Virus record (IMG/VR): IMGVR_UViG_3300037153_000511
Coordinates: 1-36,137 of that record
DNA from: a virus
Length of the DNA stretch: 36,137 bases
Reading direction: 5' to 3' (one strand)
Below are positions 1 through 36,137 of this stretch, piece after piece (position 1 is the first letter of the stretch; every line of letters begins with the position of its first letter). The notes under the pieces were generated by a model. That model had not been told where the DNA came from and did no database searches. It saw only the letters and a list, made by a program, of their open reading frames with translations. Position numbers and translations under genes: made by a program.

Positions 1-142
1 GGCCTCTGACGGGGCCTGTCGCGGACCCGGGCCGGATTCCGAGAGGGGCCTTGCCGATCGCCGTTTCCGGGATACGGACCATGACTTGATGGATTTTTTC
101 CACATTCCGGACACAAACATCCAGAATTGGCGTTTCATCCGT
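1..142. repeat. Left copy of 142-bp terminal direct repeat
   Basis: Identical to 35996-36137 except for one base: t at 127 against g at 36122. It marks this as a full-length circular or terminally redundant genome. The stop codon of the last gene, at 36002-36004, is also present here at 7-9. The rest of the repeat is noncoding and contains an AT-rich patch at 87-120 that is unusual for this genome. The mismatch means the repeat is not simply an exact assembly k-mer overlap. Confidence 0.9.
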
Positions 143-162
143 AGGGACCCCTCCCCAACGCT

Positions 163-246
163 CCGTGGTCCGTGGTCAGTGGTCAGTGGTCAGGAAATGC
201 CAATGCGGTCCCTGTCCTCACGGTCCACGGTCCACGGTCCACGGTC
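163..246. repeat. Octanucleotide repeats forming an imperfect hairpin
   Basis: The left arm at 163-193 has repeats of the type gtggtcag. The right arm at 217-246 has tandem ggtccacg units. The arms are largely complementary, so the block can fold back on itself. The same gtggtcagtggtcag core occurs in the opposite orientation at 27831-27863. It lies between the terminal repeat and the first gene, and it translates into low-complexity WSVV-type peptide that I do not regard as coding. Confidence 0.75.
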
Positions 247-290
247 TTGACTGGACCCTCTCCCCACTCCCATTGAAGGGATCGCCACGG

Positions 291-539
291 ATGCCGCGGA
301 TTCACCTGAGTCTCTGCCCTGACTGCGAAGAACCCCTGGACCTCGTCCAGCCCTCCGAGCGGGAACCCGATCACTTGTTGGGCGTCTGCTCCTGCTCCGG
401 GCGCGCCCGATGGTGGCACGTCCTGGTGCACCCCGCGGATTGCGCGGCCGTTTTCCCGATCGCCGATCCCCGGCAGGCTCCGGCTAGACGGGAAACCATC
501 GCATTCCCCGGGCGTCCAGCACGACGCGCCAGCGCCTGA
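291..539 (+). CDS. Small zinc-ribbon-like protein
   Basis: An 82-residue protein of unknown function. The N-terminal half contains CPDC (residues 9-12) and a CSCSG segment near residue 36, followed by RWWHVLVHP, which suggests a small treble-clef or zinc-ribbon fold. The ATG at 291 was chosen because gaaggg lies about 10 bases upstream. A start further upstream would translate the octamer repeats. Its 3' end overlaps the convergent minus-strand gene by 56 bp. I recall similar short CPDCEEPL proteins from planctomycete genomes, but this is from memory. The role is unknown; nucleic-acid or protein binding is the only reasonable guess. Confidence 0.6.
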   Translation: MPRIHLSLCPDCEEPLDLVQPSEREPDHLLGVCSCSGRARWWHVLVHPADCAAVFPIADPRQAPARRETIAFPGRPARRASA

Positions 540-762
540 CCGGCGCCGGCCCGCGGCGCGGATCGTACCACACGACCCGGAAGGTTCGGACCGCGTGCGG
601 GCTCCGCTCGAGCTGGCGGACCCGGAGCCAGTCCAGGACCTCCGCGTAACGCTCCAGGATCGCCACCAAGCGGCCGCGCGGCCCGTGGACCTGGAACCAG
701 CCGCGCGAGAAGTCGAGCGGTCCCAGGACCCGTAGCGGGCTCACAGTGGGCGTCGTGGGCAT
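484..762 (-). CDS. Hypothetical protein, 92 aa
   Basis: Not recognised as a known family. The protein is Arg- and Trp-rich (RGWFQVHGPRGR, WYDPRRGPAPVRRWRVV) and predicted soluble, with no signal peptide or membrane segment. A good Shine-Dalgarno gaggaa lies 7 bases before the ATG at 762. The composition is balanced, unlike that of the frames around it. It lies downstream of the integrase on the same strand and converges with the zinc-ribbon gene. It could be an accessory gene read from the integrase transcript. Confidence 0.6.
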   Translation of the reverse strand: MPTTPTVSPLRVLGPLDFSRGWFQVHGPRGRLVAILERYAEVLDWLRVRQLERSPHAVRTFRVVWYDPRRGPAPVRRWRVVLDARGMRWFPV

Positions 763-857
763 GGGCGGATTCCTCGTCGGGGTTTAGACTCGGCTCCGGG
801 CCGGCGTGTTGCCGATCCACACCCCCGGGGCTTTTGGTGTCCTCGCGGACTCGCCTG

Positions 858-877
858 ATCCCCCCGGGGGATTTTTG
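858..877 (+). terminator. Weak terminator-like hairpin beside the integrase 3' end
   Basis: A near-palindrome of C then G runs, bounded by at on each side, is followed by ttttt on the plus strand. The loop space is short, so the hairpin would be imperfect. It lies just beyond the integrase stop codon, but the T-run is on the opposite strand. It would therefore stop plus-strand rather than integrase transcription. Confidence 0.25.
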
Positions 878-881
878 CGCG

Positions 882-1832
882 CTAGCCAAACCGGACCTTA
901 CCGGCGGCCGCGCGCATCGCCTCCAAGTCCGCGTGGCGGTAATGGTCCTGAGTCCGCGGCCGGGCGTGGCGCAAGAGGCGCTGAAGCATCAATTCGCCGA
1001 TTCCCCAGCTCTCCGCGAGAGTCGCGAAACTGTGGCGGAACGCGACGAGGGTCAACCCGGGCACTCCGGCCCGATCCCCCAGGGCGCGGACCTCCTCGAT
1101 GGGCCGGCGGCCGGCGGAGCCATGGAGCCACGGTCCGGACCGGTACCGGTGCGGAAAGAGCCACTCGCACCCCGTCAGGGGGCTCCAGCCGGCGAGGACC
1201 TCCGCCAAGGGGCCGGCGATCGGCAGTCGCGCCGAGCGGGCACGGGTCTTGAGCCGGCGGCGCCCGTGGGAGCGGATCGAGAGGAGTCCTCCAGCCAGAT
1301 CGACGTCGGACGTCCGGAGTCCCAGGACCTCCGTCTTGTGGGCTCCCGTGAATGCCAGGGTATAAACCACGGCGCGGAGCCTCAGAGCCTCCCAGCGGGC
1401 CGATAATGCCTCGGAATCGGCCTGGCGGAGCACCTGGCCGATCTCCGCGGCCGTCCGGTGCCTGGGGAAGGGATCGGAGTCGCTCCGATCCAGAAGGTCG
1501 GCGGGCAGCCACGACGAGACCGGGCGGAAGTCGAAGGGATCGACGAGGTAGGCACGGGACGCGCCGTAGGTACAGACGGCCGAAAGGTGGCGGAGCAAGC
1601 CGTCCACGGTGGCCGGCGCGCGGTCCGGATACTGCCCGATCCAGTCGGCGATGGTGGCCGGGCTGAGATCGGCCGTCCGGGGGCAGAGCCGGGCGAACTC
1701 CGCCAACACCTGACGCGTCTTGTCCCGCGTGCCTCGTCGGCGCATCGGGGGGGCGTACAGCTTCAGGACCTCGTCGGCGAACGCGGTCCAGGGAATCCCC
1801 CGGGACGGGGGGCACGGTTCGAGCACGGGCAT
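882..1832 (-). CDS. int: Divergent tyrosine integrase next to attP
   Basis: A phage tyrosine recombinase of about 316 residues, expected to integrate the genome at tRNA-Phe. The N-terminal core-binding SAM-like part covers roughly residues 14-125 and the catalytic part 126-316. The C-terminal box is clear: R266 in VAFRHSF, H289 in LLRHA and nucleophile Y298 in DHYRH. Two canonical positions differ. The first catalytic Arg (normally TGLR) is H165 in TGAHKTEVLGL, and the His of HxxR is V263. The ATG at 1832 was chosen because extension upstream would translate the attP tRNA sequence. No strong Shine-Dalgarno is visible. The attP core lies 112 bp upstream, as usual for integrase modules. It may be weakened, or may use a variant active site. 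Confidence 0.88.
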   Translation of the reverse strand: MPVLEPCPPSRGIPWTAFADEVLKLYAPPMRRRGTRDKTRQVLAEFARLCPRTADLSPATIADWIGQYPDRAPATVDGLLRHLSAVCTYGASRAYLVDPFDFRPVSSWLPADLLDRSDSDPFPRHRTAAEIGQVLRQADSEALSARWEALRLRAVVYTLAFTGAHKTEVLGLRTSDVDLAGGLLSIRSHGRRRLKTRARSARLPIAGPLAEVLAGWSPLTGCEWLFPHRYRSGPWLHGSAGRRPIEEVRALGDRAGVPGLTLVAFRHSFATLAESWGIGELMLQRLLRHARPRTQDHYRHADLEAMRAAAGKVRFG

Positions 1833-1943
1833 GAACACGGCGCGGGCTCCTCTGCGAGCGGGAGAGGCTCTTGGGCATGACGACGAGGAACCCGGGTTCT
1901 CTGTCCTGATTCTGACACACGATCGACTCCGACCGCGCCGCAC

Positions 1944-1987
1944 ACTGAAAATCCTGGTGTCGTCGGTTCGACTCCGACTCTGCCCAC
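1944..1987 (+). other. attP core: 3' half of a tRNA-Phe(GAA) gene
   Basis: The sequence runs from the anticodon loop (ctGAAaa, 1945-1951) through the 3' anticodon strand, variable loop, T-arm (gtcgg, loop ttcgact, ccgac) and 3' acceptor strand tctgccc, then discriminator a. No matching 5' half lies upstream: the expected gggcaga acceptor strand and D-arm are absent. It is therefore a partial gene, not a functional tRNA. Such 3' tRNA fragments beside an integrase are classic attP cores that restore the host tRNA after insertion. On integration the host 5' half and promoter would be joined to phage sequence to the right of 1987. Confidence 0.85.
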
Positions 1988-2007
1988 TCCGCCAAGGGTG
2001 CACGGCT

Positions 2008-2083
2008 CCAGCCTCCGGGCTGGATGTCCTGTGGGGCCGGCGGCCGGGGCTTCCGCCAAGAAACGACCCGGCCGCCGGTTTTT
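2008..2083 (+). terminator. Structured element copy 1 with Rho-independent terminator
   Basis: The element starts 21 bp past the tRNA 3' end. A small hairpin (ccagcc/ggctgg with a tccg tetraloop, 2008-2023) is followed by tcctgtgg (2027-2034). Then comes a perfect 12-bp stem (2037-2048 with 2067-2078) and ttttt (2079-2083). The 18-nt loop 2049-2066, gcttccgccaagaaacga, is identical to the loop of the second element at 3371-3388, although the stems are unrelated. After integration it would terminate, or be released with, the host tRNA-Phe transcript. No phage promoter is seen in front of it. Confidence 0.75.
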
Positions 2084-2169
2084 GAATTGCAGCCGACGCG
2101 GCGCGCGGCCGGAAAACGGCGCGCTCAAGGGAGGGAAACGCCTGGAAGCCCGTCCTCCGGTCCCTCTGT

Positions 2170-2220
2170 CCGCGGCGGGGGGCCGACTCGAGGGCCCAAC
2201 CCGCCGCGGGGCCTTTTTTC
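2170..2220 (+). terminator. Second Rho-independent terminator after attP
   Basis: A perfect 10-bp GC stem (2170-2179 with 2200-2209) encloses a loop that can pair further. It is followed by ggcc and a run of six T (2214-2219). With the terminator at 2037-2083 it makes a tandem pair on the plus strand, well placed to insulate the phage from host tRNA-Phe transcription after integration. The 2084-2247 stretch holds no gene that I can support. Confidence 0.65.
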
Positions 2221-2247
2221 TCCCTCTTTCTCAGAAGAAATACGGGT

Positions 2248-2313
2248 CGCGGCACCGTGCGAATGCAACCGCGGCACCGTGCGAATGCAACCGCGGCAGG
2301 ATGCGATAGCATG
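2248..2313. repeat. Iteron-like 22-bp tandem repeats
   Basis: Two exact 22-bp copies (2248-2269 and 2270-2291) begin cgcggcaccg. They are followed by a degenerate third copy starting cgcggcagga at 2292. They lie between the 3' end of the rep-like gene and the integrase, in a gene-free stretch (1988-2481). Candidate roles are replication-initiator iterons or integrase arm-type sites. The sequence alone does not decide between them. Confidence 0.6.
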
Positions 2314-2388
2314 CACTGGACCGATCGACGGTTGTTGGGGCGTCCTCGGTTCTCATGGGTCGGCGGGGAATCGGTCCGGAAATGCGCG

Positions 2389-2409
2389 CACCCCGAACGG
2401 ATCGGGGTG
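2389..2409 (-). terminator. Hairpin downstream of the rep-like gene
   Basis: An 8-bp perfect stem, caccccga/tcggggtg with a 5-nt loop, lies about 73 bp past the stop codon of the rep-like gene. No T-run follows on the minus strand, so termination is uncertain. It could also belong to an origin region together with the adjacent tandem repeats. Confidence 0.35.
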
Positions 2410-2481
2410 GCAAGGTTTCAGCGGCGATGTGCGTTTTCGGGGGGCGCCGGCCTCACTCGGCACAGGCGCGACCGGGGCGTT

Positions 2482-3123
2482 TCAGGCTCCGGAGCCCTGG
2501 GCCGGCACCTCCGGGCCGGCGGGCGTCTCTTCCGGGGCGGCATCGGGCGGAACCGGGCAGCTCGCAAGGTCGCGCTTGATCCGATCGGCCTCGAACCGAT
2601 CCCCGCGGCGACGCTTCTTTTCCGCGAGCCCCTCCATGCGTCCGCGGGATCCGGTCCACCATCCCTTGGTTCTTCTCAGTTCCTCCGCCGCGGCCTGGGG
2701 ATCCGGCTCCGCCTCCGGCGGCGGCGGGCTGGCACGCGGCACCACCGCGGGGACGGGCACCGCGGGGCGGGGCGGGGGCCCGGGCCTGACCGGCTCCGGC
2801 TCCTCCCGGCGGCGACCGGCGAGGCGCTTGATGAAGCTGATGACGCGCCGTCCGCCGGTCCGGATCCGGTCAATCCAGCCGATTTCGTGCTCGAGCGTAT
2901 AAAGTGCCTCCTGCACCGAGCGCTCGCAGTAATCGGACAGCTTCGACAGGACGGCGTCGGTCACCTCGATACCCAGCTCGGTCTTGCCGGCGGGCAGCAG
3001 CTCCAAGAGGCAATCCCACAGCTTCGAGGCGGCCGGATAGATCGACTTGGGCAGGCGCGCCAGCGAATGGGGATGCCCGTGCCAACCCTCTCCGCCGGGG
3101 GCAAACATCGCGGCGGCACTCAT
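2482..3123 (-). CDS. Winged-helix replication-initiator-like protein
   Basis: A 213-residue protein. Residues about 25-100 look like a winged helix-turn-helix: KSIYPAASKLWDCLLELL, then GIEVTDAVLSKLSDYCERSV and a basic wing ending GGRRVISFIKRLAG. The remainder is a Pro-rich linker (about 105-145) and a charged helical tail. The layout recalls HTH-domain replication proteins of small plasmids and phages, but no catalytic motif is visible, so initiator is an inference. Shine-Dalgarno aggggg precedes the ATG at 3123. The start overlaps the stop of the upstream 72-aa gene (ATGA), implying translational coupling. Tandem repeats at 2248-2313 downstream and the putative antisense RNA upstream support a replication role. 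It could instead be a transcriptional regulator. Confidence 0.65.
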   Translation of the reverse strand: MSAAAMFAPGGEGWHGHPHSLARLPKSIYPAASKLWDCLLELLPAGKTELGIEVTDAVLSKLSDYCERSVQEALYTLEHEIGWIDRIRTGGRRVISFIKRLAGRRREEPEPVRPGPPPRPAVPVPAVVPRASPPPPEAEPDPQAAAEELRRTKGWWTGSRGRMEGLAEKKRRRGDRFEADRIKRDLASCPVPPDAAPEETPAGPEVPAQGSGA

Positions 3124-3338
3124 GGCGCGTCCCCCCTTCCGCGGTCCGGGGCCTGGGGCGCCGACTCGCTCCAGTCGCGCCGGTCGAAGATCGGTAAGTA
3201 GAGCTGGATCGTGCGGGGATCGCGGCGGGGCCGATCGGTAGCGGACGAATTGATCCGACCGACCGTTGACTCGGGGACGGGTCGCTTGTAGTCTATGCTT
3301 GTACAGGGATCGGATCCCTCGGCTGAGTCGTGTTTCAC
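3120..3338 (-). CDS. Leader gene coupled to the rep-like gene
   Basis: A 72-residue protein with a GTG start at 3338. No family is recognised. It is polar and charged, with no membrane segment (a TIQLYLPIFDRRDW stretch lies in the second half). Its TGA overlaps the ATG of the rep-like gene as ATGA, so ribosomes finishing here could restart on rep. That arrangement matches leader genes such as tap or repY in antisense-controlled plasmid replicons, although those are much shorter. The GTG start region is overlapped by the putative antisense RNA on the other strand. I am moderately sure it is translated; the peptide itself may have no function. Confidence 0.5.
   Translation of the reverse strand: MKHDSAEGSDPCTSIDYKRPVPESTVGRINSSATDRPRRDPRTIQLYLPIFDRRDWSESAPQAPDRGRGDAP
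3266..3294 (+). promoter_or_regulatory. Promoter for a putative antisense RNA
   Basis: -35 TTGACT at 3266-3271, a 17-bp spacer, and -10 TAGTCT at 3289-3294, giving a start near 3301. It fires rightward, against the rep-like operon, and no plus-strand gene follows. The TAGnnT form of the -10 matches the other promoters found in this genome. Confidence 0.5.
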
Positions 3339-3415
3339 GGTCTCAGTCCTGTGGTAGGGCCGGGATCAGTGCTTCCGCCAAGAAACGAGCTGATCAAGGC
3401 TCAACAAGTTTTCTG
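3298..3415 (+). ncRNA. Putative antisense copy-control RNA (structured element copy 2)
   Basis: A compact series of helices follows the promoter. They are: closing pairs cttgt (3298-3302) with acaag (3404-3408); a hairpin gggat/atccc (3306-3318); a hairpin ctgag/ctcag with inner pairs (3323-3346); tcctgtgg (3347-3354); and a hairpin gatcag/ctgatc (3364-3369 with 3390-3395) presenting loop gcttccgccaagaaacga. A short ttttct follows. The RNA is antisense to the 5' end of the leader gene and to the mRNA leader of the rep-like gene. In the mRNA the same loop reads CUUGGCGG, a YUNR U-turn like the UUGGCG of IncI-type replicons. Existence of the RNA is inferred from promoter, structure and loop conservation only. 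Confidence 0.5.
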
Positions 3416-3451
3416 GTTTGACGGATCAACATCCTTCAAGTCAGGGCACGT

Positions 3452-3482
3452 GGACCGGTCGGGCACTGTGCCTGACCGGTCC
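3452..3482 (-). terminator. Strong hairpin between minus-strand genes
   Basis: A 14-bp stem (ggaccggtc with gaccggtcc, extended by gggca/tgcct) with a 3-nt loop lies about 110 bp past the stop of the small zinc-protein gene and before the rep leader. There is no clear T-run. It could terminate or attenuate read-through from the upstream accessory operon into the rep-like module, or protect a processed 3' end. Confidence 0.4.
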
Positions 3483-3592
3483 TCGTCCTTTACGCGGTTA
3501 TACCCGCGCGCCGGCTCCTTTCGAATCCTCCGCCAGCCAATTCGAACGGATTTCGCGCCAAAGCTGGCTGATCCTTGCCACGTGGCGGACCC

Positions 3593-3805
3593 TCACGCGG
3601 GCGGCCGATGCCGCGGGCAGTAGTGGCGGAATCCCCCCTTTTCCCCGGGGGCCGGCTCGATCCGGCTCCAGCGGGCTCGCTCGAGCAGCAAGAGCAAGGG
3701 CTCGATCCGGTCGGCGGCGAGCAACCCCAGATCGTAGGCCGGTCCGATCACGTGGTCCGTGCACCCGGGCGCGTCGCACGTGGCTATCAAGTAGTCGCGG
3801 ATCAT
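3593..3805 (-). CDS. Small Cys/His protein, 70 aa
   Basis: Unknown function. Cysteines and histidines are arranged as CDAPGC (residues 10-15) with H18, and HYCPRH (61-66) near the end, consistent with one zinc site. A Leu-rich helix (residues 28-42) separates them. The ATG at 3805 overlaps the stop of the preceding gene as ATGA. A longer reading of the same frame to 4570 is rejected because it crosses two better genes in other frames. It is the last gene of the operon running from 6553. Confidence 0.65.
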   Translation of the reverse strand: MIRDYLIATCDAPGCTDHVIGPAYDLGLLAADRIEPLLLLLERARWSRIEPAPGEKGGFRHYCPRHRPPA

Positions 3806-4065
3806 GGGCGGGGGCTCCTCAAGTGCTCCGCCAGCCGCGCGGCCAGGCGCGTCCAGTCGGGATAGTCGTTGCGGACGAAACCGGCGGTCCGGTCCAGGAC
3901 GATCGTCGCTCCGCAGTCGGCACAGCGGTAGGTGACCACCTCGTGACCCTCGGCGGCGGCGTCGTGGTAGGTGGCCGATTCGACCACCTCCCCCGGGCAA
4001 TGGCTGGGCTCCAGCAGGATCCCCGGGGCCGAGGGATGCAGCCGGCGGAATTCGGCGTGGGTCAT
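3802..4065 (-). CDS. Small zinc-finger-like protein, 87 aa
   Basis: Unknown function. It contains CADCG (about residues 49-53) after a region with H20 and C23 (EPSHCPGEVVE), then FVRNDYPDWTRLAARLAEHL at the C-terminus. This may be a single zinc-ribbon-like site. Its start overlaps the preceding stop (ATGA at 4062-4065), and its stop overlaps the next start in the same way, so three genes are translated as a coupled chain. It has no membrane segment or signal peptide. Confidence 0.65.
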   Translation of the reverse strand: MTHAEFRRLHPSAPGILLEPSHCPGEVVESATYHDAAAEGHEVVTYRCADCGATIVLDRTAGFVRNDYPDWTRLAARLAEHLRSPRP

Positions 4066-4628
4066 CGCGGCACCTCGCTCCCCTGGGCGACGGCCGGGGC
4101 CGATCCCCAGTGCGTGGGGCGATCGGCCTGGATCGCCAGCTCGCGGACGACGTCGGCGACCTGGGGCCGGCTCCAGTCCACGATCTTGCGGGGGTAGCCG
4201 CGGTCCGCGCCCATGTTCGAGACGCGGTCAAACTCGTCGTGGTCCTTGGCCCAACCGAAGAGGGCCTTGCCCGTCCGGGGCGGCTCCCCCTCGAACCGGG
4301 GCGGGGGCTCCGGGCGCCGCGACCGCGCCGGCCTGGTCGTGGTCGTGGTCGTGGTCGGGGCGGCCGGGGGCCTCGACCGGGCCTCTCGAGCCGGCTCCGG
4401 CTCGGGAGCCAGTCCGGGCCGTCCGCGTGCGTCCGGGGCCGTCCGGGGCCGTCCGGGGCCGTCTGGAGGCGTCCGACCGGCCGGGACCGGGATCGGTCCG
4501 ACCGTCGTCCGGACGTCGGCGGCCGTCGGGGGGCCGCGCAATGCCTCGTCGCACTCCACGACGAGGGCAAGGATTTTCGCGGTCAGCGCGGGGGGCAATT
4601 TCTCGGTGTCAAACGTGATTCGGGGCAT
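4062..4628 (-). CDS. Hypothetical protein with low-complexity middle, 188 aa
   Basis: Two conserved-looking ends flank a disordered middle. Residues 1-45 (ITFDTEKLPPALTAKILALV) form a helical head. Residues about 46-120 are Pro/Arg-rich, with a run of seven threonines. Residues 120-188 (KALFGWAKDHDEFD, MGADRGYPRKIVDWSRPQV) look folded. The middle is built from DNA tandem repeats: gtccggggcc units at 4431-4460 and ggtcgt units near 4335-4360. The start at 4628 lies inside the 3' end of the preceding gene (20-bp overlap). No function is recognised. The repeats suggest a length-variable linker. Confidence 0.65.
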   Translation of the reverse strand: MPRITFDTEKLPPALTAKILALVVECDEALRGPPTAADVRTTVGPIPVPAGRTPPDGPGRPRTAPDARGRPGLAPEPEPAREARSRPPAAPTTTTTTTRPARSRRPEPPPRFEGEPPRTGKALFGWAKDHDEFDRVSNMGADRGYPRKIVDWSRPQVADVVRELAIQADRPTHWGSAPAVAQGSEVPR

Positions 4629-5247
4629 GGTGGTTTCCTGGGGTTCGGGTTCGGGTTCGGGTTCGGGCCGCGATCAGCTCCCACGAAAGGACCGCCCGCA
4701 CCTCCGCCGCGCATTCGGCGTGGGCGCGCTGTGCGTCCGCGGCGACCGCGGCGACCGCGGCGACCGCGGCGACCGCGGCGGCGGCGGCCGCGAAGGGATC
4801 CGGATCGTAGGCGGCGGCGGCGGCGAATGCGGCGGCGGCGAATGCGGCGGCGGCGTCCGCGGCCAGGGCGGCGTCCGCGGCGGCGGCGTCCGCGGCGGCG
4901 GCGTCCGCGGCGGCGGCGTCCGCGGCCAGGGCGGCGTCCGCGGCGGCGGCGCACACCTCGGCGATCGAGGCGTCGCCGCGCGCCCAGGACTCGGCGATCT
5001 CGATTGCGCGCCGGGGACGCGGATCGCACGCCGGGACCCGCCGGAGCGCCAGCCGCGCGCACCGGCACGCGGCCGTCACCACCAGACGGCGGTCCACGCC
5101 CAGGCGCGAGGCGAGCCAGAGCATCCAGTCCCCACGCGGGCAGGAGACCCACGCCTCGCGTGGGTCGCCGTGATCCCGGGCCCATTCGAGCGCCTCGGCG
5201 CAGGGGCCCAAACGTGACAGCAGATCAATCCAGTCGACCATCGTCAT
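4609..5247 (-). CDS. Ala-repeat protein with Imm5-like N-terminus
   Basis: A 212-residue protein. Residues 1-90 resemble the Imm5-like putative immunity family, with ALEWARDHGDPREAWVSCPRGDWMLWLASRLGVDRRLVV and a following helix RPRRAIEIAESWARG. Residues about 95-170 are almost pure AADAAA/AAFAAA repeats encoded by GC-rich tandem repeats (4738-4950). The extreme C-terminus RTRTRTRT comes from a gggttc repeat and may be noise. The family is frequent in phages and planctomycetes, and despite its name has no proven immunity function that I know of. Predicted cytoplasmic and largely helical. Repeat number probably varies between relatives. Confidence 0.75.
   Translation of the reverse strand: MTMVDWIDLLSRLGPCAEALEWARDHGDPREAWVSCPRGDWMLWLASRLGVDRRLVVTAACRCARLALRRVPACDPRPRRAIEIAESWARGDASIAEVCAAAADAALAADAAAADAAAADAAAADAALAADAAAAFAAAAFAAAAAYDPDPFAAAAAAVAAVAAVAAVAADAQRAHAECAAEVRAVLSWELIAARTRTRTRTPGNHHAPNHV
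4640..4667. repeat. gggttc hexamer tandem repeat
   Basis: Four and a half copies of gggttc lie at the 3' end of the Ala-repeat gene, just before the start codon of the next gene at 4628. On the minus strand this places gaaccc repeats in the ribosome-binding region of that gene. Changes in copy number could therefore alter both the tail of one protein and the translation of the next. Confidence 0.8.
4738..4950. repeat. GC-rich nested tandem repeats in the Ala-repeat gene
   Basis: Successive blocks of gcgaccgcg nonamers (4738-4790), gcggcggcgaat units (about 4811-4850) and gcgtccgcggcggcg 15-mers (to 4950) encode the alanine-rich repeats. All units are multiples of three, so expansion and contraction keep the reading frame. 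Confidence 0.85.
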
Positions 5248-5309
5248 GGCACCAGCTCCGTCAGGGGATGGGACTCCGGGAGTGGGGCGGAAACGTCAGA
5301 CGTCGGTGT

Positions 5310-5642
5310 TTACTTCGACTCCTTGTCGGGCGCAAAGCGCCCGGTTCGGACCTCGATACCGGCCGCGCGGGCGGCAGCCTCGATGCGCTGGATGATCAAG
5401 TCCCCGTACTCGCGCGTCTTGCGGCCATACTCGCTGTCGCCTGGCCAGTTGTCCCCGACGTATATGGACAACTCCACCAGCTCCCCGCGGGCATTCACAT
5501 ACCCGGCGACGACGGACACCGACGCGTAGGGGACTGACCCGGCAAACCGATGGTTGCGCGTGAGGCGGAGTATGCGCGAGGGGGGGGCGTCCTTCGCGAG
5601 CTCCTCGAGGAACTCCTCGACGTCGTTGAAGGTGACTTTCAT
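5310..5642 (-). CDS. Hypothetical acidic protein, 110 aa
   Basis: Unknown function. An N-terminal helix (VEEFLEELAKDA) is followed by an apparent beta-sheet region (RFAGSVPYASVSVVAGYVNARGELVELSIYVGD) and a C-terminal helix (LIIQRIEAAARAAGIEV), an alpha-beta-alpha layout. A clear Shine-Dalgarno aaaggag lies upstream. The ATG at 5642 overlaps the previous stop as ATGA. It is soluble and has no Cys cluster. Confidence 0.65.
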   Translation of the reverse strand: MKVTFNDVEEFLEELAKDAPPSRILRLTRNHRFAGSVPYASVSVVAGYVNARGELVELSIYVGDNWPGDSEYGRKTREYGDLIIQRIEAAARAAGIEVRTGRFAPDKESK

Positions 5643-5908
5643 GGGTTGGTGGGCTCCTTTTGGGGTGCGTCGGGGAACGCTTCGTAGTTCTGCCATCGCC
5701 CGTTCCACGGGCACGGATCCAGTGCCCGAAGACCGCGGCGGATCAGCTCGTTGAGATGCTTGCGGCGCGATCCGCCGAAGTGCCTCTCGGTCGTGACGGC
5801 GAATCCCTTCGAGCCGATCGCTCGCATGTGGTCGCGTCCGTGCCTGGCGAAGGTCGACCGGCCTCCCTGCCGGCCGATCTGTGCCGCGTTCTGGCGGTGA
5901 AACGGCAT
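5639..5908 (-). CDS. KGG-motif-like small basic protein, 89 aa
   Basis: The sequence AAQIGRQGGRSTFARHGRDHMRAIGSKGF contains two GG/KG-type repeats (residues about 9-38), as in stress-induced KGG (YciG/ConA-like) proteins. A conserved-looking tail follows (HFGGSRRKHLNELIRRGLRALDP). It is basic, predicted soluble and without catalytic motifs, and may bind nucleic acid. It sits in the minus-strand operon downstream of the 209-aa protein, with a 15-bp gap before it and an ATGA overlap after it. Confidence 0.65.
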   Translation of the reverse strand: MPFHRQNAAQIGRQGGRSTFARHGRDHMRAIGSKGFAVTTERHFGGSRRKHLNELIRRGLRALDPCPWNGRWQNYEAFPDAPQKEPTNP

Positions 5909-5923
5909 TGGCCTGGCTCCCTC

Positions 5924-6553
5924 TCACTCGTAGCCATAGAGAGGGTTCCGCGCGTCCAGCGCCCGGCGTTCGGCGTCCCGCCGTTCGACCTCCTCCGTCC
6001 ACTCCCGGTACTCGCGCCAGTCCTCCTCCGTCGGGACGTAGGGGGCCTCCGGCGCACCTCCGGCGATCGGGGCGACCGATCCGGCCTTCTTGCAAGCCCG
6101 GTTGATGGCGTCGATCGCGATCAACTCCATCATGACGGGGTCCGCGGTCTCGTCGTCGATCTCCGGCGGGACGAGCGCGGCGCCCTTCAGCAGGGCGGCA
6201 GCGACCGACCGGCGGGCGGTCACGAGGAGGTAATCGGCGGCGTCAGCCAGGTAGGCCGCGCCCGAAGACCGGTACGTGGGGCCGTGTCCGCTCCAGTGGC
6301 CGAACTCGTCCCAAGCCGGATCGGTCAAGCGGACGGGCTCCGCCGCGGTCTCGAGGACCTCCTCCGCGGCGGCGACGTCCTCCGGGTGGATCAGGGCTCC
6401 CACGGTGGTCCCCTCGGCCGCGGCGTGGCTCACGATTGCCTCGAGGGCATTCGGGGTATAACCCCACTCCGCCAGCCGGACGCGCAGGAGCGCCAGCTCC
6501 GGGCGGTACGGGTGGGATTGGACGGTAACAGCCTCGTGCGGTACACTTGCCAT
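5924..6553 (-). CDS. Hypothetical protein, first gene of the minus-strand operon
   Basis: A 209-residue soluble, mainly helical protein of unknown function. An N-terminal segment reads LALLRVRLAEWGYTPNALEAIVSHAAAEGTTVGALIHPEDV. A middle helix reads AAYLADAADYLLVTARRSVAAALLKGAAL. An acidic C-terminus reads PTEEDWREYREWTEEVERRDAERRAL. The ATG at 6553 was preferred over upstream starts because gaaggga sits 8 bases before it. It is read from the promoter at 6657-6685, whose -35 lies inside a palindrome, so it heads a repressible early operon of seven genes. Confidence 0.7.
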   Translation of the reverse strand: MASVPHEAVTVQSHPYRPELALLRVRLAEWGYTPNALEAIVSHAAAEGTTVGALIHPEDVAAAEEVLETAAEPVRLTDPAWDEFGHWSGHGPTYRSSGAAYLADAADYLLVTARRSVAAALLKGAALVPPEIDDETADPVMMELIAIDAINRACKKAGSVAPIAGGAPEAPYVPTEEDWREYREWTEEVERRDAERRALDARNPLYGYE

Positions 6554-6587
6554 TGAGTCTTCCCTTCTCATCGAGCGGAGACTTCCG

Positions 6588-6626
6588 GGCCTCGTGGGTG
6601 TCTTGACCACCCGCGGGGCCTTTTTG
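6588..6626 (+). terminator. Rho-independent terminator in the divergent control region
   Basis: A 13-14 bp stem with two G-T pairs (6588-6600 with 6607-6620, loop about 6 nt) is followed by tttttgtt on the plus strand. In plus orientation it would stop transcripts that have run antisense through the accessory operon before they reach the 6.7-kb promoters. On the minus strand the same hairpin forms in the 5' leader of the 6553 gene, without a T-run. Confidence 0.7.
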
Positions 6627-6656
6627 TTGCGCCCGGACCTCCCGGGCGTCGCTCTC

Positions 6657-6685
6657 ATGCTATCCGGGTGACTGTAACCAGTCAA
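6657..6685 (-). promoter_or_regulatory. Leftward early promoter
   Basis: On the minus strand, -35 TTGACT (6685-6680), a spacer of exactly 17 bp, and -10 TAGCAT (6662-6657). It would transcribe the accessory operon starting at 6553. The -35 lies at the centre of the 20-bp palindrome 6674-6693, so a bound repressor would occlude it. Confidence 0.6.
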
Positions 6686-6693
6686 CTGGTTAC
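6674..6693. promoter_or_regulatory. 20-bp palindromic operator
   Basis: Perfect 9-bp arms, gtaaccagt and actggttac, are separated by ca. It covers the -35 of the leftward promoter and lies 15 bp from the -35 of the rightward promoter. The binding protein is unknown; the RHH or HTH proteins encoded immediately to the right are candidates. Confidence 0.7.
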
Positions 6694-6708
6694 TGAAAAA
6701 TCATGGGC

Positions 6709-6737
6709 TTGATAACGGGAAATGGCACGTGTAGGAT
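6709..6737 (+). promoter_or_regulatory. Rightward promoter for the SGNH/regulator operon
   Basis: -35 TTGATA (6709-6714), 17-bp spacer, -10 TAGGAT (6732-6737). It precedes the RHH gene at 6804 by about 60 bp of leader. It is back to back with the leftward promoter across the palindrome. Confidence 0.5.
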
Positions 6738-6803
6738 TGACCAGTTCGTGGGCGCTGCGATCGTCTGGTATTCTGGGAGACTCGTAACGGGAGTATTCGA
6801 ATC

Positions 6804-7034
6804 ATGGCAGGCATGGCGGTACGCGAACCGATGGCAAGGCCCAAGGGGAAGCGGTCCGAACGCGACGACGTGGCGGTCAAGATCGACCGCGAAGTCTACG
6901 ACAAGGCAAAGCTCGTCGCGCTGCGGCGGCGGATCCCCCTGGCGGAACTCCTCAGCGAGATCCTCCGGGGGCCGATCGACCGCGCTTACCGGGTGGAAAT
7001 CAGCCGGCTCACGCATCAGGAAGGCACCGAGTGA
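6804..7034 (+). CDS. RHH-like antitoxin/regulator family protein, 76 aa
   Basis: A small basic protein (MARPKGKRSERDDVAVKIDREVYDKAKLVALRRRI..LAELLSEILRGPIDR) with the beta-strand plus two-helix pattern of ribbon-helix-helix DNA-binding proteins. The strand is VAVKIDR. It is a plausible repressor of its own operon through the adjacent palindrome, or an antitoxin-like regulator. Start candidates are 6804 (gggag upstream), 6813 and 6831; I use 6804, although the conserved part begins at 6831. Its stop overlaps the GTG start of the SGNH hydrolase gene (GTGA), so the two are co-translated. Confidence 0.65.
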   Translation: MAGMAVREPMARPKGKRSERDDVAVKIDREVYDKAKLVALRRRIPLAELLSEILRGPIDRAYRVEISRLTHQEGTE

Positions 7035-7741
7035 CCATGCCCTATCGAATCTTGATCCTGGCCGTCGCCTGCGTGTGCCGTCCCTACGAGGCGGATCCCC
7101 TCACACCGATCCCGCGGCCGATCCGGACAGCCCGGTATGCGGGGCTGCTGGATGCCGCACGGGCACGTCAACCCGGAGTCCTCTTCCTCGGTGATTCGAT
7201 CGCCGCGCGGTGGCTGACCACGGGGCGGCCCGTCTGGGATCGCGCGTTCGCTCCCCTCGGGGCGGCAAGCCTGGGCGTGGGCGAGGACCGCACGGAGCAC
7301 CTGCTCTGGCGACTGGAATCGGGCGAGCTCGCCGGGATCGACCCGGGCGCGGTCGTGCTCATGATCGGGACGAACAACCTCAGCCGGTGTGAACCGGGCG
7401 CCATCGCCGCGGCGATCGAGCGGATTGCAGCGCGCTGCCGCGCAATCTGGCCTGCTGCTCCGATCGTCGTCATGGGGATCCTGCCGCGGTCGGACCGGGG
7501 CTCCGTCCGGTTGAATGCGGCGGGCCGGCTGGTCAATGCGCGGCTGGCCGGGCTCGACGACGGGTCCCGCGTGCGGTTCCTCGACCTGGCCGGGGACCTG
7601 GCCACCCCTGATCACGAGGGACGGCTACGACCCGAAATGGGCACAGACGGCTTGCACCTCTCGGTGGACGGATACCGGGTCTGGGCTCGGGCGCTGGCCG
7701 GCTTCCTGTCCAGAAAGGCCAAGGAAGGGGAGCAACCGTGA
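7031..7741 (+). CDS. SGNH/GDSL-family hydrolase
   Basis: A 236-residue esterase or acylhydrolase of the SGNH fold, closest in pattern to PAF-acetylhydrolase-like GDSL enzymes. Block I is FLGDS with nucleophile S56. A block-II-like glycine lies in SLGVGEDRTEHLLWRL (about 80-94). Block III is GTNN (113-116), and block V DGLH supplies D206 and H209. All four catalytic elements are present, so it should be active. The substrate is unknown; deacylation of surface polysaccharide or lipid is plausible. The first 17 residues are hydrophobic (ILILAVACVC) and may be a signal or anchor. GTG at 7031 has aggaagg at ideal spacing; ATG at 7037 is the alternative. It lies among DNA-binding proteins in a lysogeny-type operon, which suggests a conversion gene rather than a lysis gene. 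Confidence 0.85.
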   Translation: MTMPYRILILAVACVCRPYEADPLTPIPRPIRTARYAGLLDAARARQPGVLFLGDSIAARWLTTGRPVWDRAFAPLGAASLGVGEDRTEHLLWRLESGELAGIDPGAVVLMIGTNNLSRCEPGAIAAAIERIAARCRAIWPAAPIVVMGILPRSDRGSVRLNAAGRLVNARLAGLDDGSRVRFLDLAGDLATPDHEGRLRPEMGTDGLHLSVDGYRVWARALAGFLSRKAKEGEQP

Positions 7742-8190
7742 GGAAGCCGCCTCCGACCCTCCTGGGCGCGCCCTACCGTCCGCCGCGGCCGATCCGGCGG
7801 GGGATCTATTTCGACCTCCTCCGCGGCGATCTGCGGGGGGAAGGTCCCTCCGATGCACCGATCGCCTGGCCCCGGGGGCGGGCCCACTTCCGCGCGCGGC
7901 CCCTGCCGATCCTCTGCGACGAGCTGGCCCGCGCGATCCGGACGGAGTCCGTCCGGGCAATCGTCCATCACTGGGGCATCAGCCGGGACACGGTCAAGCG
8001 CTGGCGCAAGGCCCTGGGCGTGCCTCGGTACAATCCAGGGACCATCTCCCTCTGGCGCGAGCTGGCCGCGGCCAAGCTCCACAGTCCGGCGGTCAAGCGG
8101 GCGGCGCGGCGGGCCTGGCGGGCCTCGATCGCGCGCCGGCGGGCGACCGCGGCGGCGGCCGTCAACCTCGAGGGGGCGACGGGCCGATAG
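7738..8190 (+). CDS. HTH DNA-binding protein, 150 aa
   Basis: The centre holds a helix-turn-helix: residues about 62-95, ELARAIRTESVRAIVHHWG, then SRDTVKRWRKALGVPRYNPGT. The HHWGISRDTVKRWRKALGV pattern resembles homeodomain-like/terminase-type HTHs that I associate with planctomycete proteins. Basic helices fill the C-terminus. The GTG start overlaps the SGNH stop (GTGA). It could be the regulator acting on the palindromes at 6674 or 9849. No other domain is visible. Confidence 0.65.
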   Translation: MRKPPPTLLGAPYRPPRPIRRGIYFDLLRGDLRGEGPSDAPIAWPRGRAHFRARPLPILCDELARAIRTESVRAIVHHWGISRDTVKRWRKALGVPRYNPGTISLWRELAAAKLHSPAVKRAARRAWRASIARRRATAAAAVNLEGATGR

Positions 8191-8252
8191 AGTGGAGGGA
8201 TCCCCTGCCGACGTCGGGAGGGGGCGAAGGTACGATCGAAAGGAATCGACCA

Positions 8253-8522
8253 ATGGCCAGGCGCCGACGGCCGCACGGGTCCGCGGAAAAACCCGGGCGC
8301 GTCAAGACGACCCTCTGCCTCGAGGCGGACCTTCACGCGCTCTTGCGCTTCGAGGCGTCGCGCTTGCGCGTCACCGCGTCGGGCCTCGTCGAAAGCTGGA
8401 TCCGCGAAAAGCTGGCGGGCCTCGTCTTCTCCGATCGGCGAAAATCCAGCGATCCGGCCGAGGGTAAGGATCGGCCGGACTCGCGCGGCCGGATCAGGAT
8501 TGACGAGGCATCGGCCGCTTGA
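8253..8522 (+). CDS. RHH-type small DNA-binding protein, 89 aa
   Basis: A basic N-terminus is followed by VKTTLCLEADLHALLRFEASRLRVTASGLVESWIREKLAG (about residues 17-56), a strand and two helices like CopG/Arc-type ribbon-helix-helix proteins. The C-terminal 30 residues are charged and probably disordered. Shine-Dalgarno aaagga sits 8 bases before the ATG. It is the last gene of the rightward operon, and the 189 bp after it hold no gene I can support. It may be a partition- or repressor-type protein; the target is unknown. Confidence 0.65.
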   Translation: MARRRRPHGSAEKPGRVKTTLCLEADLHALLRFEASRLRVTASGLVESWIREKLAGLVFSDRRKSSDPAEGKDRPDSRGRIRIDEASAA

Positions 8523-8711
8523 CGGGGGCGGATCCGGTCGGTTATGCCGGTCGGTGGATGGCAGGACCCCGTCCAGGCCCCCTGCTCCGTCCTGTTCGTG
8601 GCAACGTCCGGCGGGGCAGGGGGGCTCCGAGGGTCACTCCGTCACCCTGTTCGGCGAGCGTCCCTCCGGTCCCGGCTGCTGGGTGCTTCCGGGCCGGAGG
8701 GTATGTCCGGG

Positions 8712-8924
8712 CTATCGTGTCCGGGCCTTGCGCCGGCTCCGCACGGGCACCGAATCGGCGTGTCGGCGGCCCACCTTCTTGCGCCAGTAGACCGCGACGG
8801 CCGCCTCGAGGGCAGCCGTCTCCGTGGGGCGGATCCCCGTCAGGTCGCAATCGACGTCGCGGATCTCCGCCAGGTACCGGAGCGTCTCCTCCGAAAAACG
8901 ATGGGCGGTCATGATCCGGGCCAC
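8712..8924 (-). CDS. Hypothetical protein, 70 aa
   Basis: A short protein, SEETLRYLAEIRDVDCDLTGIRPTETAALEAAVAVYWRKKVGRR plus a basic tail. Two helices and basic residues suggest a small DNA-binding or adaptor protein, but no family is recognised. It is the last gene of the three-gene minus-strand operon read from the promoter at 9837-9865, 3 bp after the preceding gene. It ends in a gene-free stretch facing the rightward operon. Confidence 0.55.
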   Translation of the reverse strand: MARIMTAHRFSEETLRYLAEIRDVDCDLTGIRPTETAALEAAVAVYWRKKVGRRHADSVPVRSRRKARTR

Positions 8925-8927
8925 CGG

Positions 8928-9389
8928 TCAGTCCTCCTCGATCCACCAGCGGTACGGCTGCCCGGCCACGGTGGTCTGTCCCGACTCCTGACCGCGGAGG
9001 ATCTCCTCCTCGATCTCCGATCTGAGCTGGGGGTGGAGGTCCGGGTGGGCCAGGCCCATCCGCTCGCCGTAGGTCCCTCCCTGGCCGCACCGGGAGATCG
9101 CCACCTCGATCTCCTTCTCGACGCGCTTCGCCGTGCCTTCGAGCGCCTCGAAAAAGGCGTCGCTGTCCCCCTCGGGGACGTCCGCCAGCACGCGCTGGAA
9201 CGTCCACCGGTGCAGGTCCAGCACGTCGCCGTCGGCGTCGCAGACGTAGAACTCGCCGCCGGGCTTTTCGATCTGGAAAAACCCGCGGCCTGACCGGTCC
9301 TCGGTGACCAGCGTGATCCGCTCGCAACCGGCCGGGATCTCCTCGGGGATGGGGTCGGTCAGTCCGTAAGTCCGGGTCTTTGGCGCCAT
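8928..9389 (-). CDS. Hypothetical protein, 153 aa
   Basis: An acidic soluble protein of unknown function. The N-terminal half reads as beta-strands (CERITLVTEDRSGRGFFQIEKPGGEFYVCDADGDVLDLHRW). The C-terminal half reads as helices (DAFFEALEGTAKRVEKEIEVAISR) and ends in an acidic patch. The start at 9389 has aggagag 8 bases upstream; longer readings run through low-quality sequence. It is the middle gene of the operon controlled by the 22-bp palindrome. Confidence 0.65.
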   Translation of the reverse strand: MAPKTRTYGLTDPIPEEIPAGCERITLVTEDRSGRGFFQIEKPGGEFYVCDADGDVLDLHRWTFQRVLADVPEGDSDAFFEALEGTAKRVEKEIEVAISRCGQGGTYGERMGLAHPDLHPQLRSEIEEEILRGQESGQTTVAGQPYRWWIEED

Positions 9390-9475
9390 CGAAAGTCTCT
9401 CCTGCCTCGTTGCCGCGGCACTCAATCGGCCGCTCCATCTCCCCCGTCGGGTGACGGGGGGTGAGGAGGGGTCGG

Positions 9476-9784
9476 TCAGGCGTCTTCTGGCTCCACGAAG
9501 AGGTAGCGCCAGGAGTCCGATTCCGAGCGGACCTCGATACCGCCGGGAACCCGGAAATAGCGGCAACCAGTGCCCTCGATATCGGTCCCGTCGCCGCGCG
9601 GGAACTGGTGATAGATCCGCCCCCGGCGCGGATTGAGCAGCCGGAACGCGAGCCGGCGCTGCCGGTCGCTCTCCTCGACCTCGAGGAAGGCATGATCCCC
9701 ATTGGAGCGCTCGATTTCCAGCATGATTCCGACCGGCAGCAGCCGGCGGAACTCCTCGGCGGTGATCTCGGTTTCATTCGTCAT
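9476..9784 (-). CDS. Hypothetical protein, 102 aa
   Basis: A beta-rich acidic protein of unknown function (TAEEFRRLLPVGIMLEIERSNGDHAFLEVEE, then GCRYFRVPGGIEVRSESDSWRYLFVE). Shine-Dalgarno aggagc precedes the ATG at 9784. It is the first gene after the promoter and 22-bp palindrome at 9837-9870, and therefore probably an early or lysogeny-regulated gene. Confidence 0.65.
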   Translation of the reverse strand: MTNETEITAEEFRRLLPVGIMLEIERSNGDHAFLEVEESDRQRRLAFRLLNPRRGRIYHQFPRGDGTDIEGTGCRYFRVPGGIEVRSESDSWRYLFVEPEDA

Positions 9785-9836
9785 CGTTATCGCTCCTGTC
9801 CTTGTTGTCGCGGCACTCTGTCGGCCGCATGTCCTG

Positions 9837-9865
9837 ATCCTACCCGGACTGTCTAGACATGTCTA
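9837..9865 (-). promoter_or_regulatory. Leftward promoter of the 9784-8712 operon
   Basis: On the minus strand, -35 TAGACA (9865-9860), one base from consensus, then exactly 17 bp, then -10 TAGGAT (9842-9837). The -35 lies inside the 22-bp palindrome, the same design as the promoter at 6657-6685. Confidence 0.55.
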
Positions 9866-9870
9866 GACAG
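9849..9870. promoter_or_regulatory. 22-bp perfect palindromic operator
   Basis: The half-site is ctgtctagaca. The decamer tgtctagaca is itself a palindrome and occurs twice in tandem, so the site could bind one dimer or two. It overlaps the -35 of the leftward promoter and lies 28 bp past the stop codon of the second recombinase. Confidence 0.75.
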
Positions 9871-9898
9871 CGCTGCGAAAAATCATCATGCGTTTGCA

Positions 9899-10804
9899 TC
9901 AATCGTCCAGCGCTTCGACGGCGCGCGCCAGGTCCGCGCCCTTGGGCGTCAAGTAGCCTTGCGTGGTCTTGACGTCGCTGTGTCCCAGGTGGGCGGCGAC
10001 GTCGGTGATCGGCACCCCGCGGTCCAGTAACCTCCGGGCGCACGTGTGGCGGAGCACGTGGGCCGAGAAGTCCTCCAGTCCCACGCGCTTGCCGACCCTC
10101 GCGGCGCGGCCGTAACGCTCGATGATGTCCTGAATCCCCCGGATCGACAGCCTGCCGCGCTGACCGGTCAAGATCGGCCCTTGCTTGCTCCCTCCTCCCC
10201 AGTCCAAGAGGGCATGCCGGAGGGTCTTGGACAGCTTGACGGCGCGCTCCTTGGCGCCTTTCCCCTTCCGCACGACCAGCTCGCCCTTCCGCTCGCTGAT
10301 GGAGACGTCCTCCCAGTCGAGCGCCTGCATCTCCGAGACGCGCAACCCGCCGTGCAGCCCCAGGTAGAGGATCGCCACGTCCCGGGCGCTGTTGGCCGTC
10401 TCGACGGCCGCCACGAGGGCGCGCTCCTCGGTTGGCTCCAGCCACCGGGGATCGGGCGGTCCCTGGCGCTTCTGGGGCTTGGGCGGCTCGAAGCGGACAC
10501 CCAGATCCCGGGCCTGCGCCCACCGGAAGAACGAGCGCAGGGCCGCCAGCTTGCGGTTGACCGTCGGCAGCTCGGCGCGCCCTCCGGCTCGACCGCCCGA
10601 GGCCTCGAGGGCCCCTTTCCAGTCCAGGACATCGCGCTTGGACAGACTGCCCAAGGCCGGCTCCTCGTCGTGGCGGTCCGCGTACCACCGCGCGAAGTGC
10701 GCGAGTTCATCGCGATACCCGCGGATCGTGTGCCCCGAGCGCTCCGATTCCTCGAGGGAAACCAGGAACTCCGCCACCAATGCCGACCATGCCTCATGCG
10801 CCAT
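9899..10804 (-). CDS. XerC/D-like tyrosine recombinase with intact active site
   Basis: A 301-residue recombinase. The N-terminal SAM-like core-binding domain covers residues about 4-105 and the catalytic domain about 115-301. All catalytic residues are visible: R155 in GGLRVSEM, a beta-hairpin Lys in RKGKGAKER (about K182), H249 and R252 in HVLRH, H275 in LGHSDVKTT, and nucleophile Y284. It may be the working integrase, an excision partner, or a resolvase of genome multimers. The ATG at 10804 is used; a GTG at 10831 is possible. It is not beside the tRNA attP, unlike the divergent enzyme at 882-1832. Copies of ggtgcatacaa flank its upstream region. Confidence 0.9.
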   Translation of the reverse strand: MAHEAWSALVAEFLVSLEESERSGHTIRGYRDELAHFARWYADRHDEEPALGSLSKRDVLDWKGALEASGGRAGGRAELPTVNRKLAALRSFFRWAQARDLGVRFEPPKPQKRQGPPDPRWLEPTEERALVAAVETANSARDVAILYLGLHGGLRVSEMQALDWEDVSISERKGELVVRKGKGAKERAVKLSKTLRHALLDWGGGSKQGPILTGQRGRLSIRGIQDIIERYGRAARVGKRVGLEDFSAHVLRHTCARRLLDRGVPITDVAAHLGHSDVKTTQGYLTPKGADLARAVEALDD

Positions 10805-10821
10805 CGAAAATTGTCCCGAGT

Positions 10822-10919
10822 TTGTATGCACCAGATTCCGGGGGATAATCGGCCGGATCCGATGCCCTTAAGGGGGTTTCTGGGGGTTTTTGCTACGTAC
10901 AATACCCATTGTATGCACC
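10822..10919. repeat. Direct repeat ttgtatgcacc upstream of the second recombinase
   Basis: Two exact 11-bp copies lie at 10822-10832 and 10909-10919, 87 bp apart. The right one is part of an inverted repeat tacaat-accc-attgta (10898-10913). They could be recombinase arm sites or operator half-sites. The wider interval 10805-11240 holds no supported gene; it contains these repeats, the late promoter and a leader hairpin. Confidence 0.5.
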
Positions 10920-11001
10920 GCCGCCCCGTCCCGCCACCCCGCCGCACACCCCCCCCCTAGGGCTTTTTCGCGCATATCCAGGGCGCATACTCGGGGGGGG
11001 C

Positions 11002-11030
11002 TTGACGGACCGGGACGGACCGGATAGGTT
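11002..11030 (+). promoter_or_regulatory. Late-operon promoter
   Basis: -35 TTGACG (11002-11007), 17-bp spacer, -10 TAGGTT (11025-11030), followed by an AT-rich taatatag rare in this sequence. The spacer includes a direct repeat of gacggaccgg. It is the only good promoter seen before the 25-kb rightward structural operon. Confidence 0.65.
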
Positions 11031-11101
11031 TAATATAGCAGCGGCGGCAACCCCTCCCCTCTCACCCCCACCTCCCCATGACCCGGTAACACCCCGGCAA
11101 T

Positions 11102-11126
11102 CCCCCGGGAAAACACCGCCCGGGGG
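11102..11126 (+). terminator. Leader hairpin in the late operon 5' UTR
   Basis: An 8-bp perfect GC stem (cccccggg at 11102-11109 with cccggggg at 11119-11126) with a 9-nt loop, about 65 bp after the late promoter start. It is followed by cctctcccc rather than a T-run. It could be an attenuator or an antitermination target, or simply stabilise the leader. Confidence 0.35.
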
Positions 11127-11240
11127 CCTCTCCCCAAGTCGTCTCGCCGCAGGCGCTTAGCCTGCCTGATCCGGCGTCTTCGCCTCCCCTGTCGCGTCAC
11201 ACGGCCGTTTCCGGTCCCGTAAAGAGGTACACACCCCTCC

Positions 11241-11564
11241 GTGCTCGAGCTCCCTCCCCGATTGGTCCCCCTCTTCCCCATCGGCCCCTTCACCCCGGGC
11301 GCGAAGTGCGGCCACAAGCGGCCGATCCGACCGGGCTCCGCGTTCGTGTGCATGGTCTGCCACCAGAGCGGACTGGACCACATCCCCTCCTTCCAGCGCG
11401 ATCCCCGGACCGACCCGGGCCGACGGCGCCGGCCTCGACACTCCGAGGCGGCCCGATCGTGTGACCGGGCCGGCTCCGGGAAACCCCTCCACCCCGAGAC
11501 CCGGCGCCAGCGCCGGCGGCGTCTCTTCGGCGATCCCGCCGGCGACCCCCGAAAGGCGGCCTAG
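11241..11564 (+). CDS. Zinc-binding small protein, first late gene
   Basis: A 107-residue basic protein. GAKCGHKRPIRPGSAFVCMVCHQSGLDH (about residues 20-47) has C-x-H and CMVCH, a likely zinc site like a small treble clef. The C-terminus ETRRQRRRRLFG is strongly basic. The GTG start at 11241 has aagagg upstream at a rather long distance. I recall similar CMVCHQSG proteins in planctomycetes. It lies directly before the holin-like gene (one base between stop and ATG). Function unknown; nucleic-acid binding is possible. Confidence 0.6.
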   Translation: MLELPPRLVPLFPIGPFTPGAKCGHKRPIRPGSAFVCMVCHQSGLDHIPSFQRDPRTDPGRRRRPRHSEAARSCDRAGSGKPLHPETRRQRRRRLFGDPAGDPRKAA

Positions 11565-11870
11565 ATGGTCCACCGCGACGCCTCGGCAGTCGGAGCCCTC
11601 AACTACGTCGTCAGTGGCGTGGCGACCGTGGGCGCCGTCTTAGGCGGCCTGAAAGCCGACTCCTTGACCGCGTGGGCCGGCGCGCTGGTGGCGATCCTGG
11701 CGGCCGTCTGGGGCCTCTGGCGCGACCAGCGGCGGCGCGACCGGGAGGAAGCCCGGACCGACGCGGTGCTCGACCTGATCACCCAGGCCAACGAAACCGC
11801 CATCAAGGCCGGTCAGCCGGCGCCCTATCCCGATTACCTCCCCGTCCCCTCGAGAGCTCCCGCCAAGTGA
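11565..11870 (+). CDS. Holin-like small membrane protein
   Basis: A 101-residue protein with two hydrophobic helices: residues about 8-28, AVGALNYVVSGVATVGAVLGGL, and 34-52, LTAWAGALVAILAAVWGLW. A charged cytoplasmic-type tail (RDQRRRDREEARTD) follows. Size and topology fit class II holins, but no endolysin gene was recognised nearby, so holin is a guess. Its stop overlaps the GTG start of the ParB-DUF4417 gene (GTGA). The late-operon position before terminase would be unusual but not unique for a lysis gene. Confidence 0.6.
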   Translation: MVHRDASAVGALNYVVSGVATVGAVLGGLKADSLTAWAGALVAILAAVWGLWRDQRRRDREEARTDAVLDLITQANETAIKAGQPAPYPDYLPVPSRAPAK

Positions 11871-12994
11871 CGAACCCCGCAAGCGAGGGTCCTCCCCTCC
11901 GGCTGGAATACCGGCTCGCCTCCGAGTTGATGACCAACCCGGCGAACTGGAAGGCGCACCCGTCGGGCCAGCGCGCCACGATCTCGGAGCTCCTCGACCG
12001 TGTGGGGTGGGCCGGCGCCGTCCTGGTGAACGAGCGCACGGGGCGCATGCTCGACGGCCACGCGCGGCGCGAGATCGCCTTGGCGGGTAACCAGGCGGTC
12101 CCCGTCCTGATCGGCGATTGGAGCGAGGAACAAGAGCGGCTCATCCTGGCGGGCCTGGACCCCTCCGGCTGGACGGCCATTGCCGACCGGCGGAAGTACG
12201 AGGCGCTCTTAAGCGGCGTCCCCGAGATCAAGGGCGACGAGTTCAAGGAACTGCTCGCGGCCGTCAAGGACTCGAGCCAGCTCTTGAATGAGTCCGGCGA
12301 ACCGGAGGAAGCCGACGGCGCGAAGCGAACCGGCGACGACTCCGACGAAATCACGATCGCCCTGGATTCGATCTGGCCCACCGATAACGCGTACTCGGTC
12401 CCGTCCCTGCTCCCGGAATTGCAAGCCGACCAGGTGGCCGGACCCGTGACGACCTGGGGCACCCAGGGCGCGCGGCGTCCCATGCGTGGCACCTGGCACT
12501 TTTACACCGCGGACTCGAAGTTTGACCCCCTCTGGCGGCGGCCGCACCGCGTGCTGTACTCGCGGCCGGCGGCCGTCTGCGAGTGCAACTTTTCCACGAT
12601 CGAGCAAAGCCCGTTCGCATTCTCACTCTGGAATATCTACAAGAAAAGATGGCTCGCCCGGTACTGGCAAGCCGCGGGCCTGCGCGTGTTTGTCGATCTC
12701 AACGTCGACGCAGACCTGAACGCCCCCAGTGCCGCCGTGGGCGGGGCGCGGCCCAACCTGCTGGGCGTGCCTGCCGGCTGGGCGGCCTACTCCAGTCGGG
12801 CGCACGCCGACCGGCCGGAGAACCTGCTCCCCGAGTGGGAGACGGCGCGGGAGCACTCGGGCAAGGAACACCCCCTTTTCCTCGTCGTGGGCGGCGGCCG
12901 TCGGGTCAAACAGCTCGCGCAAGAACACGGATGGGTGTGGGTCCCGGAGCAGATCCAGCAAGCGCACGGCGAGCCGAAGGACGGTGACGACTAA
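11867..12994 (+). CDS. ParB-like N-terminal domain fused to DUF4417
   Basis: A 375-residue protein. Residues about 14-110 form a ParB/Srx-like domain: LASELMTNPANWKAHP, VLVNERTGRMLDGHARREIALA with the DGHARR motif at 63-68, and a VPVLIGDWSEEQERL strand-helix. Residues about 160-365 match DUF4417, with CECNFSTIEQSPFAFSLWNIYKKRWLARYWQAAGLRVFVDLN and a later LFLVVGGGRRVKQLAQEHGW. DUF4417 is a phage- and plasmid-associated family of unknown biochemistry; ParB-like folds include CTPases and nucleases. It is coupled to its neighbours by GTGA and TAATG overlaps. A role in DNA packaging or early modification is inferred only from its place before terminase. Confidence 0.8.
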   Translation: MTNPASEGPPLRLEYRLASELMTNPANWKAHPSGQRATISELLDRVGWAGAVLVNERTGRMLDGHARREIALAGNQAVPVLIGDWSEEQERLILAGLDPSGWTAIADRRKYEALLSGVPEIKGDEFKELLAAVKDSSQLLNESGEPEEADGAKRTGDDSDEITIALDSIWPTDNAYSVPSLLPELQADQVAGPVTTWGTQGARRPMRGTWHFYTADSKFDPLWRRPHRVLYSRPAAVCECNFSTIEQSPFAFSLWNIYKKRWLARYWQAAGLRVFVDLNVDADLNAPSAAVGGARPNLLGVPAGWAAYSSRAHADRPENLLPEWETAREHSGKEHPLFLVVGGGRRVKQLAQEHGWVWVPEQIQQAHGEPKDGDD

Positions 12995-13302
12995 TGGGAC
13001 TCTTCAAGAAGCTGGCGGGCCGGCTCCGGCGTGGGGCCAAGAAGAAGGGCGACGGCGAGACGGCCGATATCGGGCTCTTGCGTCCCCCCGACAGTCGCAC
13101 CAAGAAAGCCACCGCGGGCACCGCGGCCGGGCTCGGGCGCGGGGGCCTCGGTCCCGAGAGTGTGCGGCTCCCCAATCGGCACAAGTTCGGACCCCGCTCC
13201 GGGCCGGCTCCGCGGCTCCCCCGGGCCAAGGGCCATGGCGGGAAATCCCCCTCGCTGATGACCCGCGTGGGCGTCCGACTCCGCGGCATGTTCGGAGGAT
13301 GA
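12994..13302 (+). CDS. Small basic protein, 102 aa
   Basis: No family is recognised. It is rich in Lys, Arg and Gly throughout (LFKKLAGRLRRGAKKKGDGE at the start, MTRVGVRLRGMFGG at the end), probably disordered with amphipathic helical ends. The start codon overlaps the previous stop as TAATG. It may bind DNA or membrane; I cannot say more. Confidence 0.6.
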   Translation: MGLFKKLAGRLRRGAKKKGDGETADIGLLRPPDSRTKKATAGTAAGLGRGGLGPESVRLPNRHKFGPRSGPAPRLPRAKGHGGKSPSLMTRVGVRLRGMFGG

Positions 13303-13303
13303 G

Positions 13304-13519
13304 TTGAGCGAAGAGCAGACGGCCGGCCCGATCCCGCCGACGTACATCATGGTGACCGGCTCCGAGGCCAACGCGCTCTACCGGGCACTGGCGCGGGGCG
13401 AGTCGGGCGAGGCGGCCGTCGGGCCGGCTCGGTTCGCCGTCCTGGACCAGAATCGTCGGCTGGGGCGCGGGACCTACCTCGTCCTCAATTACCTCACTCC
13501 GGAGGACCTCGGCTCGTGA
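13304..13519 (+). CDS. Hypothetical protein, 71 aa
   Basis: A small soluble protein of unknown function (PPTYIMVTGSEANALYRALARGE, FAVLDQNRRLGRGTYLVLNYLTPEDL). It uses a TTG start at 13304 with an excellent ggagg 7 bases upstream, one base past the previous stop. Its own stop overlaps the GTG of the next gene (GTGA). The alternating hydrophobic pattern suggests a beta-alpha-beta fold. Confidence 0.6.
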   Translation: MSEEQTAGPIPPTYIMVTGSEANALYRALARGESGEAAVGPARFAVLDQNRRLGRGTYLVLNYLTPEDLGS

Positions 13520-13740
13520 CGCGGCTGGACCCCCAAACCGCCGAATGGCTCGTCCTGGCGTTCCTCGTGGCGGTCGTCGCCGTGACGGTGGCCTTGGACG
13601 TCTGGCTGTACTCGTTCCATGGGGCGTCCTGCACGATCAGCCACGTGGTCCGGCGCTGGATCGAGCGTTACCCCAGTGTCCTCCTGGCGGTCGTCTTCGG
13701 CTCCGGGATCTTCCTGGGGCACGTCTTTTTCCCGTACTAG
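13516..13740 (+). CDS. Two-helix membrane protein, 74 aa
   Basis: Two predicted transmembrane helices: WLVLAFLVAVVAVTVALDVWLY (about residues 11-32) and SVLLAVVFGSGIFLGHVFF (about 54-72), joined by a basic loop. Short length and topology fit a holin or a holin partner. It is the second such gene before the terminase, so one may be holin and the other antiholin or spanin-like. The GTG start overlaps the previous stop. Confidence 0.6.
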   Translation: MTRLDPQTAEWLVLAFLVAVVAVTVALDVWLYSFHGASCTISHVVRRWIERYPSVLLAVVFGSGIFLGHVFFPY

Positions 13741-13749
13741 GAGTCCCTT

Positions 13750-14016
13750 TTGCCACTCGAGAAAGCACCTCCGTTGATCGGCGTCTTTATCTCGGTCTCT
13801 CGTGACGAGGCGCGCGCGCTGGCGGCGATCGGCTGGGACGCGGAATCCTTCCGCGACATCTTCCAGGCGGCGCGGGCGCGGCTGATCCTGGGTCAACCCC
13901 GTTGGGACGCCATCATGAAGGAGTACGACGCGCACCGCGAACCCTACATCATCGTGGTGGGGCACGAGCCGGAGGGGCCGGCGCCGGCCTCGAGTGGCTC
14001 CGGCTCCGGGCGGTAG
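13750..14016 (+). CDS. Hypothetical protein, 88 aa
   Basis: Unknown function. The N-terminal half is alpha/beta (PLIGVFISVSRDEARALAAIGWDAESFRDIFQAARARLIL), then EYDAHREPYIIVVGHE, and the tail is Gly/Ser-rich and disordered. A TTG start at 13750 has aggag 5 bases upstream; an ATG is absent nearby. The Gly-Ser tail is encoded by ggctccgg repeats, the polarised motif noted in the findings. Confidence 0.6.
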   Translation: MPLEKAPPLIGVFISVSRDEARALAAIGWDAESFRDIFQAARARLILGQPRWDAIMKEYDAHREPYIIVVGHEPEGPAPASSGSGSGR

Positions 14017-14043
14017 GGCGCGCGGGACAACTGATCGTGACTC

Positions 14044-14676
14044 ATGGCCAATCGCTCCCAGTCCCAGATTGCAGCGGCGCGGGAAACCCGGGCCTGGCGG
14101 ATGCGGTCCCGCGGCTGGACCCAGCACCGCATCGCCGACGAGCTGGGCATGGAACAGGGGAGCGTCTCGCGGATGCTCGATCGGATCGAGACGCGCGAAC
14201 TCAAGCGCTTGAGCGGCTCCGTCGGGCGCGTCAAGGCCGTCCAGAACGCGCAGCTCGAGCACGCGATTGAAGAGTCGATGGACGCCTGGCACCGCTCCAA
14301 GAACCCGCGCAAGCGGGCGGCACGGAAGGAAGCGACGGCCGGCGGCTCCGGCTCCGGTCCCGACGAGGGTCAAGCCGGCGACTCGGTGCAAACCACCGAA
14401 GTGATCGAACGGGACGGCGATCCGGCGCACCTCTATTGCGCCATGGGGGCAATGGACCGGCAACGGTCGCTCTGGGGGCTCGATGTGGCGGCCGCGCAGC
14501 AAGAGCCGGTCGCATCGGTGGCGGAGCTGGCCAAGTCCCTCTTAACGACCGGCGATGCCTACCAGAAGCGGCGGAAACACGAGGCGCAGGCGGATCCAGC
14601 CGGGGATTCCCCGGGACCTGTTCCGGCCGATCGCGGCGGAGTTGCGGCTGTGTCGGCGGGACCCGAGTCGGTTTAA
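14044..14676 (+). CDS. terS: Terminase small subunit candidate
   Basis: A 210-residue protein with an N-terminal helix-turn-helix (residues about 16-50: TRAWRMRSRGWTQHRIADELGMEQGSVSRMLDRIETREL), typical of small terminases that recognise the packaging site. A helical oligomerisation-type region follows (VKAVQNAQLEHAIEESMDAWHRSKN). A Gly-Ser linker and a second helical region lead to a Pro-rich tail. It lies directly before the large terminase and overlaps it by 122 bp in a different frame. The assignment rests on HTH, size and position. Confidence 0.8.
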   Translation: MANRSQSQIAAARETRAWRMRSRGWTQHRIADELGMEQGSVSRMLDRIETRELKRLSGSVGRVKAVQNAQLEHAIEESMDAWHRSKNPRKRAARKEATAGGSGSGPDEGQAGDSVQTTEVIERDGDPAHLYCAMGAMDRQRSLWGLDVAAAQQEPVASVAELAKSLLTTGDAYQKRRKHEAQADPAGDSPGPVPADRGGVAAVSAGPESV

Positions 14677-16009
14677 CGAGACCCTGCTTTGTCGGTCCCC
14701 TTATTGGTGGCGCCAGGAGGAAATCTGTCAGGCGATCGTGGATTACCCGGTGGTCGCGGTCCCCGCGGGCAACGGCGTGGGCAAGAGCCGGGTTGGTTCG
14801 GGGATAGCCCTCTGGTTTGCCCTGTGTCATCCCGATTGCCGGGTGGTGATCGCGGCGCCGACGACCGACCAGCTCAAGAAAGTGCTCTGGGCCGAGCTGA
14901 CGGGGGCCTACCAGACCGCGGCCGACCACGGGCGCTATCTGGGCGGCCGGTTCGGGGACTTGAGCCTCGACTTCGGCGACGCGTGGACGATCGAGGGTTG
15001 GGGACAAGGATCGGTCGAATCGAAATCGGGGAGACATGCTGGTGACTTGCTGGCGATCATCGACGAGGCATCAGGTTGCAAGCCGTCGGTCCTCGAGGCG
15101 ATCGACTCACTCAACCCCTCGCGGCGGCTTTATCTCGGCAATCCCCTTCGAGCCGAAGGCGTCTTCTTCGAGACATGCAGTCGGGAGAACGACCCGAATA
15201 CCAAGGTCATCCGGATTCCCTCCCTGGAATCCCCCCATATCGAGTGGGACCGCTCCCCCTGGGGCCTGGCGGATCGGACCTGGCTCGAGCTGTCGCGGTC
15301 CCATTACGGCGAGGATTCCCAGTGGTGGCTTTCGCACGTCCTGGCCCAGTTCCCCGGGGAGCTGTCGCAAACCTTGCTCCCGGCGGCCTGGCTCCTCGAG
15401 GCCTCGCGGATCGTCCACGTGCGGAGCGGTCCCGTGTGGCTGGGGATCGATCTGTCGCTCGGGGTTGAACGCGACGAGACGTGTCTTGTGTGGCGGGACG
15501 ATACGGGAGTGATCGGCTCCGAGGCGTCGGCACGCTGGGGCCTGGAAAAGGCGGCCGAACGGGCGGCCGTCCGGTGCAAGGAATTCGCGATCAAGCCGGA
15601 ACACGTGGTCTTTGATTCCACGGGAATAGGGGCGGATTTTGCCAACCGACTACGAGCCGTTGGGGTGCTTGGGGCGAAAGCCTTTTCGGGAGCACGCTCC
15701 GGGGGCGAGCGGTTTGCGAATCTACGTACCGCCAGCGCCTGGGCACTCCGTCGGCGGCTCGACCCCGCCCGGAAAATTGGGGCGGCTACTCCGGGGGATG
15801 CTCCTCGTGTTTACGTGGCTCAGAAGCCGTTTGCGATCCCCGCGGCGCTCGTGCAAAAGTACCGGCCCGAATTGCAGCAGTTGCGCTGCGAGAACGCACC
15901 TGACGGTAGTCTGGCCCTCGAGCCCAAGGAAGCCCTGGCCCTCCGGATCAAACGATCGCCCAACTTCCTAGACGCTCTCTCCATGACGTTCGCTTACCCC
16001 AATGCCTGA
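14555..16009 (+). CDS. terL: Terminase large subunit
   Basis: The 484-residue packaging motor. The ATPase part has Walker A VPAGNGVGKS (K77), an adenine or coupling segment around IAAPTTDQLKK, and Walker B LLAIIDEASG (D170, E171). The nuclease part has an RNase-H-like set: D299 in LGIDLSLG, D354 in VVFDSTGIG and D473 in FLDAL. All motifs appear intact, so the enzyme should pump and cut DNA at the portal. The ATG at 14555 makes the N-terminus overlap terS by 122 bp; a later TTG near 14640 is possible, but residues from about 15 on already look conserved. Confidence 0.93.
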   Translation: MPTRSGGNTRRRRIQPGIPRDLFRPIAAELRLCRRDPSRFNETLLCRSPYWWRQEEICQAIVDYPVVAVPAGNGVGKSRVGSGIALWFALCHPDCRVVIAAPTTDQLKKVLWAELTGAYQTAADHGRYLGGRFGDLSLDFGDAWTIEGWGQGSVESKSGRHAGDLLAIIDEASGCKPSVLEAIDSLNPSRRLYLGNPLRAEGVFFETCSRENDPNTKVIRIPSLESPHIEWDRSPWGLADRTWLELSRSHYGEDSQWWLSHVLAQFPGELSQTLLPAAWLLEASRIVHVRSGPVWLGIDLSLGVERDETCLVWRDDTGVIGSEASARWGLEKAAERAAVRCKEFAIKPEHVVFDSTGIGADFANRLRAVGVLGAKAFSGARSGGERFANLRTASAWALRRRLDPARKIGAATPGDAPRVYVAQKPFAIPAALVQKYRPELQQLRCENAPDGSLALEPKEALALRIKRSPNFLDALSMTFAYPNA

Positions 16010-17654
16010 CCCCTCCCCCTCGACTCCCTCCAGCTCCTCCGGCGCCGGCCTGACCGTCCCTCGGCTGGCTCCCCGTCCGTCCGCGTCTTCCCAGCGGGAA
16101 ATCGAGCAAGAATGCCTCGCGGGGCTCCCGAATCAGATCGCTCGCATGCGCGACGCATACGAGTGCTTACGTTACTCGATGGGGCGTTTCGAGGAGTTTC
16201 CGACCAGGCGGAAGGACAGCCGTTACAAGTCGCCTGCCGTGCGGCGGACGTCCCCGGTGTTCCGCCGGATCGTCGATGTGCTCACGATGCATTTATACAA
16301 GAGTCAGCCGACCCGGAAGCTGGCGGACCCGGTGGCCTCGGAGTGGCTCGAACAAGTCTATAGACGTAATTATGCGTGGGCCAAGTGGAAGCGGGCCGAT
16401 CAGTTGACGCTGATCGGGGGCTTTGCCGGGTTCCAGTTCAGTGGCTCCGAGGATCCGGCCAAGCCCGTCAAGATAGCCTGCTGGGGACCCGATCAACTGG
16501 CCTACTGGACGGACCCCAACGACTCGACCAGGGTCGACGCGGTCGCGACCCTCGACTTCCGGGATAACCGGCGGCACCTCCGGCTCTGGACCAAAGACCA
16601 GATCGTCGATTTCGACACGACCAAGGGACTGACCCACCCCGGTTTCGGCTCCGCGTCCTTCGAGCGGAGCACGAGGCGGGCGAATCCCTACCGGGACTCC
16701 GACGGCCAAGGAATCCTGCCGTTTAGCTTCTCGCACTGGGAATTCCCCGTCGGCGAGTTCACGACCAATTCCCCCGGGCTCAACCTCCGCGACCTCAACC
16801 AGGGCGTCAACGATCGTCTCGACAACCTCGGGGACTCGATCTACTTCAACTGCAAGCCCATCGGCCTGGCCGAAGGCGTGGCGGACGGCTGGATTCCGCC
16901 GGTCGAATTGAGACCGGGCGACTTCATCAAGCTCCCTTCGGAGCAGGACATCGGCGGCAACGGGCCGCAAGCGACGCTCAAGTATCTGATGCCGGACCTG
17001 CGGTACGTGGCGGCCGACTGGGAGGACATGAACGCATTTCTTGATCATACTTTAGAAATGTATGGCGTGCCTCCTTCACTTATACGTATGGTGCAATCCG
17101 GCGCCAAGAGCGGGCTCGCGATCCAGAGTGAACAGCTCCCGATACTCGGGTTCGTCGAAGGCCGTCGGGCGGACTGGGGATGCTACGAAGAAGAGGCGGC
17201 GAAGACCGCGGTCGCGATCGGCGCGGCGCACCTGCGCAACGTGGGCCTGGACTCCGACGCGGGCCGGCTGGCGGCGATCCTCGATGATTGGGCGTTCTCG
17301 TTGCGGTGGCCCTCCCTCTTCATCCAGCTCCCGGGACCGGAGCGGGACGCGGCCGACGACTGGCGGCTGAATCACTCGCTGGTGAGCCTCGTCGGCTTGC
17401 TGCAAGAGCGGCAAGACCTCACGGAATCCGAGGCGTTCGAGGCGCTGGCCAAGGTGGCCGAGCAGAACGCGCGCTTGAAGAGTCTGGGGATCAACCCGAC
17501 GCCGGGCGGCAACCCGTTCGGCTCGATGGGCGGGGGCGGAGCGGACCTCGAACCGGGCGGCCTCGACTCGGGGGAGCCGGCTCCGGCAGCCGGCGGCGGA
17601 CCGGGACCCGACGAGGAATCCAACCCCGACGAGCAAGCAGGGGGGCCGTACTGA
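16002..17654 (+). CDS. Portal protein
   Basis: A 550-residue protein in the position and size range of siphovirus portals, directly after the terminase (8-bp overlap). Residues about 35-500 carry portal-like features: a long N-terminal helix region, RTSPVFRRIVDVLTMHLY, the stretch ACWGPDQLAYWTDPN, FSFSHWEFPVGEF before a helical clip/stem, and VPPSLIRMVQSGAKSGLAIQSEQLPIL, which resembles the portal tunnel-loop and stem region. The N- and C-termini are Pro/Gly/Ser-rich and disordered. It forms the dodecameric DNA channel of the head. Its stop overlaps the next start (TGATG). Confidence 0.87.
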   Translation: MPDPSPSTPSSSSGAGLTVPRLAPRPSASSQREIEQECLAGLPNQIARMRDAYECLRYSMGRFEEFPTRRKDSRYKSPAVRRTSPVFRRIVDVLTMHLYKSQPTRKLADPVASEWLEQVYRRNYAWAKWKRADQLTLIGGFAGFQFSGSEDPAKPVKIACWGPDQLAYWTDPNDSTRVDAVATLDFRDNRRHLRLWTKDQIVDFDTTKGLTHPGFGSASFERSTRRANPYRDSDGQGILPFSFSHWEFPVGEFTTNSPGLNLRDLNQGVNDRLDNLGDSIYFNCKPIGLAEGVADGWIPPVELRPGDFIKLPSEQDIGGNGPQATLKYLMPDLRYVAADWEDMNAFLDHTLEMYGVPPSLIRMVQSGAKSGLAIQSEQLPILGFVEGRRADWGCYEEEAAKTAVAIGAAHLRNVGLDSDAGRLAAILDDWAFSLRWPSLFIQLPGPERDAADDWRLNHSLVSLVGLLQERQDLTESEAFEALAKVAEQNARLKSLGINPTPGGNPFGSMGGGGADLEPGGLDSGEPAPAAGGGPGPDEESNPDEQAGGPY

Positions 17655-17833
17655 TGCAGCCACCGAAGACGACCACGATACCGGCAAAGGCTCCGGCTCC
17701 GGGCTCGACGCGCCGGCTCACGATGACCGAGGCACGGGCCAAGGTCCGGGCGCTCAAGCAGCGGATCAAGCTCGGCAAGTGCCATTGCGGCGGGCTCTGC
17801 AAGGGCTCCACGCCGTGCGGGGGGGCCTCCTGA
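17654..17833 (+). CDS. Cys-rich small protein, 59 aa
   Basis: A short basic protein. Residues about 23-44 are a predicted helix (LTMTEARAKVRALKQRIKLG) and the end is a cysteine-rich knot (KCHCGGLCKGSTPCGG), possibly a metal site. It is coupled to both neighbours by TGATG overlaps, which is the best evidence that it is real. Function unknown; it could be a minor head component or a regulator of the following large protein. Confidence 0.65.
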   Translation: MQPPKTTTIPAKAPAPGSTRRLTMTEARAKVRALKQRIKLGKCHCGGLCKGSTPCGGAS

Positions 17834-20283
17834 TGCCACGGGGCGGCGGAGCACGATACACGGCGCTGAAGGCCGGCACGGGCGGGCGGCTGGGCTCCGC
17901 GCGGAGCAAGACCGGGGATCCGGCCTGTTCCGAGGCGATGAGTCTGTGGGTCCGCGCGCGGCATTCCGGGCTTGCGGTCGCGGCCGAAGTCTTCAAGGTC
18001 CTCGCCATGTGCCGCGCCAAGGCGCGGAATCTCAATCTCTCCCGCGGGCACCAGATCGCGGGCAACGAGGCGAAGTCCCAGGTTTTCGCCAAGCGGGCCG
18101 AGCGGGGCCTCTCGAACAAGGGCCGGCTCGAGCTAGCCAAGGGCCTGAAGGCCAAGCGGGCGGCGGCGCTGGCGGCCAGGACCGCGGCCGGGCCGGCTCC
18201 GGCACGGGCGGCGCACCATGACAGGGTCCTGGCCGACCGCATCGAAGCCTACCTGAACCGGGGCCACCATCTGAACGTACCAACCCGGTACATCGGGATG
18301 GCCTTTTCCAAGGGCAATGGCAACGTCCGGCGCGTGGGCGATCGGATCCAGGTCCATGACATGCAGGGGCGGCGCCGGCGGGCCTGGGTGGACGTCCCCC
18401 GGGACGTCCTCGAGCGGCACCTGGGCGGCCCGACCCTCCGCGCGCAGGAAATCCGCCGGGACGCCGCGCGGCTCCGCGAGCGGCCGGACGCCGAGCGGAA
18501 GAGCGCGGCCGAGATCGTCGGGCGGATCCGGGCGGGCCGGGCCAAGCCGGCGGCTCCGGCAACCCCTTCGCATCCATCGCCGGCGACATCCGAGCCGAAG
18601 GGCTTTTCCCTCCGGCACGAGTCGGCGATCGGCAAGAAAGCGACCGTGTTCGGATCGAGCGGCGGCGGCAAGACAGGATTCCTCTTCGACATGAAGAAGG
18701 GGGATCTCCGCGGCCAGACGTCCCTCTTGGACAAGGTGGCGGCCGTCGATACCGGCGTGCACGCCAGGCCGTTTCACGAGCAGGTCACCCATGCGGCGGC
18801 GGCCGTCCCCAAGAGCCAGCTCGTCGGCAACAAGGCGTTCCTGCACCACGTGCACCAGCAGCACCAGAGCAACATCCAGAATCCCCGGATGTCGCTCGAC
18901 GAGTTCAAGGCGGCCGTCGTTCAGGACAGGGACAAGCTGGCACTCTCCCGCGCGGACCTCGTGCACGGCTTCCCCCGGGAGGAGATCCAGAAGAGCCAGG
19001 CGCACGCCGATATCGGGGGCCTCCACAAGGCGGAGTTCCACTTCGTCCGCGTGGGCGGGACCGGTTCGGCGGCGACAAGCGCGCAGCTCGCGCGGCACCT
19101 CCCCAAGGTCGGCGGCGGAAGCCCGGACGCGATCCTGCAAAAGGGCCTGGACACCCTCAAGCGGCGCTCCAAGACCGCGGGCCGGCTCAAGGGCCTCAAG
19201 TCGGTGGCGGACGTCGTAAGACACCCCGAGACCCACGGCAAGGCGGGCGACACGGCCGACCTGAAGACCTCCGCAATCCACGTGGACCCCGAGCGGTTCC
19301 AGTTCAAAATCGGGGCCTCGAGCAAGACCGGCTCCGTCGGGAGCCTGGCCGGCGCGAAGACCTATCAGAAGCAGTTCGCGGGAGCCATCAGCGTATGGCG
19401 CGACCCGGAGAACGGCCGCATTTTCGTGGTCAACGGCCACAACCGCCTTGAGCTGGCGCAGCGCCTGGGCGTCGAGAAAGTGCACGTGCAATTCCTCGAT
19501 GCGCCCAACGCGCAACTGGCGCGGGCGCAGGGCGCCATGACGAACATTGCCGAGGGGCGCGGGACCGCGCTGGACGCGGCCAAGTTCTTCCGCGATAGCG
19601 GCATCTCCCGGGCCGACCTCGACAAGACCGGCGTCCCCATGCGCGAGCACGTGGCCAGTCAGGGCATCGCGCTGGCGGGCCTGGAAAAGGGCCTCTTCAC
19701 CAAGGTCATCGACGGCGACTTATCACCGGCGCGGGGCGCGATCATCGGCGGTTCGGGCCTCTCGCACGCGCAGCAAAAAGACCTCTCGGGGCAGCTCGAG
19801 AAGCTGACGCGCAAGCACTCCCGCGAAGTCCCCGATAAGGTCCTCAAGGAACTCGTCGATAACGCCCATTCCGCGGGCACCACCACCACCAAGCATTTCG
19901 ACCTCTTCGGCGAACACCACGAAGAGGTTTCCCTCGCGGTCCACCGGGCGCAAGTGCAATCGGCCATCAAGCAGCAGCTCGGGCAGGAGAAACGGCTCTT
20001 CGGCCTCGTCTCGCAGTCCAAGGCGGCCCAATCGCTGGCGGAGAAGGGTCGGAGCTCGATCGACCGGGACACGACCGGTAAAGTCAGCGAAGAGGCGGCC
20101 GGGCTGTTGGGCGTGTTCGACACCTTGAAGAATCGCTCCGGGCGGGTCGCGCATGCCCTCAACACCGCCGCGCGGCGGATCCACGAAGGGGAAAGTTCGA
20201 ACCATGTCATCCGCGAAACGCGGGAAGAAATCGCCGACGAGATCCGACGCATCCTCTCCGGCGGACGCGTCGCATTCGAGTGA
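17833..20283 (+). CDS. Large ParB-like polyvalent protein between portal and scaffold
   Basis: An 816-residue protein. The first ~250 residues are basic and helical. A P-loop-like FGSSGGGKTG lies at residues 273-282 (K280), but no Walker B could be assigned. Residues about 480-650 form a ParB/sulfiredoxin-like domain: SAIHVDPERFQFKI, then IFVVNGHNRLELAQRLGVEKVHVQFLD with NGHNR at about 534-538, and helices with MREHVASQGIAL. The last ~150 residues (FDLFGEHHEEVSLAVHRAQVQSAIKQQLGQEKRLFGLVSQ, SEEAAGLLGVFDTLKNRSG) are typical of phage polyvalent proteins. The position suggests an internal virion protein that may be ejected with the DNA. Nuclease or CTPase activity is unproven. Confidence 0.8.
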   Translation: MPRGGGARYTALKAGTGGRLGSARSKTGDPACSEAMSLWVRARHSGLAVAAEVFKVLAMCRAKARNLNLSRGHQIAGNEAKSQVFAKRAERGLSNKGRLELAKGLKAKRAAALAARTAAGPAPARAAHHDRVLADRIEAYLNRGHHLNVPTRYIGMAFSKGNGNVRRVGDRIQVHDMQGRRRRAWVDVPRDVLERHLGGPTLRAQEIRRDAARLRERPDAERKSAAEIVGRIRAGRAKPAAPATPSHPSPATSEPKGFSLRHESAIGKKATVFGSSGGGKTGFLFDMKKGDLRGQTSLLDKVAAVDTGVHARPFHEQVTHAAAAVPKSQLVGNKAFLHHVHQQHQSNIQNPRMSLDEFKAAVVQDRDKLALSRADLVHGFPREEIQKSQAHADIGGLHKAEFHFVRVGGTGSAATSAQLARHLPKVGGGSPDAILQKGLDTLKRRSKTAGRLKGLKSVADVVRHPETHGKAGDTADLKTSAIHVDPERFQFKIGASSKTGSVGSLAGAKTYQKQFAGAISVWRDPENGRIFVVNGHNRLELAQRLGVEKVHVQFLDAPNAQLARAQGAMTNIAEGRGTALDAAKFFRDSGISRADLDKTGVPMREHVASQGIALAGLEKGLFTKVIDGDLSPARGAIIGGSGLSHAQQKDLSGQLEKLTRKHSREVPDKVLKELVDNAHSAGTTTTKHFDLFGEHHEEVSLAVHRAQVQSAIKQQLGQEKRLFGLVSQSKAAQSLAEKGRSSIDRDTTGKVSEEAAGLLGVFDTLKNRSGRVAHALNTAARRIHEGESSNHVIRETREEIADEIRRILSGGRVAFE

Positions 20284-20434
20284 GACGGATAAGGACTCGA
20301 TCCTGTCCCACCTCGTGCGCGAGCACCTCTCCGACAACCTCCGCCATGCGTCCGACGACGCCAAGCGCGCCGGCCAAGGAAAGCCACCACGAAAGGACAC
20401 CTCCCACGACTCCGACTCCGAATCCGACGATTGA
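20204..20434 (+). CDS. Small charged protein overlapping the polyvalent gene
   Basis: A 76-residue Ser/Asp/Lys-rich protein, largely disordered, with one predicted helix (DSILSHLVREHLSDNLRHASDDAKRAG). The ATG at 20204 has a good aagggg/gaaag ribosome-binding site and overlaps the preceding gene by 80 bp in another frame. It ends with an acidic SDSESDD tail. The alternative is that it is a chance frame, so confidence is moderate. Confidence 0.5.
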   Translation: MSSAKRGKKSPTRSDASSPADASHSSETDKDSILSHLVREHLSDNLRHASDDAKRAGQGKPPRKDTSHDSDSESDD

Positions 20435-20678
20435 CGCGTGGTTCATCGGCGGACCCTGGAATCACCGGTTGATCCCCGTCAGCCGGTCCCAGCTCGAGGC
20501 GCGATACCTGCAAGTCGCAGCGACCACCTACCGGCGGGATAACCCCCTTCCCAGCGGCGTCCCCGTCTTCACCGCGCTGGCCTTCGACGTCCACACCCAT
20601 CCCGACGATTCGGCCTCCATCGTCCCCTTCGAACCGACCCTGATCGAGTACCTCCGGTCCTGCCGGAAGCCGCGCTGA
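20346..20678 (+). CDS. Hypothetical protein, 110 aa
   Basis: The real-looking part begins near 20430 (IDAWFIGGPWNHRLIPVSRSQLEARYLQVAATTYRRDN, then PVFTALAFDVHTHPDDSASIVPFEPTLIEYL). A compact alpha/beta protein of unknown function. The ATG at 20346 is the nearest conventional start; it adds a Pro/Thr-rich leader and overlaps the preceding gene. An unusual ATT start at the ATTGA overlap (20430) would give a shorter product. No known family is recognised. Confidence 0.5.
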   Translation: MRPTTPSAPAKESHHERTPPTTPTPNPTIDAWFIGGPWNHRLIPVSRSQLEARYLQVAATTYRRDNPLPSGVPVFTALAFDVHTHPDDSASIVPFEPTLIEYLRSCRKPR

Positions 20679-20765
20679 CTCATGCTCGCTCTCCTCTGCC
20701 TGGCTCCCTTCCTTTCCCCTCCCCATCTCACCCGTAGGAACGCTCCGTAAGGGGCGATCGATCCC

Positions 20766-21326
20766 GTGTCAGACTCCGACCGGTCCGGCCTCGAGCTGGC
20801 CACGATCTTGCAGGATTACGTCTCGCGGTCCGATTACTCCGATGCGCTCGAGGCCGTCGAAGCGGCCATTGCCGAACGCGACGAGGCACGCTCCGCGGCC
20901 ACGAAGCACACCGACCGGCTCGCGCAGCTCGAGAAGATGGTGCGCGGCCGGGCCTGGCGCGACGCGTTCGAGACGGCGCGCAAGGACGCCAAGGTGAAGG
21001 ACGACGTCGCGGACGACGTCTACCGGCTCTTAGGGCTTGCCGAGGACGACGACGAGCCGGACTCGAAGCAGATCGGCAAGAGCCTGGCGGAGTTCCTCAA
21101 GACCCGTGGGCACTACGTGGCCTCGGACAAGCCGGGCGACGGCAAGCCGGCGAGGATCCCCGCGGGCGAGGGCTCCGACCGGGGCCGGTCCGGCTCCCCG
21201 GGTGATCCCGAGTTCCACGTCTCGAAGCAGCAGCGCAACGACGCGCTCTGGATGCGCGACAACCAATCGAAGATGAACACGGCGGCCAAGGCCGGGCTCC
21301 TCCGGCTCGAAGGCGTCGATTACTGA
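20766..21326 (+). CDS. Capsid scaffolding protein candidate
   Basis: A 186-residue acidic, helical protein directly before the major capsid gene. Residues about 10-60 include coiled-coil-like helices (ALEAVEAAIAERDEARSAATKHTDRLAQLEKMV). The middle is acidic (LLGLAEDDDEPDSKQIG). The C-terminus (ISK-type: HVSKQQRNDALWMRDNQSKMNTAAKAGLLRLEG) could be the coat-binding helix. The GTG start at 20766 has aagggg upstream. The assignment rests on position, charge and helicity; no protease domain is present, so assembly would rely on scaffold exit rather than processing by this protein. Confidence 0.7.
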   Translation: MSDSDRSGLELATILQDYVSRSDYSDALEAVEAAIAERDEARSAATKHTDRLAQLEKMVRGRAWRDAFETARKDAKVKDDVADDVYRLLGLAEDDDEPDSKQIGKSLAEFLKTRGHYVASDKPGDGKPARIPAGEGSDRGRSGSPGDPEFHVSKQQRNDALWMRDNQSKMNTAAKAGLLRLEGVDY

Positions 21327-21333
21327 GCTTCTG

Positions 21334-21409
21334 AGTTTCTGAGTTGCCAGTTCCCAGCGGGGAAGCCTTCCTCTTCAACTGGCAACTGGCAACTGGCAAC
21401 TGAGAAACT
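21334..21409. repeat. Heptamer repeats forming a long hairpin
   Basis: The left arm 21334-21352 (agtttctgagttgccagtt) pairs with the right arm 21391-21409, with a single mismatch over 19 bp. Before the right arm, aactggc is repeated in tandem (21377-21397). It lies between scaffold and major capsid genes. It may act as a processing or partial termination hairpin that raises capsid mRNA level, and is also a member of the genome's intergenic repeat class. Confidence 0.75.
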
Positions 21410-21549
21410 GTTCCGTCCCCTGCCTCCTGTCGGTTTCCCACCTCTTTCGGCAGCTCATCCCGTCTCTCTTCCCTCTCCCCTAGCCCGGGGCCGGCATGGC
21501 GGCGCCGGCTCCGGGCTCACCTCCCCCCAATCCGCATTCAGGAACCCCC

Positions 21550-22515
21550 ATGAACGGCAACCCCACCACGGGCCTTTTTCAGACCCTCGTTGCCGCGGCC
21601 AGCGATGCCGCGGAGTCGCTCCAGTACAAGAATGCGTTCGTCGACGCCATCTACTGGGAGCACAAGCCGACGGTCGCGACCCCCGCGCAAACGCTCAACG
21701 TCATCATCCCGACCGTGGACGAGGCGGATGTGACGGATATCGGCTCCGGCCCGATCAACGTCACCGCTACCGATCACAACAGCGTGAGCATTCTCTTTGA
21801 TAAACACTTCAGCACCTCTTTCGTGATCAAGGCGTGGGATCAGGCGCGGACGCCGGAAGACCTCAAGCGGAAATACCTGGCTCCGCGGTTCGAAGCCCTC
21901 CTCCGCAAGGTCAACCGCACCATCGCATCGGTCTGCAACACCACCAACTTCGGGACCAGCGCGACCCCGGTTGCCGGGTATGCCCTTGCCAGTGGGGCCA
22001 GTACGTCGTATTTCACCCGGGTCGACATCAACCAGTGCTGGACCAACCTCGTGAACGCGGGGGTTCCCACAGATGATGAAGCGAACATGTTCTTCATCAC
22101 CGGACCTACCTCGTATGGGAAGATGCTCACCGATCAGACGATGAGTTATCAATACATCGTCTCCGACAACGCGGCGCGCGAGGCGCAGCAGAAGGCTTCG
22201 CTGTCGATGATCCTCGGTGCCAGGCCCGTGTATGACCAGCACTTCGAGGCGGACCGGGCGGCGCTCGGCTTTACCCACTATCCGGGCGTGCTCATGCACC
22301 GCTACGCGATTGCCGCGGTCACCGCGCAGCCGGCTCCCCTGGACCCCTCCGGCTCGTTCGTCCAGGAATCCATTGTCTGGCTCAAGAACAAGCTGCCCGT
22401 CCAGCTCCAGATGGTGCCCTCAGTCGAGCAGGGTGGAACGATCGTGCACCTGCATTGCTACTGGGGCGTTAAGGCGGCCCGCGCCGACTTCGCCAGCCTG
22501 ATCGATTCGGCCTGA
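21550..22515 (+). CDS. Major capsid protein candidate
   Basis: A 321-residue protein, the expected size for a main coat subunit without a long delta domain. It starts TTGLFQTLVAAASDAAESLQYKNAFVDAIYWEHKPTVATPAQTLNVIIP. A strong ribosome site (caggaa) sits 6 bases before the ATG at 21550. An HK97-like fold is suggested by the long helix region (RTPEDLKRKYLAPRFEALLRKVNRTIASV), the domain with FFITGPTSYGKMLTD, and the C-terminal strands ending HLHCYWGVKAARADFASLID. It is flanked by a scaffold candidate and small structural genes. I cannot confirm the family without structure or profile comparison. Confidence 0.8.
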   Translation: MNGNPTTGLFQTLVAAASDAAESLQYKNAFVDAIYWEHKPTVATPAQTLNVIIPTVDEADVTDIGSGPINVTATDHNSVSILFDKHFSTSFVIKAWDQARTPEDLKRKYLAPRFEALLRKVNRTIASVCNTTNFGTSATPVAGYALASGASTSYFTRVDINQCWTNLVNAGVPTDDEANMFFITGPTSYGKMLTDQTMSYQYIVSDNAAREAQQKASLSMILGARPVYDQHFEADRAALGFTHYPGVLMHRYAIAAVTAQPAPLDPSGSFVQESIVWLKNKLPVQLQMVPSVEQGGTIVHLHCYWGVKAARADFASLIDSA

Positions 22516-22664
22516 GTCTATCTCCTCACTTCGGAATCCCGTCGTGGCCACTTTCCCCGCGATTGTGGCCATGACGCGGTCGATATCTCAGGATATCCGA
22601 ATGGCAAATGTTCCAGAAATGTTACAGAAGTTTCCGGCGATTTCCGGCCGGTGCGCGTCCTGAA

Positions 22665-22680
22665 ATTCGGACGTCCGAAT
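22665..22680. promoter_or_regulatory. 16-bp perfect palindrome after the capsid gene
   Basis: attcggacgtccgaat is a perfect palindrome in the 233-bp gap between the capsid gene and the next gene. The same gap holds gatatc-tcag-gatatc (about 22583-22600) and two direct repeats of the type aatgttncagaa (about 22608-22630), and is clearly more AT-rich than its surroundings. It may be a regulator or packaging-protein site; no promoter with the usual TAGnnT box was seen. Confidence 0.5.
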
Positions 22681-22748
22681 CGAATACGCTTCCCTCCGCT
22701 CCCCTCCCGACTCCCCTCCTCCCTCTCATCTCATAAGGATTCACTTTC

Positions 22749-23285
22749 ATGAGTACCGAACTGGTCGCCTCGTTGCGGCCCGTCGATCTCCAGCGCGAGG
22801 CACCGCTCGGCAATTCTCCGGCCGTCACCCTCGTCGACTCCTCCGGCGACGTCCGGGGCGTCAGCCTGCCCAAGTACGTCACCTCCGCGCAGCGCAGCTA
22901 CGGGTACACGGCGCTCGTGCGGATCCCCGCCAACCTCACGATGGGCACGGGGTTGACGTTCAAGTTCTACCTCACCGATGACGGCTCGAACGCGAACGAC
23001 CCCGGGAAAAAGTGCTACATCGGCGTGACCGTCAAGCGCATGGCGGCCGACGAGACGTTCGACGTCGACACCGGCGCCGGCACCGAGCAGCTTGTCTCCG
23101 TCACCCTGAGCTCGACCGCGGGCGGCGTGGCCATCGGCTCACTGGCGATTGCCAATGCAAATCTCGACAGTGCCGCGGTCGGAGACCTCGTCCTGATCCG
23201 CATCAGGCGCAAGGGCACCGATACCACGAACGACACGTGCCAGGGGCGCGTGATCCTGATGGGCGCGGAAATTCAGAACACCTGA
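22749..23285 (+). CDS. Structural protein candidate, 178 aa
   Basis: A beta-rich protein with no Cys cluster: TELVASLRPVDLQREAPLGNSPAVTLVDSSGDVRG, GYTALVRIPANLTMGTGLTFKFYLTDDGSNA, and strands to GRVILMGAEIQNT. The pattern looks like a jelly-roll. Lying two genes after the scaffold and just after the capsid gene, it is a good candidate for a head decoration or head fibre protein. Shine-Dalgarno aagga is present upstream. No family is assigned with confidence. Confidence 0.65.
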   Translation: MSTELVASLRPVDLQREAPLGNSPAVTLVDSSGDVRGVSLPKYVTSAQRSYGYTALVRIPANLTMGTGLTFKFYLTDDGSNANDPGKKCYIGVTVKRMAADETFDVDTGAGTEQLVSVTLSSTAGGVAIGSLAIANANLDSAAVGDLVLIRIRRKGTDTTNDTCQGRVILMGAEIQNT

Positions 23286-23379
23286 GCGATCCTCCGGGCG
23301 GCCTGGGGCCGGCTCCTTCGCGGGGGCCGGCTCCGGCTCCCCCTCCACCACCGACCGCTAGACGAAAGGACGATCGCTC

Positions 23380-23823
23380 ATGTCGATGAAGATCTTGAAG
23401 ACCGGGCAACAGCAATTGTTGACCGACCTGTTGGGCGGCGGGACCCTGGAAAACTGGTCGCTCCGCCTCTTCGCCAGCTCGCACGCGCCGGCGGTGACCG
23501 ATACCCTCTCCACGTTCACGGCGATTGAAGCCAGCTTCACCGGCTACTCGGCCAAGACCCTGACGCGGTCGATTTCCGGGGCGACGTGGGGCACCGTGGG
23601 ACTCACCGGGACCACGATCGACGGCAGCAACAACAACGCCAAGAGCGCCTACGGCACAACCCAGTCCTGGAGCGCGACCAGCGCTCAGACGATTTACGGC
23701 TACTTCATTTCGGGGCTCTCGTCGTTGGTCGGAATCCTCGCGGAGCAGTTCGGCAGCTCCATTTCTCTGACCAACCCGTCCACGCTCCAGATGACCCCCG
23801 TCCTCGAGCTGGGGAGCAACTAA
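23380..23823 (+). CDS. Conserved phage structural protein, 147 aa
   Basis: It resembles a widespread phage family of beta-sandwich virion proteins: MKILKTGQQQLLTDLLGG near the start, WSLRLFASSHAPAVTDTLSTFTAIEASFTGYSAKTL, and later WSATSAQTIYGYFISG before ILAEQF and the end strand LQMTPVLELGSN. Members usually lie near capsid or tail genes and may be decoration or fibre-attachment proteins. aaagga precedes the ATG by about 10 bases. Another ATG lies two codons on. Confidence 0.65.
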   Translation: MSMKILKTGQQQLLTDLLGGGTLENWSLRLFASSHAPAVTDTLSTFTAIEASFTGYSAKTLTRSISGATWGTVGLTGTTIDGSNNNAKSAYGTTQSWSATSAQTIYGYFISGLSSLVGILAEQFGSSISLTNPSTLQMTPVLELGSN

Positions 23824-23826
23824 CCC

Positions 23827-24195
23827 GTGACGACCATCAAGAACGCGTCGTGGTATCGCTCCAAGCTCGCGCTCGAGCGGCTCCGGGGCCTCGTCCTGAC
23901 GTGCGATCCCCACATCACCCCGGACGGATTCGGGGTGTTCGTGTCCGACTTAGGCGGCCTGGCCTCGGTCCCGGGCAAGCCCGATACGTTCGTCAAGGTC
24001 GAACCCAAGCTTGTCATGCAGGCGAGCGACGGGCACGACCTGATGCAGATCGTGGGGCGGGACACCATCAAGCGCGTGGAATTCCCGATCCACGCGCTAC
24101 CCGATCTCGAAGCGCTCGAGGAGTGGGACCACCTCCCGGAGCCTCGCAAGGATTACACGCGGTTCAAGCCCGGAACCAAGCTTTCGAGCCTCTGA
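23827..24195 (+). CDS. Hypothetical structural-region protein, 122 aa
   Basis: Unknown function. A compact soluble protein (SWYRSKLALERLRGLVLTCDPHITPDGFGVFVSDLG, LVMQASDGHDLMQIVGRDTIKRVEFPIHALPDLEALEEWDHL). The GTG start at 23827 follows the previous stop by 3 bp. Position between decoration-type and spike genes suggests a connector or assembly protein, but nothing in the sequence proves it. Confidence 0.6.
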   Translation: MTTIKNASWYRSKLALERLRGLVLTCDPHITPDGFGVFVSDLGGLASVPGKPDTFVKVEPKLVMQASDGHDLMQIVGRDTIKRVEFPIHALPDLEALEEWDHLPEPRKDYTRFKPGTKLSSL

Positions 24196-24202
24196 GAGCA
24201 CG

Positions 24203-27200
24203 ATGAGCGCAATCACGAGTAACGGCACTGGCGGCGGCAACGCGTCCTCCGGCTCGAGCTGGGCCGGGGGCGTTGCGCCCGTTGACGGCGATACCATCAC
24301 GGTCGCCAACGGCGATACCATCACCCAGGACGTCGACCGGATCTACGGGTCCAAGTCCTCGAACGTGGGCGATGCCATCACCGTCAACGGCTCCGTCGGC
24401 AGCTTCGGGACGCTCAAGGTCAACTCGGGAGTGACCCTGACCCTCCGCGGCACGGGCACCTCATCCAACCGGCTCGGCATCATCAACCGCTACGGCCTGT
24501 TTCAGCCCCTCGCGGGCTCCACGATCCGGGGCGACGTCGCGAGTGAGTTCGGCTCGATCCTCGTCAATCAGGGCAATATCTCCGCCATCTGGGACAACGT
24601 CTCCCCGATCCTCTGGAGTGTGCCGACGGCGACGGCCTCCGGCCTCTGGGGCGTGGCGGTCGCCTCCGAAAGCTACAGCGTCTCGACCCAGCCGGCTCCC
24701 TATCAGACCAACATCAATATCCTCAGTCGGACCCTGGCCAACCCCTGGATTTCCAACGCGGCGCACACCGGGCCGGGCTCCTTCGGCGATACAAGCCTCG
24801 TCATCAACTCGGCAACCCCGAGCATGACGACCGAGGTTCGGGCCTTCACCGTGTCCAACGTCGCCAACAACGGCTCCGGCCTGATCCGGGTCACCGCGGC
24901 CGGGCATGGGTACTCGACGGGCAACTCGGTGTGGCTGTTCGAGGTTCAAGGCGTCTGGGACGCCAACGGCGTCTGGACGGTGACCGTCATCGACGCGGAT
25001 ACCTTCGACCTCCAGTCTTCGGCCTACGAAGGGACCTACGTGGCGGGCGGCAAGGTCGCGGCCCTCACCTCGAGCGGGCGGTATTACGTCGATTACGAGC
25101 AGGGCGTCGTCTATATGTACTCGACGTCCACCACGGGGAACGCGCTCAACGTCTCGTACTATCACCTCGACTTGACCGCGGCCAACTGGCGCGGCTGGGG
25201 GATCATTTCCAACGGCAACCAGACCGGTTGCACGTGCCTCCTCGATGGCTGCGTCTTCGAGTACATGGGGGCCAACGGCAACGGGTTTGCACCCACCATC
25301 AGCGGCGTGTCGGTGCGGCAAAGCGCGCCGGTCGCGTGGTACGGTCACCAATCGGTCGGCATGAATTCGGGCCTGTCCAATCGCCTGGCGTACTTGAAGC
25401 ACTCGACATTCCGCTACGGGATGCGCTACCTGTGCTTGACCGCGTGCAACGGGTCTTCGGGCGATCCGCTCCTGATCCAGGGCAACACGTTCCTCAGTGC
25501 CTCCGGCGGCACGATCTGGGACGGGATCGCGTGTTATGCGGAGCCTCTGGGCTCCTCGTATATCACGGTCGACGCGAATCGGATCAACCACCGCGGGACG
25601 TTCGTCGATTTCACCACGGTCAACGCCGACGTCGCCCATTTCACGATCAGCAACAACTACGGATGCGCGGCGTTCGCCGTCGTGCGGGGCGACGCCATCG
25701 GCGGCGCGCGGACGCCGTTTCCGGCCTTGAACGACCCCGACGCCTCGTATGCGATGCGGCCGACGACTCCCGACCTCTCGGTCACCGGCAACTGGATCCG
25801 AGGCATCGGGGACAACGGGGGCGGCGTGGACTCGCGGACCATTTGCGTCAGCGGGACCAGCGGGCACCCGGCAATCATCGAGAACAACGTATTCCGCAAC
25901 AATCACCGGCTCGGTCACCAGATCGGCTCCTATGTGATCGTGCGGAACAACGTGTTCGCGTACTTCTACCACCACGGGTTCACCGGCTCATCCGTAGACG
26001 ACACGTATTGCACGTCATACCAATACTATAACAACCTGTTTATCTCCGACCGCACGGGCACCGTGACGCAATGCGGGGCCTCCCAGATCGGCTACAACCA
26101 TCGGAATCACCTCGACGATTACGTGTTCGCGGGCAACACGATCGACGGGGGCCGATATGGCCTTGACTTCAATGATTTGCCGGATACGAGCGGGCAAACC
26201 TTGGGCGCGCGGCTCCAGATCGTCAACAACATCTTCGCCAACGTGGTTGCCTATGGGTTCGTGACCTACCGGAGTGCCTCAGTCCCGTGGAACGTGGTCC
26301 CGCTCGAGTGCGACTATAACGACGTGTACAACGCGGGCGCGTTCGCCGTGACCGGCTCGAACGGCCTGGCCAACGGGACCAAGGCGACCGGCTTCAGCAA
26401 TGCGGCCGGGAAGTACAACCGGGACGATACCCGGGCGATCCTGGGCGTCCACCTCTTCGACGGGACGTATACCGCCGCGGCCTCCGGCAAGAGCCTCGTC
26501 TACACGGTCAACACCCTGGGGCAAGACCATACCCTTGCCTGGGACGGCGGGACGCCGGCCCAGATTATTCGCGACTACGGCACCTCCGCCGGCGGCGGGC
26601 TCCGCACGATCGCGTGTTCCAGCACGCAAACGACCTGGAACAACTCCAACGTGGGGATCCGCGGCAACTGGCTCTGGATCGTCTCCGGGACGGGGGCCGG
26701 TCAAGCTCGGTGCATCACGTGGGCGTCCGCGAACGTGTGCCACGCGGTCAGCTCGATCGCGGCGGCGGGTAGCGGTTATTCCGTGGGGCAATATATCAAG
26801 ACCACGGGCGGCACGGCCGACACCCCGGGGCACGTGGCGGTCTTCAAGGTCACCTCCGTTTCGGGCGGCGGGATCACGGGCCTCTCGCTGGTCTCGGGCG
26901 GCTGCTTCACCACGGTCCCCAGCAACCCCGTCAGCACAACGCGCGTCACCGGTTCTTCGGGCGGCTCGTGCACGCTCAACCTGTCGTGGGCTCCGGGCCT
27001 CGTCTTGGTCCCCGACTTAGGCACCGCGGTCGACAACACGAGTGTTTTCGCGGTCGTCAACGCGATGAGCACGCTTTCGGACAGCGGTCCAACCCAGTCG
27101 GTCAAAGCCTGTATCGATCCGAGGGACCCCGACAACGTGTATTCCGCGGTCGTCTTGCCCACCTCGAGTCAGACGGACTCGGGGATCTCCGTCAGCGTCT

Positions 27201-27808
27201 CCCACACGATCACCAGCAACCCGGCATTTTCGGGCTCGACTCCCAGTCTCAACCCGGCGCACTACCAGTGGGCGGCCGGCTCCCCCGTGCAAGACGCGGG
27301 CACCGCCGACGGCGGACCCAGCTCGGATTACTGGGGCACCTCGAGGCCGCAAGGGTCCTCCGTCGACATGGGGCTCTATGAACTCCTGGCGACGCTGACG
27401 GCGACGGCGGCCGGGGGCTTAGTCGGCGGCGGGGCCTTCGGGCTGTCCTCCTCGTTCACCAGCTCGGCAGCCGGCGGACCGGTCGGCGGCGGCCAGAGTC
27501 AGGGCGTCTTTACCCTGGTCGCGACGGCGGCCGGGGGCCTCGTCCTGGCCGGGGGCCTCACCCCGGGCGCGGCCTACACCCCGACTTCGGCCGGCGGCGC
27601 GGTACTGGATGGGACGGCCGATATCCCGGGCGTGTCGGTGGCGATCGCCTCCGGCGGGATCGTGCTGGCGGGCGGGATCTCACCGGGGGCGACGGTCAAC
27701 GCCAGTCCCAGCGGTGGGGCCGTCCTGGGCGGCGACGTCACTCCCTGGCTGGGCGGCCTGCTGTTCGTGACTCCCGATCCCTCCCGCACCACGTGGCGGA
27801 TGTACTGA
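24203..27808 (+). CDS. Beta-helix tail spike or fibre, 1201 aa
   Basis: A receptor-binding type protein. Residues 1-120 are a Gly/Ser/Asn-rich beta start (NGDTITQDVDRIYG). About 208-290 is a phage tail insertion domain (AAGHGYSTGNSVWLFEVQGVWDANGVWTVTVIDADTFDL). About 340-760 holds right-handed beta-helix repeats with many N-N-x-F rungs (IENNVFRNN, VRNNVFAYF, YYNNLFISD). About 849-930 is a second beta module (AGSGYSVGQYIKTTGGT). About 1010-1060 is a cap ending SPVQDAGTADGGPSSDYWG..VDMGLYEL. The last 140 residues hold about six degenerate AxGGxVLxG repeats. It probably binds or cleaves host surface glycan; no catalytic residues can be named. Confidence 0.85.
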   Translation: MSAITSNGTGGGNASSGSSWAGGVAPVDGDTITVANGDTITQDVDRIYGSKSSNVGDAITVNGSVGSFGTLKVNSGVTLTLRGTGTSSNRLGIINRYGLFQPLAGSTIRGDVASEFGSILVNQGNISAIWDNVSPILWSVPTATASGLWGVAVASESYSVSTQPAPYQTNINILSRTLANPWISNAAHTGPGSFGDTSLVINSATPSMTTEVRAFTVSNVANNGSGLIRVTAAGHGYSTGNSVWLFEVQGVWDANGVWTVTVIDADTFDLQSSAYEGTYVAGGKVAALTSSGRYYVDYEQGVVYMYSTSTTGNALNVSYYHLDLTAANWRGWGIISNGNQTGCTCLLDGCVFEYMGANGNGFAPTISGVSVRQSAPVAWYGHQSVGMNSGLSNRLAYLKHSTFRYGMRYLCLTACNGSSGDPLLIQGNTFLSASGGTIWDGIACYAEPLGSSYITVDANRINHRGTFVDFTTVNADVAHFTISNNYGCAAFAVVRGDAIGGARTPFPALNDPDASYAMRPTTPDLSVTGNWIRGIGDNGGGVDSRTICVSGTSGHPAIIENNVFRNNHRLGHQIGSYVIVRNNVFAYFYHHGFTGSSVDDTYCTSYQYYNNLFISDRTGTVTQCGASQIGYNHRNHLDDYVFAGNTIDGGRYGLDFNDLPDTSGQTLGARLQIVNNIFANVVAYGFVTYRSASVPWNVVPLECDYNDVYNAGAFAVTGSNGLANGTKATGFSNAAGKYNRDDTRAILGVHLFDGTYTAAASGKSLVYTVNTLGQDHTLAWDGGTPAQIIRDYGTSAGGGLRTIACSSTQTTWNNSNVGIRGNWLWIVSGTGAGQARCITWASANVCHAVSSIAAAGSGYSVGQYIKTTGGTADTPGHVAVFKVTSVSGGGITGLSLVSGGCFTTVPSNPVSTTRVTGSSGGSCTLNLSWAPGLVLVPDLGTAVDNTSVFAVVNAMSTLSDSGPTQSVKACIDPRDPDNVYSAVVLPTSSQTDSGISVSVSHTITSNPAFSGSTPSLNPAHYQWAAGSPVQDAGTADGGPSSDYWGTSRPQGSSVDMGLYELLATLTATAAGGLVGGGAFGLSSSFTSSAAGGPVGGGQSQGVFTLVATAAGGLVLAGGLTPGAAYTPTSAGGAVLDGTADIPGVSVAIASGGIVLAGGISPGATVNASPSGGAVLGGDVTPWLGGLLFVTPDPSRTTWRMY

Positions 27809-27830
27809 CGGCTCCCTTCCGGTCCTGTCC

Positions 27831-27863
27831 CCACTGACCACCGACCACTGACCACTGACCACT
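27831..27863. repeat. Octamer repeat in a ribosome-binding region
   Basis: Repeats of ctgaccac (ccactgaccaccgaccactg and onward) run up to one base before the ATG at 27865. The same core appears inverted at 163-193. It replaces any Shine-Dalgarno in front of the next gene, so that gene must depend on leaderless-like or coupled initiation. Confidence 0.75.
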
Positions 27864-27864
27864 C

Positions 27865-28710
27865 ATGCCCAGTCAACCCCGCGCGAACTCCTGGCGCCTG
27901 CCTGCCGGCGAGACGCAGATTTTCCAGATCACCCTCACGAAGGCGGATGGATCCGCGATCGTGGGCCAGTACACGGGCACCGAGACGATCGGCGCCACCG
28001 TGTGGGAGGGCTCGAACCTCGCGCCCATTCCCTCGGTGGTCTTCCCCCAGTGGCTCGACGCGGCAAACGGCGTGATCACGGTCACCGTGACGCCTCCGGC
28101 CGCGATGACGGCCGGGTTTTATCGCGTCAAGCTGTCGGTGGTCTACGCGGGGGCGACGTCCCCGTTTTACTTGGGCTGGCTGCAAGTCGATCCCGTGGCG
28201 GGCACGGGCACCGCTCCGGCCGTCTACTGCACGCTCCAGCACCTCCTCGATCGCTCCGGGGGGTGGCTGGCGCGCCTCATGCAGGAGGGGGCCGGGGATG
28301 AATGCAATTTCCTGGCCGAACGCGCCATGGCACGGGCCTGGCTCGATGATGTGATCGTGGGCGCGTCGCGCGTGGACGCCTATGGCGGGGATCTCGCCTA
28401 TGGACTCACCACGGGGAGTTTTCCCTTCGGGCCGGTGGAATCCCCCGATAGCGTCCTGCAAGGCTACCTCGCGGCCGACATGCTCCTGATCGTCCCCCGC
28501 ACGATCGAATGCGTGGCCTACAAGGCGCTCGGCTATATCTGCGAGAAACGCTCATCCTTCGACGAGACGGGCGAGCAGTACCGCCAGCGCGCGGCCTACT
28601 ACCACCGCAAGGCGTCCAACTCCCTGCGCTCTTATCGTCCCTGCCTCGACACCGACGGCGACGGCACCGCGGACATTGCTTTTAACCTCGGAATCGTCTC
28701 TTTCCGATAG
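27865..28710 (+). CDS. Ig-like/head-tail adaptor fusion candidate
   Basis: A 281-residue protein of two parts. Residues about 8-112 are a beta-sandwich like BppU-type baseplate N-termini (LPAGETQIFQITLTKADGSAIVGQYTGTETIGATVWEG, FYRVKLSVVYAGATSPFYLGWLQVDP). Residues about 120-281 are helical, like gp6-type head-tail connectors (LQHLLDRSGGWLARLMQEG, AERAMARAWLDDVIVG, IECVAYKALGYICEKRSS). The fusion would tie an Ig-like decoration to the connector. No Shine-Dalgarno is visible, because the octamer repeat fills the region. The function is an inference from fold-like patterns and position before the tail terminator. Confidence 0.6.
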   Translation: MPSQPRANSWRLPAGETQIFQITLTKADGSAIVGQYTGTETIGATVWEGSNLAPIPSVVFPQWLDAANGVITVTVTPPAAMTAGFYRVKLSVVYAGATSPFYLGWLQVDPVAGTGTAPAVYCTLQHLLDRSGGWLARLMQEGAGDECNFLAERAMARAWLDDVIVGASRVDAYGGDLAYGLTTGSFPFGPVESPDSVLQGYLAADMLLIVPRTIECVAYKALGYICEKRSSFDETGEQYRQRAAYYHRKASNSLRSYRPCLDTDGDGTADIAFNLGIVSFR

Positions 28711-28716
28711 GCCATC

Positions 28717-29187
28717 ATGCCTCCCAGTGAAAACCCCTTCCCGACGTCGACGCGGTCCCAGATCTGGACCTACCTGTGTGACGTCCTGGAAAACGATCCG
28801 ACCCTGAAATCCGCGGTCAACCTCTTCCAGCTCTGGCAGGGGCGCGACGAGGATTTGGCCGAGCCCTGCGACGAGGATTGCCCGGTCCTGCGCATGACGC
28901 CGGTCAGCTCCCCCGGGCAATGGCTCGACGAATCGACCCACTCCTACCGGTGGACCCTGAAAATCGATCTGGGCGTCATCGGGACGGACGTCCGGACCGT
29001 CATGGATTTCTGGGCGGCCGTCGAAAGCGCGCTGTTCACCGGGAATACCGTCCTCGACGCGCTCGTGCCCTATGGCCTGATCCAGAAGACCCTCTCCGCC
29101 GCGGCCTTCGAGCCCCACCTCTTCGGCGACGCCGCGGGCATCCGATCGACCGGCTCCCTCACCCTTCACATCCGAGTGGACTCATAA
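28717..29187 (+). CDS. Tail terminator candidate, 156 aa
   Basis: An alpha/beta protein in the place where siphoviruses encode the tail terminator or completion protein, just before the tail tube. SQIWTYLCDVLENDPTLKSAVNLFQLW is followed by strands (YRWTLKIDLGVIGTDVRTVMDFW) and a C-terminal TGSLTLHIRVDS strand, compatible with a gpU-like fold. Six bases separate it from the preceding gene, and its stop is immediately followed by the next ATG. Confidence 0.65.
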   Translation: MPPSENPFPTSTRSQIWTYLCDVLENDPTLKSAVNLFQLWQGRDEDLAEPCDEDCPVLRMTPVSSPGQWLDESTHSYRWTLKIDLGVIGTDVRTVMDFWAAVESALFTGNTVLDALVPYGLIQKTLSAAAFEPHLFGDAAGIRSTGSLTLHIRVDS

Positions 29188-30147
29188 ATGAAGCGATTTT
29201 TACGCATCACCCAGGAAGGCGCCTTCGGCACCTTCCCGGGCTCCCCAACCTCGATTCACCTCCGGTTGGACTCCGCCAACGCGTTCAAGGTCATGACCCA
29301 GCCAGAGTTTTATAGGATCATGTCTGGAACTGGCTTTGCTGTTGGGGCACTCTTCGGCTCCGAAACGACCGCGCTGGGTGCCACGCTGTCCGGTCCGCTC
29401 CACTACAGCCAAGCCTCGTTCCTGCTGGGATGGGCCTTGCAACGCATCAACGCAGGGCAAACATCACCCTGGGTCACCACGGAGAAACCCGGTGACTTGC
29501 CATCATGTACATGCGATTTCGCATGGAGCAATTTCGACGAAACGCTGAGAAGAAAGCGCTTCCTGGGCTGCAAGGTCGCGTCGTTCTCGCTCTCGGGATC
29601 ACGCTCGAGTCCCGTGATGCGGTTCTCGATGCAGGTGATCGGAAGTACACCTCAAGGTAATAGCTACGACGCCTCCAGCGACCCGGACGGCACCGCGTTC
29701 CCTGAACCCGCTTTGACCGATTTTCCGACCGACCCGATCCTCTTCCAGCACGCGCGGGGGGGCTTGACGGTCAACAACGTGGCGCACAGCAATTTCCAGA
29801 GTCTCAATTTCAACGTCTCCAACGCGTGCAAGGCGTACTGGGACGAATCCCGGTTCGCCAACGCGATCCGGATGAACGGCCGCACCACGACGCTATCGGG
29901 CTCCAGCCGACTCAAGGCGACCCCCGACGACCGCGCGAGCTACGAGCAAGCCGCAACCCTCGCTTCGGCCAATACGCTGGCCTTCACCAACGGCGTCAAT
30001 ACCCTCACGTTCACGCTCAACGCGCAGAACTATTTCTCATCCATCGATGAGGATATGCCGTTGGATGAAGAGGTCTATTACAACTGGACCCTGTCCAACA
30101 TGCTGGACCCCTCCGCCGGAAGCGACTTCAGCTTTACCTACGCATGA
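29188..30147 (+). CDS. Tail tube protein
   Basis: A 319-residue tube-forming protein. MKRFLRITQEGAFGTFPGSPTSIHLRLDSANAF is a typical tail-tube start. Alternating strands follow, with SCTCDFAWSNFDETLRRKRFLGCKVASFSLSGSRSS and later NNVAHSNFQSLNFNVSNACKAYWDESRFANAIRMNGRTTTLSGSSRL. The C-terminus (DEEVYYNWTLSNMLDPSAGSDFSFTYA) fits the end strand. It is larger than the lambda tube subunit, so a second domain may decorate the tail. It is followed with a 4-bp overlap by a gpG-like gene. Confidence 0.8.
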   Translation: MKRFLRITQEGAFGTFPGSPTSIHLRLDSANAFKVMTQPEFYRIMSGTGFAVGALFGSETTALGATLSGPLHYSQASFLLGWALQRINAGQTSPWVTTEKPGDLPSCTCDFAWSNFDETLRRKRFLGCKVASFSLSGSRSSPVMRFSMQVIGSTPQGNSYDASSDPDGTAFPEPALTDFPTDPILFQHARGGLTVNNVAHSNFQSLNFNVSNACKAYWDESRFANAIRMNGRTTTLSGSSRLKATPDDRASYEQAATLASANTLAFTNGVNTLTFTLNAQNYFSSIDEDMPLDEEVYYNWTLSNMLDPSAGSDFSFTYA

Positions 30148-30563
30148 GCCTCCTGGACCGCAACAAGGGGATCCTCCGGCGCATCGAGGATCCCCGTCCG
30201 ATCTCCGAGCAAATCGCGGGGATTTTCCGCGCGGGGAAGCGCGAGCAGCTCCGCGGCGGCGCCGACGCGACCGGCATACCCTTTCAGCCCTTGAAGCCTT
30301 CGACCCTCAAAAGGCGCAAGGGCGCCGGTCCTCCGCTGTTGCCCCGGGGCGACGCCTCGCGGATCTCGAGCGGGTACACGGTGGATGTGGAGACGGACCG
30401 GGACGGACTCACGGTCAAGGCGGGGTGGCCGGGCCTCGACTGGGTCCGGTGGCATCGGACCGGGACGCGGACCCTCCCCAGGCGCGACCCGGGCGGATTC
30501 CGGGCCGAAGACATCAAACGGGCCTTGCGTGCTTTCAAAGATTGGATCATGAGCCGTGGATGA
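30144..30563 (+). CDS. Mu gpG-like virion morphogenesis protein
   Basis: A 139-residue basic protein. The pattern SEQIAGIFRAGKREQLRGGADATGIPFQPLKPSTLKRRKG, then GWPGLDWVRWHRTGTRTLPRRDPGGFRAEDIKRALRAF, resembles the phage virion morphogenesis (PF05069, Mu gpG) family, which acts in head-tail assembly. The genome order, between tail tube and tape measure, is not the Mu order, so it may instead be a tail chaperone-like protein. It overlaps both neighbours by 4 and 8 bp. Confidence 0.65.
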   Translation: MSLLDRNKGILRRIEDPRPISEQIAGIFRAGKREQLRGGADATGIPFQPLKPSTLKRRKGAGPPLLPRGDASRISSGYTVDVETDRDGLTVKAGWPGLDWVRWHRTGTRTLPRRDPGGFRAEDIKRALRAFKDWIMSRG

Positions 30564-32031
30564 AGTTCAGAAATTAATTCTTCAGGTCGAAGGGCAGGAG
30601 AAGCTCAAGACGCTCAACGAAGAACTCGCCAAGGAACGGGATTTCCTCGAGAAGCTCCTCGTCATCCAGAAGCAAGGCGTCGTGGGCGTCAATCCCCAGG
30701 ACATCCGCAACGCGGCGGAACGCATGGTGAATCTCAACACGGAGATTGCCAGGCTGCAGACCCAGACGCGCGGGTTTGGCCAAGCCGCGCTGAACCTCCA
30801 GTACGTGCTCGACGACCTCACCCAGACCTCCGGCGGCTGGGAGCGGAAGCTTGCCTCCATCTCGAACAACGTCCCGGGCCTGGTCGCCTCGCTGGGGGCC
30901 GGCGCGGGCCTGGCGGGCACCATCGGGTTGGTCTCGACGGCGCTGATCGCGCTGGCACCTTTAGCCAAGGCGGCATGGGCGGCCTTGACCGAAGAGGGTC
31001 CCGAACTCGCCAAGGAGCAGCTCAAGGAGATCGAGGACCGCATCAAGAAGATCAACGACGAGTTCAAGAAGCTCGCGCAGAAGCCGACCGACTTCGAATC
31101 CCAGTCAGCCAAGGCGATCGGCGATTTCCTGGGGCAGCGACCGGCGGCGGAGAAGGCGGAAGCCGGCATCCTGAAAGTCATGGCGGGCGATCCCAGCGCG
31201 GGACTCAAGGAAATGACTCCCGACGAGCGGAAGGAATTCGACGACCTGCAACGGCGGATCAAGCGCGGCGTCGGGGAGCCCATGCCTCCCCTGATCGCGC
31301 GCCGCAATGAACTCGCCAACATCGCCCGGCAGCGCTTCGCGCGGAGCCTGGTGACCGGCGCGACCGAGGCGGGTCCGGCCGGCGAGAAGGCGCGGAGGAC
31401 GCTCCAGGAGATCGCGCAGCGCAACCCGGGCGCGTTCCCCACCAACTTCGCCACCCACCTCGCGGAGATGACCCCCGAGGCACTGGCCGCGCAGGAAGCC
31501 GACGGATCCAAGGCGCTCGACGAGCACGAGGAGTTCGGCCGGCGCGCGCACGAGGCGGGCCAGAAGCGGCGCCAGAACACCGCCGCGCGCAACCGGGCGC
31601 TGGACGACGTCAAGAGGCGGATCGAGCGCGACACCGCGGCCAAGAATCATCAGCTCGAGCAGCAGGCACGGGCCGAGGATCGCGGTCCGGCCTTCGCCGA
31701 CAAGCAGCTCGCCGACGAAGCCAGGGACTCCGAGGCGCCGGGCGAGACCGACCACCAGCGCCAGCTCCGGCAGGCACGCCGCGCGTCGGTCAGCATGAGT
31801 CAAGACCTCGGATACGGCACCCCTTCGGCCGACCAAGCCGACCAACTGGCCTCCGCCGCGCTCTCCAACATGGCCAACGGCATGAACGGGCAGCAAGCCG
31901 TATGGGCGGCCGTCATGAAGAAGGTCGAAGCCATCAACGCGGCCGCGCAGCAGTTCCGGCAGATGCAGGCGCAGCAGCTCATGGGCTCCGACAACTCCGG
32001 TCAATTCTCCCTGATGACTCCGCTGTTCTGA
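30556..32031 (+). CDS. Tape measure protein
   Basis: A 491-residue, almost wholly helical protein. Coiled coil residues are dense at 1-75. A hydrophobic segment lies at about 112-145 (VASLGAGAGLAGTIGLVSTALIALAPLAKAAW). Long charged helices fill the rest (EQLKEIEDRIKKINDEFKKLAQK; ARNRALDDVKRRIERDTAAKNHQLEQQARAE). This is the pattern of short siphovirus tape measures that set tail length and exit with the DNA. At about 1.5 angstrom per residue it would set a tail near 70 nm. The GTG start at 30556 overlaps the previous gene. It is followed closely by the baseplate hub. Confidence 0.85.
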   Translation: MDEVQKLILQVEGQEKLKTLNEELAKERDFLEKLLVIQKQGVVGVNPQDIRNAAERMVNLNTEIARLQTQTRGFGQAALNLQYVLDDLTQTSGGWERKLASISNNVPGLVASLGAGAGLAGTIGLVSTALIALAPLAKAAWAALTEEGPELAKEQLKEIEDRIKKINDEFKKLAQKPTDFESQSAKAIGDFLGQRPAAEKAEAGILKVMAGDPSAGLKEMTPDERKEFDDLQRRIKRGVGEPMPPLIARRNELANIARQRFARSLVTGATEAGPAGEKARRTLQEIAQRNPGAFPTNFATHLAEMTPEALAAQEADGSKALDEHEEFGRRAHEAGQKRRQNTAARNRALDDVKRRIERDTAAKNHQLEQQARAEDRGPAFADKQLADEARDSEAPGETDHQRQLRQARRASVSMSQDLGYGTPSADQADQLASAALSNMANGMNGQQAVWAAVMKKVEAINAAAQQFRQMQAQQLMGSDNSGQFSLMTPLF

Positions 32032-32035
32032 CGTC

Positions 32036-34513
32036 ATGTCCAGTATCCTCACGGTCAACGGCACCCCCTACGATCAGTCCGCGCGCGCGGCCGCGGCCCT
32101 CCTCGTCGACGCGTGGGGGTGGTCGCTCGATGCGGATTACTGGCTCGAATTCAGCGAGTACGCGGCCGGTCCGACTCCCCAGTTCTCGGGGCCGACGGAC
32201 GTCAGTCTCTCCGTCGGCGGCACCACCGTCTTTACCGGGGACCTCGTCTCGAGCGCTCCGATGATGGGCCGGGACGGCATCACGTGGGGATACCGTTGTT
32301 TGGGCCTTGGCTACCGGGCGAATTGGCTCCCCGTGACGGCAATCGACGGCTCCGGAATCATCCGCTACAACGTGCCGTTTACGGACGTCGATAACTACGT
32401 CGCGACCCTCGCGGGCAAGAGTGTCGGGGATATCCTCTCCGACGGCCTGTCCCAGCACAGCGCGGCCTTATCCGCCGCGGGGATCACCACCGACGCGACC
32501 ACGGCAAGCCAGCTCGCGGCCTTGACCTTGGTCCCGCAAGATCAAGTGATCGTCTCGGGAGAGAGGCTCTGGCAGGCACTCCAAAGCGTCCTGGCGCGCT
32601 GGATGCGCAACTACCGGCTCGTGATCCTCCCGTCCGGCCTCGTGCGCGTCCTCGACGTCAACGGGGGCTCCACACATACGCTGACGGTCGGCACCGACCC
32701 GGTGGAACCCCCCTTGCTCTCGCGCAACTGGACCAATTGCGCGACCCGGGTTTCGGTCCGCGGCAAGGGGAATATCGCCAGCGCGTATGTGTCGGTCCTG
32801 AAATCGACCCTGACTCCGGCCTGGTCGGCACCGCAAGAGGCGGCCTGGACCTATAACGATTACCTCAATCCCCCCGGGGCCTCGTCGCACGGGACCGTGA
32901 CGACGGTCAACTCGCCAACGCAAGTCACCGTGTCGAGTGCCGATGCGACCGAGCATTGGACCACCAATTTTTGGAACGGTCTTCAGGCATGGGTCTGGCT
33001 CACGAAGTCGAGCGGATCGGGTTTGACGTACATCGAGTCCAGACCGATCACGGCGTGCTCGTCGCTGTCGGCGGGCGGCACCGCCACCTTGACCCTCGGC
33101 TACGACCTCGAGAACTCGTCGGCGAGCGCGTTTGACAGTTACCAGATCATCGGGACCAATGTCCCACTCGCCTCCGGGGGCCGGATGGACGTCTGGCGGC
33201 TCTACGACGTCACCGATCCCGGGGGCCTCGTGGCCGATCACCTCGTGACGGAGTTCCCCGCGCCGACTCCGTTCTACTCCGCCAATGGGCAAGCCGTCTC
33301 GCTGGTGACAACGCCCATGGCGCAGATCGTCTCCGGGACGGGCTCCGGGCCGGCTCAGTTCCAGGTACTTCCCCAAACAGGTCAAATTATCTTTGTGCGT
33401 CCCGTGGTTGAGAGCACCAGCACGATCGCGCAATTGAACGCGGGCGGGGCCTCGGTGGTCGCGCCGGTCGACGTGTATTGCTTGCTCGCCTATTCCCGCG
33501 GCGCGCTGTCGGTCCCGTTCCCGGCGGACATCGCAGCGGTTCCCCAGTATTCGGGGACAGCTTACAGCCAGGCCAATCTCGCGCGCACGCAGACGGTCGA
33601 CGTCGATACCTGGCAGTATGCGGGCAACACGAGCGTTATGGGGGATCTCGCGGAGATGCTCCAGGCGAGTGTCCGCGACACGCTCATTGAGGGCACCGCG
33701 GTCTACCAGGGCTATTACAGCACCGTCCAGGATCCCTCCTCCGGCGGGGGTCACAAGATCACGTTTGCGGGCACGGGATACAGCCGTCCCGCCGACGAGG
33801 CGGATCTTCCCGTGCGCGCGGTCACCTATCGCTACCTCACCACGGGCGGCGGGCTCCTCTTCCGGACCGAAATCAAACTGTCCACGCGGAACGATCCCCG
33901 GACCGGGGAATCTCAATATCTGCATTTGAGCGCGTTCGGCACTCCGCTCTCGTTCGGGTCCCAGCTCGCGGGCGGGTTCGGGCCGGGGGCTCCCACGATG
34001 GGGGACGCGGCCGGGTTCACCCCCGAGTCCTTGGGCCTCGACAAGTCGGCGATGGAGCTGTCCGGGTTCGATCCCGCGAACCTGCGCGACGACCGGCGGA
34101 AGTGGGCCGAGCGGAAGCCGCAAGGGCTCCGGGGCGTCACCACCACCGATGAACAGCGGCGCATGACCGCGGAAGTCCACGAGCAAGAGCGGCGCGACTC
34201 CGAGGAAAGCGCCGACCGTCTGGCCGGTCTCGACTCCGAGCGACGGGCGCGGGTCCTGAGGCGCGACCCCTCCACGCAGACGGGCCTTGCCTATGGCCAG
34301 TCCGGTAAGGGGCGCGGCCAGTCCGACGCAGACGCGATCGAGCGCGACCGGAAAGAGAGTCAGCGGCGGCTGATCGCGCGCAAGGATCGCGAGCGGTCGC
34401 AGCGGCTCCGGGACGCCGGGATCTCCAACCTGATGGCCGATTCCTCCGGCGGCGGCGGCATGGGGCCGGCTCCGGCGGCCGGCGACGACCTGGCCGGGGG
34501 CGGGGGCGAGTAA
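32036..34513 (+). CDS. Baseplate hub / tail tip protein, 825 aa
   Basis: A long protein in the place of the tail hub, after the tape measure. Residues 1-110 are beta-rich (SLDADYWLEFSEYAAGPTPQFSGPTDVSLSVGGTTVFTGDLVSS). Residues 110-640 alternate strands and helices as in gp27/gpD-like hubs (VGDILSDGLSQHSAALSAAG, GERLWQALQSVLARWMRNYRLVILPSGLVRVLD). Residues about 690-800 are a charged, coiled-coil-like segment (DRRKWAERKPQGLR, EQERRDSEESADRLAGLDSERRARVLRRD). A Gly-rich tail follows. It should connect tube and fibres and may help membrane entry. Confidence 0.75.
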   Translation: MSSILTVNGTPYDQSARAAAALLVDAWGWSLDADYWLEFSEYAAGPTPQFSGPTDVSLSVGGTTVFTGDLVSSAPMMGRDGITWGYRCLGLGYRANWLPVTAIDGSGIIRYNVPFTDVDNYVATLAGKSVGDILSDGLSQHSAALSAAGITTDATTASQLAALTLVPQDQVIVSGERLWQALQSVLARWMRNYRLVILPSGLVRVLDVNGGSTHTLTVGTDPVEPPLLSRNWTNCATRVSVRGKGNIASAYVSVLKSTLTPAWSAPQEAAWTYNDYLNPPGASSHGTVTTVNSPTQVTVSSADATEHWTTNFWNGLQAWVWLTKSSGSGLTYIESRPITACSSLSAGGTATLTLGYDLENSSASAFDSYQIIGTNVPLASGGRMDVWRLYDVTDPGGLVADHLVTEFPAPTPFYSANGQAVSLVTTPMAQIVSGTGSGPAQFQVLPQTGQIIFVRPVVESTSTIAQLNAGGASVVAPVDVYCLLAYSRGALSVPFPADIAAVPQYSGTAYSQANLARTQTVDVDTWQYAGNTSVMGDLAEMLQASVRDTLIEGTAVYQGYYSTVQDPSSGGGHKITFAGTGYSRPADEADLPVRAVTYRYLTTGGGLLFRTEIKLSTRNDPRTGESQYLHLSAFGTPLSFGSQLAGGFGPGAPTMGDAAGFTPESLGLDKSAMELSGFDPANLRDDRRKWAERKPQGLRGVTTTDEQRRMTAEVHEQERRDSEESADRLAGLDSERRARVLRRDPSTQTGLAYGQSGKGRGQSDADAIERDRKESQRRLIARKDRERSQRLRDAGISNLMADSSGGGGMGPAPAAGDDLAGGGGE

Positions 34514-34518
34514 GAGCG

Positions 34519-34914
34519 ATGTTCAACCTGGAAGCGCGCATCCAGAATTTGGAGCGGATCCTCGCGGATCTCGCGCGGCGCTTCACGGATTTGCTCCGCG
34601 CGGTCCAGCGGCTCAAAGACCAGCAATGGGCCGGGACGGGGGCGCCGTCCTCCGGCGGGGGCGCCGCGGGCATCTACTTCGCCGACGGCCTGAACATCGC
34701 GGCGGCCTCCGGCGCCTTAGTCGGTCCCCCCACGATCCACAGCACCTCCGCCGACGTCTACCAGATCACCGGGGGCGGCGCCGCGCTCTTCGCGGCGTCG
34801 CAGACGATCTATAACGGCCTGCCGGATGCGACCGACAACACCAGGCGCCAGATCCTCCAGCGCAACAACGACGGGACGTTTTCGGTCGTATCCCAGAGTT
34901 GCACCGCCTATTGA
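34519..34914 (+). CDS. Minor tail protein with N-terminal coiled coil, 131 aa
   Basis: Residues 1-37 form a clear amphipathic coiled coil (MFNLEARIQNLERILADLARRFTDLLRAVQRLKDQQW), a trimerisation-type start used by fibre proteins. A short Gly-rich hinge and a beta-rich head follow (GIYFADGLNIAAASGALVGPPTIHSTSADVYQITGGGA). It is probably a short tail fibre or a chaperone-free adaptor for the following protein. Five bases separate it from the hub gene. Confidence 0.65.
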   Translation: MFNLEARIQNLERILADLARRFTDLLRAVQRLKDQQWAGTGAPSSGGGAAGIYFADGLNIAAASGALVGPPTIHSTSADVYQITGGGAALFAASQTIYNGLPDATDNTRRQILQRNNDGTFSVVSQSCTAY

Positions 34915-34923
34915 TACCGACAC

Positions 34924-35721
34924 ATGTCCCAATTCAGCACGTGGGATCTCGGGGCGTGCGGCTGTCCGGGCACCCCGCAGAGTCAGTCCTTCACCGTCAA
35001 GGGCTGCAATGCGATCGTCTATCCCGGAGTGACGGTCTCGGTCTACGACACCTCCGGCGGGACCCTGCTCCAGTCGGGGACAACCGACGGGTCGGGCAAC
35101 GTCACCCTGGCCTGGACGGGCGCGGCGGCGACGTGGGTCGAAGTGACCGGGATGTCTGGAAGGTTCAATGCGTTCGGCGTGGCGATCACCGTCAACCCCC
35201 AGACGCTCCAGCTCACCGCGGCGACCGGATACGTCTGCTTCCCCAGCTGCTTGATCCCCCTGCCGACGACGTTGCAGCTCACCGATAGCGTCATCGGCAA
35301 CGCCACCTTGAGCTACAACGGCTCATCGGCCTGGGCCGGCTCCAAGGTCTATTCCTATCCCGGTTATACCTGCCCGGGGTTCCCGTCCTTCGACTGTCCG
35401 GCAGCCACCGTCACCGTTCATTATTCGCTGTCCACCGGCGGCACCCTGACCGTTTCCTGGAACGCATTCATTGTTTCCCCGGGCTTCTCCCTCTGCCCCA
35501 ACGATCTCAACACGGCAACCGGGTTCTGGACCCGTACCCTGGCCAGTGCGGCGAGCTTCACCTGTCCCCTGTCCTTCTCGGTCTCCTGGGACCTGATCAT
35601 CTCCAGCGGCGTCGGGGGCGATACCGCATACACCGCGGCCTTGTACCTGGCTCCGGCCGACTGTGGGCAGTGCACCGCGTCCCCGACGTGTACGATTACC
35701 ACGGTCACCATCACCGAGTGA
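34924..35721 (+). CDS. Cys-rich beta-sandwich tail protein, 265 aa
   Basis: Residues about 20-95 resemble a carboxypeptidase-regulatory/Ig-like beta-sandwich (FTVKGCNAIVYPGVTVSVYDTSGGTLLQSGTTDGSGNVTLAWTGAAATWVEV). The rest is strand-rich, with many cysteines (CFPSCLIPLP, YTCPGFPSFDCPAATV, CGQCTASPTC), suggesting disulfide or metal stabilisation outside the cell. It is probably a distal tail or fibre protein that touches the host. There is a 9-bp gap after the preceding gene. Confidence 0.65.
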   Translation: MSQFSTWDLGACGCPGTPQSQSFTVKGCNAIVYPGVTVSVYDTSGGTLLQSGTTDGSGNVTLAWTGAAATWVEVTGMSGRFNAFGVAITVNPQTLQLTAATGYVCFPSCLIPLPTTLQLTDSVIGNATLSYNGSSAWAGSKVYSYPGYTCPGFPSFDCPAATVTVHYSLSTGGTLTVSWNAFIVSPGFSLCPNDLNTATGFWTRTLASAASFTCPLSFSVSWDLIISSGVGGDTAYTAALYLAPADCGQCTASPTCTITTVTITE

Positions 35722-35740
35722 GCAAGGCGAGGCTCCGACC

Positions 35741-36004
35741 ATGACACCCCGGGCCGATGTCGACGCGGCCCTCGAGGCCCTCTCCGCCGCGCGGCACCCC
35801 CACCTCGTGCGCTACCGGGAGCTGACGGCCGACTCCAACCCCGATCCGGAGTCGCGCGAGGGATACCGGCAGCTCGTCGTCTCGATGGTGGCCGGGGGCT
35901 CCCTCGGTGGGACGTTCGTCCCGAAACGCCACGTGGCCGTTTCCTACCACGTGACCGACCCGGCGAAGGCGGCCAAGCCGTGCGGGGGCTGTCCGGGCCT
36001 CTGA
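35741..36004 (+). CDS. Hypothetical protein, last late gene, 87 aa
   Basis: A small soluble protein. It has an N-terminal helix region (DAALEALSAARHPHLVRYRELTAD), a central GYRQLVVSMVAGGSLGGTFVPKRHVAVSYHV, and ends in a Cys motif CGGCPGL. The ATG at 35741 has aaggcgagg upstream; the longer reading from 35663 is out of place. Its last codons lie inside the terminal repeat, so in the circular molecule the stop equals bases 7-9. Function unknown; it may belong to the tail cassette. Confidence 0.55.
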   Translation: MTPRADVDAALEALSAARHPHLVRYRELTADSNPDPESREGYRQLVVSMVAGGSLGGTFVPKRHVAVSYHVTDPAKAAKPCGGCPGL

Positions 36005-36137
36005 CGGGGCCTGTCGCGGACCCGGGCCGGATTCCGAGAGGGGCCTTGCCGATCGCCGTTTCCGGGATACGGACCATGACTTGATGGATTTTTTCCACAT
36101 TCCGGACACAAACATCCAGAAGTGGCGTTTCATCCGT
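35996..36137. repeat. Right copy of 142-bp terminal direct repeat
   Basis: Matches bases 1-142 with one substitution (g at 36122). It contains the end of the last gene and then the gene-free interval that continues, in the circular form, into 143-290. Confidence 0.9.

Follow-up and report, generated by a model that had tools for sequence, protein, structure and literature searches.

Two phage hairpins with an identical 18-nt loop, beside a tRNA-Phe attachment half and opposite an operon start, look like RNA control elements

Why would a phage present the same 18-nt loop on two hairpins, one placed behind the tRNA-Phe half of its presumed attachment site and the other opposite the start of a small operon? 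We followed this question in a viral record of 36,137 nucleotides (IMGVR_UViG_3300037153_000511), analysed at its full length and called here the window. Because the ends of the record repeat (1-142 = 35996-36137, with a single mismatch), the window closes on itself, giving a circle of about 35,995 bp; the lone mismatch could be a variant or an error. The genome has a GC content of 68% and encodes two tyrosine recombinases, integrases A and B. The nearest plasmid homologue of integrase B (38%) is carried by pOJF2_2 of the planctomycete Aquisphaera giovannonii, which is consistent with the host of the phage probably being planctomycete bacteria. Elsewhere in the window, an ORF on the - strand (4609-5247) contains a long alanine-rich repeat (AADAA...) that derives from GC-rich DNA repeats of 9-15 bp, and a GDSL/SGNH lipase-like gene (PF13472; 7031-7741, +) lies in the early region, beside an Arc-like regulator. 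The features that bear on the question are collected in Table 1.

Table 1. Coordinates, strand and basis of the features discussed in the text.
Feature	Position	Strand	Basis or remark
Integrase A, tyrosine integrase	882-1838	-	PHROG 1, E 1e-30; PF00589
tRNA-Phe 3' half, anticodon loop to discriminator base, presumed attP core	1945-1986	+	ARAGORN chimera
Upstream hairpin of copy 1, CCAGCC-loop-GGCTGG	2008-2025	+	RNA fold
9-mer GTCCTGTGG of copy 1	2026-2034	+	Occurs only at 2026 and 3346
Copy 1 hairpin, candidate intrinsic terminator	2035-2083	+	Loop 2049-2066, TTTTT tail
Second terminator-like hairpin, T6 tail	2169-2219	+	RNA fold, -36.4 kcal/mol
22-bp direct repeats, 2.7 tandem copies	2248-2306	+	Iteron-like or integrase arm-type sites
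213-aa protein, formerly "rep-like" gene	2482-3123	-	N-terminal half: good coding signal
72-aa ORF, GTG start (3338)	3120-3338	-	Coding signal weak
Weak promoter-like site, antisense strand	3266-3294	+	8/12 consensus bases
Upstream hairpin of copy 2, holds GTG start on opposite strand	3321-3345	+	RNA fold
9-mer GTCCTGTGG of copy 2	3346-3354	+	Complement CCACAGGAC
Copy 2 hairpin	3356-3402	+	RNA fold; loop 3371-3388
Strong near-palindromic hairpin, weak T tail	3450-3485	+	Fold z -5.5 on +, -4.6 on -
Integrase B, second tyrosine recombinase	9899-10777	-	PF00589 match much stronger than that of integrase A

The locus had been singled out by a sequence-only reading, made without database searches, as two hairpins with an identical loop, each preceded by TCCTGTGG and another hairpin. 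We found the loop, GCTTCCGCCAAGAAACGA, on the + strand at both places, with no further match in the window at up to two mismatches; a third candidate (11856-11873) was rejected, as it has three mismatches and lies inside a gene. The preceding motif was likewise recovered, since GTCCTGTGG starts at 2026 and 3346, its only two occurrences in the window, with a hairpin upstream of each. The odds of a bare repeat of this length, which had been put at about 1 in 100, proved to be set too low: 731 of 4635 simulated genomes (16%; third-order Markov) have a direct repeat of at least 18 nt, and the window contains four other pairs of 18-mers, none of them noteworthy. The expectation that chance becomes far smaller when both copies have to be loops was borne out, with perfect stems of at least 6 bp around both in 1 of the 4635 simulations and of at least 5 bp in 3. 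Upstream of the loop, the copies also have GTCCTGTG and GGGCCGG in common, in the same order, and the score of this similarity beyond the 18-mer was equalled in 22 of 2000 shuffles. The frequency of 18-mer repeats in simulated genomes and the other pairs in the window are what a chance resemblance in a GC-rich genome has in its favour; against it stand the enclosing stems and the fact that the copies also share, at corresponding distances, the unique 9-mer and GGCCGG, and we regard it as very improbable.

The stems themselves had been described as unrelated. They are indeed copy-specific: copy 1 has the 12-bp stem that had been claimed, and it is perfect (2037-2048/2067-2078; 14 positions counting G-U), and copy 2 has the claimed 6 bp of GATCAG/CTGATC plus an outer GGGCC/GGCTC helix. 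When aligned flush to the loop, however, they follow a common register of 14 positions, in which five pairs are the same, six differ by two-sided changes, one by a one-sided change and two do not form in copy 2; this covariation is limited as evidence because it comes from only two sequences, each of which was spotted as a hairpin. Over the 28 cells of this alignment, pairing reaches 92.9% on the + strand and 78.6% on the - strand, where it is lower because several of the pairs are G-U on the + strand. The higher pairing, with its G-U pairs, suggests that it is the + strand RNA that folds. In the RNA fold of the - strand, the loop can close on itself into a small hairpin tipped by UGGC. We take the two sites to be, probably, copies of a single + strand RNA hairpin element that have since diverged, and the pair, which is unusual, looks like real RNA control elements.

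Copy 1 lies, as had been noted, just 3' of the tRNA-Phe half of the attachment site. Joined to a generic 5' half, the segment CTGAAAATCCTGGTGTCGTCGGTTCGACTCCGACTCTGCCCA is recognised by ARAGORN as tRNA-Phe(gaa), and no complete tRNA was found in the window. Copy 1 lies about 50-60 bp past this core, and integrase A lies on the opposite side of it. We assigned the start of integrase A to GTG 1838, which is preceded by AGAGGAG; an upstream extension to a GTG at about 2000 was rejected, given its poor coding signal and the good start at 1838. After integration, the complete host tRNA-Phe would be transcribed directly into copy 1, which alone in the window combines a perfect stem of at least 10 bp with a T-rich tail. 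Since its stem is followed by TTTTT and then by the T6 hairpin, just inside the tRNA end, the simplest role of copy 1 would be that of an intrinsic terminator or insulator behind the host tRNA in the lysogen. The 22-bp direct repeats are situated between copy 1 and the 213-aa gene; they could be iterons, in which case they would favour a replication role for that gene, or alternatively integrase arm sites.

Copy 2 had been presented as antisense to the leader of a translationally coupled, rep-like gene. The first part of this description is supported by the anatomy: copy 2 runs antisense to the leader at the 5' end of two ORFs that overlap in ATGA (3120-3123), where the stop of the 72-aa ORF meets the ATG of the 213-aa ORF. 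The complement of the 9-mer, CCACAGGAC, contains AGGA, the putative Shine-Dalgarno sequence of the 72-aa ORF, 8 nt before its GTG. The second part found no support. The 213-aa protein had no match in Pfam, PHROG, PDB sequences or Foldseek, nor by tblastn of plasmids and phages, so that "rep-like" can only be a presumption; the N-terminus appeared winged-helix-like when judged by eye, and its AlphaFold model was of low confidence, too poor to use. For the promoter of its own that had also been ascribed to copy 2, the candidate is TTGACT-17-TAGTCT, a weak site that agrees with the consensus at 8 of 12 bases and is not detected by a 9-of-12 scan. The very stable near-palindromic hairpin at 3450-3485, which separates copy 2 from the - strand genes that come next, is a possible end of a copy-2 transcript.

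Relatives of the element were sought in several collections. Rfam covariance models gave no match at the gathering score, and below it only matches at chance level. Viral contigs contained 38 exact 15-mer matches, attributable to chance, none of them with a matching stem or linker, and gapped patterns of the element at high stringency found nothing in the viral and genome collections. We also discarded 81 loose pattern matches as chance, given that their best stems, of 7 bp in L060 and of 6 bp in the L058 group, lie inside long ORFs. Searched by BLASTN against phages and plasmids, the element returned tRNA matches only, and the tRNA-Phe half used as a host probe gave no match, the probe with the CTCC flank included being too strict. 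Using the 213-aa protein, integrase A and the terminase as queries, we recovered one distant virus, G001 (terminase 35%), which has structural genes in common with the phage (22-36% identity) and lacks both an integrase and the hairpin element.

What, then, could the pair do? In the explanation that we consider best, and that we put forward tentatively, as possible rather than probable, the pair is a duplicated antisense-type hairpin, with copy 2 over an operon start and copy 1 serving as a terminator whose trailer could pair in trans. The element would consist of a single-stranded tail, GUCCUGUGG, followed by the 14-position stem and the invariant loop. Copy 2 would act in cis as an antisense element, lying over both the leader and the ribosome-binding site of the small leftward 72-aa/213-aa operon, with a design like that of plasmid antisense RNAs, the tail facing the Shine-Dalgarno sequence and the loop starting the pairing. 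In the lysogen, copy 1 would form the end of the host tRNA-Phe transcript, acting as intrinsic terminator and insulator, and the tRNA trailer of about 100 nt that includes it could bind the copy-2 leader in trans, reducing translation of the operon during integration. Such binding is conceivable because the loop and the anti-Shine-Dalgarno tail are exactly what copy 1 has preserved; indeed, the common segments (18-nt loop, anti-Shine-Dalgarno 9-mer and GGCCGG) are those that a trans-acting copy 1 would need. Among all windows of the genome, the loop is predicted to pair best with the copy-2 leader (-34.7 kcal/mol), the best value outside both copies being -27.9. The duplex energy of the whole of copy 1 with that leader was unexceptional (rank index 10 of 3608), since copy 1 is so GC-rich that whole-hairpin pairing is unspecific. 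At copy 1, the complement of the tail is not followed by a start codon at Shine-Dalgarno distance, so that local translation does not account for the conservation of the tail at this place. What the window shows directly is the sequence, the predicted pairing, the common segments, their location and the circular genome; we infer that both copies would be transcribed and that the pairing would take place in cells and affect translation, and likewise the role of the target protein. The fuller proposal of the sequence-only reading goes beyond this: integration would arm the repressor, as the host tRNA promoter would supply the copy-1 trailer to the leader of a replication operon, and excision would cut off this supply and release replication. 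In this complete form we find it quite unlikely.

A different view is that both copies are cis-acting RNA elements, of either strand, read by the same phage or host factor, a protein or RNA polymerase, in the manner of putL/putR or nut sites, and that they set the transcription or translation of two units with no mutual pairing. The hairpin-linker-hairpin anatomy seen here is shared by the twin two-stem-loop putL and putR of HK022 (PMC9378689), a common linker and loop with variable stems is the pattern expected from recognition by a protein or polymerase, and both copies lie upstream of - strand genes (integrase A and the 72-aa ORF). However, neither copy is placed just downstream of a recognised promoter, no + strand phage operon follows either of them, the T5 end of copy 1 is the opposite of what antitermination calls for, and pairing is poorer on the - strand; taken together, this leaves the cis-acting view rather doubtful. 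We also judge it unlikely that the pair is the passive product of one local duplication, in which copy 1 would be an ordinary terminator or insulator against tRNA-Phe read-through, copy 2 an ordinary antisense or leader hairpin, and the interaction between them lost. The strong + strand hairpin with TTTTT and the second one with T6, just inside the tRNA end, are in keeping with it, and one end of Tn916 bears an insulating terminator of this kind (PMC11658703); but under this view the stems should not stay paired while the loop and tail remain identical, and a simple terminator has no need of a fixed 18-nt loop.

The conserved stretches might instead act as DNA, the inverted repeats being an operator, an integrase or excisionase arm site, an origin element or a recombination site with a common centre. 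The distance of copy 1 from the att core (60 bp), the iteron- or arm-type repeats near by and the two tyrosine recombinases agree with this, although copy 2 lies 1.3 kb away, and DNA sites leave unexplained that paired positions change together and that G-U pairs fall on one strand. We consider this improbable. If the antisense explanation with pairing in trans were true, the host tRNA promoter would read whether the prophage sits in the chromosome or has left it, and an RNA would relay this to the operon, making a repressor protein unnecessary. Antisense control of the plasmid type would be joined to site-specific integration, and a use would be shown for the sequence found behind the tRNA attachment sites of phages. 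Even the more modest reading, a duplicated structured RNA in phages whose regulation has scarcely been studied, would offer a concrete target for RNA sequencing.

Several known systems resemble parts of this arrangement. In the CI RNA immunity of phage P4, a small RNA made by the prophage from its own operon acts on the replication genes of the element; having an operon of its own distinguishes it from copy 1. The 3'ETS-leuZ, a stable RNA processed out of a tRNA transcript, acts as a sponge that binds small RNAs and has no tie to integration; its likeness to copy 1 would lie in being released from such a transcript and pairing with other RNAs. In Tn916, expression is tied to excision, and the terminator T1 with canT, located just inside the element, blocks the expression of the replication genes from host transcripts while the element is integrated (PMC11658703). 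Copy 1 is similar as a candidate intrinsic terminator inside the end that faces host transcription; in contrast, T1 acts in cis, by termination and antitermination, rather than through an RNA that base-pairs in trans. The HK022 RNAs putL and putR are paralogues of about 70 nt, with two stem-loops each and shared sequence, that promote read-through downstream of early promoters (PMC9378689). The window also has two similar two-hairpin elements, for which the scan at 9 of 12 found no promoter, and copy 1 differs from the put RNAs in its terminator-like T5 tail.

The closest parallels come from plasmids. RNAII of pMV158, encoded opposite its own target, has a single-stranded 5' tail against the rep mRNA, a hairpin (8-bp stem, 6-nt loop) and a U-rich end, and blocks translation (PMC4485353). 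Copy 1 matches it in architecture only (GTCCTGTGG, stem-loop, TTTTT) and, without a promoter of its own, would depend on the host tRNA. In the I-complex plasmids (IncI/IncB/IncK), where stem-loop I controls rep, the antisense hairpin RNAI covers the leader of a short ORF overlapping the gene after it, and the target-sense loop holds 5'-UUGGCG-3', the pairing of the loops being the proposed first contact (PMC10724649). A likeness to these IncI/IncB-type systems had been suggested, and it holds for the target loop: on the - strand the loop reads UCGUUUCUUGGCGGAAGC and contains UUGGCG, of which only UGGC is left unpaired in the - strand fold. It does not extend to the pseudoknot partner or the Rep family. 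No CGCCAA partner, which the I-complex plasmids have shortly before the rep start, is present in the copy-2 leader, the nearest on the - strand being at 127 and 9380, while CGCCA alone spans the ATG at 3123; no RepA/RepZ-type initiator was found downstream of copy 2 in Pfam, PHROGs, PDB, by fold or by tblastn of plasmids and phages. The ATGA overlap of a short ORF with the next gene is alike, but the coding signal of the 72-aa ORF is weak, and the phage further differs in its second copy, placed in trans at the att site, in the 18-nt length of its loop and in its unrelated host group. By these tests the pair does not belong to the I-complex family; it would work, at most, like a plasmid antisense RNA.
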